Assembly (NCBI RefSeq): GCF_018882385.1
Contig: NZ_JACVON010000001.1
Location: 728,942-792,941, forward strand
Length of the DNA: 64,000 nucleotides
Source: Polynucleobacter sp. 30F-ANTBAC
GTDB lineage: Bacteria > Pseudomonadota > Gammaproteobacteria > Burkholderiales > Burkholderiaceae
Reading direction: 5' to 3'
Shown here one piece after another: positions 1 to 64,000 of the stretch. The notes beneath the pieces were generated by a model that saw nothing but the letters and a program-made list of their open reading frames with translations, made no database searches and was not told where the DNA came from. The first letter of the stretch is position 1; the number at the start of each line of letters is the position of its first letter. The position numbers and the translations under genes were made by a program.

Positions 1-160
1 AATGACCTTCCCAGCTTACGCCAGTGGCATTCGATTGAGCTTACACTTGCGTGCGTTCGCTTACCGTTGCGGGGGCAGCACAGGTTACCCATTTAATCTA
101 TGATTAAGGCAGGCTTCTGTTTCCCGTTTAACTTTGATAGATTTCCTACCAAGAGCACCT
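1..160 (-). promoter_or_regulatory. Cobalamin riboswitch, partial, cut by the window edge
   Basis: Read on the minus strand, the conserved blocks of the cobalamin aptamer occur in the correct order: a GGTGC block near 150-158, ACGGGAAACAG at 117-127, the CTGCCCCCGCAACGGTAA core at 61-78, GCCACTGG at 21-28 and GCTGGGAAGGTC at 4-15. The last block, the B12 box and the controlled gene lie to the left of the window. A TATACT hexamer on the minus strand at 173-178 would put transcription start close to the aptamer's 5' end. Such elements usually switch off vitamin B12 uptake (btuB) or synthesis genes when cobalamin is plentiful. The identity of the target cannot be seen here. Confidence 0.85.
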
Positions 161-190
161 AAGAACCCGTGTAGTATATACAATATAGCT

Positions 191-427
191 ATGTTAGAAC
201 TTACAAACAATTCACATACTCGCCTACAAGAGAGTCTTGCGCGCTTAGAGACCAAATCTAAGACGTTATTGGCTGCTGTAGACCAAACTCACAAAGAGCG
301 CCTAGCTCTAGAAGACAAGATTGAAGATGCCCAAAATCGCATCCAAAATATCTTGAATAAATTACCCAATCCAAGTGATAACGGTCAACTTGATTTACTA
401 GCTTCCCCTTCAGAGGGTCAGCCATGA
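191..427 (+). CDS. Small coiled-coil protein upstream of zapA
   Basis: This encodes 78 residues. Residues about 8-57 are rich in Leu, Glu, Lys and Gln with heptad spacing, which suggests a long coiled coil, followed by a polar tail. Its stop overlaps the zapA start as ATGA, so the two are probably co-translated. Small coiled-coil proteins directly upstream of zapA are common in proteobacteria and are sometimes compared with ZapB, but similarity of sequence cannot be judged here. The ATG at 191 is preferred over an upstream TTG at 134, because the latter falls in the antisense of the riboswitch. No clear ribosome binding site is visible. A role in division is inferred from context only. Confidence 0.7.
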   Translation: MLELTNNSHTRLQESLARLETKSKTLLAAVDQTHKERLALEDKIEDAQNRIQNILNKLPNPSDNGQLDLLASPSEGQP

Positions 428-774
428 GCCAACACCGCATAGAAATTACTCTTGCTGGGCAAAAATTTGCCTTTGCAACCACCTCAGAACATGAAACCAG
501 CTTAAGAGCTGCGGCTGCTATTGTTGATGAACAATTAGAAGCTGCCCTTTCAGCTGGAAATCGCAGCATTGAACGAGCCGCCATCATGACAGCGATTAAG
601 CTGGCTGGCGATCTTCAAGCCGCCAAAATGAATCTCAGTCAAACAGAAAATCCAGGTGCGAGTGTTGATCAAATTACTGAATTGCAAAACAAAGTGGATG
701 AGATTGAAGCAACTGTTGATTCTGCACTGAAACTGCTTTCCCTGCCTGGTGCGCCAAGGCCAATAGTTCCTTGA
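424..774 (+). CDS. zapA: Cell division protein ZapA
   Basis: A 116-residue protein with the usual ZapA layout: an N-terminal globular part starting with a beta strand (IEITLAGQKFAF), an alanine-rich helix with AAAIVDEQLE at about 30-39, and a C-terminal coiled coil at about 80-105. ZapA binds FtsZ filaments at midcell and promotes their bundling. It overlaps the preceding coiled-coil gene by 4 bases. The 6S RNA gene follows at once, its 5' end probably overlapping the zapA stop, an arrangement also known from E. coli, which supports both calls. Confidence 0.9.
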   Translation: MSQHRIEITLAGQKFAFATTSEHETSLRAAAAIVDEQLEAALSAGNRSIERAAIMTAIKLAGDLQAAKMNLSQTENPGASVDQITELQNKVDEIEATVDSALKLLSLPGAPRPIVP

Positions 775-955
775 ACCGATGCGCAAGCATCTGGCGTGGG
801 CCATATAGTGTGGGCGCGAGCGCCTCGAGATTCATAGAGCATGACTTCGAGTCATGTTCTCCCTGAAAATCTTGGTGCACCCGAAACACTATTGCCATGC
901 CGCCTTGAACCTACTGGGTTCAGGATGACGGCCTAGCGGCCAAGGTGGGGAATCC
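765..955 (+). ncRNA. ssrS: 6S RNA
   Basis: The 3' part carries the hallmark CCTTGAACC...GGGTTCA hairpin near 903-922 followed by a GACGGCCTAGCGGCC segment, closely resembling the 3' half of E. coli 6S RNA. The 5' part contains GCGCAAGC and GTGGGCC segments that can pair with it. The predicted shape is a long hairpin with a central bubble that mimics an open promoter and traps sigma-70 RNA polymerase during slow growth. It lies directly after zapA, the classical position. Ends are estimated to within about 10 bases; CCTTG near 769 can pair with CAAGG near 942. Confidence 0.85.
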
Positions 956-976
956 ATTTAACCCAAGGAGATGACT

Positions 977-1288
977 ATGCCTGTTAAATACTTTTTTAAA
1001 GTTCAAGTAGCTCTTACTCTGATATTTATCGGCTCTACGGCAAATGCCATTGATCTGAATAATGGAAAATCCCTCCACCAAGCTAAATGCTATCAATGTC
1101 ATGCAGAAAAATCAGGCCTGGGAAATGGTGACATCCTATACACTCGCTTAGATCGAAAAGCCAAGGATTTACCAGGCGTCAAGCGAATGGTATCGATGTG
1201 CAACACAGAGCTACGATTAGACCTCTTTCCAGAAGATGAGGTCGATCTTGTTGCCTATATCAACCAACAATTTTATAAATATCAATAG
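977..1288 (+). CDS. Small periplasmic c-type cytochrome
   Basis: The product has 103 residues with a signal peptide (about 1-24, cut after ANA) and one haem-attachment motif, CYQCH, at 38-42. Met71 or Met74 could be the sixth haem ligand. It should be exported and matured in the periplasm as an electron carrier, partner unknown. An ATG at 971 lies in frame, but AAGGAG occupies 965-970 directly before it; the ATG at 977 has the normal 6-base spacing, so it is taken as the start. Cys75 lies outside the haem motif. The TauE-type exporter follows 12 bases later, so the two may be co-transcribed. Confidence 0.85.
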   Translation: MPVKYFFKVQVALTLIFIGSTANAIDLNNGKSLHQAKCYQCHAEKSGLGNGDILYTRLDRKAKDLPGVKRMVSMCNTELRLDLFPEDEVDLVAYINQQFYKYQ

Positions 1289-1300
1289 GTAACCTCTTTA

Positions 1301-2119
1301 ATGACTCTCATACAAATTGCCGCCCTCATTGCCCTCGGTAGCTTTACAGGTTTTTGCGCTGGCTTATTAGGCATTGGTGGCGGCATGATGATGGTTCCAT
1401 TTCTAACTTTCTTGTTTTCGATTTACGGCTTTCCAGCAGAAAGTATTGTCCATATCGCCATTGCAACCTCAATGACTACCATCCTATTTACTTCACTATC
1501 CTCTGTTAGAGCCCACCACAAACGAGGTGCCGTTCGCTGGGATATTGTGATGGTTCTTGCTCCAGGAATTGTTATAGGCGGCCTACTGGGCGGCGGAAAA
1601 TTATTTGCCCTTCTAAAAACATCATGGCTATCCTTAGTTTTCGCAAGCTTTGTAGGGTTCTCTGCTTATCAAATGCTGCGCAACAAAAAGCCAAAGGCAA
1701 GTAGGACACTTCCAGGTAAAACCGGAATGCTTGGCTTTGGAACAGTAATTGGGTTTTTATCGAGCCTCGTAGGGGCTGGTGGCGGTTTTATTTCAGTTCC
1801 TTTTATGCTGTGGTGTAACGTTACGATGCATAACGCAGTAGCAACCTCTGCAGCCCTTGGCTTCCCTATTGCTGTTGCTAGCGTGATTGGCTACATCTAC
1901 AGCGGCTACGGCAACCCATTGCTCCCACCCGGATCTTTTGGATACATCTACCTACCAGCACTTGCTTGCCTAGCTATCGCAAGCGTTATCACAGCGCCAC
2001 TTGGGGCAAAAGTTGCGCACCAACTTAACGTTGCCCAACTTAAAAAAGCATTCGCTTTTTTATTGATCCTCTTATCTGCTTATATGCTAAACAAAGGGTT
2101 ATCTAGCCTAGCTCTATAA
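1301..2119 (+). CDS. TauE/SafE-family membrane exporter
   Basis: A 272-residue, highly hydrophobic protein with about eight membrane segments. It shows the internal duplication of the family: GLLGIGGGMMMVPFL at about 21-35 and a matching GAGGGFISVPFM in the second half. Members move sulfite, sulfoacetate or other small organosulfur anions out of the cell, but substrates of most are unknown. The neighbouring small cytochrome c could suggest sulfite oxidation in the periplasm; that is only inference. It sits between the cytochrome gene and the patatin gene on the same strand. Confidence 0.85.
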   Translation: MTLIQIAALIALGSFTGFCAGLLGIGGGMMMVPFLTFLFSIYGFPAESIVHIAIATSMTTILFTSLSSVRAHHKRGAVRWDIVMVLAPGIVIGGLLGGGKLFALLKTSWLSLVFASFVGFSAYQMLRNKKPKASRTLPGKTGMLGFGTVIGFLSSLVGAGGGFISVPFMLWCNVTMHNAVATSAALGFPIAVASVIGYIYSGYGNPLLPPGSFGYIYLPALACLAIASVITAPLGAKVAHQLNVAQLKKAFAFLLILLSAYMLNKGLSSLAL

Positions 2120-2168
2120 CAACCACGGTTGATCGTGATGATCTGCCTGATTCTTCGCAGTTATTTCT

Positions 2169-4397
2169 ATGAAAAAAATATCGTCTTTTAGTATTACTAC
2201 GCTTTTAGTTCTTGCAACCTTAACAGGCACCAAGATAGCAGAGGCGAAACCACAGAAAAAAACATGTGTAGTTTTATCAGGTGGCGGCGCTCGGGGCTAT
2301 AGCCATATCGGCGTTCTTAAAGTGTTAGAAGAAAATCGTATTCCTATTGATTGCATCGTTGGCACCAGCATGGGTGCAGTAATTGGCGGTATTTATGCAT
2401 CAGGAATGCCAGCAAAAGAGTTAGAAAAGAAGTTACTGGAATTGGATCTAGCCAATATTGCCCTCGATAGGATTGACAGGAAGTCTTTACCTCCTGCACA
2501 CCGACAGGATGACTTTTTATACCCACTCGGCAGTGTTGGCATCGGCGAAGGCAGAATTAAATTACCATCAGGAGCAGTTCAAGCCAATAAATTTTTAGAT
2601 ATTTTGCAAAATTGGACGCAGCATATTCCACCGAATATGAATTTTGACAAACTACCCATTACCTATCGATCTGTTGCAACAGATATGCAAACTGGTGAGA
2701 TGGTAGTTTTTAAAAAGGGTTCGCTTCATCAGGCTATCAGAGCAAGTATGGCAGCACCAGGTGCATTTAGCCCCATCGAGATTGAGGGTAGACTTCTTAG
2801 TGATGGTGGTCTCACCAGAAATCTTCCCATTGATATTGCCCAAGAGCTTGGGGCAACCCAAATTATTGCCGTCAATATTGGTACTCCCTTGATGCCACGA
2901 GAAAAAATAGACTCTTTATTATCGGTCTATCAGCAGATGATCAACATTCTCACAGAGCAGAATGTGAATGCCCAGAAAAAATTATTAGGTACGCAAGATA
3001 TCTTGATTGAGCCTCAAATGGGCGACATCACATTTTTAGATTTCACGAGAGCTGAAGAAGCTATCAAAATTGGTGAGCAAGCTGCTAAGGATTTACTGCC
3101 ACAACTGAAGCGCTTACAAGTATCAGATATTGACTATGCCCAACACGTTCAATCTAGACCCTCTCCTCAATTGGGGGATGTCAAAGTAAGCTTTGTTGAA
3201 GTTAAAAATAAAGGCGTTATTCCCCCTCAAAAAATTAAAGATTGGTTAGATATCCCTGTAGGGCAAACTTATTCTTCAGAAAAAATTAATGAGAGAGTGG
3301 AGTCTGTTTATAACAATCGAGAGTTTGATGTCATTGGTCACGAGTTAGTTGAAAGAAATGGTGAATACGGAGTTGTGGTCAATGCCAATGAAAAATCGTG
3401 GGGCCCTGACTACCTTAAGTTTGGACTCAATATGTCAAGTGACATGAATGGCAACAGTGGTTACTTGTTGCAAATTGGTCACCGTCGTCCATGGATTGAT
3501 GCTAGCGGTACTGAGTGGCGATCTGATTTAGAGATAGGCTCTGCAGTAAAGATTAAAACAGAGCTACGCAAACCGCTTAATTCGATTGATGGTCCTTACT
3601 TATCACCCTACATCGATTATCAACGGCACTACAACCAAGTCTACGATGAGGACACCCTCATTGCCAAATACCGTGTTCGCTCTATGAGAGCTGGACTAGA
3701 CATTGGGTCTCCCTTTGCTCACTTAGGCGAAGGTCGTATTGGCTTAACAGCCTCAAAGATTGTTGCTGACCCTCATACAGGGGCAATTATTTCGCAAACA
3801 GGTAGTTCTCAAACCATTCGAACACTCCCTGGCGCAGATATTGAGCAATACGGAATAAGAGCCAAAGTAACGATAGACCAACTCGACTCCCCATTTTTTC
3901 CAAGAACAGGCTATTACATCTCAACAGAAGGTCAAACAGCTATTTTCAATACACAAGATAGTTATCAAACCTTCAGCGCTGACAGTAAGGTGGCCTTTAG
4001 TGCTGGAGAGCACAGCATCAACCTCACAGGTCAGGTGGGTATGCTATTTCAGGATAAGGCGGATGACATTCCAGGCATTGGCTATCGCTTGGGCGGCTTC
4101 CAGAGATTGTCAGCGTACCAACTCGATCAGTTCAGTGGTAACTACATGATGCTGGGCAATCTGACTTATCTTTATCGCGCTTTAAATTTAAGACTACTAA
4201 ATCAAAGTATGTTCCTTGGTGCCAGCATTGAATCCGGCAACACCTGGAACCAGCGTGCAGAAATGAGCTTTGGCAACCTTAAACATAGTTACAGTGTTTT
4301 CTTGGGTTTAAATACATTTATGGGGCCGGTTCATTTAGGAGTTGCTACAGCCCCAGGCGGTTACACCAATCTCTTCTTCCAATTGGGACGGAATTAA
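2169..4397 (+). CDS. Patatin-like phospholipase with C-terminal outer-membrane beta-barrel
   Basis: A 742-residue protein with a signal peptide (about 1-26, ending AEA). The patatin domain (about 32-310) has the oxyanion glycine loop GGGARG at 38-43, the nucleophile elbow GTSMG at 65-69 (Ser67) and the second catalytic residue in SDGG (Asp212). A POTRA-like linker (about 325-395) leads into a beta-barrel of the surface-antigen/BamA type running to the C-terminus. This is the layout of type Vd autotransporters such as PlpD of Pseudomonas, in which a lipase is delivered through the outer membrane by its own barrel. It ends at a shared terminator facing the malonate operon. Confidence 0.9.
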   Translation: MKKISSFSITTLLVLATLTGTKIAEAKPQKKTCVVLSGGGARGYSHIGVLKVLEENRIPIDCIVGTSMGAVIGGIYASGMPAKELEKKLLELDLANIALDRIDRKSLPPAHRQDDFLYPLGSVGIGEGRIKLPSGAVQANKFLDILQNWTQHIPPNMNFDKLPITYRSVATDMQTGEMVVFKKGSLHQAIRASMAAPGAFSPIEIEGRLLSDGGLTRNLPIDIAQELGATQIIAVNIGTPLMPREKIDSLLSVYQQMINILTEQNVNAQKKLLGTQDILIEPQMGDITFLDFTRAEEAIKIGEQAAKDLLPQLKRLQVSDIDYAQHVQSRPSPQLGDVKVSFVEVKNKGVIPPQKIKDWLDIPVGQTYSSEKINERVESVYNNREFDVIGHELVERNGEYGVVVNANEKSWGPDYLKFGLNMSSDMNGNSGYLLQIGHRRPWIDASGTEWRSDLEIGSAVKIKTELRKPLNSIDGPYLSPYIDYQRHYNQVYDEDTLIAKYRVRSMRAGLDIGSPFAHLGEGRIGLTASKIVADPHTGAIISQTGSSQTIRTLPGADIEQYGIRAKVTIDQLDSPFFPRTGYYISTEGQTAIFNTQDSYQTFSADSKVAFSAGEHSINLTGQVGMLFQDKADDIPGIGYRLGGFQRLSAYQLDQFSGNYMMLGNLTYLYRALNLRLLNQSMFLGASIESGNTWNQRAEMSFGNLKHSYSVFLGLNTFMGPVHLGVATAPGGYTNLFFQLGRN

Positions 4398-4403
4398 TCA
4401 AAT

Positions 4404-4436
4404 AAAAAAATCCCTATGAAAATCATAGGGATTTTT
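4404..4436. terminator. Bidirectional rho-independent terminator
   Basis: TCCCTATGA and TCATAGGGA form a stem around a three-base loop, flanked by an A-run at 4404-4410 and a T-run at 4432-4436. It can therefore stop transcription from both sides. It lies between the converging patatin and matB genes. Confidence 0.85.
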
Positions 4437-4477
4437 CTTGCAACTCAGATGCTACTAGATCATAGAGATTGATCTAA

Positions 4478-6001
4478 CTAGGCACTATAGGTTTGACGCA
4501 AAATATTCTTTTGCACTTTGCCCATGGCATTCCTTGGTAATTCAGAGACGATCACAATACGCTTTGGCACCTTGAAGTTAGCAATTTTACTTTTCAAGTT
4601 AGCAATCATGGCATCTGCATTTAAAGATTGACCTGACTTTGGCACAACGATAGCTAAGACAGCCTCACCAAAATCAGGGTGCGGAATACCTACAACAGCG
4701 CTTTCGTCAACGCCTGGCATATCATCAATAAAGCTTTCGATTTCTTTCGGATAAACGTTATATCCACCAGAAATAATCAAGTCTTTACTTCTACCAACGA
4801 TACACAAGTACTCTTTTGGAACCTTGCCACCACTGGTCGTTCCACCCCAACGACCCACATCACCCGTTTTAAACCAACCATCTTTGGTGAACTCTTCTTT
4901 GGTCTTCTCGGGCATGCGCCAGTAGCCTTGGAAAACATTAGGGCCTTTAACTTCGACATTGCCGATTTCATCCACACCACATAATTTCCCATTGTCTTTC
5001 ACAATGCGAACTTTTGTTTTAGGCAATGGCAATCCAACCGACCCACCAATACGGCGACCTTTGTAGGGGTTAGATGTCAACATCGCCGTCTCACTCATCC
5101 CATAACGCTCTAGGATGGTATGACCCGTGCGCTCCTTGAAAGAATTAAATGTCTCTGTCAGCAATGGGGCTGAACCAGAAATGAATAAACGCATGGTCTT
5201 AACTGTTTTTTTAGTAAAGGCAGGATCTAACAACAAGCGTACGTAAAAAGTTGGTACACCCATCATGATTGTTGACCGTGGCATATGCTTGATCAACTCT
5301 TTGGTATCCAAACGTGGCAACCAAATCATCTTGCTGCCATTAAGCAAGGCGCCGTGCGAAGCAACGAACAAGCCGTGCACATGGAAGATTGGTAACGCGT
5401 GTAAAAGCACATCGCTTTTTTGCCAAGCCCAAAACTTTTGAAGCACCTGTGCGTTGCTACCCAAATTGCCATGCGTCAACATGGCACCTTTGCTTCGACC
5501 CGTTGTACCTGATGTGTAAAGAATCGCAGCCAAGTCGCTATCTGAGCGCTTAACAGTTTTGCCTTTGCTTGGTTGTGCTCCTGCTTTTTCCAACAAAGTA
5601 CCAGATCGATCATCACCCAAGGTGAACACATGCTTCGTTCCGGATTTCTTGGCAACTTGAGTTATCCAAGCTTGATTCTTCGGGCTGCAAACCACAACTG
5701 CTGGTTCCGCATTACCTACAAAATACTCCATCTCAGCAGCTTGATAAGCTGTATTAAGTGGCAAATAGACCAAACCCGATTTTAGTGTTGCCAAATATAA
5801 AAATAGTGCCTCTGGGGATTTTTCAACTTGAACAGCTACTCTTGAGCCCTCAGGTAAATCAAGCGCTAACAATAAATTAGCAATTTTTGCTGTTGCAGCT
5901 TCTAAATCTTTCCAGCTGTAATACAAGCCATCATGAGTCTCAATGGCACAAGCAGACTTATCCTTAGGAAAGCCGCTTTCCAATAATGCATATAAATTCA
6001 T
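4478..6001 (-). CDS. matB: Malonyl-CoA synthetase (AMP-forming acyl-CoA ligase)
   Basis: A 507-residue member of the adenylate-forming ligase superfamily. The P-loop-like motif YTSGTTGRSKG lies at 162-172, a GYWRMPEKTKEEF segment and the TGD motif mark the hinge region, and the catalytic lysine of the C-terminal lid is Lys495 in GKVQK. Length and sequence character fit malonyl-CoA synthetases, which join malonate to CoA using ATP. The specific substrate is supported by the malonyl-CoA decarboxylase gene in the same operon: together they turn malonate into acetyl-CoA. A GAGG ribosome binding site lies 6 bases before the start and two hairpins separate it from the binding-protein gene. Confidence 0.85.
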   Translation of the reverse strand: MNLYALLESGFPKDKSACAIETHDGLYYSWKDLEAATAKIANLLLALDLPEGSRVAVQVEKSPEALFLYLATLKSGLVYLPLNTAYQAAEMEYFVGNAEPAVVVCSPKNQAWITQVAKKSGTKHVFTLGDDRSGTLLEKAGAQPSKGKTVKRSDSDLAAILYTSGTTGRSKGAMLTHGNLGSNAQVLQKFWAWQKSDVLLHALPIFHVHGLFVASHGALLNGSKMIWLPRLDTKELIKHMPRSTIMMGVPTFYVRLLLDPAFTKKTVKTMRLFISGSAPLLTETFNSFKERTGHTILERYGMSETAMLTSNPYKGRRIGGSVGLPLPKTKVRIVKDNGKLCGVDEIGNVEVKGPNVFQGYWRMPEKTKEEFTKDGWFKTGDVGRWGGTTSGGKVPKEYLCIVGRSKDLIISGGYNVYPKEIESFIDDMPGVDESAVVGIPHPDFGEAVLAIVVPKSGQSLNADAMIANLKSKIANFKVPKRIVIVSELPRNAMGKVQKNILRQTYSA

Positions 6002-6014
6002 ATCAGCCTCAAAG

Positions 6015-6079
6015 GTTAACCAGGGGCAGACCCCCAGTTAACATATTCATTCAATAACCCATTAATTCGCTTAATGGGT
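6015..6079 (-). other. Two tandem intercistronic hairpins before matB
   Basis: Downstream of the binding-protein stop, ACCCATTAA and TTAATGGGT (6057-6079) form a perfect 9-bp stem with a 5-base loop. A second hairpin at 6015-6042 pairs GTTAAC and GGGG with CCCC and GTTAAC, ending about 13 bases before the matB start. Neither is followed by a T-run on the minus strand, so they do not look like simple terminators. They could protect the upstream message from 3' decay or limit matB translation. Confidence 0.6.
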
Positions 6080-6089
6080 CAACCGCCTA

Positions 6090-7082
6090 TTAATCCATCT
6101 TTGCGCCAGAGGCTTTTGCAACATCAGCCCAACGCTTGATTTCAGAAGAGACAAATTTACCGTATGCCTCACCTGTTAGATTAGGTGTCTCAGAACCGTT
6201 ATTCGTCCATGATTTTTTCAGCTCAGGGCCATTTAAGGCTTTTGTCACTTCAGCAATCATTTTATCAATGACTGGCTTAGGTGTTCCCTTTGGAGCCCAT
6301 AGGCCATACCACGTACTAACGTTATAACCTGGCACACCGGCTTCAGCAGCTGTTGGCACATCAGGGAAAGCAGCTGAACGCTTGTTAGAAGCTACTGCAA
6401 GCGCCTTGATGCGTCCGCCTTTGATGTGTTGGGCTGAAGAACCCAAACCATCAAACATCAGATCAACTTGACCCGCGATCAAATCAGATAAAGCTGGACC
6501 TGCACCACGGTAAGGAATGTGAGTGATAAAAGTTTTGGTTTGCATTTTGAATAGTTCACCAGCCAAGTGATGGGAACTACCGTTACCAGCACTACCGTAA
6601 TTTAATTTACCTGGATTTTTCTTTGCATACTCAATCAAACCTTTTAAATCTGTAACCGGTACTTTTTGAGGATTAATCACCACTACTTGAGGTGGTGAAG
6701 CCAGCAACATCACCGGCTCAAAACTCTTTTCAATATCGTAGTCAAGCTTTGGGTACATGGTTGGCGCAATCGCATGGTGAGCACCACCCATGAAAAAGGT
6801 ATAACCATCGGGTGCTGCTTTTGAAGCAACTCCCGCTCCTAATGTGCCACCCGCACCACCACGGTTATCAATCACAATCTGCTTGCCCATTTGCTTTGTC
6901 AGCTGAGCTGATAAAGGTCTTGCAAAAGCATCTGTACCACCACCCGCTGGGAATGGCACAACAATCGTAATAGGTTTGCTTGGCCAATTAGGATCCGCCA
7001 AAACTGCGCCTGATTGAGCTGCTAGACCTAAGGTCATGGTTACCGCACCGATAACACTTACTACATTGACTGGTTTTTTCAT
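6090..7082 (-). CDS. Tripartite tricarboxylate transporter (Bug family) periplasmic binding protein
   Basis: A 330-residue protein with a signal peptide (about 1-29, cut after VLA). The mature part starts DPNWPSKPITIVVPFPAGGGTD, carrying the PAGGGTD loop typical of Bug/TctC proteins, which bind carboxylates through their backbone. It lies between malonyl-CoA decarboxylase and malonyl-CoA synthetase genes, so malonate or another dicarboxylate is the likely ligand. No TctA or TctB membrane gene lies nearby, so it must use a transporter encoded elsewhere, as many Bug proteins of Burkholderiales do. AGGAG lies 7 bases upstream of the start. Confidence 0.88.
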   Translation of the reverse strand: MKKPVNVVSVIGAVTMTLGLAAQSGAVLADPNWPSKPITIVVPFPAGGGTDAFARPLSAQLTKQMGKQIVIDNRGGAGGTLGAGVASKAAPDGYTFFMGGAHHAIAPTMYPKLDYDIEKSFEPVMLLASPPQVVVINPQKVPVTDLKGLIEYAKKNPGKLNYGSAGNGSSHHLAGELFKMQTKTFITHIPYRGAGPALSDLIAGQVDLMFDGLGSSAQHIKGGRIKALAVASNKRSAAFPDVPTAAEAGVPGYNVSTWYGLWAPKGTPKPVIDKMIAEVTKALNGPELKKSWTNNGSETPNLTGEAYGKFVSSEIKRWADVAKASGAKMD

Positions 7083-7131
7083 TATTTGTCTCCTCGTACT
7101 CCAGTTAAATTACTTTTAAAAATTACTATCT

Positions 7132-8418
7132 TTAGATCAGTTGAGAAACTGCTCTAGAGTAAATAATCTCTCCATTCACAAAACGCTCGTGGTTATCTTC
7201 CACGTTATCTAAGTCATATAGGTAATTCACCATCAAACCTGCTGATTGCTTAATACCTTTTTTTGACAAGTCTCCTGCCCAGTTAACTCTGTGTAGCTTT
7301 GCCCCATTACCTAAATGGAACTTAGCCACAGAATTACCCCCTCTTTTTGATGACTGCGTCATCAAATAAAAAGCACATAAACTCATAAGTGCTTCTTTTT
7401 CTTTTACTGAGGCAGCATCAGGATGCCACCCAGCGTGCAATCGGTCACTCCATGACTTTTCTTGCAAATTAAATACTTTGATTGATTCTTGATACTTCTC
7501 AAACATCGCAGGCTTTAGATTTTCAGAACTTAACTCTTGGCTAGAGCTCAACCACTCCATAAAACCCGGTATGGGAGAAAGCGTGCAAAAAGTTTTCAAT
7601 CCTGGAAACTCTTTTTTCAAACTTTCAGCCACACGCTTAATTAAGAAGTTGCCCATCGACACACCACGCAAACCTGGCTGACAGTTACTGATCGAGTAAA
7701 AAATGGCGCATTTGTAATGATTTGGTTCAATGACAGCCGTTTTTTTATCAACCAATGGCGCAATAGCCTCTGGAATATCAGGCAACAAAGCCACTTCCAC
7801 AAATATCAATGGTTCATCCGATAGTTGTGGGTGAAAGAAAGAAAAGCATCGACGATCGGGTTGAAGACGGCGACGCAAGTCATCCCAACCATCAATTTCA
7901 TGAACAGCCTCGTGCTGAATAATTTTTTCCAAAATGTGCGCTGGTGACTTCCAATCAACCTGATGCATTTTTAGAAAACCAGGGTTGAACCATGACGTTA
8001 ACAAATGCTGGATATCCGCATCGACAGCTTTTAATTCCGGTTTTTTAGGTAAGAGTTTCAAAAGATGATGGCGCATTTTGACAATCATGCTCGTGCCACT
8101 GGGGGCGCGATTTAAGCGTCTCAGCAACTCTTGACGAGGTGACTCAGCCACCTTCATTAACCAAATTAAATTATCCGCATTCGGTGTTGCAGCATACATT
8201 TGAGCCGCACTTAGAACATCAGCAGCACTAGGGTTTAATTTTTCGGATAAGTACTGAAAATACTCAGCAATTTGATCATCTTCTAAGGTGTTGAAATTTT
8301 CAATCAAATCGCTCGCCATACTTGCTGCATTCGACTCACCACGCTCCGAGAGTAAACGCTTGGTGGCATTCACTGTTTTGGTGTAATGCCTCGCCTTGAG
8401 AAGTTTATCTAGAATCAT
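7132..8418 (-). CDS. matA: Malonyl-CoA decarboxylase
   Basis: A 428-residue protein of the malonyl-CoA decarboxylase family. It converts malonyl-CoA to acetyl-CoA and CO2. The helical N-terminal oligomerisation part covers about residues 1-130 and the acetyltransferase-like catalytic part the rest. CTLSPIPGF holds the family's active-site serine region and KFHLGNGAKLHRVNW holds the C-terminal histidine motif. The start overlaps the regulator stop as ATGA, showing tight coupling. It is followed by the Bug binding protein after 49 bases. The set resembles the matABC-matR malonate system of rhizobia, with a Bug protein in place of the MatC carrier. Confidence 0.92.
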   Translation of the reverse strand: MILDKLLKARHYTKTVNATKRLLSERGESNAASMASDLIENFNTLEDDQIAEYFQYLSEKLNPSAADVLSAAQMYAATPNADNLIWLMKVAESPRQELLRRLNRAPSGTSMIVKMRHHLLKLLPKKPELKAVDADIQHLLTSWFNPGFLKMHQVDWKSPAHILEKIIQHEAVHEIDGWDDLRRRLQPDRRCFSFFHPQLSDEPLIFVEVALLPDIPEAIAPLVDKKTAVIEPNHYKCAIFYSISNCQPGLRGVSMGNFLIKRVAESLKKEFPGLKTFCTLSPIPGFMEWLSSSQELSSENLKPAMFEKYQESIKVFNLQEKSWSDRLHAGWHPDAASVKEKEALMSLCAFYLMTQSSKRGGNSVAKFHLGNGAKLHRVNWAGDLSKKGIKQSAGLMVNYLYDLDNVEDNHERFVNGEIIYSRAVSQLI

Positions 8419-9083
8419 GCCGATAACAATTCTGAGTCTTGAAGCATTTTCAATACTTCACGCTGTCTTAAGATGTGCGTCTTCATGAGCTTCTCTGCTT
8501 CAACAGCATCTCTTGATCGCAATGCTGAAAAAATAGAAAGGTGCTCTTGACATGATTCTTCGATACGGCCTTTGTGATGCAAACTACGGTGCCTTGATAG
8601 ATTCAAAATTCGACGAAGATCGTTGACCATGTTGGTTAACCACTCATTGCCTGCTAAATTTTGTATAGCTTCATGTATCTGACGATTGGTGGAGTAATAA
8701 TCATCGATATTTTTTTCATCGGCGTATTTTTTTAAACGCTGGTGCAAAGATTCCAAAGATTGAATAGCTTGATCGGTAGCTTTTTCTGCGGCTTCATACG
8801 CACAGCGCCCTTCTAGTATGGCCATCAACGGAAAGATATCATTGAGGTCATTGTCAGTTAATTCCGTCACGTAACATCCCTTACGTGGCTCAATCCTCAG
8901 AATTCCTTCAGAAGCGAGGATTCGCATGGCCTCGCGAAATGGCGTTCTGGATACGCCTAGCTCTTCAGAAAGTTTTTGTTCATCAATCCATGACCCTGGC
9001 TTTAAAACTCCGCCAGCCACCATGGAGCGTAAGCGCTCAGTGACTTCAACATACAGGGCTGTTTTAACAATCTTTAATGACAT
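8415..9083 (-). CDS. matR: GntR-family (FadR/FCD type) regulator of malonate genes
   Basis: A 222-residue regulator. The N-terminal winged helix contains LSEELGVSRTPFREAMRIL, the recognition helix region of GntR proteins. The C-terminal FCD domain shows spaced histidines (NRQIHEAI, EHLSIF, KTHILRQ) that usually bind a metal and a carboxylate ligand. An in-frame ATG at 9119 would add 12 residues, but that stretch lies inside a palindromic operator-like element, so ATG 9083 is favoured. It starts the operon and overlaps matA. By analogy with MatR of Rhizobium it probably represses the operon until malonate is present. Confidence 0.85.
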   Translation of the reverse strand: MSLKIVKTALYVEVTERLRSMVAGGVLKPGSWIDEQKLSEELGVSRTPFREAMRILASEGILRIEPRKGCYVTELTDNDLNDIFPLMAILEGRCAYEAAEKATDQAIQSLESLHQRLKKYADEKNIDDYYSTNRQIHEAIQNLAGNEWLTNMVNDLRRILNLSRHRSLHHKGRIEESCQEHLSIFSALRSRDAVEAEKLMKTHILRQREVLKMLQDSELLSA

Positions 9084-9090
9084 GCCATCA

Positions 9091-9119
9091 ATGTATTTTG
9101 TATACATTTTTGAATACAT
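9091..9119 (-). promoter_or_regulatory. Probable MatR operator
   Basis: TGTATACA at 9099-9106 is a perfect palindrome at the centre of a larger imperfect inverted repeat with ATGTATT on one side and AATACAT on the other. GntR/FadR regulators commonly bind such sites, and a TTGTATACAA-type core is what I recall for MatR of Rhizobium. It lies just before the preferred matR start, so autoregulation is likely. Confidence 0.6.
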
Positions 9120-9210
9120 AGGTGGTAACCCTAAAAAAGGGAAAACACTTAGGGCGTACCTTCTGTAGGGCTAATAGTCTTAAAAAATAGCCTGGGTTGA
9201 TCAAGCTAGC

Positions 9211-9996
9211 TTATTTAACCCTTTTAAAGATGAGGTAAGTACCAAAAAATACCATGGGTAAAGAAAGCCATTGGCCCATTGACAACCCTAAGCTTAGTAA
9301 TCCCAAGAAGCTATCAGGCTCACGAGCAAACTCAACCAAAAATCTCAATAGACCATAACCAATTAAGAACACACCTGAGATTTGACCCAAGCTTCTTTTC
9401 TTGGAGGCGTACCACCAAAGAACCACACCTAGACAGAGACCTTCACCAAGTAGTTGGTATAACTGAGAGGGGTGCCTTGTTAATAGGTCACCCGCCTGAG
9501 GAAATATCATGGCCCAAGGCAGATCCGTTGGACGCCCCCAGAGTTCCCCATTAATGAAGTTACCCAAACGACCGAATGCCAGACCAAATGGCACCAACGG
9601 TGCAATCAAATCAGTCACCTCAAAAAAACTTCTATTATTTTTCTTACCAAACCAAAGCATGGCGACGAGAACACCGATGAACCCGCCATGGAAAGACATA
9701 CCACCTTCCCATACGCGTAATACGTCCAGAGGATTTGCCAGGTAGTGCCCTGGCATGTAAAAAACGATGTAGCCCAAACGACCACCCAGGATGACCCCAA
9801 CGACTCCAGCAAATAACAAGTCCTCGATATCTTTAAAGCTCCACCCTGCCTGAGCAACAGACGCCTGCTTCAATCTCAAATAACCCAAAAAAAGAAACTG
9901 CCCAAAAGCCATCAAATACATCAAGCCATACCAATGGATATCCAATGGGCCTAAGCTAATTGCAATCGGATCAAATTGTGGGTGGGTCATAGCCAT
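9211..9996 (-). CDS. lgt: Prolipoprotein diacylglyceryl transferase
   Basis: A 261-residue inner-membrane enzyme with about seven membrane segments. It moves a diacylglyceryl group from phosphatidylglycerol to the lipobox cysteine of prolipoproteins, the first step of lipoprotein maturation. The family signature [16 protein letters not shown] is present near the middle, containing the conserved Arg, Asn and Glu residues, and HWYGLMY near the N-terminus fits the conserved first periplasmic region. Lipoproteins encoded in this window, such as Pal, need it. It follows holC on the same strand, with a short tetranucleotide repeat in between. Confidence 0.95.
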
Positions 9997-10015
9997 GGCT
10001 TTTAGTTTCTTTTTA

Positions 10016-10037
10016 TTGATTGATTGATGGATGGATT
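10016..10037. repeat. Short tetranucleotide repeat upstream of lgt
   Basis: The run ATTGATTGATTGATGGATGG consists of about three GATT-type and two GATG-type units. It lies between the holC stop and the lgt start, about 20 bases before lgt. It is too short and imperfect to be a strong phase-variation tract. Confidence 0.5.
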
Positions 10038-10039
10038 AA

Positions 10040-10504
10040 TTACTGACCCGTTTGATCAAAGTTATGTAAATCATGACCCTGCTCACGATACGCTTTGTAA
10101 CGCTCACGACCAGCTTGGCGATCAGCCTCATCTGTTGAAACAATCTCAACAATTCTTGGAAAGCGAGCTGCTAAATTTTCAACAGAATTTGGCAAATCAC
10201 GACCCACATGAATCAGCACATCACCGTGTGGCAAATACTCCAATTCATTGGCTTCAAAGCTTTCAACAAAGACGACCGGTGTTTCAGCAGCAAAGTCATC
10301 AGTTCCCCATGCATGTGGCAAAAAGTCGACAGCTGCAAAAGTCCATAACTGTTCATCCAATTGCTTGAGGAAATCCCGAGAACCAACCACCACGATATTT
10401 CTGATGGGCAAATCTTCACGATGACTCGCCATGATTTTTCTGATCAAGCGACAGCTGTAAAGCGGCTTATTGTTCACTTGACTGTGGAAATCAATTCTGG
10501 CCAT
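10040..10504 (-). CDS. holC: DNA polymerase III subunit chi
   Basis: A 154-residue protein matching the chi subunit: MARIDFHSQV start, YSCRLIRKIM in the first helix, and HAWGTDDFAAETPVVF in the region that meets psi and SSB in the family. Chi links the clamp loader to single-strand binding protein during replication. It lies 49 bases after pepA on the same strand, the usual pepA-holC order in proteobacteria. The C-terminal tail after about residue 130 is polar and variable. Confidence 0.88.
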   Translation of the reverse strand: MARIDFHSQVNNKPLYSCRLIRKIMASHREDLPIRNIVVVGSRDFLKQLDEQLWTFAAVDFLPHAWGTDDFAAETPVVFVESFEANELEYLPHGDVLIHVGRDLPNSVENLAARFPRIVEIVSTDEADRQAGRERYKAYREQGHDLHNFDQTGQ

Positions 10505-10553
10505 AAGCTTTTACGTATCCTGTTTTAAATAGTTGATGACTGATCAAGTTAAG

Positions 10554-12110
10554 TTACTGAGCCAATAAGTAATTAACAAGTAAAGGTACTGGTCGTCCAG
10601 TAGCACCTTTAGCAGCGCCACTCTTCCAAGCGGTGCCAGCAATATCTAAATGCGCCCAAGTGTACTTTTCCGTATATCTTGCCAAGAAACATGCAGCCGT
10701 AACACTACCTGCAGGTCGGCCACCGATATTAGCCATATCTGCAAAATTAGATTTCAACTGCTCTTGATAAGCGCTATCTAAGGGCATACGCCAAACAGTA
10801 TCTTGAGAATACTTGCCAGCGGTTAAAAGTTTTTCGGCTAACTCATCGTTATCAGAGAACATGCCGGAGTGAACGCCACCTAAAGCAATCACACAAGCAC
10901 CTGTGAGAGTGGCCACATCGATCACGGCAGCCGGTTTAAAACGCTCTACATAAGTGAGCGCATCACAAAGAATCAAGCGACCTTCCGCATCGGTGTTAAG
11001 AATCTCAATCGTTTGACCGGACATGCTCGTGACAATATCGCCTGGACGGGTTGCATCTCCAGATGGCATATTCTCGCAAGTCGGCACCACTGCAATCACA
11101 TTCTTTTTCAACTTCAACTCACCAATAGCGCGCATCGTACCAATCACAGATGCTGCACCACACATGTCGTACTTCATCTCATCCATACCTTCACCAGGCT
11201 TTAATGAAATGCCACCTGTATCAAAAGTAATACCTTTACCAACCAAAACTGTTGGGGCTTCTTTGGCTGAGCCGCCCTGATGTTGAATCACAATGAATTG
11301 AGGTGGTGTTTTAGCACCTTGCGTCACCGCTAAGAAGGCACCCATTTTGAGAGCTTCAATTTCTTTACGCCCCAAAACTTGAACCTTAAAGCCATAATCC
11401 TTTGCTAATTTTTTAGCAGTTTGACCAAGGTAAGTCGGCGTACAAATATTCGGCGGTAAATTACCAAGATCTTTGGTTAGATCCATTCCGTTTGAAATAG
11501 CCAATCCTTCAGAAAGCGCTTTTTGCAAATCTTTATTGTTTTTTGCATTGCTAGCAACAAAAAGCTTCTTAAGCTTTGGTGCCTTTTCTGCCGGCTTGGT
11601 TTTGAATTGAGGATGCCTTGCCCCAAATTTATACAGTTGCTCTCTGGCTAATTGAACCAATAAACGTGCCTGCGACAAACCATCCTTGGATGGTAGTGCT
11701 GTAAAAACCCATAGCGCATCTTTTGCAGAACTCCCAACCAACGCCCTTAAACCTGAGCTTAACCATTTGGAGAAAGAATGCCCCGCCTTACTTGATGACG
11801 GTGGTAATTTTGCTTCTTCACCAGCACAAACCAACAGCAAACGTTCTGCCTTTAAGCCCAATTTAGCCCAAGCATCTGTGGAGGTGAGCATCAATGTACT
11901 GCCAGCCTGGGTATCCAAATCACCTTGATCAATAGCCTTTGCAATAGCGCCGTGAGTCGCTGTATTCAAGGCGCCAAGATGACCCGATAGCTTTTTGGCA
12001 TTTTTGATATCTTCTGCCTGAAAAGCAATGACCAAGCAGCCAACAGCCTGATTCATCTGTGCTTTAATTCCTAAAGCGCCCTCAACAAATACTTTCGTGC
12101 TACATTCCAT
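10554..12110 (-). CDS. pepA: Leucyl aminopeptidase (PepA, M17 family)
   Basis: A 518-residue protein with an N-terminal macro-like domain and a C-terminal two-metal catalytic domain. Metal and active-site motifs are clear: [26 protein letters not shown] and the M17 signature NTDAEGRL. It removes N-terminal residues from peptides as a hexamer; in E. coli the same protein also binds DNA at Xer sites and the carAB promoter. An in-frame start at 12200 would run into lptF on the other strand; ATG 12110 gives a normal length and a 63-base divergent promoter region. It is followed by holC. Confidence 0.95.
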
Positions 12111-12173
12111 ATGCTTATCCTTTACACAAGGGAAGTTACTAATACCCTTGATTATCGCCCAGCTTAGCTTTTT

Positions 12174-13301
12174 ATGATCTTTAAAAGAGCCCTTCGACAA
12201 GAACTGAATTTCACCATCGGCGTGGTGTTCATGGTTTTGGTCACCCTCGTTTTGACCAACCTCATGATCCGGGTGCTCGGTAACGCTGCCAGTGGCACTG
12301 CCAACCCAAAGGATGCCATCGTTTTAATTGGTCTTGGGATGATCAATTATTTACCTATTTTGCTGACTGCTTCTATTTTTGTGGCGGTTTTAATGGTTTT
12401 AACCCGCTGGTACAAAGATTCTGAAATGGTGATTTGGCAAACAGCCGGCTTGAGCTTATTTACAATTCTTAAGCCGCTCATTTCTTACACCATTCCATTA
12501 AGTATCGTCATCGGCGCCCTCTCAATCTTCCTATCACCCTGGGCCAACGAGCAATCAGCCACTATCAAACAACGCTTCCAGCAACGTGACGATATTTCGA
12601 TGTTAGCTCCAGGTCAATTTAGAGAATCCTCTGGCAACAATCGAGTGTTTTTCATTGAAAGCATGAATCCACAGGATGATACGTTTAAGAATATTTTTGT
12701 TACAGATTTCGGCAAAGACCGTCAGCTCGTTGCCGTATCCAAACAAGGCTACATTGAAAATAAACCTTCTGGTGAAAAGCATTTGATTCTTGAGGCAGGC
12801 AGGCGCTATGAGGGCACCCCTGGTAATACGGATTTCCGCATTACAGAGTTCAATCGTTACACCGTCAAACTTGATAGTAAAGTAGTTGACCCGATCATTA
12901 ACAGCCCTAAACTCTTGCCAGTTTGGGAATTACTAAAAGATCCCAATCGCATTCATTTGGGTGAGTTACTTTGGCGTTTTGGCTTACCTTTGATGGCGCT
13001 GGTATTTGTCATCATAGCAATCCCGCTTTCCTATATTGACCCTCGCAGAGGTCGTTACACCGCCCTGATCATGGCGGTACTGATTTACTTCACGTACTCC
13101 AATTTACTCAAACTGATGCAAGCTTGGGTAGGCTCTGGAAAAATTGATTTCATGATCGGCTCCTGGCTATTGCATGTCATTGGTGCATTGATTGGTTTAG
13201 GGTTCATCTTTTATCGACAAAATAGATCCATTACTCTCTATGGTCGACTCAAGCGTTTGATTGGGCGAAAAACACCTGGAGGCGCTTCCAATGTGGCATA
13301 A
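12174..13301 (+). CDS. lptF: LPS export ABC transporter permease LptF
   Basis: A 375-residue YjgP/YjgQ permease with three membrane helices at each end and a large periplasmic beta-jellyroll domain (about 125-265). With LptG and LptB it extracts lipopolysaccharide from the inner membrane and passes it to Lpt[23 protein letters not shown] is the first membrane segment region. The gene is divergent from pepA and overlaps lptG by 11 bases, the standard arrangement. Confidence 0.95.
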
Positions 13302-14451
13302 GTTATTTCCTCTGGTATACGAGCGTTATCTAGCCAAACAAATTTACCTGGCATTTATTTTTATTTTGTTTGCTTTGATGTCTTTGTTTATTTTCTTTGA
13401 CTTCATTGCAGAGATGGGTGACTTGGGCGGCAGCTACACAGTATTGTGGGCCTTTCTAACAGTCCTATTAAGAGTGCCCAGCCGATTAGTTGAAATCATA
13501 CCGATTGCGGGTTTAATCGGTGGTATCTACGTGATGGCCAGCATGGCTGCTCAATCGGAATATACGATTTTGAGAGTTGCCGGATTGGACACCGGCAAAG
13601 CCCTTGCCACCTTGATGAAAATCGCATTTCCAATTGCTTTATTAATTTTATTAATGAGCGAAGTTGTTGGTCCCTTTACGGAAGGCCTCTCAAAAAATGT
13701 TCGCCTTGCTGCAATCAATCAAGGAAAAGAAGTTTTAGAGTTCCGCTCGGGCGCCTGGATCAAAGATAAATTGCGTGGCAATGATGGCAAGGGGGCTATT
13801 CAAGATGGTATTCGCTATATCAACGTGGGCTCACTTGAAAAAAATGAAACGATCAAAGGCTTCAGAATGTATGAGTTCGATGCTAATCATCGTTTATTAA
13901 TTACTAGGACAGCTGAAACAGTTCAATTCATTGGTAATGGTCAATGGCAATTAAATAAAGTGACTGAAACAAGATTTTCAGAGTTAACCAATTCGGATCG
14001 TCTAGAACCTAGCTTTAGTACTCAAATCAAAAAATCAGATCAGTTAGAGATTGAAACAGAGGTTAGCCCTCAGCTTTTGGGAGCGCTCCTAATTAAACCT
14101 GACCGCCTCTCCATTATTGATTTATTCAGTTACATCAATCATCTAAAAGAGAACAAACAAGACTATCAGCGCTATGCCATTTCTTTCTGGAAAAAAGTGA
14201 TCTACCCGTTCACTATTTTGGTGATGTTAGCTTTGGCCTTACCATTTGCTTACCTCCAAACAAGATCGGGCGGCATTGGATACAAGGTGTTTGGTGGGAT
14301 CATGCTGGGCATTAGCTTCCAGTTATTTAATAGTTTGTTTTCTCATGCGGGTCTCTTAGGCGAATGGCCCGCCCTCCTAAGTGCATCTATACCTGCACTG
14401 CTATATTTTATTTTGGCCATATTTGGCATTCGCTGGGTATCCAAAGTTTAA
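13291..14451 (+). CDS. lptG: LPS export ABC transporter permease LptG
   Basis: A 386-residue partner of LptF with the same layout: membrane helices at about 15-125, a periplasmic jellyroll, and three helices at about 300-385. YERYLAKQIYLAFIFILFALM is typical of the LptG N-terminus. The start is placed at ATG 13291, which has GGAGG at 13278-13282; an in-frame ATG at 13261 lies inside lptF without a good ribosome binding site. It overlaps lptF by 11 bases. Confidence 0.95.
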   Translation: MWHKLFPLVYERYLAKQIYLAFIFILFALMSLFIFFDFIAEMGDLGGSYTVLWAFLTVLLRVPSRLVEIIPIAGLIGGIYVMASMAAQSEYTILRVAGLDTGKALATLMKIAFPIALLILLMSEVVGPFTEGLSKNVRLAAINQGKEVLEFRSGAWIKDKLRGNDGKGAIQDGIRYINVGSLEKNETIKGFRMYEFDANHRLLITRTAETVQFIGNGQWQLNKVTETRFSELTNSDRLEPSFSTQIKKSDQLEIETEVSPQLLGALLIKPDRLSIIDLFSYINHLKENKQDYQRYAISFWKKVIYPFTILVMLALALPFAYLQTRSGGIGYKVFGGIMLGISFQLFNSLFSHAGLLGEWPALLSASIPALLYFILAIFGIRWVSKV

Positions 14452-14487
14452 ATCCCCAACTGCATTTTTCTTCATATAGAATGGTTT

Positions 14488-14503
14488 CTTTATATTAATA
14501 AAG
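14488..14503. promoter_or_regulatory. Palindrome upstream of the CysB-like gene
   Basis: CTTTAT-ATTA-ATAAAG is a perfect 6-bp inverted repeat about 20 bases before the LysR-type gene. LysR regulators often bind dyads near their own promoter, so autoregulation is possible. The sequence is AT-rich and could be chance. Confidence 0.3.
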
Positions 14504-14523
14504 ATATATAGAAGCTATTCACA

Positions 14524-15465
14524 ATGAACTTACACCAATTTAGATTTGTTAGAGAAGCCGTGCGTCAGAACTTTAATTTGACGGAAGCCGCCAAAACACT
14601 CTTCACATCACAGCCTGGCGTTTCAAAAGCCATTTTGGAATTAGAGGATGAATTAGGTGTTGATATTTTTCGTCGGCATGGCAAAAGAATTAGAAATCTT
14701 ACCGAACCGGGTAAGCGAATACTAACTTCTATTGAAAGAATTTTGATGGAAGTTGAGACTTTAAAGCGTGTTGGTAAAGATTTTGCAGCACAAGATCAAG
14801 GTAGCTTCGTCATTGCCACAACTCATACACAGGCGCGCTATGCGCTACCAAAAGTTTTAACGGAATTCACCAAACTTTTCCCCAAGGTCCGGGTTAGCAT
14901 CCAACAGGGTAGCCCCCAACAAATAGCCGATATGCTCATCCACGATCGAGCTGATATCGCAATTGCAACAGAGGGTATCGCTGGCGTTGATGGCCTCCTG
15001 GCTTTACCAGGGTATCAATGGCAACACGTGATTGCTGTTCAACCCGATCACCCCCTGCTTAGCAAAAAGAATATTGCATTAGAGGACTTGGCTGAATACC
15101 CCATCATCACGTACGACCCAGCTTTCGCGGGACGCAGCAAAATTGATAAAGCATTTAGCAGTAAGAACCTTCAGCCTGACGTTGTTTTAGAAGCGATTGA
15201 TGCTGACGTGATCAAGACGTATGTTGAAACCGGCATGGGTATCGGCATTGTCGCGGGAGTTGCCTATGATGCCGATCGGGATCGCAATCTACGGGTCATT
15301 CCAGCGGGGCATTTATTTGGTAACAATGTCACTAAGATTGCGGTGAAACAAAATGCGTATTTGCGCTCTTTTGTTTATACCTTTATTGAATTGTTCTCTC
15401 CCACATTAACTCGCAAATTAGTCGACCAAGCGATGTCGGGTGAAAACGTCGATTACCAAATTTAA
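14524..15465 (+). CDS. cysB: LysR-family regulator, CysB/Cbl type
   Basis: A 313-residue LysR-type regulator. Its N-terminal helix-turn-helix (NLTEAAKTLFTSQPGVSKAILELEDELGVDIF) has the TSQPGVSKAI recognition segment of CysB and Cbl. The effector domain contains TTHTQARYALP, whose TTHTQ residues match the sulfate or O-acetylserine binding loop of CysB. CysB activates sulfate uptake and reduction genes when sulfur is limiting. No cysteine synthesis genes are adjacent. It ends within 4 bases of the converging rlmJ stop. Confidence 0.88.
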   Translation: MNLHQFRFVREAVRQNFNLTEAAKTLFTSQPGVSKAILELEDELGVDIFRRHGKRIRNLTEPGKRILTSIERILMEVETLKRVGKDFAAQDQGSFVIATTHTQARYALPKVLTEFTKLFPKVRVSIQQGSPQQIADMLIHDRADIAIATEGIAGVDGLLALPGYQWQHVIAVQPDHPLLSKKNIALEDLAEYPIITYDPAFAGRSKIDKAFSSKNLQPDVVLEAIDADVIKTYVETGMGIGIVAGVAYDADRDRNLRVIPAGHLFGNNVTKIAVKQNAYLRSFVYTFIELFSPTLTRKLVDQAMSGENVDYQI

Positions 15466-16295
15466 TTGGCGCTGATCTCAAAACTAGCCCCATCAAATTG
15501 GGCTAGTTTTTCAGTGAGGTAGGGCATCACTTCTTGCATTTTTTCCGCAAGTATCCAAGGTGGATTGATGATAAATAAGCCACTACCCAACATGCCAAAG
15601 CCTTGTGCATCAGGCTCTTGGACAAGCATTGAAATATTGAGCGTCTTATCTGAAAGTTCCCGCATTTGATCAATTAAATACACATGATCACCCCGAGTGA
15701 GTATTGGATACCACACGATATAAACACCTTCAGCAAATTTCTTAAGACCCTCTGAGAGAGCCTCAATCACCTTGGGGTAATCCGACTTGATCTCGTAAGG
15801 TGGATCCATAAAGACCACTGCCCTTCTTGTAGGGGGCGGCAATAAAGCTTTCAGAGAAGCAAAGCCATCGCCTTTAAAAACTTTAGCTTGGCGATCACGA
15901 TCAAAGTGCTCTTCTAAGATATCAAAATCAGTTGGATGTAATTCGTATAAACGCATGCGATCATCAGCACGAATCGAGCGACGAATCACCTCAGGGGAGC
16001 CAGGGTACAAACTCCAATCACCTTTGGCGTTGCAGCGCTGAATTAAATCCACATACTCTTGCAATACGTTTGGCAAATCCTGACAGTCCCATAAGCGCGC
16101 AATACCTTCGAGATATTCTGATTTTTTATTGGCGTAATCGGATGCTAATGAATACATGCCCGCACCAGCATGGGTATCGATAACCCAATACGGCTTGTCT
16201 TTTTGATTCATATAAGCTAATACTTGCTGAAGAACGCAATGCTTTAAAACATCGGCGTGATTGCCAGCATGGAAAGCATGGCGGTATGCAAGCAT
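15462..16295 (-). CDS. rlmJ: 23S rRNA (adenine-2030 N6)-methyltransferase
   Basis: A 277-residue protein of the RlmJ family. It starts MLAYRHAFHAGNHADVLKH, the diagnostic N-terminus. THAGAGMY at 41-48 is the SAM-binding loop and DPPY at 164-167 is the catalytic motif of adenine-N6 methyltransferases. It methylates A2030 of 23S rRNA before assembly is complete. Its 3' end overlaps that of the cysB-like gene by 4 bases, so the two messages are complementary at their tails. tRNA-Leu lies upstream. Confidence 0.93.
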   Translation of the reverse strand: MLAYRHAFHAGNHADVLKHCVLQQVLAYMNQKDKPYWVIDTHAGAGMYSLASDYANKKSEYLEGIARLWDCQDLPNVLQEYVDLIQRCNAKGDWSLYPGSPEVIRRSIRADDRMRLYELHPTDFDILEEHFDRDRQAKVFKGDGFASLKALLPPPTRRAVVFMDPPYEIKSDYPKVIEALSEGLKKFAEGVYIVWYPILTRGDHVYLIDQMRELSDKTLNISMLVQEPDAQGFGMLGSGLFIINPPWILAEKMQEVMPYLTEKLAQFDGASFEISAN

Positions 16296-16330
16296 GGGAA
16301 GTTGTGGACTTTTAGTCTTTAAGAGTTGTT

Positions 16331-16416
16331 TGGTGCCGCGGGACGGACTCGAACCGTCACACCTTTTGGGCGGGAGATTTTGAGTCTCCTGTGTCTACCA
16401 ATTTCACCACCACGGC
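16331..16416 (-). tRNA. tRNA-Leu (anticodon CAA)
   Basis: The 86-base gene has acceptor arms GCCGTGG and CCGCGGC, an encoded CCA end and a GTTCGAGTC T-arm. The anticodon loop CTCAAAA between GGAGA and TCTCC gives anticodon CAA, which reads UUG. The long variable arm is typical of a class II leucine tRNA and the whole resembles E. coli leuX. Confidence 0.95.
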
Positions 16417-16475
16417 GCACCTTGCATCCTGTTTTAAAAGACTTTTCAGCCCTTCAAAATCTTGCAAGTCTTCTA

Positions 16476-17354
16476 TTATGCCTCAAGTACTCTAAGAAGT
16501 GAAGAAGTGTCGTCGTGACCCCAACCGGCATCCATCAACTTCCCTAACTGAGAAGCCACCGTCTGCAAGGCTGGCATGTCAATACCAGCGTCCTTGGCAA
16601 CATCTTTGACCAAGAAAAAATCCTTGGCATGCAAACGGGCTTCAATACCTGCTTTGAAATCTCTGGCAACCATCTTCGGACCCATTAAATCCAACATACG
16701 GCTACCTGCCATACCGCCAGAAATGGCTTCAAATACTTTTTGTAAGTCAGCGCCATTCACCGCAGCAAACCTCAATGACTCGGCCACACCTTGGATATTG
16801 ATGACCTGAGCAATTTGATTACATAATTTAGCTACCTGGCCATGACCAACGCCACCAATGTGTGTCATGGTCTTCGTGTAGTTTTTAACAATTTCTTTTA
16901 CTTTTGCCACATCGGTATCAGTACCACCCAACATCATGACTAAGCTACCTTCGGTTGCTGCTTTAACGCCACCACTAACTGGAGCATCCACGTAACCGAT
17001 ACCTTTGGTCGCCATCACTGCAGCAATGTCTTTGGTACTTTGTGGATCAATCGTACTGTGGTCAATACAAATGGCTCCTGGTTTAGCGGACTGAATGACT
17101 GAATCAGGGGTCAGGTGCAACACTTGCGCCACATCCTGCGGCCCCATCACATTGGTGATGATGTAATCGGCACCCTGCGCCGCCTCTGCAGGTGAGGCAC
17201 AAGCGATAGCACCTGCGTCAATCAAATGTTTCGCCTCTCCTTGAAAAACTTCTGGGCGTCGCGCGTAGATGCGCAATTGATGCCCAGCCTTTAACAAATA
17301 GCCAACCATCGGTCGACCCATATTACCCAAGCCAATAAATGCAATGGTGCTCAT
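16476..17354 (-). CDS. NAD(P)-dependent 3-hydroxyisobutyrate dehydrogenase-family protein
   Basis: A 292-residue beta-hydroxyacid dehydrogenase. The N-terminal Rossmann fold has GLGNMG at 9-14, substrate residues lie in DAPVSGG at 123-129, and the catalytic lysine is Lys176 in HGQVAKLCNQ. Family members include 3-hydroxyisobutyrate dehydrogenase, tartronate semialdehyde reductase (GarR) and related imine reductases; sequence alone does not fix the substrate. It is 19 bases downstream of the quinone oxidoreductase gene on the same strand and could be co-transcribed with it. Confidence 0.85.
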   Translation of the reverse strand: MSTIAFIGLGNMGRPMVGYLLKAGHQLRIYARRPEVFQGEAKHLIDAGAIACASPAEAAQGADYIITNVMGPQDVAQVLHLTPDSVIQSAKPGAICIDHSTIDPQSTKDIAAVMATKGIGYVDAPVSGGVKAATEGSLVMMLGGTDTDVAKVKEIVKNYTKTMTHIGGVGHGQVAKLCNQIAQVINIQGVAESLRFAAVNGADLQKVFEAISGGMAGSRMLDLMGPKMVARDFKAGIEARLHAKDFFLVKDVAKDAGIDMPALQTVASQLGKLMDAGWGHDDTSSLLRVLEA

Positions 17355-17373
17355 TTGTTTACTCCGAATTGAA

Positions 17374-18363
17374 TTACCAAGGCAACAAGATTGTTGAACC
17401 AGTCGTCTTACGTGCCTCTAGATCGCGATGAGCTTGCGCTACGTTTTCTAATTGGTAAGTTTGATTGACTTCAATCTTGATTTTTCCACTGAGAACTTTT
17501 TCAAATAGATCGGCTGCCATCGGCTCCAATAAGCTTCTATCATGAACATAAGTCATCACCGTTGGTCGTGTTAACTTCAATGAACCTTTGCCACCTAAGA
17601 TGCTGACATCCACAGGTGCAACCGGACCAGAAGCATTGCCGTAAGTCACCATCGTGCCACGAGGACGCAAACAATCCAATGATTGCATGAATGTGTCTTG
17701 ACCAATCGAGTCATAAACCACATGAACTCCCTTACCACCTGTTAACTCACGAGTACGTTTCACAAAGTCTTCGGATTTATAAAGAATGGTGTGATCGCAA
17801 CCATGCGCTTTAGCTAAAGCTGCTTTTTCTTCAGAGCCCACTGTACCAATCACAGTGGCACCCAATAATTTCAACCATTGACAGGCAATTAAGCCAACAC
17901 CACCGGCTGCCGCATGAAACAAAACTGTATCTCCGGCTTTCACTGGGTAACTGTCTGTCACCAAGTACTGAACAGTTAAGCCCTGCAACATCATGGCAGC
18001 GGCTTGTTCAAAAGAAATACCGTCTGGTAACTTCACAACCGTTTCAGCAGGCATCACACGAATTTGACTATAAGCACCTGCTGGCTTGCCAGCGTAGGCA
18101 ACACGGTCACCCACTTGAAGATGCTTCACTTCAGAACCCACTGCCTCAATCACACCAGCAGCTTCCATACCCAAAGCACCAGGTAAGGGTTGCGGATAAA
18201 CACCTTTACGGAAGTAAACATCGATGTAGTTCAATCCAACAGCGTGATGCTTGATACGAACCTCTTGAGGCCCTGGCTCACCCACCTCGACATCCACCCA
18301 ATGCATGACCTCTGGGCCGCCCACTTCAACCATTTTGATAGCTTTGGCTTTAATCGTGCTCAT
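17374..18363 (-). CDS. qor: Zinc-free NADPH:quinone oxidoreductase (medium-chain dehydrogenase family)
   Basis: A 329-residue medium-chain reductase without catalytic zinc ligands. The nucleotide-binding motif AAAGGVG lies at 151-157, and the N-terminal catalytic part has NYIDVYFRKGVYP and GMEAAGVIEAVG segments shared with E. coli QorA. It reduces quinones with NADPH. The start at 18363 is supported by GGAGAC just upstream. It forms a likely two-gene unit with the hydroxyacid dehydrogenase downstream and is divergent from yebC. Confidence 0.9.
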   Translation of the reverse strand: MSTIKAKAIKMVEVGGPEVMHWVDVEVGEPGPQEVRIKHHAVGLNYIDVYFRKGVYPQPLPGALGMEAAGVIEAVGSEVKHLQVGDRVAYAGKPAGAYSQIRVMPAETVVKLPDGISFEQAAAMMLQGLTVQYLVTDSYPVKAGDTVLFHAAAGGVGLIACQWLKLLGATVIGTVGSEEKAALAKAHGCDHTILYKSEDFVKRTRELTGGKGVHVVYDSIGQDTFMQSLDCLRPRGTMVTYGNASGPVAPVDVSILGGKGSLKLTRPTVMTYVHDRSLLEPMAADLFEKVLSGKIKIEVNQTYQLENVAQAHRDLEARKTTGSTILLPW

Positions 18364-18526
18364 TTTGTCTCCTGTACCTTTTGATTTTTGTTAATTTGGG
18401 CTTAATACCCCAGTTTTTATTCAATTTTTTTGTGTTTTTAGGTATTTCAGCTTCATTTTGCCTAAAATTACGGTCTTAGCTAAATATATAGCAATTCTTT
18501 CAAAAAAGTTATCCACGGGAGTACGT

Positions 18527-19249
18527 ATGGCTGGTCATTCCAAATGGGCCAATATTCAACATCGCAAAGGTCGACAAGACGAAAAGCGAGGAAAAATCTG
18601 GACCAAGTTGATCAGAGAAATTACGGTAGCCGCCAAAATGGGTGGCGGAGATATCGCAACCAACCCACGCTTGCGTTTGGCCATTGATAAAGCCAAAGAT
18701 TCCAACATGCCCAATGACAACGTGCAGCGCGCCATCCAACGAGGCACCGGCTCTTTAGAAGGTGTGAACTACGAAGAAATACGTTACGAAGGTTATGGTT
18801 TAAATGGTGCAGCAGTCATTGTGGATGCATTAACCGATAACCGGACCCGCACGGTTGCAGAAGTTCGTCATGCCTTCACCAAACACGGCGGCAATCTAGG
18901 CACAGATGGTTCGGTTGCTTTTTTATTCAAACACTGTGGTCGCATGTTTTTTGCACCGGGCACCTCAGAAGATGCTCTCATGGAAGCAGCGTTGGAAGCC
19001 GGCGCTGATGACGTGGTTCCTCAGGAAGATGGCTCGATTGAAGTGATCACACCTGCTTACGAGTTTGCTGCTATCAAAGATATCTTGATCGCCAAAGGTT
19101 TTACACCAGAGTTAGGCGAAGTTACCATGCGTCCTGATGCCGAGTCAGAGTTAACGGGTGACGATGCTGAAAAAATGCAAAAACTTTTGGATGCCCTCGA
19201 GTCTCTCGATGATGTGCAAGAAGTTTTTACCAATGCATCGATGGAATAG
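18527..19249 (+). CDS. yebC: YebC/PmpR-family protein
   Basis: A 240-residue protein with the invariant N-terminus [14 protein letters not shown] and the family's three-domain layout. YebC proteins were long called transcription regulators; recent work ties several to relief of ribosome stalling on proline stretches. The start is ATG 18527 because everything upstream in the frame lacks family sequence. TTATCCACG at 18509-18517, close to a DnaA box, lies just before it. The gene opens the yebC-purD-hemF-nadD run. Confidence 0.93.
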
Positions 19250-19251
19250 TT

Positions 19252-19275
19252 AAAAGATATTGCCCTTATCTTTTT
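19252..19275 (+). terminator. Weak possible terminator after yebC
   Basis: AAAGATA (19253-19259) can pair with TATCTTT (19267-19273), followed by further T residues. The stem is short and AT-rich, so it may only attenuate transcription into purD. Confidence 0.35.
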
Positions 19276-19323
19276 AAAAAATTAAAAACAGATTCAAGTT
19301 CAAATTCAAATAAGCGAAAAAAT

Positions 19324-20598
19324 ATGAATATCCTAGTTATTGGCTCAGGCGGTCGTGAACATGCACTAGCATGGAAACTATCTCAATCACCTAAAGTGCA
19401 AAAAGTATTTGTTGCTCCTGGTAATGGCGGCACGGCAACAGCAGCTGCAAAGAACATGGGCATTGAAAATCTTCCCATGACTGATTTACACGAGCTAGCC
19501 AAGTTCGCTGAAGAACAAAAAATCTACATGACGGTGGTAGGTCCCGAGGCTCCTTTAGCTGGCGGTATCGTTGATATTTTTAGAGCTAAAAATTTACGTG
19601 TGTTTGGTCCAACACAAAAAGCTGCTCAGCTCGAGTCTTCTAAAGACTTTGCTAAAGCATTCATGAAACGTCACAACATTCCAACTGCGGAATATCAAAC
19701 TTTCTCTGACATCAAAGAAGCTCATGCTTATATTGATGCCAAGGGCGCACCGATTGTCATTAAAGCGGATGGCTTGGCTGCTGGCAAAGGCGTGGTGGTG
19801 GCAATGACTCTACAAGAAGCTCACGGCGCCATTGACATGATGCTATCTGACAACAAGTTGGGCGATGCTGGCGCACGCGTGGTGATTGAAGAATTTTTGC
19901 GTGGTGAAGAAGCGAGCTTCATTGTGATGGTAGATGGTCATAACGTTTTAGCACTCGCGACCAGTCAAGATCACAAGCGTTTACTCGATGCAGATCTTGG
20001 TCCTAACACGGGTGGCATGGGTGCCTACTCCCCTGCACCCGTTGTCACTCCAGAAATTCATGCTCGCGCTTTGCGAGAAATCATCATGCCAACCGTTAAA
20101 GGAATGGCTGCAGATGGCATTCCATTTACGGGCTTCTTATACGCAGGCTTAATGATTGATGAATCTGGCAAAGCCAAAACTTTAGAATTTAATTGCCGCA
20201 TGGGTGACCCAGAAACACAACCGATCATGTCGCGCTTACGCAGCGATTTTTTAGTCGCCCTGGATGCCGCTGTAGATGGCAAGTTGAATGAGGTGGAACT
20301 AGACTGGGACCCAAGGATTGCTCTTGGCGTAGTTATGGCTGCTCATAACTACCCTGAAACACCTCGCAAAGGGGATGTTATTTCTGGGATCCCTGCAGAC
20401 GGTCCTGATCATGTGACATTCCATGCTGGCACCACGATGGATCGCGATCAATTAAAGACGTCTGGTGGACGAGTTCTTTGCGTGGTTGGTTTAGATCACA
20501 CTACTCGCGGTGCACAACAAAAAGCGTATGCCATTGTCGATCAAATTAAATTTGATGGCGCGCAATTCCGACGTGATATTGGATACAGAGCACTTTAA
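19324..20598 (+). CDS. purD: Phosphoribosylamine-glycine ligase
   Basis: A 424-residue ATP-grasp enzyme, second step of purine synthesis: it joins glycine to phosphoribosylamine. [19 protein letters not shown] is the standard N-terminus, [14 protein letters not shown] holds the ATP-binding lysine, and [10 protein letters not shown] is the C-terminal signature that binds metal-ATP. The length is normal. The stop is one base before the hemF start, so translation of the two is likely coupled. Confidence 0.97.
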
Positions 20599-20599
20599 T

Positions 20600-21526
20600 A
20601 TGTCAAAAACTATTGATACGAAAATTTTGCGTGATTACTTTCTAGGACTACAAGATCGCATCACTTTGGCTATGGGCGAACTGGATGGACAAAGCTTTGT
20701 CGAAGATTCTTGGACAAAACCATCGGATGCCAAACTCCAGGGCAATGGTCGTTCACGCATCCTAGAGAACGGCAATATCTTGGAGCGTGGTGGAGTTGGT
20801 TTTTCTCACGTCTTGGGTAACTCCATGCCACCTTCAGCGACGGCTCACCGCCCAGAATTAGCGGGTCGCTCATTTGAAGCTATGGGCGTATCGCTAGTAT
20901 TTCATCCACGCAACCCACACATCCCCACAGTGCACATGAATGTGCGTTGCTTCATTGCTCAATCAGAAGGCAAGGATCCTGTTTGGTGGTTTGGTGGCGG
21001 CATGGACTTAACACCTTACTATGGCGACGCGACCGATTGCCAACACTTTCATCAAACCTGCAAAGATTCACTGGATCGATTTGATCCTACGTTGCACCCA
21101 CGTTTTAAAAAATGGTGTGACGAGTACTTCTATTTAAAACATCGTGATGAACCGCGTGGCATTGGTGGCATTTTCTATGATGACTTTAGTGATTTAGGCT
21201 TTGATAAGAGTTTCGAAATGACTCGCTCTGTCGGCGATGCTTTTTTAGATGCCTATTTGCCAATTGTCAAAAAACACCAAAACGATCCCTACACAGAATC
21301 TCAAAGAGAGTTCCAAGCTTACCGTCGTGGTCGTTATGTTGAATTTAATTTGGTATTTGATCGAGGTACGTTATTCGGCTTGCAATCAGGCGGTCGAACG
21401 GAGTCCATCTTAATGTCGATGCCCCCTATTGTTCGTTGGGGTTATGACTGGAAGCCAGAAGCTAATAGTCCTGAAGCACGTCTTTATAGCGACTTCTTGA
21501 AACCAAAAGATTGGATCCATCCGTGA
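20600..21526 (+). CDS. hemF: Oxygen-dependent coproporphyrinogen III oxidase
   Basis: A 308-residue enzyme that decarboxylates coproporphyrinogen III to protoporphyrinogen IX using oxygen, a late haem-synthesis step. Signatures are [28 protein letters not shown] and [19 protein letters not shown] 20600 directly follows the purD stop; in-frame codons from 20510 lie inside purD. Presence of the oxygen-dependent form fits an aerobe. Its stop overlaps the nadD GTG start. Confidence 0.97.
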
Positions 21527-22236
21527 GCGATATTAAAAAACGGAAATCGATTGGTATTTTGGGTGGTACATTTGATCCGCCGCATTGGGGACATCTTCGC
21601 TTAGCGGAACACTTCTCTCGTATTTTGCAACTCGACCATATTATTTGGATGCCTGCGGGGCAACCTTGGCAAAAAGGCTCTGACATCACACCAGCTAAAG
21701 ACCGTTTAGCCATGAGTGAATATGCCATTGAAACTCTGCATGATTTATTTGTCGATCATCACATTTATACAAAAATTGAAATCAGTACCCTAGAAATGGC
21801 CAGAGAAGGTCCAAGTTATTCGATTGATACGGCTAAAGAAATCAGAGCTCTTTATGGCCCTGATGCCTCGATCACCTGGTTAATGGGTCAAGATAGTTGG
21901 TTCAATCTGAAAACATGGCACCAATGGCCAGAGTTACCTAAATACGTTCATTTGGCTGTTGCGAGCCGCCCAACTGAGGATCCAAGCTCTTTTGCAGTCA
22001 ATGCTGAGGGTGTTAAAGAAGGTCTTTTTGCAGATAAAAGGACAGAAAATCCTCAATTGTTACAATTGAACCCATACGGACATGTTTTGTTTGATCAAAA
22101 CTTGCAGATTAATCTTGCGTCTAGCAACCTACGTGATGGTTTTTACAACCAAACCTCGTGGGATGAACTGGCAGATGCAATACCCCCTTTAGTACTCGAG
22201 TACATCGAAGCTAAAGGTCTTTATAGAAATACATAA
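21523..22236 (+). CDS. nadD: Nicotinate-nucleotide adenylyltransferase
   Basis: A protein of about 237 residues with the nucleotidyltransferase motif [11 protein letters not shown] near the N-terminus and the second motif STNLRDGFY-like (SSNLRDGFY) near the C-terminus. It makes nicotinate adenine dinucleotide from nicotinate mononucleotide and ATP. Two starts are possible: GTG 21523, overlapping the hemF stop as GTGA, and ATG 21511. GTG is chosen for the coupling overlap, but ATG cannot be excluded. Its stop overlaps the rsfS start as TAATG. Confidence 0.93.
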
Positions 22237-22634
22237 TGGATCTTCGCAAATTACAACGCACGATAGTTGATGCCCTTGAGGATGTTAAAGCTCAAGATAT
22301 CCGCGTCTATGACACGACCAAACTCAGCGAGTTATTTGATCGCGTGATCATCGCAACCGGTAGCAGTAACCGCCAAACTAAATCTTTAGCGATGTCGGTT
22401 AAAGAATCCGTTAAAGAAAAAGGTGGCGATGTTATTTCTGTTGAAGGTTTAGAAACAGGCGAATGGGTTTTAGTGGATTGCGGTGATATCGTGGTTCACA
22501 TTCTTCAACCAATGCTGCGCTCTTATTATCAATTAGAGGGTATTTGGGGTAGCAAGCCTGTTCGCGTGACCCTTAATGGTGGCGCCAAGACATCCAAGCG
22601 CTTTGCAAGCGAACCTGAAGACGACGAAGAGTAA
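22236..22634 (+). CDS. rsfS: Ribosome silencing factor
   Basis: A 132-residue RsfS/Iojap protein. DIRVYDTTKLSELFDRVIIATG and the GEWVLVDCGDIVVHI stretch are the family core. RsfS binds L14 on the large subunit and blocks joining of the small subunit under nutrient stress. The gene overlaps nadD by one base and precedes rlmH, the standard nadD-rsfS-rlmH order. The C-terminal 20 residues are acidic and variable. Confidence 0.95.
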   Translation: MDLRKLQRTIVDALEDVKAQDIRVYDTTKLSELFDRVIIATGSSNRQTKSLAMSVKESVKEKGGDVISVEGLETGEWVLVDCGDIVVHILQPMLRSYYQLEGIWGSKPVRVTLNGGAKTSKRFASEPEDDEE

Positions 22635-22658
22635 TTGCTTTAATTATTTTTTGAATTT

Positions 22659-23102
22659 ATGAAACTTTGGGTCATCGCTGTAGGTCACAAAATGCCTGCC
22701 TGGGCTGAAACAGCGACCCAAGATTACGTCAAGCGCATGCCAGCCGACTGCGCTATCCATATCAAAGAACTGAAACCGGATCTCAATCCCGCTAAAGAAG
22801 CGGTCAAGATACGCGAGGCGATCCCAAAGGGTTGCCACATCATTGCGCTGGATGAACGCGGCAAGGATGTCTCAACACAAGATCTAGCTAATCAAATGAG
22901 TGATTGGCGCCAAAATGGTAAAGATATTGTTTTGCTGATTGGCGGAGCTGATGGCCTTGATCCAGAGCTGAAAAAAGAAGCTCAATCCATGCTACGTCTT
23001 TCTAGCATGACATTGCCTCACGCCATGGCCAGAGTGATCTTAGTAGAGCAACTCTACCGAGCCTGGACGGTCATACAAGGTCACCCCTATCATCGCGTTT
23101 AA
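22659..23102 (+). CDS. rlmH: 23S rRNA (pseudouridine-1915 N3)-methyltransferase
   Basis: A 147-residue SPOUT methyltransferase. LIGGADGLDPELK is the SAM-binding knot and the C-terminal LVEQLYRAWTVIQGHPYHRV is the invariant tail. It methylates pseudouridine 1915 in helix 69 of 23S rRNA on the assembled ribosome. It lies between rsfS and maf in the same run. Confidence 0.96.
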   Translation: MKLWVIAVGHKMPAWAETATQDYVKRMPADCAIHIKELKPDLNPAKEAVKIREAIPKGCHIIALDERGKDVSTQDLANQMSDWRQNGKDIVLLIGGADGLDPELKKEAQSMLRLSSMTLPHAMARVILVEQLYRAWTVIQGHPYHRV

Positions 23103-23131
23103 TGAGCGACTCACTAACTAGTTAAGCCAGC

Positions 23132-23779
23132 ATGCAGCCCTTTATTTACCTTGCCTCACAAAGTCCAAGACGTCAGGAACTGCTCCAACAAATCGGCGTT
23201 CATTTTGAGCTATTACTTCCTGGAGCTGATGAAGATGCAGAGGCACTTGAATCAACCATGTCAAATGAACCCGCTCTAGATTATGTCAAGAGGGTCACCT
23301 TAGCCAAACTAGAAGCCGCACACCAACGATTAAATCAACGCCAACTCCCATGGGCTCCAATCTTGTGCGCGGACACAACTGTAGCTATTAGCCTCAATGG
23401 ACAAGAAAGTATCTTGGGTAAACCGGAAGGCCCGGAAGATGCCCAACGCATCCTTCGCCTGTTGAGCGGTCAAACACATCAGGTTCATACAGCTATTGCT
23501 ATGCAAATAAACGATAGCCTTAGCCATCCGATGCCTTTATTAGCAGTTTCTAGCTCAGAGGTCAGGTTTAAAACGCTGGATGAAGATCTCATAGCCACCT
23601 ATATTGCAAGCGGTGAACCAATGGGTAAAGCAGGCGCTTACGGCATCCAAGGGGTGGCCGCTTGTTTCATTGAAAACATCCAAGGCAGCTTCAGCGGTAT
23701 TATGGGGCTACCGGTTTTTGAAACAGCCCAATTGCTGCAAAAAGCGGATGTGCAGTTTGCACTGCATACCTCTCGTTGA
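23132..23779 (+). CDS. maf: Maf-family nucleoside triphosphate pyrophosphatase
   Basis: A 215-residue Maf protein with SPRRQELL at 11-18, ADTTV in the middle and a YGIQGVAA segment near the C-terminus. These fit the YhdE-type group that hydrolyses dTTP, UTP and modified pyrimidine nucleotides. It may clean the nucleotide pool or affect septation. The gene lies 29 bases after rlmH and 19 bases before rng. Confidence 0.92.
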   Translation: MQPFIYLASQSPRRQELLQQIGVHFELLLPGADEDAEALESTMSNEPALDYVKRVTLAKLEAAHQRLNQRQLPWAPILCADTTVAISLNGQESILGKPEGPEDAQRILRLLSGQTHQVHTAIAMQINDSLSHPMPLLAVSSSEVRFKTLDEDLIATYIASGEPMGKAGAYGIQGVAACFIENIQGSFSGIMGLPVFETAQLLQKADVQFALHTSR

Positions 23780-23798
23780 TCACCTAATTTATTGCGCC

Positions 23799-25262
23799 AT
23801 GACTGAAGAAATACTCGTTAACATCACCCCTCAAGAAACCAGGGTTGCACTCATTCAGCAAGGGATGGTGCAAGAGCTTCATATTGAGCGCAGTCAAAGC
23901 CGAGGCATTGTTGGTAATGTCTACTTAGGCAAAGTCACTCGTGTTCTTCCTGGCATGCAATCAGCGTTTATAGACATTGGCCTCGATAAAGCTGCTTTTT
24001 TACATGTAGCAGATCTTTGGATGCCTAAAAACTCCAAATCTGACAATACCCCGATTGAAAAACTGGTATTTGATGGGCAAACCATTTTGGTTCAAGTTTT
24101 AAAAGATCCATTGGGTACCAAAGGTGCACGCTTAAGCACTCACATCAGTATTGCTGGTCGTAATTTGGTTTATCTGCCACAAGAAGACAATGGCAATCAA
24201 ATCGGCATCTCTCAGAAGATTGAAAATCAAGAAGATCGTGACGCTCTCAAGCAACGCTTTCAAGCCATGCTGCCTGATGGCGAACAAGGCAGCTATATCT
24301 TAAGAACTAGTGCTGAAGATGCTGATAATCAAGAACTCTTAAATGACCTTACTTATCTTGGTGCCACTTGGAAAAAGATCAAAGACCATAGTCTTCGTTT
24401 GCCAGCACCCAGCCTGCTTCATCAAGACCTCAGCTTATCCGAGCGCGTCTTACGAGATCTCGCCACTGATGCCACGGGCCAAATCAGAATTGACTCTTTA
24501 GAGAACCTTGAAAAATTAAAAGAGTTTGCTAAATACTTCATGCCCAACCAGCTAGAGAAGCTCACTTTATATCGTGGCGAAAGACCTTTGTTTGACTTGT
24601 ATGACACCGAGTCAGAAATCAATCGCGCCTTAGGTCGTCGAGTTGATCTCAAGTCCGGTGGATATTTGATGATTGATCAAACAGAATCGATGACAACCAT
24701 TGATGTGAACACCGGCAGCTATGTAGGCGCTAAAAAATTTGATGACACGATCTATAAAACCAATTTAGAGGCTGCTCAAACGATTGCTCGCCAACTGCGC
24801 TTACGAAATCTAGGCGGCATCATCATCATTGACTTTATTGATATGCACAGCTCCGAACACCAACAAGCGGTGTTAGAAGAGCTTGGCAAAAACTTAAGTC
24901 GCGACCGAACTAAAACTTCTATCAATCCTTTTTCCTCTTTAGGCTTGGTTGAAATGACCCGCAAAAGGACCCGAGAGTCCTTGGCTCACTTACTCTGTGA
25001 ACCTTGTGAAGTTTGCCAAGGCAAGGGTCAAGTTAAAACGGCTCAAAGTATTTGTTATGAAATCTTAAGAGAGGTGCTGAGAGAGCACCGTCAGTTCAAC
25101 CCGAAAGAATTTAGAATCATTGCAAGCGCTGACGTCATTGACCGCTTCTTAGAAGAAGAAAGCGGTCATATTGCACAGTTGATTGATTTCATTGAAAAAC
25201 CAATTCGACTACAAGCGGAGTCAAGCTTTAACCAAGAGCAATACGATATTGTTTTGAGTTAA
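23799..25262 (+). CDS. rng: Ribonuclease G
   Basis: A 487-residue endonuclease of the RNase E/G family. It has MTEEILVNITPQETRVA at the N-terminus, an S1 domain from about residue 35 (VGNVYLGKVTRVLPGMQSAF), catalytic aspartates in TIDVNTG and IIIDFIDM, and the Zn-link CEPCEVC. It matures the 5' end of 16S rRNA and degrades some mRNAs. Start ATG 23799 follows the maf stop; codons upstream in this frame belong to the maf region in another frame. It closes the cluster that begins with yebC. Confidence 0.95.
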   Translation: MTEEILVNITPQETRVALIQQGMVQELHIERSQSRGIVGNVYLGKVTRVLPGMQSAFIDIGLDKAAFLHVADLWMPKNSKSDNTPIEKLVFDGQTILVQVLKDPLGTKGARLSTHISIAGRNLVYLPQEDNGNQIGISQKIENQEDRDALKQRFQAMLPDGEQGSYILRTSAEDADNQELLNDLTYLGATWKKIKDHSLRLPAPSLLHQDLSLSERVLRDLATDATGQIRIDSLENLEKLKEFAKYFMPNQLEKLTLYRGERPLFDLYDTESEINRALGRRVDLKSGGYLMIDQTESMTTIDVNTGSYVGAKKFDDTIYKTNLEAAQTIARQLRLRNLGGIIIIDFIDMHSSEHQQAVLEELGKNLSRDRTKTSINPFSSLGLVEMTRKRTRESLAHLLCEPCEVCQGKGQVKTAQSICYEILREVLREHRQFNPKEFRIIASADVIDRFLEEESGHIAQLIDFIEKPIRLQAESSFNQEQYDIVLS

Positions 25263-25275
25263 AAGTTTTATCTTT

Positions 25276-25295
25276 GTGTATCAAAAATGGTACAC
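25276..25295. promoter_or_regulatory. Palindromic operator of the toxin-antitoxin module
   Basis: GTGTATCA and TGGTACAC form an inverted repeat with one mismatch around AAAA, immediately before the toxin start. Toxin-antitoxin operons are usually repressed by the antitoxin at such a site. Confidence 0.55.
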
Positions 25296-25297
25296 TA

Positions 25298-25651
25298 ATG
25301 CATGCCTATTACCCCACTTTTAGATGTATTTTTTTCAGATCCAATAATGGAGCTGAGCCTGTACGTGATTGGCTAAAGTCTCTTGATGTGAATGAGAGAA
25401 GAACTATCGGAACAGATATTAAAACTGTTCAGTATGGTTGGCCAATTGGAATGCCATTAGTTCGTCACTTAGAAAAAGATATTTGGGAGATTAGATCTAA
25501 TCTTGAATCAAGAATTGCGCGTGTTTTGTTTGTAACTCAGCCTAAGTTAATTATCTTGGTTCATGGTTTTATTAAGAAACAACAAAAAACTCCTAAGCAA
25601 GATATCAAGATTGCAATGGATAGATTAAAAGTATTGAGAGGTCGAAAATGA
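25298..25651 (+). CDS. RelE/HigB-like toxin (phage Gp49-like family)
   Basis: A 117-residue basic protein with EPVRDWLKSLD at 20-30, a TVQYGWPIGMPLVRHLEKDIWEIR core at 43-66 and LVHGFIKKQQKTP at 88-99, the features of HigB/Gp49-like ribosome-dependent mRNA nucleases. The start is ATG 25298: the longer frame from TTG 25274 would run through the operator palindrome. No good ribosome binding site is visible. Toxin precedes antitoxin, as in higBA, with a 4-base overlap. It sits between the housekeeping genes rng and msbA, consistent with horizontal acquisition. Confidence 0.88.
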   Translation: MHAYYPTFRCIFFRSNNGAEPVRDWLKSLDVNERRTIGTDIKTVQYGWPIGMPLVRHLEKDIWEIRSNLESRIARVLFVTQPKLIILVHGFIKKQQKTPKQDIKIAMDRLKVLRGRK

Positions 25652-25935
25652 ATAAAAAAAATATCGGTAGTCGTCTAGATGATTTGCTTATTGAGGAAGA
25701 TATGCTTCATGAGGCAACAGCAATTGCTGTTAAAAGAGTGATCGCCTGGCAAATCGAACAAGCCATGATTGCTCAAAATCTAACAAAAAGCTCCTTGGCG
25801 AAAAAAATGAAAACCAGTAGAGCTGCCTTAAACAGACTCTTGGATCAAACTGATACCAGTTTAACTCTAGCAACACTAGCAAGCGCTGCTGTTGCTCTTG
25901 GTAAAAAAATTCAGTTTGATTTGAAGCCTACTTAG
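25648..25935 (+). CDS. Helix-turn-helix antitoxin paired with HigB-like toxin
   Basis: A 95-residue protein. The helix-turn-helix covers about residues 44-70 (LTKSSLAKKMKTSRAALNRLLD) and follows an acidic N-terminal part. The layout fits antitoxins of HigB/Gp49-like toxins: it should neutralise the toxin and repress the operon. It overlaps the toxin gene by ATGA. It faces msbA with 25 bases between stops and no terminator visible. Confidence 0.88.
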   Translation: MNKKNIGSRLDDLLIEEDMLHEATAIAVKRVIAWQIEQAMIAQNLTKSSLAKKMKTSRAALNRLLDQTDTSLTLATLASAAVALGKKIQFDLKPT

Positions 25936-25960
25936 CTATGCTTGCCAAGAATTTTACTCA

Positions 25961-27763
25961 TTAAGCATGCGAGAACTGCAATCGATGCAAACTCGCGTAA
26001 AGGCCGTTTTGAGCCATCAACTCGGCGTGTGAGCCATTCTCAACAATCTTGCCATGGTCTAACACCACAATTCGATTAGCGTTCTCAATCGTGGATAAAC
26101 GATGAGCAATCATCAACGTCGTACGACCTTGCATCAAGGTCTCCAGAGCTTCTTGGACTTGACGTTCTGATTCCGAATCCAAAGCCGAGGTGGCTTCATC
26201 TAAGATTAAGATCGGTGCATTTTTATAAATCGCTCTCGCAATCGCCAAACGCTGACGCTGACCACCGGACAAGCGATTGCCGTTATCCCCCACCTGGGCG
26301 TCAATACCCTCTGGCAACTCTTTAATTAACTCAGACAAGTTAGCTGCTTGCAATGCTTCATGAACCAAGCCACGGTCAATCTCTTCAGGAGTTTTTACGC
26401 CATAAGCGACGTTAGCAGCAATCGTGTCATTGAACAAAACAACATCCTGACTCACAAATGCCATTTGCTGACGAAGATCCCTCAGATCAATATCTTGTAT
26501 ATCCACACCATCTAAACAAATGGATCCCGACGTTGGGTTAAAGAAGCGAGGTAATAAGTTAACCAAGGTTGATTTACCGCTGCCTGAAGGGCCAACAAAC
26601 GCCACTACTTCACCTGCTGGTATTTTTAAATCAATATTCTTTAAAACTTCTTTTGTTACCAAACCATCAGCTGGATTTAAGCTTGCCATGCCCTGGTAAG
26701 CAAATTGCACTTGCTTGAACTCCAGATCACCTTTTACCTTAGTCATTCTAGTAGCTGCAGATTGGCGAGTCTGATCTTCCTCAATGGGCTGATCCATGAG
26801 CTTAAAAATCATATCTGCTGCTGCAATACCTCGTTGCAGCGGTTGGTTTAGATCGGCCAAATGCTTAAGTGGTGAAATGATCAAAATGAGTGCTGTCACA
26901 AAAGCCACAAAACCACCAACAGTTGTTTCAGCCATAGAAGATTGGAATAAAGCCACCAAGAGAACGCCCGATAAAGCAATCGAAGCAACAAACTGGGTCA
27001 GAGGTTGGTTAAGTCCCCCTGCCACTGCAATCTTCATCGAGTAGCGACGTAACTTATCAGCAATCAAAGCAAAGCGTTGCTTCTCATAAACTTCTCCTCC
27101 ATGCAACTTGACAACTTTGTATCCTCCCACGCTCTCTTCAACGACATAAGAAAGTTCATTGGTCATGTCTTGACTGACTTTATGCAACTTGCGTAAACGT
27201 GTATTAATCAACTTCACCATAAAACCAATGATTGGGAAAATAATCAAAATCAATAAAGTTAAACGCCAATTAAGATAAAAAAGATAAGCCATCAAACCAA
27301 TGACGGTCAGACTATCTCTGACCAAGTTCATGGCAATGCTTGTAATGACCTGCAAAACAGCATTGACCTCAAATACAACTGCATTAATTAAAGACGCTGC
27401 CGAACGATTTTGGAATAAATCAGCAGGCGCCTGAAGCAAACGATTGAACATTTGCTCGCGTAATTTAAATAAGACCGAGTTGGTGATATGGCTAAGTGCG
27501 TAATTAGAGCCAAATTGAGCAAAACCACGAATAAATGCCAAACCCACCAAAAAAGCAGGAACATGCCATAACTTGTTATCAAGCTGCCCCGTGAAGCCAC
27601 GATCCAATAAAGGCTTTAGGAGGGCTGGAATGGCGGTCTCAGAGGCTGCCACAATGGCCAAACCCACCAGCGCCAGCACCACAGCCACCTTATGAGGGAT
27701 GGCATATCTAAGGATGCGTTTGAGCGCTGTTTGAGTACTAATATTGATACTATTTGAGTCCAT
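25961..27763 (-). CDS. msbA: Lipid A export ABC transporter MsbA
   Basis: A 600-residue half-transporter with six membrane helices (about 20-320) fused to an ATPase. Walker [10 protein letters not shown] is near residue 389, the signature LSGGQRQR near 495 and Walker B LILDEATS near 515. It flips core-lipid A across the inner membrane, feeding the Lpt system whose LptFG are also in this window. A glycosyltransferase gene lies divergent, 39 bases away, in line with a lipopolysaccharide role. Confidence 0.93.
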
Positions 27764-27802
27764 AACCTGAATCGTAACCTACACCGGTGCTAACATCCCA
27801 TC

Positions 27803-28561
27803 ATGGGCTTATCTGTTATCTTAATTACTAAAAACGAAGAAGCTAATCTCAAGGACTGTCTTGAGAGCGTTTCTTTTGCTAACGAGATCATTATCGTTGA
27901 TAGTCAGAGTACTGATCAAACGATTTCGATCGCACAATCTTTTGGCGCCAAAGTCGAAATAACGCCTGATTGGCCTGGTTTTGGCCCGCAAAAGAACCGA
28001 GCACTTGATCTAGCCACCCAAGATTGGGTCTTATCGATCGATGCCGATGAACGAGTGACCCCCGAACTCAAAAAAGAGATTTTGGAGATCCTCACGGCCA
28101 CCTCTAGCCAAGACTGTTATGCCATCCCTAGATCCTCTTGGTATTGTGGTCGCTTCATGAAATATTCTGGCTGGTACCCAGACTATGTGGATCGTCTCTT
28201 TAAAAGAGGCACGGCAAAATTTTCGGATCATTTGGTTCATGAACGACTATTGCCCAATGGTGCAGTAGGTCATTTAAAAAATCATTTTTTGCATTACAGC
28301 TACAGAAACTTTGAGCAGGTATTAAAGAAAGTGGATACCTACTCTACTGCCGCCGCCCTGCAAGCATTTAAAAAAGGGCAAACTGGATCTCTTACCCAAG
28401 CCCTCTTGCATGGATTTTGGGCCTTTTTTAGAACTTATATTGTCAGAAAAGGTTTTCTAGATGGGCAGTACGGTCTTGCTCTAGCCATATCCAATGGCGC
28501 AACGTCTTATTACAAGTACATCAAGCTTTGGCAACTTGGCAATCCAAAACGCAAAAACTAA
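27803..28561 (+). CDS. Family 2 glycosyltransferase, WaaE/KdtX-like
   Basis: A 252-residue GT-A fold enzyme. LSVILITKNEEANLKDCLESV is the N-terminal nucleotide-sugar strand, and SIDADE at 79-84 supplies the DxD metal motif. The middle part (YPDYVDRLFKRG, VHERLL) matches the LPS-core beta-1,4-glucosyltransferase group. It probably adds a sugar to the inner core of lipopolysaccharide. It is divergent from msbA and 12 bases upstream of a second glycosyltransferase. Confidence 0.85.
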   Translation: MGLSVILITKNEEANLKDCLESVSFANEIIIVDSQSTDQTISIAQSFGAKVEITPDWPGFGPQKNRALDLATQDWVLSIDADERVTPELKKEILEILTATSSQDCYAIPRSSWYCGRFMKYSGWYPDYVDRLFKRGTAKFSDHLVHERLLPNGAVGHLKNHFLHYSYRNFEQVLKKVDTYSTAAALQAFKKGQTGSLTQALLHGFWAFFRTYIVRKGFLDGQYGLALAISNGATSYYKYIKLWQLGNPKRKN

Positions 28562-28573
28562 AAAAATAAAACT

Positions 28574-29650
28574 GTGACTCAGAATCCATTAGAAGTTATT
28601 CAGATCGTTAGAAATTGGGGACCAGTAGGTGGTATGGAAGCCTATGTTTGGCATCTCAGCCAGGAACTATCCAAAAGAAATTGTAAGGTCACTATCGTCT
28701 GCGAAAAAGCACATCAAATAACTTCAAACACCGATATTCGAGTAATCGAAATAGGTCAGTTAAAACAAAAGCCAAGGTGGCTACTCTACTTGCGCTTTGC
28801 CAAACAGGTTGATCAAGTCGTCCAATCTTTAAAATCCAAAGAGCACTTGGTGGTCCACAGTCACGAAAGAAGTATTTCACATGACATCACCACATTTCAC
28901 TCGATGCCTTTTGCAACGATTAAAGATAAGGGCTGGTGGAAGTTAATTTCGATCAGAGCATGGACTTACCTCAAACTAGAAAAACAAGAGTTAGGTGGTT
29001 TTAACCATCAAGCCGTTAGGATTATTCCAGTTTCTAAAGTGATCGCAAAAGCCATTCAAACATACTACCCTGAAGTGGCAGGAGGCATTCAATCTCCTAT
29101 CACACCTGGCGTTGTATCGATGCCAACCCGACCCGATCGATTAACGCCATCAGATGGTGGAACGATTGGTTTTATTGGAAAAGAATGGCGCCGCAAGGGC
29201 TTTCAGCTATTCATGAAAATTGCTGAACAACTAAAACAACAGCGCCCGAATTTAAAAGTAGTGGTGTTAGGTCCAGAGAAATCTGAAGTGGCAGATCTTT
29301 GCAAAAACTTTGATGGAGACATCTCTTTTAAAGGATGGCAACCCAGCGATCGCTTTTATCAAGAATTCGATTTACTCATTCACCCAGCATCAAGTGAGGC
29401 CTACGGCATGATTATCGCTGAAGCGATGTCTTGCAAAGTTCCCGTAGTCGTATCAGATGCTTGCGGTGCTGCTGCAGACGTATCAACCGATCACGGCAGT
29501 GTTTTATCCTTAAATGATTCCCTGGAGACATGGGTTAATGAAAGTGATCGTTGGCTAAGCCACACCAAAGCAGCTCGTGCGTATCAAAGAACTTGGGGGC
29601 AAGTTGCAGAAGACTATCTAGAGCAATATCATCAAATTAATCAATCTTAA
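28574..29650 (+). CDS. Family 4 glycosyltransferase
   Basis: A 358-residue GT-B fold enzyme beginning at GTG 28574. WGPVGGMEAYVWHLSQEL is the N-terminal acceptor-side glycine loop, and HPASSEAYGMIIAEAMSCKVPVV holds the EX7E motif of GT4 retaining transferases. It likely acts on lipopolysaccharide core or a similar glycan, given its position behind the WaaE-like gene and near msbA. Donor and acceptor cannot be read from the sequence. Confidence 0.85.
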   Translation: MTQNPLEVIQIVRNWGPVGGMEAYVWHLSQELSKRNCKVTIVCEKAHQITSNTDIRVIEIGQLKQKPRWLLYLRFAKQVDQVVQSLKSKEHLVVHSHERSISHDITTFHSMPFATIKDKGWWKLISIRAWTYLKLEKQELGGFNHQAVRIIPVSKVIAKAIQTYYPEVAGGIQSPITPGVVSMPTRPDRLTPSDGGTIGFIGKEWRRKGFQLFMKIAEQLKQQRPNLKVVVLGPEKSEVADLCKNFDGDISFKGWQPSDRFYQEFDLLIHPASSEAYGMIIAEAMSCKVPVVVSDACGAAADVSTDHGSVLSLNDSLETWVNESDRWLSHTKAARAYQRTWGQVAEDYLEQYHQINQS

Positions 29651-29677
29651 CTAACTTGATGTTATTTGAAATGGCTA

Positions 29678-32600
29678 TCAAGCATATTTCACTTCAACCG
29701 CACCTTGCACACCTGAACCGCTTAAAGCCTGACTAAGGCCTCTGATGCTGTCATCATCCGGATAAATCTTCCAAGAGTCGGGGAATTGCACCAAACAAAC
29801 AGAACCGTTTGAAATGACATCAGCTGTCATCAAAAGACCTTGGTTTTGCTTGCCAATGTAGGAACTCAGTTTTTCTTTAAAGCCTTGGATATCCATGCCA
29901 GGCTGCAATTGCACATGAAGGCTTCTGGCAAACTTTAACCGGGCACTAGTGACATCCATTATGGATTCAGCAACCACACGCATACCACCAGAGAACTTAT
30001 CAGGCGTCACAGCAACTTTAGCAATGATGAGCTCATCTTCTTTTAACCAATGACGATTAGGCTCAAAGATTTCACTATAGATCGTCATTTCAATTTGAGA
30101 TGTGCCATCATCAATCGTGGCAATCATCAATTTGCCACGAGGACCCATCATGCTTCTTGTGGAAGTCATGATCCCTGAAATCATTCGATCCTTACCTTCG
30201 GTCAACTGATTCAAGCTAGTTCTCACAAAATGACTGACTTCATCTTTATAAGCATCGAACAAGTGGCCTGTTAAATAGAGACCTAAAGCTGTTTTTTCTT
30301 CTTGCAAACGGCGCTTCTCAAACCAAACTGCCTCTTTAACCAATTCAGGTTGGTGTTCATCACCAGAACCTGCCATATCAAATAAGCTCACCTGCTGAGC
30401 CGAAGCTTCAGCTTGATCAGCAGCTTCCATAGCAATAGGTAAAGATGCCAGAAGTGTTGAACGAGAGTCATAGCCATCGTAAAGTGAATCAAAAGCACCT
30501 GAACGAATTAACGCTTCCATCGTGCGACGGTTAACAACTCGACGATCCAATCTTAAACAGAAATCAAATAGGTCTTTAAAAGGTCCATTTGCGCGGGCTT
30601 GAATAATTTGCTCAATCGCCGCCTCACCCGTTCCACGAATAGCACCCAAACCATAACGAATCATCGTGGCAGCCTGAGTCTGATCTTGTGGGTTCTCACG
30701 CAAAGGCATGAAGCGATAGACACTGGCGTTCACATCCGGTGGCAAGATCTTGATCTTATTGTTGATAGCATCTTCATAAAGAATCTTGATCTTGTCGGTG
30801 TCATCCATCGCCAAGGACATGTTGGCGGCCATAAATTCAGCAGGATAATGTGCCTTTAACCAAGCAGTGTGATATGCCAATAAAGCATAAGCAGCCGCGT
30901 GCGATTTATTAAAACCGTAGCCTGCAAACTTTTCCATCAAGTCAAAGATTTCGTCAGCCTTATCGGTTTTCATACCGCTCTTAGCCGAACCATCTCTAAA
31001 TAACTGGCGGTGCTCTGCCATTTCTTCTGGCTTTTTCTTACCCATGGCACGGCGCAATAAGTCTGCGCCACCTAAAGAGTAGCCGCCGATGATCTGCGCC
31101 ATCTGCATCACCTGCTCCTGATACACCATGATGCCGTAGGTTTCTTGAAGAACTGGCTCCACGCGAGGATCTGGGTAATGCACTTGTTCTTTGCCGTGCT
31201 TACGAGCAATAAATGAAGGGATCAAATCCATTGGACCTGGACGATACAAAGCCACCAAGGCAATGATGTCCTCAAATCTATCTGGTTTAGCTTCACGCAA
31301 CATGCCTTGCATGCCGCGGCTTTCTAACTGGAAGACCGCTACTGTATTAGCTGTTTTTAAAATATCAAAGGCAATTGGATCATCTAATGGGGCTTGGCCT
31401 ACTCGCCAATCCTTCTTCTCTGGGTACAGTTGATGAATATAGCGCTCCGCCCAATCCAAAATAGTGAGCGTGGTTAATCCCAAAAAGTCGAACTTAACGA
31501 GACCAACTGCTTCCACGTCATCTTTATCAAATTGACTCACAACACCCGCGTCACTACCCTCTTTCCCATCTTTACTACCTTGGGTGTACAGCGGACAAAA
31601 ATCAGTTAACTTACCTGGCGCAATTAAGACACCACCCGCATGCATACCGACGTTACGGGTCATGCCTTCTAACTGCTGAGCGAGCCCGAGAAGTTGCTTA
31701 ACCTCTTCTTCTCGCGATTCGCGCTCAGCCAATAATTTTTCATCTTTCTTCGCCTGCTCAATCGTGACTTGCTGACCCGGTTTATTGGGGATAAGTTTGG
31801 AGATACCATCCACGAATCCATAAGGCTGCTCCAGGACACGACCTACATCTCGAATCGCAGCACGAGCTGCCATCGTACCGAAGGTGGCAATTTGGCTAAC
31901 AGCATCTTTGCCATACTTATCTTTTACATAGGCAATCACTCGGTCGCGCCCATGCTGACAAAAGTCGATATCAAAGTCGGGCATGGAAACACGTTCTGGA
32001 TTTAAGAAGCGCTCAAATAGTAAGTTGTAACGAAGTGGATCAAGATCCGTAATGCCTAACGAATAAGCCACCAAAGAACCTGCACCCGATCCACGACCAG
32101 GACCCACAGGAACGCCATTGTTCTTGGCCCAATTGATAAAGTCAGCAACAATCAAGAAGTAACCCGGGAATCCCATTTGAGCAATCGTATTGACTTCAAA
32201 CTTTAAGCGAGCTTCGTAGGTTGGTCGCTGCTCCTCACGAACAACTTCATCAGGATAGAGATGCAATAAATGCTTTGATAAACCATCCATCGCTTTATCT
32301 AACAAAAATTCATCCAAGGTCATGCCCTGGGGCACTGGGAAATCAGGCAATCGCGGCTTGCCAAGTGTCAGACTTAGATTGCAACGCTTAGCAATTTCAA
32401 CACTATGAGTGATCGCTACAGGTATATCTGAAAAAAGAGCCTGCATTTCTGCTTGCGTCTTGAAATATTGCTCTGCTGTAAATTTACGCACCCGCTTAGG
32501 GTTCGCTAAAATCTCACCTTCAGCAATACAAACTCGGGCTTCGTGCGCGTTGTAGTCACTTGCTTTCATAAACTGAATCGAGTGAGTAGCAACCACTGGC

Positions 32601-33184
32601 AACTTCAATTGATGAGCTAGATGAACCGCAGCATGGAGATGAGTTTCATCTTGTGGATGCCCTGCCCTTTGAATTTCAATATAGAACGATTCAGGGAAAT
32701 AAGCCGCCCAAACTTTGGCACGATCCTCGGCTTCCGATAACTGATCCGCTAAAAGAGCAACACCTACATCACCAAAGCGCGCCCCAGATAGAGCTATCAA
32801 ACCATTGGCATGCTCTTTGAACCAAATCGGATCGACTTCAGCGCGACCCTTGTATTGATTCGTTAATGAGGCCTTGGTCAGCAATTCACACAAGTTCAAA
32901 TAACCTTGATGATTTTTGACTAGTAATTGCAAACGAAAAGGTTTATCCCGATCATCCGGATTGGTAATCCAAACATCACTGCCTACAATAGGCTTAATAC
33001 CTTCTTTACGCGCAGCCTGATAAAACTTCACTAAACCAAAAACATTACCCAAATCTGTGAGCGCCAAAGCACCCATTCCATCCTTAACGGCGGCAGAAAT
33101 GGCATCATCTATCCGTACAGCCCCATCCACAATGGAATATTCCGAATGGAGACGCAGATGGACAAAGTTAGTATTTAAAGACAT
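29678..33184 (-). CDS. dnaE: DNA polymerase III subunit alpha
   Basis: An 1168-residue replicative polymerase. It has an N-terminal PHP domain ([16 protein letters not shown]), the catalytic PDFDIDF motif near residues 401-407, helix-hairpin-helix segments around 880-930 and an OB domain near 1000-1070. Length is normal for DnaE1. In this gene the alpha subunit is separate from proofreading epsilon. It is flanked by converging glycosyltransferase and divergent gluQ genes, 15 bases away from the latter. Confidence 0.97.
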
Positions 33185-33199
33185 GAGATCATTTTAGCT

Positions 33200-34063
33200 A
33201 TGTTGACTTGCAATTACCTTGGTCGCTTCGCACCTTCACCCACAGGCGCTCTGCACGCAGGGTCGCTCGCGACCGCCCTAGGTAGCTGGCTCCACGCCAG
33301 GGCACATGGTGGAAAGTGGCTTTTACGGATAGAAGACCTAGATTTACCAAGGTGCATCCCTGGTTCGGATCAAATCATCCAACAACAGCTTTTAGCCTGT
33401 GGCTTACATTGGGATGGTGACGTGGTCTATCAATCCAAAAGAACAGCCTACTATCAAGCTGCGCTTGATCAACTCATAGAAGCCCATCAGGCTTTTGCTT
33501 GCCGCTGCACTCGGAAACAAATTGAAGATGCTTGGCATACTCAAGGCATCAAAAAACAACGGCATCAAGAATTAATTTATCCAGGGACCTGTCGCGATCG
33601 AAAAGACATAGTACCGCCCTGTGCTTGGCGATTGCTGGTTGAAGATGAGTCGCTTCGACAGGCGGTGGGTGATTTTGTTTTAAAACGTGCTGATGGTATT
33701 TTTACCTACCAATTGGCAGTGGTGGTTGATGATGCTCTTCAAGGCATCACCCACATTGTCAGAGGTGCCGACTTATTAGATAACACACCCCGACAAATTT
33801 ATTTGCAGCAACAGTTAGGGTATCTAACTCCGCTGTATTTACATCTACCCTTGGTGCTTGATCACAACCAAGAAAAGCTCAGTAAACAAACGATGGCACA
33901 AGCCATCCACACAGACAGCACAGAAAACGTTTTAAAAGCCCTCAGAAGCGCCGGGAGGCATTTAGGCTTAACTGAACCAGAGCTTTTAGAGGGAGGTGCT
34001 TACGGCGTCTCTGAATGGCTAGAAAGAGCTGTAACGAACTACAAGACTATCTTAGAGCTCTGA
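33200..34063 (+). CDS. gluQ: Glutamyl-queuosine tRNA(Asp) synthetase
   Basis: A 287-residue catalytic-core paralogue of glutamyl-tRNA synthetase without the anticodon domain. [13 protein letters not shown] at 10-22 is the HIGH-type motif and EKLSKQ the KMSKS-type motif. A zinc site is suggested by CRCTRKQ and the later TCRDRK. It attaches glutamate to queuosine in tRNA-Asp. queC and queG are also in this window, so the queuosine pathway is present. The gene is divergent from dnaE. Confidence 0.93.
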
Positions 34064-34077
34064 GTGGCGATAAGCCA

Positions 34078-35445
34078 TCAAGGCTTCTTAGCGAAGGCGC
34101 CCAAAAGAGCACCAACAGACTTGGTCGCTGGCTTGATTGACGGGTTACCAGGCTTGGCTGCAACAGCGGCGCTTGAAGTAGAGACATCCTTGGAAGCCTC
34201 TTGAGGATCTTTAGCACGGTACGGCATGTAAAAGAAAGGGTCAGCCCCAGCACCGCCTGCCGGATCAGGAACAGGCATACGAACCAACTTGCGATTCATG
34301 AGCTTTTCAATATCCGCAAGCAAACGCTCTTCTGATGGATCTACCAAGGCAATGGCATCACCTTGAGCACCTGCACGACCAGTACGACCAATGCGATGGA
34401 CATAATCTTCTGCATTAAATGGCAACTCGTGATTGATCACACAAGGCATATCGGCAATATCAAGTCCCCTAGCTGCAACATCCGTTGCAACGAGCACATC
34501 CATCTTGCCACTCTTGAATGACTCTAAAATTTGCATCCGCTCGATCTGGCTCTTATCACCATGGATTGCACCAGCTTTGATGCCACCGCGCTCTAATGCG
34601 CTGGCTAATTTGCTGCAACCGATACGGCTGTTCGTAAAGACAATGGCCTGACGCGACAACCCTTTTTGAATACGCGCGTTTAAAACTTTGATTACGGCAT
34701 CCTTCTTTTGTTCGGAAGGCACCATGTGAATGATTTGCTGAACAGTGTCTGCAGCTGCATTTTGGCGTGCCACTTCAATCGTGACAGGATCACGCAAATA
34801 ACTTTGCGCTAATTTTTTAATCTCTGGTGAGAACGTTGCAGAGAATAACAATGTTTGTCTTTGCGCAGGAATCAAGCTGATGATGCGTTGCAAGTCAGGC
34901 AAGAAGCCCATATCCAACATGCGGTCGGCTTCATCCAAAATTAAAAACTGCACTTGCGACAAATTAGCTGTTTTTTGTGTGATGTGATCTAACAAGCGTC
35001 CCGGTGTAGCTATTAATAATTCCACACCCGATCTCAATAAGGCCGTTTGCGCTGACATATCAACACCACCAAAAACAACAGCGGTTCTGATATCGGTGTA
35101 CTTGGCATATTTGAAGGCGTTGTCAGCGACTTGATCAGCTAACTCACGAGTTGGCGTTAAAACTAAAGCACGAATCGGATGGCGCGCAGGAGACGCACTA
35201 CTACTAGCCAAAGGCAAAATGTTCTGGAGAATTGGTAAAACAAATGCAGCGGTTTTACCTGTTCCAGTTTGTGCTGCTCCCATCACGTCACGACCTTGCA
35301 TGACATGCGGCATAGCTTGCGCTTGAATCGGCGTAGGCTTGGTATAGCCCTGCTCAAGAATGGCACGCAGAATAGGTTCTGCAAAGCCAAAATTGGCAAA
35401 CGTTAGATCTTCTTCTACAGGGGGAATGTTTTGTTCTGTACTCAC
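34078..35445 (-). CDS. rhlE: DEAD-box RNA helicase, RhlE-like
   Basis: A 455-residue helicase. Motifs run in order: Q-motif near 19-42, AQTGTGKT at 58-65, PTREL at 98-102, TPGR at 147-150, DEAD at 171-174, SATF, ARGLDIADMP and HRIGRTGRAG. The C-terminal extension is Ala/Ser/Lys-rich and variable, as in RhlE-type helicases of ribosome assembly or RNA decay. It converges on gluQ with 14 bases between stops. Confidence 0.92.
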   Translation of the reverse strand: MSTEQNIPPVEEDLTFANFGFAEPILRAILEQGYTKPTPIQAQAMPHVMQGRDVMGAAQTGTGKTAAFVLPILQNILPLASSSASPARHPIRALVLTPTRELADQVADNAFKYAKYTDIRTAVVFGGVDMSAQTALLRSGVELLIATPGRLLDHITQKTANLSQVQFLILDEADRMLDMGFLPDLQRIISLIPAQRQTLLFSATFSPEIKKLAQSYLRDPVTIEVARQNAAADTVQQIIHMVPSEQKKDAVIKVLNARIQKGLSRQAIVFTNSRIGCSKLASALERGGIKAGAIHGDKSQIERMQILESFKSGKMDVLVATDVAARGLDIADMPCVINHELPFNAEDYVHRIGRTGRAGAQGDAIALVDPSEERLLADIEKLMNRKLVRMPVPDPAGGAGADPFFYMPYRAKDPQEASKDVSTSSAAVAAKPGNPSIKPATKSVGALLGAFAKKP

Positions 35446-35501
35446 AGGGCTCTATTATGACTCTCTATGAGTACAGATGCATGCTTTTCTTCAATAGCTC
35501 A

Positions 35502-35909
35502 TTAGAGAGCTGCAATACCTGCTTTAGCAATTTCAGCATCTTCAGTTGATTTAACACCTGAAACACCTACAGCACCGATCGTGTGCCCATCCACAACAAT
35601 ATTGACGCCACCCTCAAGAGTGCCACTGAGAACAGGTGTTGCGTTCATGAAAGATTGACGCCCGCCGTTGATGATATCTTCATAAATCTTGCTCTCACGA
35701 CGACCCAATGCTGAAGCTTTAGCTTTCTCTTGAGCGATATAAGTCGAAATAGTTGGGCAACCATCACGGCGCGTAAATCCAAGCAGATGACCACCATCAT
35801 CAACAACTGCAATACTGACTGCCCAGTTATTTTTATCGGCATGAGCATTGGCTGCGGCTAATATTTTTTGCGCGTCTGCTTGATTTAAATAAGGTTTTTG
35901 ACCTGGCAT
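35502..35909 (-). CDS. GlcG/HbpS-family (DUF336) protein
   Basis: A 135-residue protein of the heme-degrading HbpS/GlcG family. DGGHLLGFTRRDG, the helix with QEKAKASALGRRES, and GAVGVSG near the C-terminus are family features. Members bind haem or cobalamin, or accompany glycolate and diol metabolism; the function here is unknown. It lies alone between rhlE and a divergent ArsR regulator. Confidence 0.8.
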   Translation of the reverse strand: MPGQKPYLNQADAQKILAAANAHADKNNWAVSIAVVDDGGHLLGFTRRDGCPTISTYIAQEKAKASALGRRESKIYEDIINGGRQSFMNATPVLSGTLEGGVNIVVDGHTIGAVGVSGVKSTEDAEIAKAGIAAL

Positions 35910-36027
35910 GTTCTGCTCCTCAATGATTTATAAGTTTTTTTGGACATCTTTCGATACCGTCATTCTACAGAAACAGGGTTTTAGATGGATTCTTTGCCAC
36001 AGTTAGCTTTTAAGCTAATTAAAAACA

Positions 36028-36048
36028 ATATATTTAAATTAAATATAT
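36028..36048. promoter_or_regulatory. AT-rich palindrome, probable operator of the ArsR regulator
   Basis: ATATATTTA and TAAATATAT form a perfect 9-bp inverted repeat around AAT, about 35 bases before the ArsR-family gene. BigR/SqrR regulators are known to bind AT-rich palindromes near their promoters. Confidence 0.55.
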
Positions 36049-36083
36049 AATATTATTTATGTGTTAATTAAAGGCATTTATTG

Positions 36084-36422
36084 ATGGACGAGCAAGCAAT
36101 CCCTAGCAACCTGGAATTCAGTGCAATTGATTTGTCTCTCATGAGACAGAATGCAGACAACGCATGTCGCATGATGAAAACATTAGCGAATAGAGATCGT
36201 TTGATGCTTTTGTGCCAACTCAGTCAAGGCGAAAAATGCGTTGGCGAGTTAGAGGAGTTGACGAAAATTCAACAGCCCACATTGTCGCAACAGTTAGCGA
36301 TCTTGCGCAAAGAAGAAGTTGTTTCAACAAGACGCAGTGGTAAACAAATTTATTACAAGCTTTCAAGCCCCATTGCCATTTCGGTAATGGCATTGTTGTA
36401 CGCCACCTACTGTGGCAAATAA
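36084..36422 (+). CDS. ArsR-family regulator, SqrR/BigR-like persulfide sensor candidate
   Basis: A 112-residue winged-helix protein. The DNA-reading helix lies in QQPTLSQQLAILRKEEVV (about 63-80) and the wing in RRSGKQIYYKL. Cysteines occur at 28, 44, 52 and 110. Cys44 and Cys110 are 66 residues apart, the same distance as the redox pair of SqrR (41/107) and BigR (42/108) as I recall them, which form a sulfide bridge. No typical arsenic CxC motif is seen. A DUF2892 membrane protein follows. The ATG at 36084 is used rather than the TTG before it. Confidence 0.82.
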   Translation: MDEQAIPSNLEFSAIDLSLMRQNADNACRMMKTLANRDRLMLLCQLSQGEKCVGELEELTKIQQPTLSQQLAILRKEEVVSTRRSGKQIYYKLSSPIAISVMALLYATYCGK

Positions 36423-36445
36423 GTTCATTTTTTAAAGGAATCATT

Positions 36446-36634
36446 ATGCAAGCAAATGTTGGCGGTATTGACCGCACCCTAAGAATCGCTGTTGGCGCAC
36501 TATTAGTTATTTTGGCGATTACAAATGTGATTGGCATGTGGGGTTGGTTGGGTTTAATCCCTTTGGCAACAGGCGTTTTCCGCTTCTGCCCAGCTTACCC
36601 ATTACTAGGCATTAAAACCTGTAAAAAAGATTAA
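36446..36634 (+). CDS. YgaP-like transmembrane protein (DUF2892)
   Basis: A 62-residue protein with NVGGIDRTLRIAVGALL at the start, two membrane helices (about 12-28 and 32-46), then FCPAYPLLGIKTCKKD. This is the membrane domain attached to a rhodanese in E. coli YgaP; here it stands alone. Cys48 and Cys58 could carry or pass sulfur. AAGGA lies 7 bases upstream and the ArsR-type gene ends 23 bases earlier, so the two form an operon that may respond to sulfide. Confidence 0.85.
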   Translation: MQANVGGIDRTLRIAVGALLVILAITNVIGMWGWLGLIPLATGVFRFCPAYPLLGIKTCKKD

Positions 36635-36677
36635 TTCTTTTTCATGGCGAGTGGATTGATTTACTCGAATGAGCAAT

Positions 36678-37046
36678 CTAAATGTAGTTAATCCATAAAC
36701 CATAAAGTACCAAACCAATGGTGCCTGTCAGTAAAGCAGGCACCATTCTTTTTTCCTTTTTCGAAATCATCACCAAAACAGCCAAAACAGTCACACCAAT
36801 CCGAATAGGCATCGGCACTGTGGCTAAGAGGCCGACTGGCAAAAGAATAATCCTTAAGGTCAGTGCAGCCACCATGGCGTATGTAACAGCGGATAGCCAA
36901 TTAAATAATTCACTATCTTGGCTAATCTTGCCAGATAAGAAAACGCCTAACCCACGCCATAAGTAAGTTCCAATGCAAGCAGCAATAAGCGCCGCCCACA
37001 TACCCGCATCGTTAAACATAGTTGAGAGATCAGATGTTTCTGGCAA
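36678..37046 (-). CDS. azlD: AzlD-type branched-chain amino acid exporter subunit
   Basis: A 122-residue, four-helix membrane protein with TYLWRGLGVFLSGKI near the N-terminus, the AzlD family mark. With AzlC it exports branched-chain amino acids or their analogues. Its start overlaps the azlC end by 17 bases. Confidence 0.87.
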   Translation of the reverse strand: MPETSDLSTMFNDAGMWAALIAACIGTYLWRGLGVFLSGKISQDSELFNWLSAVTYAMVAALTLRIILLPVGLLATVPMPIRIGVTVLAVLVMISKKEKRMVPALLTGTIGLVLYGLWINYI

Positions 37047-37746
37047 GTTTCTTTCCTCTCAAGTAGCGATCAAAACTATAAGCAATCGTGCCCCCAACCA
37101 AACCTGCAATTAACAAAGAGTAGTCGGGATACCAAAGATAAGAAACCGGACCAATCACGGCGCCCAACAGAATTGCGATGCGATTGGCTCTAGGCCTAAC
37201 CTCAGTAAAAGTTAAAAGAAAAAATAGCGGATTGATAAAAACCATTCCTAAACTTAAATAAGTAGGTACCTGCCCTGCAATTAAATAACCCAAGGCTGTA
37301 GCAGGAGTCGATACACCCCAACAAACTAAAGCAAATCCTGTGAAATACGCCAATCTCTTTTCGGGATCAATTTTAGGAAAGTCCCTCATAGCAACGGCCC
37401 ATGAAGTCATCGCCATGAAATGCACCAATACGTAATAAAAAGAACTGCGTTGTTTTTCTGGGAACTGAGGAAACAACGTCAAACACATAGTGAAAAAACG
37501 CGTGGCGGTTAAGGTCACCGCAAAAGCAATCGCAACGCCAGAAGAGCCCAGCACGATCATCTCAATTAACACCACTTGCCCTGGCAGCGCAAACATAAAA
37601 AAACTGGTGGCACTGGTTAACCAGATATCCAAGTTATTGGCTTGCCCCATCGCGCCAAAACCCACCATACCGGCAAACAACACGGCGGCAGGTGCGCCAA
37701 AAGCATCTTTAGCGCCTTTAAGGAGAACTTGTTTATCCAAATGCAT
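37030..37746 (-). CDS. azlC: AzlC-type branched-chain amino acid exporter
   Basis: A 238-residue protein with about seven membrane segments. GAKDAFGAPAAVLFAGMVGFGAM matches the AzlC N-terminus, although many members have a longer first helix. It is the large subunit of the AzlCD exporter and is followed by azlD with an overlap. The operon is divergent from nothing nearby: queG lies upstream on the same strand. Confidence 0.87.
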   Translation of the reverse strand: MHLDKQVLLKGAKDAFGAPAAVLFAGMVGFGAMGQANNLDIWLTSATSFFMFALPGQVVLIEMIVLGSSGVAIAFAVTLTATRFFTMCLTLFPQFPEKQRSSFYYVLVHFMAMTSWAVAMRDFPKIDPEKRLAYFTGFALVCWGVSTPATALGYLIAGQVPTYLSLGMVFINPLFFLLTFTEVRPRANRIAILLGAVIGPVSYLWYPDYSLLIAGLVGGTIAYSFDRYLRGKKLARNI

Positions 37747-37806
37747 GTGCGGAGTTTATTGCTTTATTAGGAAAAATGCTCTCATTGCATTTGGCAGCAT
37801 GATTAT

Positions 37807-38937
37807 TTAATTAACTTGATTGCTTATTTGCTTCAGCGCCCACTCAAGATGCTCCAAGACTAAAGGCGTAGATGATTGACGTCGCTTCTGCAAAGCGTTA
37901 CCAATCAATTGTTTGTCTTGCTCACTCACAGCATCGGATCTCAAAGCATTACCCATACCTACTGCTAGATTCCTTTGCCAGGCTTCATAGCCAATTCGTC
38001 GGATAGGGCTACCTTCATGTCGACTTAGAAAGTCCTCTTCAGACCAAGACCACAAATCTAATAAAGAAACATGATCCAAGTGATGGCGAGGCAAAAAGTC
38101 AGGCACTTGGCTCAACTGGGCAAACTTATTCCATGGGCAAGCCAACTGACAATCATCGCAGCCATAAACTCGATTGCCCATCAAAGGGCGCAACTCAAGA
38201 GGAATAGGCCCTTTACTCTCAATCGTTAAATAAGAAATACAACGTCTTGCATCCAGCTGATACGGTCCTGTAATCGCTTGAGTGGGACAGATATCAATAC
38301 AAGCGGAGCATTCACCACAATGACTAGTGACAGGTGCATCGACTGGGAAAGGAACATCAACAAGAATTTCACCTAAGAAAAACATGGAGCCCGCTTCACG
38401 GTTTAATAGTAGCGTGTGCTTGCCACGCCAACCCAAGCCGGATTTCTGAGCTAGTTCCACTTCCATGACAGGACCAGAATCGACAAAAACACGATAGCCA
38501 AAAGGTCCAATTTTTGACGCAATACGATCAGCCAAGGTCTGCAGACGGTTGCGAAGTACCTTATGGTAATCACGTCCTCTTGCATACATGGCCACAACAG
38601 CTTGCTCACCCTGCTCTAGCTTTTGCATTTCCTTTTGGCGCCAATCTAAAGCCGTTCGCATGGGGGCGTTATCCGGCAAGTAATCCATTCGCACCGTTAA
38701 TACTCGAATAGTTCCGGGATGAAGTTTTGAAGGATCCGCTCGCAAATGAGCGTGCTCGCTCATATAATTCATATCACCGTGACAACCTGCATCCAACCAC
38801 TCTCGCAATTTTGGCCCAGCCTGACTCAAATCCGTGTCAGAAACTTTAATATCGCCAAAATCAAGCGCACGAGCTTCTTCTCTCAACCAATCAATTTGAT
38901 TGATCCAATCCAATTCAGATTGAGAACGAGAATTCAT
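37807..38937 (-). CDS. queG: Epoxyqueuosine reductase
   Basis: A 376-residue protein. The N-terminal cobalamin-binding part contains FVDSGPVMEV, whose Asp153 is the likely proton donor. The ferredoxin-like part binds two 4Fe-4S clusters with Cys207, 210, 213 and 217, and Cys260, 263 and 267 plus Cys233. It reduces epoxyqueuosine to queuosine in tRNA using cobalamin. This is of interest because a cobalamin riboswitch is at the window's left edge. The gene is divergent from tsaE by 36 bases. Confidence 0.95.
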   Translation of the reverse strand: MNSRSQSELDWINQIDWLREEARALDFGDIKVSDTDLSQAGPKLREWLDAGCHGDMNYMSEHAHLRADPSKLHPGTIRVLTVRMDYLPDNAPMRTALDWRQKEMQKLEQGEQAVVAMYARGRDYHKVLRNRLQTLADRIASKIGPFGYRVFVDSGPVMEVELAQKSGLGWRGKHTLLLNREAGSMFFLGEILVDVPFPVDAPVTSHCGECSACIDICPTQAITGPYQLDARRCISYLTIESKGPIPLELRPLMGNRVYGCDDCQLACPWNKFAQLSQVPDFLPRHHLDHVSLLDLWSWSEEDFLSRHEGSPIRRIGYEAWQRNLAVGMGNALRSDAVSEQDKQLIGNALQKRRQSSTPLVLEHLEWALKQISNQVN

Positions 38938-38973
38938 GATGTTTTTACTTCCATGATGAGATTGTAGGTTGCC

Positions 38974-39489
38974 ATGACAGAAAAATCACAAGTACTTCAC
39001 TCTGAAGCAGATACAGAACAATTTGCGTCGGATTTAAGCGTGAAAATTCAAGAGCTATTGACCGAACAATCTGAATACTCTCTGAGAATTGCACTTATCG
39101 GTGATCTAGGTGCTGGTAAAACAACCTTTACAAGGTACTTGCTAAAGTCTTTGGGTCATATGGGGAAAGTTAAAAGCCCGACTTATGCTTTGTGTGAACC
39201 GTACGAGGTTGTAATCACTCCACAAAATACAATCCTGAAAACAACTGGTAAAAATTTACAGATACATCACTTCGACTTGTATCGCATGAACTATCCTGAG
39301 GAATGGATTGACGCTGGATTTAAAGAAACCTTATCGAATCCCGGAATTTGTTTAGTCGAATGGCCCGAGAAGGCGGAAGGCACACTCCCTCCATTTGATC
39401 TCACGATTCATTTAGAAACTGATCATGATGACAACCGCTCGCTGAAATTAACCGCGCATACACCCGTCGGGCACTATTTAGTCTCATGA
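38974..39489 (+). CDS. tsaE: tRNA threonylcarbamoyladenosine ATPase TsaE
   Basis: A 171-residue ATPase with Walker A GDLGAGKT at 43-50, KSPTYAL in switch I and HFDLYRM as the conserved motif after it. It drives the TsaBDE complex that makes t6A37 in tRNAs reading ANN codons. Its stop overlaps the amidase start by ATGA, the usual tsaE-amiC order. It is divergent from queG. Confidence 0.93.
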   Translation: MTEKSQVLHSEADTEQFASDLSVKIQELLTEQSEYSLRIALIGDLGAGKTTFTRYLLKSLGHMGKVKSPTYALCEPYEVVITPQNTILKTTGKNLQIHHFDLYRMNYPEEWIDAGFKETLSNPGICLVEWPEKAEGTLPPFDLTIHLETDHDDNRSLKLTAHTPVGHYLVS

Positions 39490-40790
39490 AGTTGCTTCCC
39501 AGAAACCATAAGCGTCGAGACTTACTCAAGCAAATTGCACAAACCAGCGCACTTGTTTTTTTAGGACCCGCACAACTAGCTTGGGGAGCCAAGCTATTAG
39601 CCGTTCGGATGTGGCCCGCTGAAGACTACACGCGCGTGACTTTAGAGTCGGATGAACGCCTTAATGTCAGCCATCAGTTACTCACCAACCCCAATCGCTT
39701 GGTTGTCGATGTAGAGGGTATTGAGCTGACCAACACACTCAGGGAACTGGTTGCTAAAGTTAAAAATAACGACCCCTATGTGGCTCAAGTTCGCGTTGGT
39801 CAATTTCAACCTAAAGTTGTGCGCCTCGTCTTTGACCTCAAAGAAAGTGTTCAGCCTCAATTGTTTACCCTTGATCCAGTTGGCAACTATCAAAATCGCT
39901 TGGTATTTGATTTGTATCCAACAGTAGCCAATGACCCTTTGATGGCGCTCGTTAAAAATAGCTCTAAAAAATCTGCTGCGCTTGACGCGGAAGATCCTAT
40001 TGCCGCTTTTGCCAATAAAGAAATCGAAAAACAAACACCTCATCCAAAAGCACCTGCTGCGACTGATAAGTCTCAGCATCGTCGGCTCCTAACGATTGCC
40101 ATTGATCCGGGTCACGGCGGGGAGGATCCAGGTGCCATTGGCAAAAGAGGTTCCAGAGAAAAAGATATTGTTTTATCGATCTCCAGAAAGCTCAAAGCGC
40201 AAATTGAACAAGAACCCGATATGCGCTCTTATCTCACTAGGGATGGCGATTACTTTGTACCGCTTCATACGCGGGTTAATAAAGCTCGGCGCGTCAAAGC
40301 TGACCTATTCGTATCTGTTCATGCCGATGCCTTTGTAAGACCTAATGCAAGAGGTGCCTCCGTATTTGCGTTATCGCAGCAAGGAGCATCCAGTACCGCA
40401 GCACGCTGGTTAGCCAACAAAGAAAATAGCGCGGACATGATTGGCGGCCTCAATATCAAGTCACAAGATCGGCAAGTTGCTCAACTACTGCTTGATATGT
40501 CGACCACAGCTCAAATCAAAGACAGCCTGAAATTGGGTGATGCCGTTCTTAAACAAATCGGAAGTTTTGCAAAACTTCATAAACCTCACGTTGAACAAGC
40601 GAGCTTCGCAGTACTAAAAGCCCCCGATGTTCCATCCATCCTGATAGAGACCGCGTTCATTAGCAACCCCGAGGAAGAGGCGAGGCTGAACGACCAAGAG
40701 TATCAAGAGCAGATTGCCTCAAGCATCTTAAAAGGCATTAAAAACTATTTCGCCAAGAACCCTCCTGTAGCCAAATCTCGACAAATCTAG
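39486..40790 (+). CDS. amiC: N-acetylmuramoyl-L-alanine amidase with Tat-type signal
   Basis: A 434-residue periplasmic enzyme. The signal contains KRRDLLK around residues 9-15 followed by a hydrophobic stretch, indicating twin-arginine export as for E. coli AmiC. An AMIN domain (about 37-150) targets it to septal peptidoglycan and an Amidase_3 domain (about 203-430) holds zinc ligands in IDPGHGGEDPGA and later SVHADAF. It splits the amide link between peptide and glycan during daughter-cell separation. It overlaps tsaE; tRNA-Lys follows. Confidence 0.94.
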   Translation: MKLLPRNHKRRDLLKQIAQTSALVFLGPAQLAWGAKLLAVRMWPAEDYTRVTLESDERLNVSHQLLTNPNRLVVDVEGIELTNTLRELVAKVKNNDPYVAQVRVGQFQPKVVRLVFDLKESVQPQLFTLDPVGNYQNRLVFDLYPTVANDPLMALVKNSSKKSAALDAEDPIAAFANKEIEKQTPHPKAPAATDKSQHRRLLTIAIDPGHGGEDPGAIGKRGSREKDIVLSISRKLKAQIEQEPDMRSYLTRDGDYFVPLHTRVNKARRVKADLFVSVHADAFVRPNARGASVFALSQQGASSTAARWLANKENSADMIGGLNIKSQDRQVAQLLLDMSTTAQIKDSLKLGDAVLKQIGSFAKLHKPHVEQASFAVLKAPDVPSILIETAFISNPEEEARLNDQEYQEQIASSILKGIKNYFAKNPPVAKSRQI

Positions 40791-40810
40791 CTCTTATTCC
40801 AAAAGTCCGC

Positions 40811-40816
40811 TATAAT
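40811..40816 (+). promoter_or_regulatory. -10 element of the tRNA-Lys promoter
   Basis: A perfect TATAAT lies 17 bases before the mature tRNA-Lys start. The T-rich stretch between them could hold the transcription start. No strong -35 hexamer is visible at the expected position. Confidence 0.6.
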
Positions 40817-40833
40817 CTTTTTTTTCGCAAGAT

Positions 40834-40909
40834 GGGTCGGTAGCTCAGCCGGTAGAGCAGCGGACTTTTAATCCGTTGGTCGCGAGTTCGAATCTCGCCC
40901 GACCCACCA
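40834..40909 (+). tRNA. tRNA-Lys (anticodon TTT)
   Basis: A 76-base tRNA with acceptor GGGTCGG/CCGACCC, D-arm GCTC...GAGC, anticodon stem GCGGA/TCCGT with loop CTTTTAA (anticodon TTT), T-arm with GTTCGAATC and an encoded CCA. Confidence 0.96.
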
Positions 40910-40939
40910 TCTGCTAGCATCAATAGATGCAAATTCAAG

Positions 40940-40970
40940 ACCACCTCAGCGTAAGCTTCGGTGGTTTTTT
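40940..40970 (+). terminator. Rho-independent terminator after tRNA-Lys
   Basis: ACCACC at 40940-40945 pairs with GGTGGT at 40960-40965, with an inner AGC/GCT pair, followed by a T-run to 40970. Confidence 0.85.
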
Positions 40971-41031
40971 ATTGCCAAAAATTAAATGATTGAGTCACTA
41001 GGTAACTATCTAGTTATTTTGTTGGAGGTGA

Positions 41032-41247
41032 TCAGAATAGATCTTTGATATTAACTTCGACCCAACCTTTAAGATCGCGGTTAGAGTCTTTCGATAACTC
41101 CTCATCCAAGACATGGTGCAAGGAAATCTCTCCTGAGGTGTCGATACTGAATGGCAACGCTTCTGGCCCGTCAATTTGGCCAGACTCCACCAAATCATAA
41201 ATAATATCGAGTAATCGGGTTGCTTTATCGTAATATTCTTCTTCCAT
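41032..41247 (-). CDS. Small acidic protein of unknown function
   Basis: A 71-residue protein, strongly acidic (MEEEYYDKATRLLDIIYDLVE at the N-terminus), probably alpha-helical at first with a later HHVLDEELSKD stretch. AAGGG lies 6 bases upstream of the ATG, a good ribosome binding site. No signal peptide or membrane segment is seen and I do not recognise a family. A longer frame on the same strand (41010-41315) overlaps it but looks less protein-like. The winged-helix gene is divergent and about 115 bases away. Confidence 0.6.
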   Translation of the reverse strand: MEEEYYDKATRLLDIIYDLVESGQIDGPEALPFSIDTSGEISLHHVLDEELSKDSNRDLKGWVEVNIKDLF

Positions 41248-41363
41248 AAACCCTTGATTTCTTCGTTTTCAACAGTATTTAAAACTAATTTATAACATTT
41301 ATAAAATAGGATCAAATAAAGTCTGTAATATTTAATTTACATAAATTAACGAGATAGGCAAAT

Positions 41364-41699
41364 ATTATCGAGATTAATCAAAAGCTTCATGCTTATATCT
41401 CTTATCTTAAACATGAAACTGCTGTTAACGAAAGTTACGGTTTGGACTTATTTCAAATAAAAATCCTCAACGCGATCCTTTTTGCGGAAGAAAAAAAACA
41501 ACAAATTTGCGTATCTGATCTCCTTGCCATGTCAGATATTGCATCACCAGCAACCGTGCATGCCGCACTCAAAAAGTTAACTTCTAAAAACTTGCTAATG
41601 TTTGAGACGATCCCAGACAATCGATCAAAATTTATCAAACTCACCCAAGAGGGGCAAGAGCGCTTTACAACGCTTAGCAACTCACTCAAAAAAATTTAA
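41364..41699 (+). CDS. MarR-like winged-helix protein, probable ATT start
   Basis: If read from ATT 41364 this gives 111 residues; from TTG 41442 it gives 85. The shorter form has the winged helix (VSDLLAMSDIASPATVHAALKKLTSKNLLMFE, then a wing with PDNRSKFIKLTQEGQERF). The upstream codons read as an amphipathic helix (EINQKLHAYISYLKHET) that would fit helix 1 of MarR proteins, and GAGATAGG lies 6 bases before the ATT. No ATG is available in the open frame, which begins at 41358. It is likely a DNA-binding protein; target unknown. The universal stress gene follows. Confidence 0.62.
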   Translation: MIEINQKLHAYISYLKHETAVNESYGLDLFQIKILNAILFAEEKKQQICVSDLLAMSDIASPATVHAALKKLTSKNLLMFETIPDNRSKFIKLTQEGQERFTTLSNSLKKI

Positions 41700-41865
41700 A
41701 TAACTAAAGTAGTTCAATAACTTTAGTTGTAAAAACAAGCAAATGCCAATTAGCTTGAAAGCCATTAACTCATGCCAAGCTCAGCAACAAATAAGCCAAA
41801 AATCTAAGTCAGTATTAAATATGGCTTAATATATAAAAGTAAGATTAAAAAATTAGGGAGATAAC

Positions 41866-42294
41866 ATGAAGGTTTTAGCATCAATTGATGGTTCAAAGCA
41901 CAGCGTAAAAGCGGTTGACTACCTTATTAAAAATGCTGATATGTTTTCAGCCAAGGGTTCTGGCTTAGTTCTACTTCACGTAGAAGCTGATGTCATTCCA
42001 CCAGAAGTTACTCAATATATCCCTAAAAAAACGATCAATGAATGGTACGCAGATCAAGGCAAAAAAGCTGTCAAAGCAGCGATTGCAAAATTAGACAAAG
42101 CGAAGATTCCATACAAACTGATTCAAAAAATAGGTCCTGTTGCGGATACGATTCTTGAAGAAGCTAAGACTTCTAAATCTGACATGATCGTGATGGGATC
42201 TCATGGTCATGGCTCATTAATGAGCTTGGTAATGGGCTCCATTACAACCCAGGTTCTATCTCAAGCGAAGCAACCTGTATTGATTATCAAATAA
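41866..42294 (+). CDS. Universal stress protein, UspA family
   Basis: A 142-residue single-domain protein. It has VLASIDGSKHS at the start and the ATP-binding motif GSHGHGSLMSLVMGS near the C-terminus (G-2x-G-9x-G/S), so it probably binds ATP. AGGGAG lies 7 bases before the start. Such proteins appear in stationary phase and stress. The gene has its own terminator. Confidence 0.92.
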   Translation: MKVLASIDGSKHSVKAVDYLIKNADMFSAKGSGLVLLHVEADVIPPEVTQYIPKKTINEWYADQGKKAVKAAIAKLDKAKIPYKLIQKIGPVADTILEEAKTSKSDMIVMGSHGHGSLMSLVMGSITTQVLSQAKQPVLIIK

Positions 42295-42311
42295 GGTTTT
42301 TTTAGTTATTC

Positions 42312-42349
42312 AAAAGCCGCTAGCTGAGCAATTCAGTTAGCGGCTTTTT
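42312..42349 (+). terminator. Rho-independent terminator after the universal stress gene
   Basis: AAAAGCCGCTA pairs with TAGCGGCTTTTT, with an inner CTGA/TCAG extension. It can act for both strands because of flanking A and T runs; plsY converges from the right. Confidence 0.88.
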
Positions 42350-42387
42350 AGTTTTAGAACTTCGCTTAGAAAACAGTGTTACCTCGC

Positions 42388-42999
42388 TTACTTCTTAGCG
42401 CCTAACCGCCCCTCAGTGCCATTCAGTAATTTCTGAATATTGCCTTGATGACGCCAAATCAAAAGAGCACTCATCGCCGCAATGGCCAAAGCCATCGGCT
42501 GAAAACCAAATAAAAACACAAAATAAACCGGGGCAAATAGAGCAGTAATCAAAGCTGCCAATGATGAATAGCGCATAAAGAAAGCCACAATGAGCCACGT
42601 AGATAAAGCGGCTAAGCCCAACCAAGCACTGATACCCAATAAGATACCCAATGCAGTTGCCACGCCTTTACCACCTTTAAATCTATGGAATACTGGAAAT
42701 AAATGACCTAAAAATGCTGCTACAGCAACAGTCGGTAAGACCCAAGAATCCACATCCACACCAATCAGCGCCCTAGCTAGAAATATCGCCAGATAACCTT
42801 TTAAAGCATCGCCAACTAGGGTTAGAACGGCGGCCAACTTATTACCTGTTCGCAACACATTGGTAGCACCAGGATTACCCGATCCATAGGAATGGGGATC
42901 CGGCAAGCGCATCGCCTTACTCACCACCACCGCAAAGGAAATCGATCCAATGAAGTAAGAAGCCAAAATTAATAAAAAGTAAAAAACTGACTGAGTCAT
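42388..42999 (-). CDS. plsY: Glycerol-3-phosphate acyltransferase PlsY
   Basis: A 203-residue inner-membrane enzyme that acylates glycerol-3-phosphate from acyl-phosphate. Its conserved loops are [18 protein letters not shown] and [14 protein letters not shown]. About five membrane segments are present. It starts 2 bases after the xerD stop on the same strand. Confidence 0.95.
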
Positions 43000-43001
43000 A
43001 G

Positions 43002-43979
43002 TTAAGCTCTAGGGTGATGTTGTTGATGAATATTTTTTAAACGCTCGCGTGCCACATGGGTATAAATTTGAGTGGTGGATATGTCTGCATGTCCTAATAA
43101 TAATTGAACCACTCTTAAATCCGCACCATGATTTAAGAGGTGTGTTGCAAATGCATGTCGCAAAGTATGGGGAGATAAGGGCACCAGAATATTGGCCAAA
43201 GTGGCATATCGTTTAATGATGTGCCAAAAAGCTTGGCGCGTCATACCTTCTCCAGTATGTCTCGCTAAAAATAAAGCCTGACTGCTTTTGGGCTTACCTT
43301 TGATATCCAGTAACCGAGGGCGCGCTTCATCAAGGTACTTTTGGATCCAATCGGCCGCCTCACCACCAAAAGGCACCAAACGTTCTTTGCCGCCCTTGCC
43401 ACTCACAATGCGAACAACGCCCTCATTCAAGCCCACTTCAATGGTTTTGAGGTTGACGATTTCTGAAACACGCAAACCACTGGCATACATCAACTCGAGC
43501 ATCGTGCGATCTCTCAAACCCAAGGGTGTCTCAATATCGGGTGCAGCCAATAAATCCTCTACCTGAGACTCACTCAAAGTCTTGGGAAACCTTGGTGCCT
43601 GCTTGGCAGCTCTTAAATTTAAGCAAGGGTCATTTTTAATGAAATGTTTTCGGATACCTAATCGATAAAACCGTTTCAATACCGTTAAACGACGATTAGC
43701 CGTTGTGGCTTTATCAGCTCTTCGATAAGCCATATACGCCATGACATCAGCAGCATCCACATCGTAAATACCTTTTTGAGATTCAAGATCCAACCAGCGT
43801 GCGAACAAAAGCAGATCACGCCGATACGCCGAAAGGCTGTTTTTAGAGAGCCCATCCTCTAGCCAACAGGTGTCGCAAAATGTATCGATGGCTTCTTGAC
43901 TAGCTATCAATGTTCTACTGACCGACTGAACAGTCAGATCATCATTATTTGTGCCAAGAATTGTTTTTTTGACTACCAT
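43002..43979 (-). CDS. xerD: Site-specific tyrosine recombinase XerD
   Basis: A 325-residue tyrosine recombinase with the complete catalytic set: Arg170, Lys195, His271, Arg274, His297 and the nucleophile Tyr306 in QIYTHV. The N-terminal core-binding domain begins near residue 30 after a polar extension. XerD with XerC resolves chromosome dimers at dif during division. XerD rather than XerC is preferred by the sequence around the active site, but the assignment rests on similarity I cannot test. It is followed by plsY. Confidence 0.87.
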
Positions 43980-44006
43980 TGAGCTTTCATTCTAAAAGAG
44001 ACCCCA

Positions 44007-44897
44007 GTGAATCCCGCATTTTTATTACTTCCTGATTTTCTACTGATTTTGCTGGGATTCCTACTAGTTCGTTATTCAGCCCTTCATAAAGATATTTGGA
44101 CAGCCGCTGAGAAGTTAGTTTATTACCTTCTATTCCCTGCTCTGTTATTTCACTCCATTAACAAAACCAATTTTGACTGGGCGGGAACGTCTGACATGCT
44201 TTTGGTTGCAGTCATAGCTTTTCTCTCTGCGATGGTTTTAGGCTACGCCTCCAAATGGCTATTCAAACCCAGTGACCTCAGTTTTTCATCGGGGTTCCAA
44301 ACATCCTTTCGCTTCAACTCTTACATTGCCTTTGCTGCAGCAGGTCGTCTCGCTGGAGAGGAAGGCGTGGCACTGATGGCCATCATTAGTGGATGCCTCG
44401 TACCTTTTGCTAACGCCACCTCAGTTTGGGCTCTAGCCAAACATTCTGAAACACATATCTTTAAAGAAATTATTAAAAATCCTTTAATTATTGCTACCGT
44501 TCTCGGCTTAACAACCAATCTACTCGGATTGACGATGCCAGAGTACTTGGCAATGAGTTTGCAGCGCTTAGGTTCAGCATCCATTGCGTTAGGTCTACTG
44601 AGTGTGGGTGCAGGGCTGATGTGGGTTAAGAGCAAAAAAGATGGCGCTCTAATCACTTACTGGACCTTTATCAAACTAATCGTTTGCCCAGCCATTGCTC
44701 TAACCGTTGGACGCTACTTTGAGTTACCGCCAGCGCAGTTAACCAATGTTGTTTTATTTGCAGCCCTTCCAACCGCAACTAGCGCTTATGTTTTAGCCAA
44801 TCGCATGAAAGGCGATGGTGCTTTGGTTGCTGTTTGCATTTCCGTGATGACACTACTGGCGGCTTTGACGCTACCTTTTTGGCTCAACGTGATTTAA
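44007..44897 (+). CDS. AEC-family (auxin efflux carrier-like) transporter
   Basis: A 296-residue membrane protein with about ten helices in two inverted five-helix repeats. LLPDFLLILLGFLLVRY, the conserved polar break near FRFNSYIAFAAAGRLAG and the C-terminal ATSAYVLANRMKGDG match AEC carriers, which move organic acids, often malonate or malate. The substrate cannot be read. It is divergent from xerD and its stop overlaps the converging murB end by 4 bases. Confidence 0.87.
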   Translation: MNPAFLLLPDFLLILLGFLLVRYSALHKDIWTAAEKLVYYLLFPALLFHSINKTNFDWAGTSDMLLVAVIAFLSAMVLGYASKWLFKPSDLSFSSGFQTSFRFNSYIAFAAAGRLAGEEGVALMAIISGCLVPFANATSVWALAKHSETHIFKEIIKNPLIIATVLGLTTNLLGLTMPEYLAMSLQRLGSASIALGLLSVGAGLMWVKSKKDGALITYWTFIKLIVCPAIALTVGRYFELPPAQLTNVVLFAALPTATSAYVLANRMKGDGALVAVCISVMTLLAALTLPFWLNVI

Positions 44898-45922
44898 GCG
44901 AATAGGACGGGCTCAATTGAGAGCTGCACGCCAAAAGTATCAAAAACTTTAGTTTGGATCTGTTGCGCCAAAGCCAATAACTCGGAACCTGTTCCGCCAC
45001 CGTGATGAACCAAGACCAAAGCTTGCTTCTCATAAACACCAACGTGCCCGCTTCGGTAGCCTTTAAAACCGCATTGATCGATCAACCAGCCAGCCGCTAA
45101 CTTCCAATCACTGCTAGAAGAATTAGCGGGGTAGGCGACCAAATGAGGAAAGCGCTCTTTCAACAATTGATACTGTTGCGATGGAACGATCGGGTTATGA
45201 AAGAAGCTTCCAGAGTTCCCTAAGATTTTAGGGTTCGGCAATTTAGCAGAGCGTATCTCACAAACTTTATTAAAAATATCTTTTGGGGTAATTTTTTCTT
45301 TTTTCTGAATCTGTTCAGAAAAAGCTTTAGCCAATTCCGCATAGGTTAAATTGGGTTGCCAATGCTTTGGCAATTTAAAACAAACCGAACTCACGATATA
45401 ACGATTGGGATCATTTTTAAAAACGCTGTGACGATAAGCAAACTGACACTCAGCAGCGCTAAATTGAACCCATTCATTTCTTTGGGCATCAAAGGCTGTC
45501 AAACTATCCATTACCTCAGATAATTCCAACCCATAAGCTCCAATATTTTGAATAGGGGATGCCCCAACCGTTCCAGGAATCAAAGCCAGGTTCTCTAGAC
45601 CACCGTAACCTTGGTCGACTGTCCAGGTAACAAACTCATGCCAATCCTCTCCTGCCATCGCCTCAAGCAAAACATGTGTATCGGTTGACTCCAACAAGCG
45701 GCGCCCTTTGATTTGCATGAGTCCGGTGTAACCAAGGAGATTAGTCGCCAAGACCAAATTGCTACCACCCCCCAATACCTGCCATGGAGCCTTTTGTTGC
45801 TGGGCTTTTTCAACGAACAACGGAATATCACTCACCTCTGTTAAATAGGCTAAATGATCCGCAAAAACATCAAATCCAAAGGTGTTGTGTGCACGCAATG
45901 TAGCGCGTAAATCGATCTTCAT
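44894..45922 (-). CDS. murB: UDP-N-acetylenolpyruvoylglucosamine reductase
   Basis: A 342-residue FAD enzyme, E. coli-type. The FAD-binding part contains GGGSNLVLA and GTVGASPIQNIGAYG, and GNSGSFFHNP marks the substrate side with its catalytic serine. It makes UDP-MurNAc in peptidoglycan synthesis. The length fits the type I form with an extra lid domain. It is divergent from yajQ. Confidence 0.95.
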   Translation of the reverse strand: MKIDLRATLRAHNTFGFDVFADHLAYLTEVSDIPLFVEKAQQQKAPWQVLGGGSNLVLATNLLGYTGLMQIKGRRLLESTDTHVLLEAMAGEDWHEFVTWTVDQGYGGLENLALIPGTVGASPIQNIGAYGLELSEVMDSLTAFDAQRNEWVQFSAAECQFAYRHSVFKNDPNRYIVSSVCFKLPKHWQPNLTYAELAKAFSEQIQKKEKITPKDIFNKVCEIRSAKLPNPKILGNSGSFFHNPIVPSQQYQLLKERFPHLVAYPANSSSSDWKLAAGWLIDQCGFKGYRSGHVGVYEKQALVLVHHGGGTGSELLALAQQIQTKVFDTFGVQLSIEPVLFA

Positions 45923-45971
45923 GCCACAATCTTAACTGTGATTAACTTGATTTTAGATTTTTAGGTGAAAT

Positions 45972-46457
45972 ATGCCCTCATTTGACGTTGTATGCGAACC
46001 GGACATGATTGAAGTAAAAAATGCTCTGGAACAATCGAATAAAGAAATTTCAACTCGTTTTGACTTTAAAGGTTCGGATGCTCGCATCGAACAAAAAGGG
46101 GAAGAGTTGATGTTATTTGGTGATGACGACTTTAAGTTAAGACAAGTCAAAGATGTACTTCTCAATAAACTTGCGAAGCGCAGCGTGGACGTTCGTTTCT
46201 TAAAAGATGGCAAGCTAGAAAAAATCTCCGGTGACAAGTTAAAACAAATCATCGAAGTTCAAAAAGGCATCAATACTGAACTTGCTAAAAAGATTGTGCG
46301 CATCATTAAAGACAGCAAAATCAAAGTTCAAGCTAGCATACAAGGTGACGCTGTGCGTGTGACTGGTGGCAAGCGCGATGACCTTCAAGAAGTAATGGCC
46401 ATGCTTCGCAAAGATGTTGAAGAAGCGCCACTAGGATTTAATAACTTTAGAGATTAA
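45972..46457 (+). CDS. yajQ: YajQ-family nucleotide-binding protein
   Basis: A 161-residue protein with two ferredoxin-like folds. [21 protein letters not shown] and [11 protein letters not shown] are the family's N-terminal marks, and the second half holds [23 protein letters not shown]. YajQ proteins bind nucleotides; some Xanthomonas members bind cyclic di-GMP. It ends before a bidirectional terminator shared with sodB. Confidence 0.93.
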
Positions 46458-46501
46458 TACGTCGACGTTATAAGACGTCTTAAAAGTGAACCCTAAGAAA
46501 G

Positions 46502-46532
46502 AAAAAGGCCTCTCAACATGAGAGGCCTTTTG
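46502..46532. terminator. Bidirectional rho-independent terminator
   Basis: AAAAGGCCTCTC pairs with GAGAGGCCTTTT across a short loop. A-run and T-run flanks allow action on both strands, between converging yajQ and sodB. Confidence 0.9.
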
Positions 46533-46548
46533 CATACTAGAGAACTAA

Positions 46549-47127
46549 TTAAGCAAAGTTCTTTGCAACAAATTCCCAATTCACCAAATTCCAGAATGCC
46601 TCAACATACTTAGGGCGCGCATTGCGATAGTCAACATAGTAAGCATGCTCCCACACGTCACAAGTCAATAAAGGCTTTGCATCTGTTGTCAACGGTGTTG
46701 CTGCATTGCTTGTAGAAACCAAATCCAATGAACCGTCCGCTTTTTTAACCAACCATGCCCAGCCTGAACCAAATGTTCCAACCGCACACTTTGTAAATTC
46801 TTCTTTGAATTTATCAAATGAACCAAACTTAGCATTAATTGCATCAGCCAATGGGCCTGTTGGAGCACCACCGCCGTTAGGTGTTAAGCCCATCCAGTAG
46901 AAAGTGTGATTCCAAACTTGAGCTGAGTTATTGAAAATACCTGCTGAAGATTTTTTAACAATATCTTCTAAGCTCATGTTTTCAAATTCAGTACCCTTGA
47001 TCAAGTTATTCAAGTTAGTAGCATAAGTTTGATGATGTTTACCGTAATGAAACTCTAAAGTTTCTTTAGAAATATGAGGTGCTAACGCATCTAAGGCGTA
47101 AGGCAATTGTGGCAACGTGTGTTCCAT
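46549..47127 (-). CDS. sodB: Iron superoxide dismutase
   Basis: A 192-residue enzyme with metal ligands His27, His74, Asp157 and His161. Gln70 in NNSAQVWNH lies at the position that marks iron-type enzymes. [25 protein letters not shown] is the metal-site region. It removes superoxide in the cytoplasm. AGGAGAT lies before the start. Manganese or cambialistic use is possible but less likely. Confidence 0.94.
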
Positions 47128-47183
47128 GAAGATCTCCTAGTTAATCTCAATCATTAATTACAAAAATTACGTTATCGGTCATT

Positions 47184-48416
47184 CTATTCGCTTGAAGCAT
47201 TTTTTGCTAAAGAGTCCACTTTTGCCAATTCCACTTGGCGACCACCTTGAGCCAAATGAACCTCCAACAATTTCCCTGCTTTCAATGCTCCTGGATCCCT
47301 CAGAGCCTGACCCTCAGCATCCAAAAGCACGGCATAACCTCGATCCAGCGTTCGCTGAGGATTTAATAGCTCTAAATGAGAATTCCAGCTCAGGTGCTGT
47401 TGTTGGTAGACATTGACTCTGACTTGCCATGCTTGATCCAAGCGCGCCTTTAGCTGCTCGGCTTTCTCTCTCATACGATCTGGATTGGGTAAGGCATGGG
47501 ATAAGCGCAAGGACAACTGGTCTAAACGCTGGGCTTCTCGATCCAAGCGCTGTGTGACGCGAACCGTCATACGTTGCGCTAGAACTTCTAAATCTTGTAA
47601 AAGTGCCTGACGATCAGGCGTCGCTAATTCCGCAGCACCGGTTGGTGTGGGCGCCCTTAAATCAGCTACAAAGTCTGCAATGGTGAAATCCGTCTCATGC
47701 CCTACCCCTGAAACAAGAGGAACAGGTGCTTGAGCAATCACTCTAGCAAGTGACTCATCATTAAATGCCCATAAGTCTTCAATACTGCCACCACCTCTAA
47801 CCAATAGGATCACTTCCACCTCACCTCGATTGGCAGCCTCATAGGCAGCCTCTAAAGCGTTTTTAATCGCTGGGGGTGCATCCACCCCTTGGACCAAGGT
47901 TGGATAGATCGTGACCGGTATATGAGGCGCCCTACGACCAAGCGTTGTGAGAACATCCTTCAACGCTGCAGCTTGTGCTGAAGTCACCACCGCGATCCCT
48001 TTGGGATGCTTGGGTAAGGAGCGCTTCTTGGATTCATCAAACAAACCTTCAGCACTTAGCTTTTCTTTGAGCTTTAAAAAAGCCTCATACAAACCACCTT
48101 GGCCTGCACGGCGCAACATGCCCACATTAAGCTGTAAGTCACCTCTAGGTACATACATCCCGACGTTAGCAGCCACTTCCACCAAATCGCCCTCTTTAGG
48201 CAAAAACCCCACCTGGGCATTGCGCCCACGGAACATCACGCAACGGATTTGCCCTTCAGCATCCTTTAAAGAGAAATACCAATGGCCGCTGTCATAGGCT
48301 TTGAAGTTAGAAATCTCCCCTCGAACCCAGACATTACCGATATGTCTGTCCAAGACATCAGCAATGGTGCGGTTGAGATCGCCTACTCCAATAATCTCTC
48401 GTGTTATTTCTGTCAT
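47184..48416 (-). CDS. xseA: Exodeoxyribonuclease VII large subunit
   Basis: A 410-residue protein with an N-terminal OB domain (WVRGEISNFKAYDSGHWYFSLKD) and a catalytic domain carrying RGGGSIEDLWAFNDE and SGVGHETDFTIADFVAD. A coiled-coil segment follows at about 270-345. With XseB it degrades single-stranded DNA. The small subunit gene is not in the window. It lies upstream of an AT-rich intergenic region. Confidence 0.95.
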   Translation of the reverse strand: MTEITREIIGVGDLNRTIADVLDRHIGNVWVRGEISNFKAYDSGHWYFSLKDAEGQIRCVMFRGRNAQVGFLPKEGDLVEVAANVGMYVPRGDLQLNVGMLRRAGQGGLYEAFLKLKEKLSAEGLFDESKKRSLPKHPKGIAVVTSAQAAALKDVLTTLGRRAPHIPVTIYPTLVQGVDAPPAIKNALEAAYEAANRGEVEVILLVRGGGSIEDLWAFNDESLARVIAQAPVPLVSGVGHETDFTIADFVADLRAPTPTGAAELATPDRQALLQDLEVLAQRMTVRVTQRLDREAQRLDQLSLRLSHALPNPDRMREKAEQLKARLDQAWQVRVNVYQQQHLSWNSHLELLNPQRTLDRGYAVLLDAEGQALRDPGALKAGKLLEVHLAQGGRQVELAKVDSLAKNASSE

Positions 48417-48701
48417 TTTTAAGGGCTTATTTTGTATTTATAAGGGTCTTCGGTTAATAACTATCCACAGGCTCAATCAAGATCAAGAAAATTTCAGGTT
48501 AACTTCCCGAGAACCCAATTAACAATCGATAAGTATTTGAATTTTAATAATATTTTTTAAATTAAGTGACGTTACTATTTTATCGCCAACGAAGAATCAA
48601 TGGTTTAGAACATATGTTAAATAAAGTTTTTCACATAGTTATCCACAAGCTTGATAGGCGTTTTACAGATACCTCGTTAGGCTTCGTTTACAGTATAGGA
48701 T
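48417..48701. other. AT-rich intergenic region with DnaA-box-like sites
   Basis: The longest gap in the window (285 bases). It holds a perfect TTATCCACA at 48639-48647 and CTATCCACA at 48461-48469, one mismatch from the consensus, on either side of an AT-rich stretch near 48535-48575. No gene or RNA is recognisable. Promoters for the exbB operon and xseA must lie in or near it. Confidence 0.5.
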
Positions 48702-49316
48702 ATGTATGACATATTAATTGCTGCTGGCTGGCCTGTATGGCCTCTTTTAATCACTTCTATCGCGGGTTTAGCCATTCTGATAGAGCGGGCTTGGTTTTTA
48801 CAAGCCAAACGTATCACTCCACCCCATCTTCTTGAGGGGGCCATTCAATTAGCCAACTCCAAGGCAGTCAATGCGGTGAATGCTGCTGAAACAACCCAAG
48901 CCTTGGCTGATGCAGCACCTTTAGGACAAATCTTAGCAGCAGCTATCGTGGAGAAAGCTCAAGGTTCAGGTGAAGAGAAAATCATGGCCTCCATGCAAGA
49001 AGCCGCTATCAGCGTCAATTTGCTACTAGAGCGATACATGGGAGCTCTCGCTACGATTGCCACGATTGCTCCACTATTAGGTTTGTTTGGTACGGTCGTG
49101 GGCATGATTGAGATTTTCGGTAGCCAGCAAGGTGGCAGTACCAATCCTCAGCAACTAGCCCATGGTATTTCAATTGCTTTGTACAACACAGCCTTTGGTC
49201 TTCTAATTGCCATACCAGCCTACACAGGATGGCGAGCTTTAAAAGCGATGGCTGAAAAACGACAATATGAGTGTGATGTTGCAGCTAAAAAGTTGCTGCG
49301 TCATTTGCTTGCTTGA
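48702..49316 (+). CDS. exbB: ExbB/TolQ-family proton channel protein
   Basis: A 204-residue membrane protein with three helices, MotA/TolQ/ExbB type. The channel part has TIATIAPLLGLFGTVVGMIEIF and ALYNTAFGLLIAIPAYTGWRA. With ExbD it uses the proton gradient to energise a TonB-like partner. No TonB gene is adjacent. The start of MYDILIAAGWPVWPLLIT is shorter at the N-terminus than TolQ in this window. It leads the exbBD-lpxK-trm112-kdsB unit. Confidence 0.88.
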   Translation: MYDILIAAGWPVWPLLITSIAGLAILIERAWFLQAKRITPPHLLEGAIQLANSKAVNAVNAAETTQALADAAPLGQILAAAIVEKAQGSGEEKIMASMQEAAISVNLLLERYMGALATIATIAPLLGLFGTVVGMIEIFGSQQGGSTNPQQLAHGISIALYNTAFGLLIAIPAYTGWRALKAMAEKRQYECDVAAKKLLRHLLA

Positions 49317-49357
49317 TCACAAAGTTATTAACGAACTAAGCCGATCACATCATCACC

Positions 49358-49819
49358 ATGCTATTTAAAAGCACCTCCAACAAAAGTATTTTTGCATCTT
49401 CAGTATCGGGCGCTCAAACAAGCGCCCCAGAAATTAATCTCATCCCATTTATTGATGTGCTGTTAGTGATCTTGATATTTCTAATGATCTCAACCACTTT
49501 TACTCGCTACCAAGAGTTATCCATCACATTGCCTAATGCAGAAGGTGCGATCTCCAAAGGACAGGCCAAAGATATCTCTGTTGCCATTACCTCTGATAGC
49601 CGAATTGCTGTTAATGGTAAAAGAGTCAAAAACGAAAACCTGACTCAAGTTTTAAGTGCTCTTAATCCACACTCAAATAGCTCCGACGAGAAAACACCCG
49701 CTGTTACTATTGCAGCAGATGGCAAAGCAAGCCACCAATCTGTGATGCTCGTGATGGAAGCCGCCAGAAATGCTGGTTTACCTCATGTTGTATTTGCTAC
49801 ACAATCATTGTCCAAATAA
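49358..49819 (+). CDS. exbD: ExbD/TolR-family protein
   Basis: A 153-residue protein with one membrane helix (about 30-50) after the motif INLIPFIDVLLVILIFLM, whose Asp is the proton-carrying residue. A periplasmic domain follows and is typical of ExbD. It is 41 bases after exbB and 26 bases before lpxK, pointing to co-transcription with lipid A genes. Confidence 0.88.
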   Translation: MLFKSTSNKSIFASSVSGAQTSAPEINLIPFIDVLLVILIFLMISTTFTRYQELSITLPNAEGAISKGQAKDISVAITSDSRIAVNGKRVKNENLTQVLSALNPHSNSSDEKTPAVTIAADGKASHQSVMLVMEAARNAGLPHVVFATQSLSK

Positions 49820-49845
49820 TTAACTGATAAAGCCCATCCATCATC

Positions 49846-50931
49846 ATGCGCCAAGCACCTCAATTCTGGGAAAAACGTGGAGTCATTGCCAAGCTGCTAT
49901 GGCCTCTCTCCATCGTTTTTGGAGGCTTGAGTTTAATCAGAAGATCTCTTTACGAATTAAGTATTTTAAAAAGCAAAGCTTTAGATGTCCCTGTCATCAT
50001 CGTTGGCAATATACGCGTTGGCGGCACTGGTAAAACACCCACTGTATTAGCCTTAGCAAAAGCACTTCAAGCCAAGGGATTTCATCCGGGCATTATTTCC
50101 AGAGGATATAAGGGGCAACATCAGGATGTACAAGAAGTAAGTTCTGCATCATCACCCAAAGACTTGGGTGATGAGCCTTGTTACATGGCGCAACAGTTAA
50201 GTCATCTCAAGGTTCCGGTTTTTGTGCATCGCTCGCGGACAAAAACGGCCGAAGCTTTATTAGAAGCTTACCCAGAAGTTAATGTGATCATCAGCGATGA
50301 TGGTCTTCAACACTATGCTTTAAAACGCTGGCCTGCCAGAGAAGGCGGGCGCGATATAGAGTTGGTTGTTCGGGATGCGCGCGGTGAAGGCAATGGCTAT
50401 TTATTACCAGCTGGTCCTTTAAGAGAATCCACTAATCGCCCTCGTGACTTTACGTTAAGTATCGGCGCACAGAGTTCCATCCATTCAAAAATGGATGCTC
50501 AGTTAGATGCACAAGCACCCTATATCGCTGATGCGCCCAACTTTTGTGTAGCAATTGACATTCAGGCTGCTTATCAGCTGAATCACCCCACACACCAGAA
50601 AAGCTTAACGGAATTAAGCTCTTCTGATGACTTAAAAATAGTAGCTGCAGCTGGTTTGGGTAACCCCCAAAAGTTCTTTGACTTGCTGAGCGCCCATCAG
50701 TTGGTATTCGAAGCAATGCCACTGCCAGATCACTATGATTTTTCGAGCAACCCCTTTCAGTCATCCAAAGCAGACATGATTCTCATTACAGAGAAGGATG
50801 CCGTAAAATGCTCGCAATTAGATGAATACAAAGACGATGCTCGCATTTGGGTATTACCAATTGAAATTGAATTGCCAAAAGATTTAATCGATATGGTTAT
50901 TGAAGTCATTCAAAGACCTCAACCGATATAA
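49846..50931 (+). CDS. lpxK: Tetraacyldisaccharide 4'-kinase
   Basis: A 361-residue inner-membrane-associated kinase with an N-terminal helix near 13-30 and the P-loop GGTGKT at 59-64. IISDDGLQHYAL contains the catalytic Asp region. It phosphorylates the lipid A precursor at the 4' position. It lies between exbD and trm112, the order common in Burkholderiales. Confidence 0.95.
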   Translation: MRQAPQFWEKRGVIAKLLWPLSIVFGGLSLIRRSLYELSILKSKALDVPVIIVGNIRVGGTGKTPTVLALAKALQAKGFHPGIISRGYKGQHQDVQEVSSASSPKDLGDEPCYMAQQLSHLKVPVFVHRSRTKTAEALLEAYPEVNVIISDDGLQHYALKRWPAREGGRDIELVVRDARGEGNGYLLPAGPLRESTNRPRDFTLSIGAQSSIHSKMDAQLDAQAPYIADAPNFCVAIDIQAAYQLNHPTHQKSLTELSSSDDLKIVAAAGLGNPQKFFDLLSAHQLVFEAMPLPDHYDFSSNPFQSSKADMILITEKDAVKCSQLDEYKDDARIWVLPIEIELPKDLIDMVIEVIQRPQPI

Positions 50932-50942
50932 AGGTATAAAAA

Positions 50943-51110
50943 ATGGACAAGCGCTTACTTGATATTTTGGTCTGCCCTATTTGCAAGTCACCTTTGCAAC
51001 ATGATTCAGAAACCAATGAACTGATTTGCAAAGCGGATCAATTGGCTTTTCCAATCAAAGATGGCATTCCGGTTATGTTAGTGGTTGAAGCTAGAAATTT
51101 AAACGCTTGA
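50943..51110 (+). CDS. Trm112-family small protein
   Basis: A 55-residue protein beginning [18 protein letters not shown], with a Cys-Pro-x-Cys zinc-type pair and a later [10 protein letters not shown] tail. It belongs to the Trm112/YcaR group; the eukaryotic member activates methyltransferases, but the bacterial role is unclear. It is 11 bases after lpxK and its stop overlaps the kdsB start as TGATG, the usual order. Confidence 0.9.
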
Positions 51111-51859
51111 TGCCCACTTCTTTCATTGCCATTATTCCAGCGCGACTAGCATCTACGCGCCTCCCCAATAAGCCATTGGCCGATATTGCAGGGAAACCCA
51201 TGGTGGTTCGTGTTGCTGAGAGAGCACTGCTGTCAGGTGCATCAAAAGTAGTCGTGGCGGTCGATGATCAACAGATTTTTGATGCTTGCCAAAGCCATGG
51301 CTTAGATGTGATGCTCACCAGCAATCAACACCCAACAGGTACCGATAGACTTAGCGAAGTCGCTACTCGCTTAAATTTAAGTGACAACGATATTGTGGTC
51401 AATGTGCAAGGGGATGAACCTTTGATACCCGGAGAACTCATTACTCAGGTGGCTCAAACATTAGCGGATCATCCAGAAGCGGATATTGCAACAGCTGCTT
51501 TGGCGATCCATGATGCATCTGAAGTGACAAACCCCAATGTGGTGAAAGTAGTCATGTCTCAAAGCGGTCAAGCGCTTTATTTTTCGAGATCCCCAATCCC
51601 TTTTAATCGGGATCCACAGAAGTATCAAGCACAACACTACCGTCATATTGGCATGTATGCTTACAAGGCTCGTTTTTTAAAAGAATTTTCTAAACTTGCT
51701 CCAGCGCCCATTGAGGAAGCTGAATCTTTAGAGCAATTACGAGCGATGTGGCATGGCTTTACGATCCAAGTTCTCGTGACCGATGCTGCGCCTCCCCCGG
51801 GAGTCGATACAGCTGAAGATCTAGAAAGAGTTAGAGATATCTTCAGAGCTAATGATTAA
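51110..51859 (+). CDS. kdsB: 3-deoxy-manno-octulosonate cytidylyltransferase
   Basis: A 249-residue enzyme with [19 protein letters not shown], a nucleotide-binding signature, and [12 protein letters not shown] for metal binding. It activates Kdo as CMP-Kdo for lipopolysaccharide inner core. The start is ATG 51110, overlapping the trm112 stop by one base. It ends the exbBD-kdsB run; adk follows after a 223-base gap. Confidence 0.96.
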
Positions 51860-52070
51860 AACAGCCCTCTGATAGTAAATAGGCCTAAGTAACCTCTTAT
51901 TTATTAAAAGCTCAGGGAAATCCCGAACTTTAAAAATTGGCTTTCGAGTCATTTAATGGGAAAATCAGGAGCTCGAAGACAACAGTCAGTATGCTGTCAA
52001 ACAAACAGCCTAAGCTTGTTATTTTTATACAATTTGCGAGTTGCAAGTTGATGGACGATATTTTTATTAA

Positions 52071-52748
<678 letters not shown>

Positions 52749-52796
52749 GCTGTAAAAAGTCTCAGAGTCTTGGCTGCAAGGATCCGCAGCCAAAAA

Positions 52797-52830
52797 AGAA
52801 AAAGCCTTAGTAAAAAACTAAGGCTTTTTT
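52797..52830 (+). terminator. Rho-independent terminator after adk
   Basis: AAAGCCTTAG pairs with CTAAGGCTTT around a TAAAAAA loop, followed by a T-run. It lies between converging adk and queC and could act both ways. Confidence 0.88.
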
Positions 52831-52864
52831 AATTGAGTCCCAATAAAACAAGACTCCAAGTCAA

Positions 52865-53593
52865 TCACACATAGAGGGTCGGATCATCAACTCCCGCAGC
52901 AGCAAACCCCTCCTGTCGTAAACGACAAGACTCGCATTGACCACAAGCCAAGCCTTCAGTAGTAGCCTGGTAACAAGAAACTGTTTGAGCGAAATCTACC
53001 CCCAAACTTTTACCCAATTGAATGATTTCAGCTTTACTCATTTTCACAATCGGCGCATGAACCCGAAAGCGTGTTTCATCCTCATGAGATTCAACCCCCA
53101 CTTTGGTAGCTAAATTAGCCATTGCTTCAAAAGATTCCACGTACTCGGGTCTGCAATCAGGATAACCTGAGTAATCAACGGCGTTAGCCCCAAAGAAAAT
53201 ATCATGGCCACCTAAAGCCTCAGCCCAGCCTAAAGCCACAGAAAGCATGATGGTGTTGCGAGCAGGCACATAAGTAATAGGGATTTCATCTTGTAAACCA
53301 GGTGATGTTGGAACAGCATACGCATCATCCGTTAAGGCAGAACCACCTACAAAACGTCGTAAATCCAAATCAATGATTTCATGACGAACCGCACCCAAAG
53401 CATCTGCCACACGGACAGCAGCTTCCAATTCGGAGGAGTGCCGCTGACCGTATCGAAACGACAAAGCGTAGGGGGCGTAGCCTAAAGTTTTTGCCAAAGC
53501 TAGAACAGTCGCCGAATCCAAACCACCAGACAGTAGAACCACTGCTGGGGCATGATCTCTCCTGGCTCGCATGGTTGAGATATCTATGGACAT
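52865..53593 (-). CDS. queC: 7-cyano-7-deazaguanine synthase
   Basis: A 242-residue PP-loop enzyme with SGGLDS at 22-27. The C-terminal zinc site uses Cys207, Cys217, Cys220 and Cys223. It makes preQ0, the precursor of queuosine. The gene follows cpoB on the same strand, the common tol-pal-cpoB-queC order. It could start at ATG 53593 or a little downstream. Confidence 0.95.
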
Positions 53594-53635
53594 AAGATTA
53601 ATTGCTTGAGGAGCTCTTGAAATTTATAGGTCGTA

Positions 53636-54376
53636 TTACTTCAAACGCTTAAGAGCTTGCTTGGCTAATTCAGCGGCCTCACTCTCAGGATGCTTCGCAA
53701 TCAATGACTCTAGTGTTTTTTTACCCGCCGGCTTTTGACCTGATTCCACTTGGCTATTAGCCAAAGTTAATAAGGCATCCGGTGTACGGATGTGCAATGG
53801 GTAGCGCTTAACCAATGACTGCAAAGTGGCAATGGCAGACTTATAGTCTTTTTGACCATACTCCGAACTACCCAACCAAAACTGGGCCAAGGGCCAATAA
53901 GGGCTTGATGGGTATTTTTTTGTAAAGGCACTAAATCCTGCGTCGGACTTCTTAAGGTTGCCATCCTGGAAAGCTTTTAAAGCAGCGTCATAAGCTTCTT
54001 TTTCGCCAGGTAATACTTTGCCTTGAACACCCTCAATTTCCAACACTTGAGGCTCAAAGCTTTTTAAACGATTATTTAGATCACCATAAAAACTTTTTTG
54101 TTGGGCTAGTAACTCTTCCACTTGTTTCTCAAGTAGATCCGCTCGTCCCTTAAGCTTAGCGTTATCTTCGGTCAACTCATCCAGTTGACCTTGCATTTGA
54201 ACTTGGGATTTTTGGCTATTCCCAAGCTGAGAACGAAGCTCAAGTATGGCTCGGCGAGCTTCAGCATCCTCCAGAAAAGCATAAGCTGGAGTGGCCAAGC
54301 TAGCAGACGCAACAAAAACAACAGCGGCCAAGGCCGCTGTTGTTTTGTGCAAATAATGATTGATCTTCATTTGCAT
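53636..54376 (-). CDS. cpoB: Cell division coordinator CpoB (YbgF)
   Basis: A 246-residue periplasmic protein with a signal peptide ending AYA (about residue 33), a coiled coil at about 36-100 and tetratricopeptide repeats at about 125-246. It links peptidoglycan synthesis with Tol-driven outer-membrane constriction by binding TolA and PBP1B. It is 18 bases after pal. Confidence 0.93.
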   Translation of the reverse strand: MQMKINHYLHKTTAALAAVVFVASASLATPAYAFLEDAEARRAILELRSQLGNSQKSQVQMQGQLDELTEDNAKLKGRADLLEKQVEELLAQQKSFYGDLNNRLKSFEPQVLEIEGVQGKVLPGEKEAYDAALKAFQDGNLKKSDAGFSAFTKKYPSSPYWPLAQFWLGSSEYGQKDYKSAIATLQSLVKRYPLHIRTPDALLTLANSQVESGQKPAGKKTLESLIAKHPESEAAELAKQALKRLK

Positions 54377-54394
54377 ATTTTCTAAGTTAAAGAA

Positions 54395-54871
54395 TTAATA
54401 AGCAATATCAGCACGACGGTTTTCTGTCCATGCAGCTTCGTTGCTACCTTGCGCTTTAGGCTTCTCTTTACCAAAGCTCACTGCTTCGATTTGTGAATCT
54501 GAAACACCTAATAAAGTTAAAGATTTACGAACAGCCTCTGAACGACGTTGACCCAAAGCCAAGTTATATTCAGTTGTGCCACGCTCATCTGTATTACCTT
54601 GAACTTTGATCTTACGATCTTTGTTTGCTTTTAAATAATTAGCGTGCGCTTGCAAAGTTGCTTGATATTCAGCTTTAACGGCATAGCTATCAAAGTCAAA
54701 GTAAACGCTGCGATTGAATAATGGGCTCTTAGGATCGTTCCATGGTTGTGCGCTGTAATCAACACCACCCGCACTACCCACGTCATCCAATTTCACACCA
54801 GATGCACACGCTGTCAATAATGCTACTGACAACAACAAAGTTGCTCTACGAGCGAAAGAAAATTGATTCAT
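54395..54871 (-). CDS. pal: Peptidoglycan-associated lipoprotein
   Basis: A 158-residue lipoprotein with lipobox LTAC at 19-22, so Cys22 would be lipid-modified by the Lgt also in this window. An OmpA-like domain (about 50-158) holds NTDERGTTEYNLALGQRRSEAV, which binds diaminopimelate peptides. Pal anchors the outer membrane to the wall and works with TolB. Confidence 0.96.
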   Translation of the reverse strand: MNQFSFARRATLLLSVALLTACASGVKLDDVGSAGGVDYSAQPWNDPKSPLFNRSVYFDFDSYAVKAEYQATLQAHANYLKANKDRKIKVQGNTDERGTTEYNLALGQRRSEAVRKSLTLLGVSDSQIEAVSFGKEKPKAQGSNEAAWTENRRADIAY

Positions 54872-54983
54872 AAAAACCTCACATTAATTAATATAAAAAA
54901 TATTTAGATAAAAGCTAAGCCTCAAAAGACTAAGCTTTTATTGAATTCAAGCCATATCGTAACAAATTCAGATTACAAACGTA

Positions 54984-56264
54984 TTAATCCATAAATGGGC
55001 CCCAGGCAGGCTCCCGAATATCAGAGCCAGGAAGACTCAAAACCTGTTTATTTTTACCATCGATGGAAACCGCCATTAAGACCGGTTTACCACCAGATCT
55101 TGCTGCAAAAAGGATGTATCGTCCATTAGCCGCAAAGGTAGGAGTCTCATCACGATTACCGTCACTGAGAGGCAATACATCCCCAGTGGTTAAATCTTGC
55201 AAATGAAGGCGATAGGCTCCCCCGACTCGGGCAATATAGGCCATATTTTTGCCATCCGGCGATAAACGAGGGCTGGTCACGAAACCATGTTTAAAAGTCA
55301 TACGCTGGGCACCACCATCCGTCTCACCATTAATCGACATCCGATAAATCTGAGGGCTACCACTACGATCACTCGTGAAATAGATGAACTTACCATCAGG
55401 TGACCACTGTGGTTCGGTATCAATAGCTCTTCCACGAGTTAATCGAGTTAATCCTGTGCCGTTAGCATTGATTTTATAAATTTGAGTGTTACCATCTTTC
55501 GACAAGGCTAAAGCCAAATAGCGACCATCCACAGACCAGGATGGCGCACTATTGTTACCTTTTTGATCGGATAAAACTGTTCGACGGCCAGTAGCTAATT
55601 CATGCACGTAAATCACAGGCTTACGAGACTCAAAAGAAACGTAAGCCACCTTTTTGCCATCCGGTGACCATGAAGGAGAAATAATTGGCTCATTACTAGC
55701 TAATGCTGGTTTAGCATTTTCACCATCGGAGTCAGAAATCACTAAGCGATGACTCTTACCTGAACGAATCACATAAGATAAGCGCGTGGAAAAGATGCCT
55801 CGCTCACCCAAAAGTTTTTGAATGATGTCATCTGCAACTTTATGACCTGCCAAGCGTAATTCATCTGCGCTCACCGTCACCACAAGACCACCTAGACTCT
55901 CATTTTTTCTAATGTCAAATAAGCGATAGCGAATCTCAAAACGACCATCTGGTGTGCGAGTCACTGTTCCGGTTGCTAGAGCATCTGCACCGCGCGCTTT
56001 CCATGACGTGTAATCAGGATTAGCATCCCAACCCATCTCGGCAGAACCAGACTCAACATGACGCATTGCTCCGCTTCTAGCTAGATTGGAGCGCACCACA
56101 TCAGTCACCTTTAATGGCAGTTGGTTCTCGCCGACAAAACGCATAACTGCGATCGGAAACAATGATTGACCAACTCCATAACCCTCAACCGTCAACTGAG
56201 CTTTAACTTGAGTAGATAATCCAAAACTTAATGTAGCTATTAAAAGTAGAAGCCGTAGTTTCAT
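54984..56264 (-). CDS. tolB: Tol-Pal system protein TolB
   Basis: A 426-residue periplasmic protein with a signal peptide (about 1-22), an N-terminal domain (about 25-165) and a six-bladed beta-propeller with repeated WSPDGKKVAYVS-like units. It bridges TolA and Pal. It starts 2 bases after the tolA stop. The gap to pal is 112 bases, larger than others in the operon. Confidence 0.95.
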   Translation of the reverse strand: MKLRLLLLIATLSFGLSTQVKAQLTVEGYGVGQSLFPIAVMRFVGENQLPLKVTDVVRSNLARSGAMRHVESGSAEMGWDANPDYTSWKARGADALATGTVTRTPDGRFEIRYRLFDIRKNESLGGLVVTVSADELRLAGHKVADDIIQKLLGERGIFSTRLSYVIRSGKSHRLVISDSDGENAKPALASNEPIISPSWSPDGKKVAYVSFESRKPVIYVHELATGRRTVLSDQKGNNSAPSWSVDGRYLALALSKDGNTQIYKINANGTGLTRLTRGRAIDTEPQWSPDGKFIYFTSDRSGSPQIYRMSINGETDGGAQRMTFKHGFVTSPRLSPDGKNMAYIARVGGAYRLHLQDLTTGDVLPLSDGNRDETPTFAANGRYILFAARSGGKPVLMAVSIDGKNKQVLSLPGSDIREPAWGPFMD

Positions 56265-56266
56265 AA

Positions 56267-57115
56267 TTATTTCAAATCCTGTGGGGTGTAATTCAAATTA
56301 ATATAGCGATCTGGTATCTTGCCAGATTCGTCTTTTGGCATTTTGCCAAGTATATCCAGCGCACTCATTACTGCTTTATCCCATGTCACATCACCACTAC
56401 TTTTAGCTATTTCTTTAGAAATGATAGTTCCATCTGGGGCTAGTGATAATTTTATTGAAACTTTTATGGCTTTACTTTGGTCTCCAGACCAGTTAATAAG
56501 AGGCGTTAAGACTTTAACAACTCGATCTCTGTAACTAGGTTTGGCATTACCACCGCCACCTACGCCGTCTCCTACAACTCCACCGCGACCACCAGCAGCA
56601 CCCTCTTTGCCTGCTGCTGAGCGAAGACGAGCCATTGAATCGGCTCTTGCCTTATCTTGAGCTAAAGCTTCTTTTCGCTCTGCTTCAGACTTGGCCTTAT
56701 CTTGAGCTTTCTTTTTATCTTCTTTTAATTTAGCTTCTTTTAGCTTGGCCTGCTTTTCTTCTTCGGCCTTTAATTTCTTTAACTCTTTCGGGTCAACTTT
56801 TTTAGTTTCTTTAGCAAGCTCTTTTTTGGGGTCTGGCTTTTTCTCTGTTTCTTTTTTCTTCTTCATAGCAATGTCTGCTTTTTCATCAGCATCCATTTTT
56901 TGCTCAACGGCTTGAGAAACACTTTTAACTACCGGTACATCGTCCCAAATCTCTGCTTCCAATCCTGCGGGGGTTTGACTTTTCCAATTCAAACCAACTG
57001 TTAAAAATGCAATTAACAATAAGTGCATTCCAAAAGCCCACAAGAAAGCTTTACCAGTTCCAGGCTCCCTCTGGAATCGATCACGAGCAGATAGATGAAG
57101 TGCCGCAGCGCTCAA
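56267..57115 (-). CDS. tolA: TolA, membrane-spanning energy-transfer protein
   Basis: A 282-residue protein with one membrane helix (about 25-45), a long Lys/Glu/Ala-rich helical arm (about 80-170), a glycine-rich break (RGGVVGDGVGGG) and a C-terminal TonB-like domain (about 195-282). It carries proton-driven force from TolQR to TolB-Pal. It overlaps the tolR stop by 4 bases. Confidence 0.94.
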   Translation of the reverse strand: MSAAALHLSARDRFQREPGTGKAFLWAFGMHLLLIAFLTVGLNWKSQTPAGLEAEIWDDVPVVKSVSQAVEQKMDADEKADIAMKKKKETEKKPDPKKELAKETKKVDPKELKKLKAEEEKQAKLKEAKLKEDKKKAQDKAKSEAERKEALAQDKARADSMARLRSAAGKEGAAGGRGGVVGDGVGGGGNAKPSYRDRVVKVLTPLINWSGDQSKAIKVSIKLSLAPDGTIISKEIAKSSGDVTWDKAVMSALDILGKMPKDESGKIPDRYINLNYTPQDLK

Positions 57116-57534
57116 TTACTTTTCACCGCCAAACCAACACGTTTAACGCCATTCTCTTTGAGGCGAGCCATCACATCCATCACCACTTCATATTTGATAG
57201 ATTTATCAGCAGCAATTACCATCGGCTCATCAGGAGCTAGTTCGGAACGCTCACGTGCAAATGCACCTAATTCTTGTCGAGATAAAGTCTTATCGGCTCG
57301 ACCTTCACTTTTCACAAGAATGACTTCTTCTGCAGAAATATTAATCAGCACAGGTGGAAGGGGTTGAACTTGCGCACCACCCACTGTTGGCAAACTCACA
57401 ACACCCGGGTTAACCATTGGCGTTGTAACCATAAAAATTACCAGCAACACCAACATCACATCAATGTAGGGAACCACATTGATGTCTGCCATTGCTCGGC
57501 GACCGCGACCGGACTTTCTAGAGATACTTGCCAT
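57112..57534 (-). CDS. tolR: TolR proton-channel subunit
   Basis: A 140-residue protein starting MASISRKSGRGRRAMADINVVPYIDVMLVLLVIF; the Asp in PYIDV is the proton-carrying residue and one membrane helix follows. The start is ATG 57534; upstream codons in frame overlap tolQ and do not look like TolR. It lies 13 bases after tolQ and overlaps tolA. Confidence 0.93.
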   Translation of the reverse strand: MASISRKSGRGRRAMADINVVPYIDVMLVLLVIFMVTTPMVNPGVVSLPTVGGAQVQPLPPVLINISAEEVILVKSEGRADKTLSRQELGAFARERSELAPDEPMVIAADKSIKYEVVMDVMARLKENGVKRVGLAVKSN

Positions 57535-57547
57535 GATCAGCGACCCC

Positions 57548-58207
57548 TTATGAACGAGCTTGCTGTTGACGTTGAAGAATGTTGGAGAACTCTTCGATGA
57601 ATGTTTCAAAACGAATCGATAAACGATCAATATCAGCCGCATTACGGTTGTAAGCGACTACCGCAGGAATCGCAGCAAATAAACCAATCGCTGTAGCAAC
57701 CAATGCTTCTGCAATACCAGGTGCCACACTAGCTAAAGTAGCCTGTTGTACGTTTGCTAGACCTCGGAAAGAATTCATAATGCCCCAAACGGTTCCAAAC
57801 AAACCAATGTAGGGAGAAACTGAACCCACAGATGCCAAGAATGGTAGGTTAGCTTCCAGGGCATCCATCTCACGCTGGTAAGCTGCTTTCATGGCACGAC
57901 GTGCACCATCAATTTCACGTCCTTTTAAGAACTCTTGCATGCCTGATTCAAAAATACGCTCTAAGCATGCTGCTTGCTCTTTGTTACGCATAGCACCTTG
58001 TAGCAAAGTATTGAGATCACCACCGGACCAAAAGTCTCTCTCAAAGCGCTCAGTATCTTGACGCACGGCTTTAAGTGCCATGCCTTTTCTAAAAATAATC
58101 GTCCATGATGCAACTGACAGACTGAGTAATAACAACATCACTAGTTGCACCAGGATGCTGGCATTCAACACTAATGACAAAATTGATAAATCTTGAGTCG
58201 CATGCAT
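57548..58207 (-). CDS. tolQ: TolQ proton-channel protein
   Basis: A 219-residue protein with three membrane helices. SVGSVSPYIGLFGTVWGIMNSF and EALVATAIGLFAAIPAVVAYN form the channel. It opens the tolQRAB-pal-cpoB-queC run. A separate ExbBD pair is present at 48.7-49.8 kb, so two proton-driven systems coexist. Confidence 0.95.
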   Translation of the reverse strand: MHATQDLSILSLVLNASILVQLVMLLLLSLSVASWTIIFRKGMALKAVRQDTERFERDFWSGGDLNTLLQGAMRNKEQAACLERIFESGMQEFLKGREIDGARRAMKAAYQREMDALEANLPFLASVGSVSPYIGLFGTVWGIMNSFRGLANVQQATLASVAPGIAEALVATAIGLFAAIPAVVAYNRNAADIDRLSIRFETFIEEFSNILQRQQQARS

Positions 58208-58339
58208 AGAAATGATTTTCCGTAGAAATTGTTAAATGTTGGTGACGAGCGCTATTTTAAAAAGGTTTTAAATCCGTTGGGTATCTCTTCAATCATGGAG
58301 CAGTTAAATAAATCACTTACCTGCTCATGACTTTCAGAA

Positions 58340-59113
58340 TTACTTGGTTTCGCGATGAACGGCTAAAGGTCCCGCTGCTTGGCAAGCCGGCATCATCTCA
58401 ATCACATTGATATTGACATGCGCTGGCAAAGTTGAGGCCCAATAAACAGACTCAGCAATATCGGTTGCTGTTAATGCCTGAACACCGTCATAGACCTTAG
58501 CGGCTTTTTCATCGTCACCTTTAAAGCGTACATTTGAAAACTCCGTACCAGAGCACAAACCAGGAGAAATATCTGTAACGCGTACAGGCGTGCCTAACAA
58601 GTCTGACTTCAAGTTCAAACTGAACTGGCGCACAAAGGCCTTCGTACCACCGTAAACGTTGCCACCTGGATACGGGTAACGACCAGCAATAGAGCCTAAA
58701 TTAAATACATGACCACGACCACGCTCGACCATACCCGGCAAGAAAGCGCGAGTCATGTACATCAAACCCTTAATATTGGTATCAACCATTCTTTCCCAAT
58801 CATCCAAAGCCACCCGGTGAGCTGGCTCAAGACCGAGCGCCAAACCAGCGTTATTTACCAAAACATTCACATTAGCAAAAGCAGCAGGCAATTGGGCTGG
58901 AAGCGCAAAAACGGCATCTTTATCAGTTACATCAAGGATGGTGGTGTGCAAACGGGCTTGCTGATCAGCAGGTAATGAGGCTTTAAGAGCTTCTAAGCGA
59001 TCTTGACGACGGCCAGCGGCTACAACTTGATGACCTTCGGCCAAGTATCTTTTGGCAATAGCCTGGCCAAAACCAGCAGTTGCTCCGGTTACTAAAACTG
59101 TCAATTGAGTCAT
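58340..59113 (-). CDS. ydfG: Short-chain dehydrogenase, YdfG-like
   Basis: A 257-residue short-chain dehydrogenase. GATAGFGQ at 10-17 is the NADP loop, NNAGLALG follows, and YGGTKAF holds the catalytic Tyr and Lys. The sequence closely follows E. coli YdfG, which oxidises L-allo-threonine and reduces malonic semialdehyde to 3-hydroxypropionate. It stands alone, divergent from glyA. Confidence 0.88.
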   Translation of the reverse strand: MTQLTVLVTGATAGFGQAIAKRYLAEGHQVVAAGRRQDRLEALKASLPADQQARLHTTILDVTDKDAVFALPAQLPAAFANVNVLVNNAGLALGLEPAHRVALDDWERMVDTNIKGLMYMTRAFLPGMVERGRGHVFNLGSIAGRYPYPGGNVYGGTKAFVRQFSLNLKSDLLGTPVRVTDISPGLCSGTEFSNVRFKGDDEKAAKVYDGVQALTATDIAESVYWASTLPAHVNINVIEMMPACQAAGPLAVHRETK

Positions 59114-59210
59114 TTATGGTCTCCTTCTGTGTTTTTTTGTATCATTTAGGTCTACAGAGTTTAGCGTAAGCTAGCCCCGAATTAGTTGATCCTCATAGAA
59201 AGCCCCAAAC

Positions 59211-60458
59211 ATGTTCAAACGCAGTCAAACATTGGCCCTATCTGATCCCGCATTATGGGATGCCATTCAAGCAGAAAACAAGCGTCAAGAAGACCATATT
59301 GAGCTCATCGCCTCTGAAAACTATACGTCTCCAGCGGTTTTGGAGGCTCAAGGCTCTCAATTAACCAATAAATATGCTGAAGGCTACCCAGGTAAGCGTT
59401 ATTACGGTGGCTGCGAATTCGTGGATGTTGCTGAACAATTAGCCATTGATCGCCTCAAACAGATCTATGGCGCAGATGCGGCCAACGTACAACCCCATTG
59501 TGGCGCTTCTGCAAATGAAGCTGTTTTCTTGGCATTTTTAAAGCCTGGTGACACGATTTTGGGTATGAGCTTGGCTGAAGGTGGTCACTTAACCCACGGT
59601 ATGGCTCTTAATATGAGCGGTAAGTGGTTTAATGCGATTGCTTATGGCTTAAATGAAAAAGAAGAGATCGATTACGACGCCATGGAGCGTTTAGCTCGTG
59701 AGCACAAACCTAAACTCATCATCGCCGGTGCCTCTGCTTACTCACTGCACATCGACTTTGAGCGCTTTGCCAAAATAGCCAAAGAAGTCGGCGCTATCTT
59801 TATGGTGGACATGGCTCACTACTCTGGTTTGATTGCCGCTGGTCTTTACCCAAACCCAGTACCGCACGCTGATATCGTGACATCCACAACGCATAAGAGC
59901 TTGCGTGGCCCACGTGGCGGCATCATTTTGATGAAAGCCGAACACGAAAAAGCCATCAACTCAGCTATTTTCCCAGGCTTACAAGGTGGTCCTTTGATGC
60001 ATGTGATTGCCGCTAAAGCAGTTGCCTTTAAAGAAGCGCTGGAGCCAAGCTTCAAAGCTTATCAACAGCAAGTGTTAATCAATGCGGATGCAATGGCCAA
60101 AACATTGATTCAACGCGGTTTACGCATTGTTTCTTCACGTACCCAGTCTCACGTGATGCTAGTCGATCTTCGCGCCAAGAAAATTACCGGCAAAGAAGCT
60201 GAGCGTGTTTTAGGTGAAGCACACATCACATGTAACAAAAATGCGATCCCTAACGATCCTGAAAAACCATTTGTCACCAGCGGTATCCGTTTAGGCTCAC
60301 CAGCTATGACAACACGCGGCTTCAAAGAAGCTGAGGCGATTCAGGTCGCAAACTGGATTGCGGATGTTTTAGACAACCCGAACGATGCAGCTAATATCGC
60401 CAAGGTTCGTGAACAAGTATCTGCTCTAACCAAGCGCTTCCCTGTTTATAGCAACTAA
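59211..60458 (+). CDS. glyA: Serine hydroxymethyltransferase
   Basis: A 415-residue pyridoxal-phosphate enzyme. Lys229 in [12 protein letters not shown] binds the cofactor. It interconverts serine and glycine with transfer of one carbon to tetrahydrofolate. [19 protein letters not shown] is the typical N-terminal active-site segment. nrdR follows 28 bases later, a usual pair. Confidence 0.97.
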
Positions 60459-60486
60459 TAGCTTACTAAGCTCGATCGGAAACTAG

Positions 60487-60933
60487 ATGCATTGTCCCTT
60501 CTGCAAACACTCAGATACGCAGGTTTTAGATACCCGTGTATCTGAGGAAGGTGACGTCATCAAACGTCGTCGTCGCTGTGAAAAATGTGACAAACGTTTC
60601 ACAACCTACGAGCGCCCGGAACTAGCGCTTCCTGCCATTGTTAAAAAGAATGGTAGCCGCGTGGAATACAACCGCAACAAAATCGTTGATTCAATGGGCA
60701 TCGCTTTGCGTAAGCGCCCTGTTTCTGCTGAAGCAGTTGAAGAAGGTATCCGCAACATTGAAGAACGTCTTCAAGCCACTGGCGAAAAAGAAATTGCTAG
60801 CGACCGCGTAGGCGAACTGGTGATGCGCGAACTCAAGCGCTTGGATAAAGTTGCTTATATCCGCTTTGCCTCAGTCTATAAGAGCTTTGCTGACATTGAG
60901 TCATTTGAAAGCGCGTTGAAAGAGCTGAAGTAA
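60487..60933 (+). CDS. nrdR: Transcriptional repressor NrdR
   Basis: A 148-residue protein with a zinc ribbon (Cys3, Cys6, Cys31, Cys34) and an ATP-cone (about 49-139). It represses ribonucleotide reductase genes according to bound dATP or ATP. ribD usually follows; here four pseudopilin genes come between. Confidence 0.97.
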
Positions 60934-61157
60934 AAATACTTTTAGTTTCTGAGTCCAAAATTTAGAGCTTGGATTGGCATCACGCCCCTTCGATAAGAAA
61001 CCAACATATGGATTCTTTCTTGCTTTGGAAAAATCATAAGAATTACGCATTAAATTAATTTAATCATGGCGATTATTTTTCAGTACTAAGAATTTTCTCA
61101 CACGAATATCTGAATATCCTGATTTCTCCAAAAAGAATTCACAGCGATTATATGTAG

Positions 61158-61385
61158 ATGCCTTATCTACAACTCCCCCACCCAAATCGATCTTCTGGAT
61201 TCTCCTTCATTGAAATATTGGTCACCTTAGCTTTATTAAGCGGGTCTTATCTCATGATTTTTTCTGGGCATCAATGGATTGTGGCGACAGCCGCCAAACA
61301 AGAGCGTGAGCTCAAAGAGCTTTTAAAGCTGAGTGATCAGCATGAATTAGAAATGGCCATTTTGTATGCCGAGGCGGCAGAATGA
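61158..61385 (+). CDS. PilV-like minor pilin (short)
   Basis: A 75-residue protein with a long leader (about 1-14, ending SSG) and the pilin cut site G|FSFIEILVTL, Glu at +5 present. The hydrophobic helix follows. At about 60 mature residues it is much shorter than most PilV proteins, so it may be a cut-down helper of the pseudopilin tip. A 224-base gap with no recognisable feature lies before it. It overlaps the next gene by ATGA. Confidence 0.8.
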   Translation: MPYLQLPHPNRSSGFSFIEILVTLALLSGSYLMIFSGHQWIVATAAKQERELKELLKLSDQHELEMAILYAEAAE

Positions 61386-62017
61386 GTCTGCTTGAGCTAA
61401 TGGTTTCCTCACTGATTAGTAGCAGCCTGGTTCTAACGATGAGCCAAAGTAGCATCCAAATTTATCAAGCCTTTCAAAAACAACAGAGCATGAGCTTATT
61501 GCAAGCCGAAGGATTGCAAGCATTGCAAATGATGGGCAAAGCCATTCATGAAGCTCAGGTTACTAAAAGTACTTCCGGTTTTAGGATGATGGCAAAAGAT
61601 AGCGCCCACATGAGCAACACCAAAACGGCCAACTTTCAAGTACGTAAAGGGGCTGCAAGCATGGATGGTTCAGATGCTTTTTATACCCAGAACAACTCTA
61701 CAGATCAAAGCTATCAAGCCTTCTTTGTGCAACAACAAGGCCATCACCAGCAACGTGACGGCGTTCTTTATTGGCAAATAAAAAATAAAAAAGGAGCTCT
61801 ACAAAATGACGCATTAATCGGTCATGTCCAATCACTTCAAATACAGGTCGGCATACCTCATCATAATCAATTGCAATGGTATGAGCCCTACGAGATTCAA
61901 GAACGCGCATCTAAAAATCATGCGCACTGGAAACAAGTTAAAGCAATCAAGCTTCACTTAAAACTTAAAAAGAAACAGCATCAACTTGAACTAGAAAAAA
62001 TTTATGCCTTACGTTAA
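61382..62017 (+). CDS. PilW-like minor pilin lacking a prepilin leader
   Basis: A 211-residue protein starting MSLLELMVSSLISSSLVLTMS. This is the mature N-terminus of a PilW-type pilin with Met in the +1 place, so no basic leader with a Gly cut site is present. No ATG, GTG or TTG is available further upstream in this frame before the stop near 61343. Later parts (GAASMDGSDAFYTQN) resemble PilW. It overlaps the PilV-like gene by 4 bases and the PilX-like gene by 14. Confidence 0.75.
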   Translation: MSLLELMVSSLISSSLVLTMSQSSIQIYQAFQKQQSMSLLQAEGLQALQMMGKAIHEAQVTKSTSGFRMMAKDSAHMSNTKTANFQVRKGAASMDGSDAFYTQNNSTDQSYQAFFVQQQGHHQQRDGVLYWQIKNKKGALQNDALIGHVQSLQIQVGIPHHNQLQWYEPYEIQERASKNHAHWKQVKAIKLHLKLKKKQHQLELEKIYALR

Positions 62018-62474
62018 AGAACAATTTAATTTTCAAAATCAGAATGGTTACGTTCTGTCATTGGCTTTATCACTGATTCTTTTAACCAGTATCGCCAGCG
62101 CTTCGGCCATCCACACGGCTAGCACTCAGATAATGTCATTGGGTAGCGAGAAGCAATACCTACAAGCCTTTCAGGCAACCGAAGTTCAATTGGTTAGCAT
62201 TGAGAAATTATTACAAGCTGGAGTTGATCCATCATCCATCTTTACCACTATGTCACATATAGAGATTGAACCATTCAAGCCAAAATACTTCAGGTCCAAA
62301 TCAGGCACTCTGAGTCAGCATTACAAAATTAAAGCGTTTAGTCCTGCGGGCAACTGGAAATCATTTCAGATTCAAACAACGATTCGCATTGATGAAATCA
62401 CCCAATCTATTAAAAATAAACCTGCCAAAAAAGTACGAGTATTACAACGCCTCAGTTGGGAGATGCCATCTTAA
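62004..62474 (+). CDS. PilX-like minor pilin assembly protein
   Basis: A 156-residue protein with an N-terminal leader and QNQNGYVLSLALSLILLTSIASA, a Gly-Tyr-Val-Leu site followed by a hydrophobic helix, as in PilX. The rest is polar. With PilV-, PilW- and FimT-like partners it probably makes the tip-priming complex of type IV pili. Confidence 0.75.
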   Translation: MPYVKEQFNFQNQNGYVLSLALSLILLTSIASASAIHTASTQIMSLGSEKQYLQAFQATEVQLVSIEKLLQAGVDPSSIFTTMSHIEIEPFKPKYFRSKSGTLSQHYKIKAFSPAGNWKSFQIQTTIRIDEITQSIKNKPAKKVRVLQRLSWEMPS

Positions 62475-62475
62475 G

Positions 62476-63066
62476 ATGAGGCCATCTATCAAAATAGGTA
62501 ATGGCTTCACCTTGATGGAAGTGTTGGTTTGCTTAGTCATTATTGGGTTGGCAACAGGTTTTGGGAGCACTCTTCTAAATCGACAGATAGCTGAACTGCA
62601 GTTAAGTCGCGTCACTCACGCCTTTATTCAAGATGCACAACTGAGTCGCCAATACTCACGAGCTAAAAATGTTGAAATCACCATGAGCCCCATTCAATCG
62701 AATGATTGGGGTCATGGCTGGCACATTCAAGAAAATTATTTTGGCAAGAATCATGGTATCGCACCTACTTTTTTAAAAACCTATTCTTTAAAAGCCACTC
62801 AATTAAGCGGCCTGATAAAGATTCCAGAGCAACTTATCAAACCTAGTCAGCAATTTACCGACATGAGCGCACCCCATAAAACCCGGCATCTCACCTTCCA
62901 AAATGGGCAGATGGCGTTACTGAGAAACGGTGGATTTGTGGCTAACCGAATTATTTGGCAACATACCCAATACCCAGACCTCATCCGGCACCTCATCTTA
63001 GGTCCAGGAGGTCGTTGGCGCATTTGTCATCCAAAAGAGGATAATCAAGCTTGTTTATCGAATTAA
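62476..63066 (+). CDS. FimT/GspH-like pseudopilin
   Basis: A 196-residue protein with leader MRPSIKIGNG and cut site G|FTLMEVLVCLVIIGLATGFG (Glu at +5). The C-terminal part with RIIWQ and LGPGGRWRIC is like FimT/GspH. ATG 62476 directly follows the pilX-like stop; in-frame codons upstream lie within that gene. Two cysteines near the C-terminus may form a disulfide, as in many FimT proteins, some of which bind DNA. Confidence 0.82.
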   Translation: MRPSIKIGNGFTLMEVLVCLVIIGLATGFGSTLLNRQIAELQLSRVTHAFIQDAQLSRQYSRAKNVEITMSPIQSNDWGHGWHIQENYFGKNHGIAPTFLKTYSLKATQLSGLIKIPEQLIKPSQQFTDMSAPHKTRHLTFQNGQMALLRNGGFVANRIIWQHTQYPDLIRHLILGPGGRWRICHPKEDNQACLSN

Positions 63067-63085
63067 TAGCTTAAATATAGCCCTT

Positions 63086-64000
63086 ATGTACAGTACTCTG
63101 GACCTTGAATATATGAATATCGCCTTGGCTGAAGCCAAGAAGTCATTATTCATGAGCAACCCCAACCCAAGGGTCGGCTGCGTGATTGTCAAAGAAGGAC
63201 AAATCATTGGCCGTGGCTTTACTCAAGTTGTGGGCGGCGATCACGCCGAGATTGTGGCCCTTAAGGATGCGCAACAAAAAGGATTCGATGTATCAGGCGC
63301 CAGCGCGTATGTCACCCTAGAGCCATGCTGCCATCATGGGAGAACACCACCCTGCACAGATAGCCTTATCCAAGCGAAGATCAAACAAATTTTTGTGGCC
63401 ATGCAAGACCCTAATCCCCTCGTTGCTGGTAAGGGACTTGAACGACTCCGCCAAGAAGGTATGGAGGTACGTTGCGGTTTATTAGAAAAAGAAGCCCAAG
63501 AACTCAATATTGGCTTTGTCAAACGAATGACCGAAGGAAAACCTTGGGTACGCCTTAAAATTGCTACCAGCTTAGACGGTAAGACGGCCCTCCTTAATGG
63601 CACTAGCCAATGGATTACAAGCCCTGAAGCAAGACTCGATGGTCATCACTGGCGCGCACAAGCGTGTTGCATTCTGACGGGCATTGGCACAGTCAAAGAA
63701 GATAACCCTCAACTCAATGTGAGAGATGTGCCCACATCACGTCAACCTGTACGCGTATTGATAGATTCATTTTTAGAGGTGCCGCTAGAAGCCAAAATTC
63801 TTGATGAGACACTCGGTGGTCATACGATTGTGATTTGCGGCCATGTTGATTCTGCCCATTTTGAAAAAACAAAAAAGATACTTTCTGATAAAAATGTCAC
63901 AGTCATTCAACTGCCGGATCAATCGGCCGGTAGCAAAGGCAAAGTTGATCTACCAGCTGTTTTTAAGTATTTAGCCGAAAAATTACATTTCAATGAAGTG
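63086..64000 (+). CDS. ribD: Bifunctional riboflavin synthesis protein RibD, cut by the window edge
   Basis: 305 codons are visible; the 3' end lies beyond the window. The deaminase domain has zinc motif HAE (His53, Glu55) and PCCHHGRTPPC (Cys81, Cys90). The reductase domain starts near residue 150 (WVRLKIATSLDGKTAL). It deaminates and reduces the pyrimidine intermediate of riboflavin synthesis. Its usual partner nrdR is separated by the pilin genes. Confidence 0.95.
   Translation, partial: MYSTLDLEYMNIALAEAKKSLFMSNPNPRVGCVIVKEGQIIGRGFTQVVGGDHAEIVALKDAQQKGFDVSGASAYVTLEPCCHHGRTPPCTDSLIQAKIKQIFVAMQDPNPLVAGKGLERLRQEGMEVRCGLLEKEAQELNIGFVKRMTEGKPWVRLKIATSLDGKTALLNGTSQWITSPEARLDGHHWRAQACCILTGIGTVKEDNPQLNVRDVPTSRQPVRVLIDSFLEVPLEAKILDETLGGHTIVICGHVDSAHFEKTKKILSDKNVTVIQLPDQSAGSKGKVDLPAVFKYLAEKLHFNEV

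Follow-up and report, generated by a model that had tools for sequence, protein, structure and literature searches.

A putative YgaVP/BigR-like repressor with a scattered and reduced sulfane-sulfur regulon in Polynucleobacter sp. 30F-ANTBAC

The window analysed here, a stretch of 64,000 nucleotides from Polynucleobacter sp. 30F-ANTBAC, contains an operon of two genes, in which an ArsR-family regulator of the SqrR/BigR/YgaV kind is followed by a stand-alone YgaP-type membrane domain. From comparison of sequences and genomes, we put the probability at about 0.62 that this regulator is a YgaVP/BigR-like repressor with a scattered and reduced sulfane-sulfur regulon, which would be a known kind of system in a reduced form. 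The predicted top DNA target of the sensor is a distant sulfur-transporter pair, yedE-yeeE, and not the adjoining genes. A first-pass annotation had proposed a persulfide-sensing operon here; the sensor type and its operon with the YgaP membrane domain held up, while the perfect palindrome as main operator and the idea of a unit without outputs did not. From the preferred reading follows a testable regulon for persulfide sensing in freshwater Polynucleobacter, complete with exact operator sequences, and it would also offer an example from nature of a sensor that has come apart from its targets, with the operator remaining at the target. Moreover, a YgaP membrane domain set apart from its rhodanese makes the role of this domain testable with one small gene. 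The features are collected in Table 1.

Table 1. Coordinates of the features discussed (positions in the window unless given with C3).
Feature	Position	Strand	Remarks
TauE-family gene	1301-2119		
LysR-family gene	14524-15465		
HbpS-like gene	35502..35909	-	left neighbour kept in clade; outside operon
Perfect AT palindrome, ATATATTTAA-A-TTAAATATAT	36028..36048	.	10+1+10; exact match
Weak candidate operator	36042..36061	.	top match to genus matrix in 64 kb, 12.4 bits
AATATATAAT, probable -10 element	36042..36051	+	invariant in 11/11 aligned clade promoters; holds TATAAT (36046-36051)
ArsR-family regulator, SqrR/BigR/YgaV-like	36084..36422	+	112 aa; ATG 36084, stop 36422
Stand-alone YgaP-type membrane domain (PF11127, DUF2892)	36446..36634	+	62 aa; Cys48 and Cys59
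azlD and azlC	36678..37746	-	right neighbours kept in clade; outside operon
Flavocytochrome c sulfide dehydrogenase flavoprotein	C3:27090-28725		behind cytochrome c gene
yedE-yeeE sulfur-transporter pair	C3:575155-576248		PF04143
Exact operator match before yedE	C3:576297-576316		

The regulator carries four cysteines (Cys28, Cys44, Cys52 and Cys110), and the spacing between Cys44 and Cys110 is 66 residues, the same as in the sensing pairs of SqrR and BigR, just as the first-pass annotation had stated. BigR (E 7e-21) and SqrR (E 3e-20) are its closest solved relatives by sequence, and the alignments run gapless through both cysteines and place the pair on SqrR Cys41/Cys107 and BigR Cys42/Cys108 (residue numbers from excerpts of PMC9995734 and PMC5823870, respectively). 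Both cysteines are present in all 72 distinct aligned regulator relatives; Cys28 is found in 68 and Cys52 in 56 of these 72. The ArsR winged helix is recognised by PF01022 at 52.1 bits. With the NCBIfam BigR equivalog (NF040642) the regulator reaches 100.9 bits, below the cut-off of 155, and it is not a BigR in the strict sense; with the general NCBIfam subfamily “metalloregulator ArsR/SmtB” it reaches 79.8 bits, above the cut-off of 55. It is therefore named SqrR/BigR-like here, and its shortfall at the BigR cut-off weighs against the preferred reading. In the 1.96 Mb genome, it is the single regulator of this kind (search at E 0.001).

A structure model of the regulator was built from 41 sequences (pLDDT 88.5), and SqrR and BigR rank first in the Foldseek search with this model. 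A second structural comparison gave HlyU (Z 16.8), SqrR (Z 16.3, rmsd 1.4, 92-94 residues), BigR (Z 16.2, rmsd 2.8, 98 residues) and the Zn sensor CzrA (Z 15.6). Since these scores are close or tied, the fold does not separate thiol sensors from metal sensors. A metal-sensing ArsR/SmtB repressor would agree with the family name and the general subfamily match, with the tie within 1 between CzrA and SqrR, and with three relatives that adjoin an AcrB-family efflux gene (L085, L090 and L104; one copy checked). Metal-sensing sites of ArsR/SmtB proteins are marked by CxC in alpha-3, or by His/Asp/Glu ligands in the last helix. However, neither motif appears in the sequence, the model helices and the alignment counts: the regulator contains no histidine, its last helix (96-110) has no His, Asp or Glu, and Cys52, the sole cysteine of the alpha-3 stretch, is replaced by Arg, Ser or Asn in 16 of the 72 aligned relatives. 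We consider metal sensing very improbable.

In order to see the gene company of the regulator, we examined the neighbourhoods of 80 of 159 named relatives, and among these 80 the nearest ones belong to Polynucleobacter. Fourteen of the 80 resemble the window locus, with regulator and DUF2892 gene and no profile match to PDO, SQR, YeeE/YedE, TauE or rhodanese (12 from Polynucleobacter, plus L139 and L140; some of the examined stretches are short). Among the other 66 loci, 64 have at least one sulfide-gene match and 61 have a PDO match (four of them weak: L193, L197, L201 and L203), and in 52 of the 66 the PDO gene is divergent and adjoins the regulator. Linkage to sulfide or sulfane-sulfur genes is found in the relatives, but not at the window locus itself. 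The Cys pair, the closest solved relatives and this genomic company support the assignment as a putative SqrR/BigR/YgaV-type thiol sensor, and the persulfide reading is likely and well supported by comparison. The Cys pair might instead answer mainly disulfide stress or thiol reagents, as a redox, electrophile or organometal sensor, because the fold is common to HlyU and other thiol-switch regulators and tributyltin derepresses ygaVP (PMC9774250). This alternative is unlikely, given that the genes accompanying the relatives are PDO, SQR, TauE and YeeE/YedE and that SqrR is selective for persulfides over peroxide (PMC9995734).

Within the genus, the regulator is present in 118 of 151 genomes (E 1e-15), and DUF2892 follows it in 30 of the 41 neighbourhoods examined. 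It occurs in a regulator operon with YedE, YeeE and rhodanese, with a PDO gene facing TauE or SQR, at the HbpS-AzlDC locus of the window, and in a few other contexts. A gene tree with 57 rows places the eight window-locus sequences together in a single group (support 93/99), although the tree has few columns and its bootstrap is not settled. Several side observations concern these loci. The YedE-YeeE-rhodanese operon of other Polynucleobacter encodes a protein of 77 aa with NPCGP repeats and no Pfam match (L079:3208-3441). The three relatives next to the AcrB-family gene have no DUF2892, two of them (L085 and L090) have a long palindrome upstream, and they may sense something else. In some genomes the regulator or adjoining sulfide genes are broken (L086, L091 and L098), a sign of ongoing pathway loss in the genus.

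The second gene of the operon starts after a gap of 23 bp. The first-pass annotation took it for the membrane half of YgaP without its rhodanese and with two cysteines, and this description is correct: only PF11127 (YgaP-like_TM) is matched, at 85.5 bits against a cut-off of 25.3, and it is the only PF11127 match in the genome. Cys48 is present in all 50 aligned membrane-domain sequences, and Cys59 in 39 of them. Pairwise BLAST between the window membrane domain and that of YgaP gave no match, and a PDB sequence search with the domain, as single sequence or as profile, gave 0 matches. With BLAST unable to bridge the distance between these domains, the link to YgaP is drawn from PF11127 and from an alignment at 29% identity, which places Cys48 on YgaP Cys159 (numbering of PMC3551814). 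The structure model of this protein is poor (pLDDT 67.4). In the order, a PF11127-type membrane domain was found in 103 of 200 genomes; among 30 such loci examined, the regulator lies on the stretch in only 5 (two being from Polynucleobacter), and either this regulator or a sulfide gene is present in 8.

Both genes look to be under purifying selection. Between two P. meluiroseus genomes, the only clearly unsaturated pair (synonymous sites are saturated or near-saturated in nearly all other genome pairs), the regulator has a dN of 0.043 and a dS of 0.50, and the membrane protein 0.036 and 0.43, which gives dN/dS of about 0.09 and 0.08, respectively. A decaying relic was also considered and was rejected on these ratios, an argument carried by the two P. 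meluiroseus genomes.

As the first-pass annotation noted, the classic outputs are missing nearby, and no SQR, PDO or rhodanese gene stands among the neighbours. To extend this to whole genomes, Polynucleobacter SQR and PDO queries were searched at E < 1e-60 in 36 genomes, comprising 14 of the window's clade (4 of them less than 90% complete: G156, G228, G258 and G276) and 22 hand-picked others. SQR was matched in 1 of 14 clade genomes (G258, 35% identity) versus 12 of 22 others (Fisher p 0.005), and PDO in 2 of 14 (G177 and G185) versus 18 of 22 (Fisher p 0.0001); among the 22 others, G248 has a broken SQR, and its PDO is broken as well, like that of G094. The window genome has no SQR or PDO orthologue at this threshold, only weak matches, and a classic detoxification regulon of SQR and PDO is absent from it. 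Its weak SQR-type match is the flavocytochrome c sulfide dehydrogenase (FCSD_central 146 bits, FCSD-flav_bind 81 bits; 1fcd E 5e-103), and a genome without sulfide oxidation, another possibility considered, was rejected on this match. Its two weak PDO-type matches are probably glyoxalase-II-like metallo-hydrolases; the better one is closest to a hydroxyacylglutathione hydrolase. Five rhodanese-domain matches were found in the genome. The window also holds the TauE-family gene pointed out in the first pass and a LysR-family gene, a candidate for the CysB-like regulator named there; no operator-like site was found at the TauE-family gene, where the stretch ahead of the ORF at 1301 scores 1.4 bits at best. 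A small CxxCH ORF without Pfam match directly precedes this gene (both within 971-2119).

The perfect AT palindrome ahead of the regulator gene, also noted in the first pass, is exact. Dinucleotide shuffles of the whole gap (35910-36083) produce a perfect arm of equal or greater length 4 times in 1000, and shuffles of its 85% AT part do so 30 times in 1000; with one mismatch allowed, the counts are 37 and 150 of 1000, respectively. By these counts, the palindrome by itself is only mildly beyond chance. The genome contains one exact copy and one further place within 3 mismatches. The palindrome is perfect also in the close relative Ww153 and has one mismatch in the two P. meluiroseus genomes, and it decays in the clade, being not kept in the remaining aligned relatives. 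A role of the palindrome as main operator is not supported, since it is imperfect or lost in most clade relatives and differs from the genus operator described below; that it is itself the genus operator was likewise rejected, the latter being AATATAT-N6-ATATATT.

In order to define the genus operator, a palindromic matrix of 20 bases was fitted to 21 upstream stretches (23 before removal of near-copies) from regulator-containing sulfide operons of other Polynucleobacter, none of them from the window clade. The fitted operator is AATATATAaATtTATATATT, with the pattern AATATAT-N6-ATATATT, and 19 of the 21 training stretches score at least 14 bits (the exceptions are L073 and L076). In the window genome, AATATAT-W6-ATATATT has a single exact match, which sits 48 bp before yedE, on the same contig as the regulator and about 189 kb from it. 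This site scores 19.9 bits, which is reached by 0 of 5000 shuffles of the upstream stretch (highest 19.1), and none of 90,845 pooled own-genome background positions reaches 12.5 bits, where the pool consists of the window and two other stretches and leaves aside those fetched for their sites. Each of the 7 further clade genomes that carry this yedE-yeeE pair (L253, L254 and L256-L260) has a site of 16.6-20.7 bits ahead of it, at a distance of 6 to 48 bp from where the longest ORF of yedE starts. A comparable pair was not found in five clade genomes (G156, G185, G186, G255 and G276), and G177 has another YedE type with a site of 16.3 bits (L255).

Sister sites stand before other sulfur genes. 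G177 has a site of 19.9 bits and G185 a weak one of 11.9 bits between TauE and PDO, and in G258 a site of 21.5 bits precedes an SQR-like gene. None of these three sites is linked to the regulator, which lies at the HbpS-AzlDC locus in G177 and G185 and was located by its position in G258. With the exact genus operator before yedE-yeeE and these unlinked sister sites, the description as a unit without outputs is not supported, and the regulator unit is probably not output-less. Several observations on the operator count against the preferred reading. Outside the clade, two genomes with the same transporter pair (L117 and L118) have no site. With up to 3 mismatches allowed, the pattern shows no enrichment in the genome (20 matches per strand versus 27 in the reversed control). 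In addition, sites of 15.5 and 15.3 bits in the window genome stand before genes that by eye are dnaN-like and aldehyde-dehydrogenase-like, and these outscore the site in the regulator's own promoter. A rhodanese-domain gene of the window genome (L211:356-978; signal-like N-terminus by eye) has a site of 10.9 bits just upstream and is 69% identical to a gene near linked operons; as these relatives have no site ahead (-3.6 and -2.5 bits), it stays a lead as a target. Outside Polynucleobacter, another inverted repeat, TTGA(C)-GTCAA, was seen in 46 of 52 gaps between divergent PDO and regulator genes (L138-L205), with a spacer of 13 bases in 45 of the 46; the operator has apparently shifted from one genus to another.

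At the regulator's own promoter, the best match to the genus matrix is weak at 12.4 bits (13.0 bits with another background), a score that 34 of 5000 shuffles reach, and this too counts against the preferred reading. It is offset by 14 bases from the palindrome and overlaps TATAAT. In ten clade relatives, the best score at the own promoter ranges from -0.6 to 11.3 bits with shifting positions, and the own-promoter site tops its locus in 8 of 11 clade loci, window included. The invariance of AATATATAAT may reflect the promoter rather than an operator; a promoter scan of 35900-36800 returned 0 sigma-70-type sites, and the core pattern TATTTAANTTAAATA with one mismatch has 4 matches per strand versus 3 in the control. 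By analogy with ygaVP the regulator likely autoregulates, which is weakly supported and the weakest step of the preferred explanation. We also weighed a self-contained minimal unit, in which the regulator would act through the palindrome at 36028-36048 on nothing beyond its own gene and the membrane domain, and the yedE sites would be read by another protein or by none. The two-gene layout is kept in the clade, the palindrome adjoins the promoter and has a single exact copy, and G255 (99% complete) keeps the gene pair with no strong match to three sulfide queries. Such a unit is nevertheless improbable: most clade relatives have not kept the palindrome, the operator taken from regulator-linked sulfide operons stands again ahead of yedE in all 8 clade genomes that have the pair (own included), and the genome has only one regulator of the kind.

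For the YgaVP/BigR-like repressor, we infer from the literature on YedE1E2, SoxT, BigR and SqrR a course of periplasmic sulfide oxidation, YedE-YeeE import, Cys bridging and derepression. In this course, the reduced regulator, presumably a dimer, would bind AT-rich palindromes of the form AATATAT-N6-ATATATT that overlap promoters, and so repress them. When cytoplasmic persulfides such as glutathione persulfide rise, a sulfur bridge between Cys44 and Cys110 would lower the affinity for DNA, and the regulator's own operon, including the small membrane protein, and in trans the yedE-yeeE pair would be derepressed. YedE-YeeE likely carries zero-valent sulfur or thiosulfate into the cell, and the periplasmic flavocytochrome c sulfide dehydrogenase encoded elsewhere could provide it. 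The sequences analysed show the anatomy and homology, the kept cysteines, the operon layout, the genus operator with its exact copy before yedE, the lack of SQR and PDO orthologues and the purifying selection; the ligand, the dimer, the binding to DNA, the sign of regulation, the substrate of the transporter and the role of the membrane protein are inferred. More sulfur import without PDO is not an obvious defence and counts against the preferred reading; use of the import as a sulfur source may be one answer.

More tentatively, and rather doubtful as a joint claim, the system could be a scattered circuit, in which a fixed sensor with its YgaP domain controls in trans whichever sulfur gene the lineage has kept (yedE-yeeE, PDO-TauE or SQR), and in which the operator moves together with its target. 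Where a lineage has neither SQR nor PDO, the circuit would serve to acquire the zero-valent sulfur that the periplasmic sulfide dehydrogenase makes, and not to detoxify, and the membrane protein of 62 aa would accept or relay sulfur via the invariant Cys48.

Several known systems can be compared with this one. In openly licensed PubMed Central papers, we found no prior paper on the pair of regulator and membrane-domain gene, and neither DUF2892 together with ArsR nor a “BigR box”. The ygaV-ygaP operon of E. coli has the same gene order, regulator and then YgaP membrane domain, and its ArsR regulator, 28% identical over 96 residues, shares the Cys pair; published work describes YgaV as a repressor of ygaVP that responds to sulfide (PMC9774250). 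YgaP, however, carries an N-terminal rhodanese, and the window protein does not, so that the regulator and the YgaP-type membrane domain are shared and the fused rhodanese is not. BigR of Xylella, Agrobacterium and Acinetobacter is the closest solved sequence and has its Cys pair 66 residues apart, and Acinetobacter BigR controls yeeE-yedE-pdo2 (PMC7315123). In contrast, the window regulator falls below the NCBIfam BigR cut-off, its predicted target transporter is unlinked, and no Blh/PDO orthologue was found in the window genome. SqrR of Rhodobacter capsulatus, which aligns gapless through the sensing cysteines and superposes on the model (Z 16.3, rmsd 1.4), controls sqr and a rhodanese and forms a Cys41-Cys107 tetrasulfide with glutathione persulfide (PMC9995734), whereas the window genome has no SQR orthologue.

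For the membrane domain, a comparison is offered by the DUF2892 protein Dsui_0042 of Azospira suillum: its transcript rises about tenfold during sulfide oxidation, and its deletion only slightly delays the onset and leaves the rate unchanged (PMC5358917). For the transporter, Cupriavidus YedE1E2 brings zero-valent sulfur into the cell and increases glutathione persulfide (PMC10812762), and in SoxR-SoxT1B of Hyphomicrobium denitrificans the YeeE-like SoxT is the signal unit for a sulfane-sulfur ArsR repressor (PMC11582611). An importer of the YeeE/YedE type is thus common to these systems and the present one, and in SoxR-SoxT1B it is functionally tied to such a repressor, whereas in Polynucleobacter sp. 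30F-ANTBAC the importer is unlinked to the regulator and the tie between them is the predicted operator.
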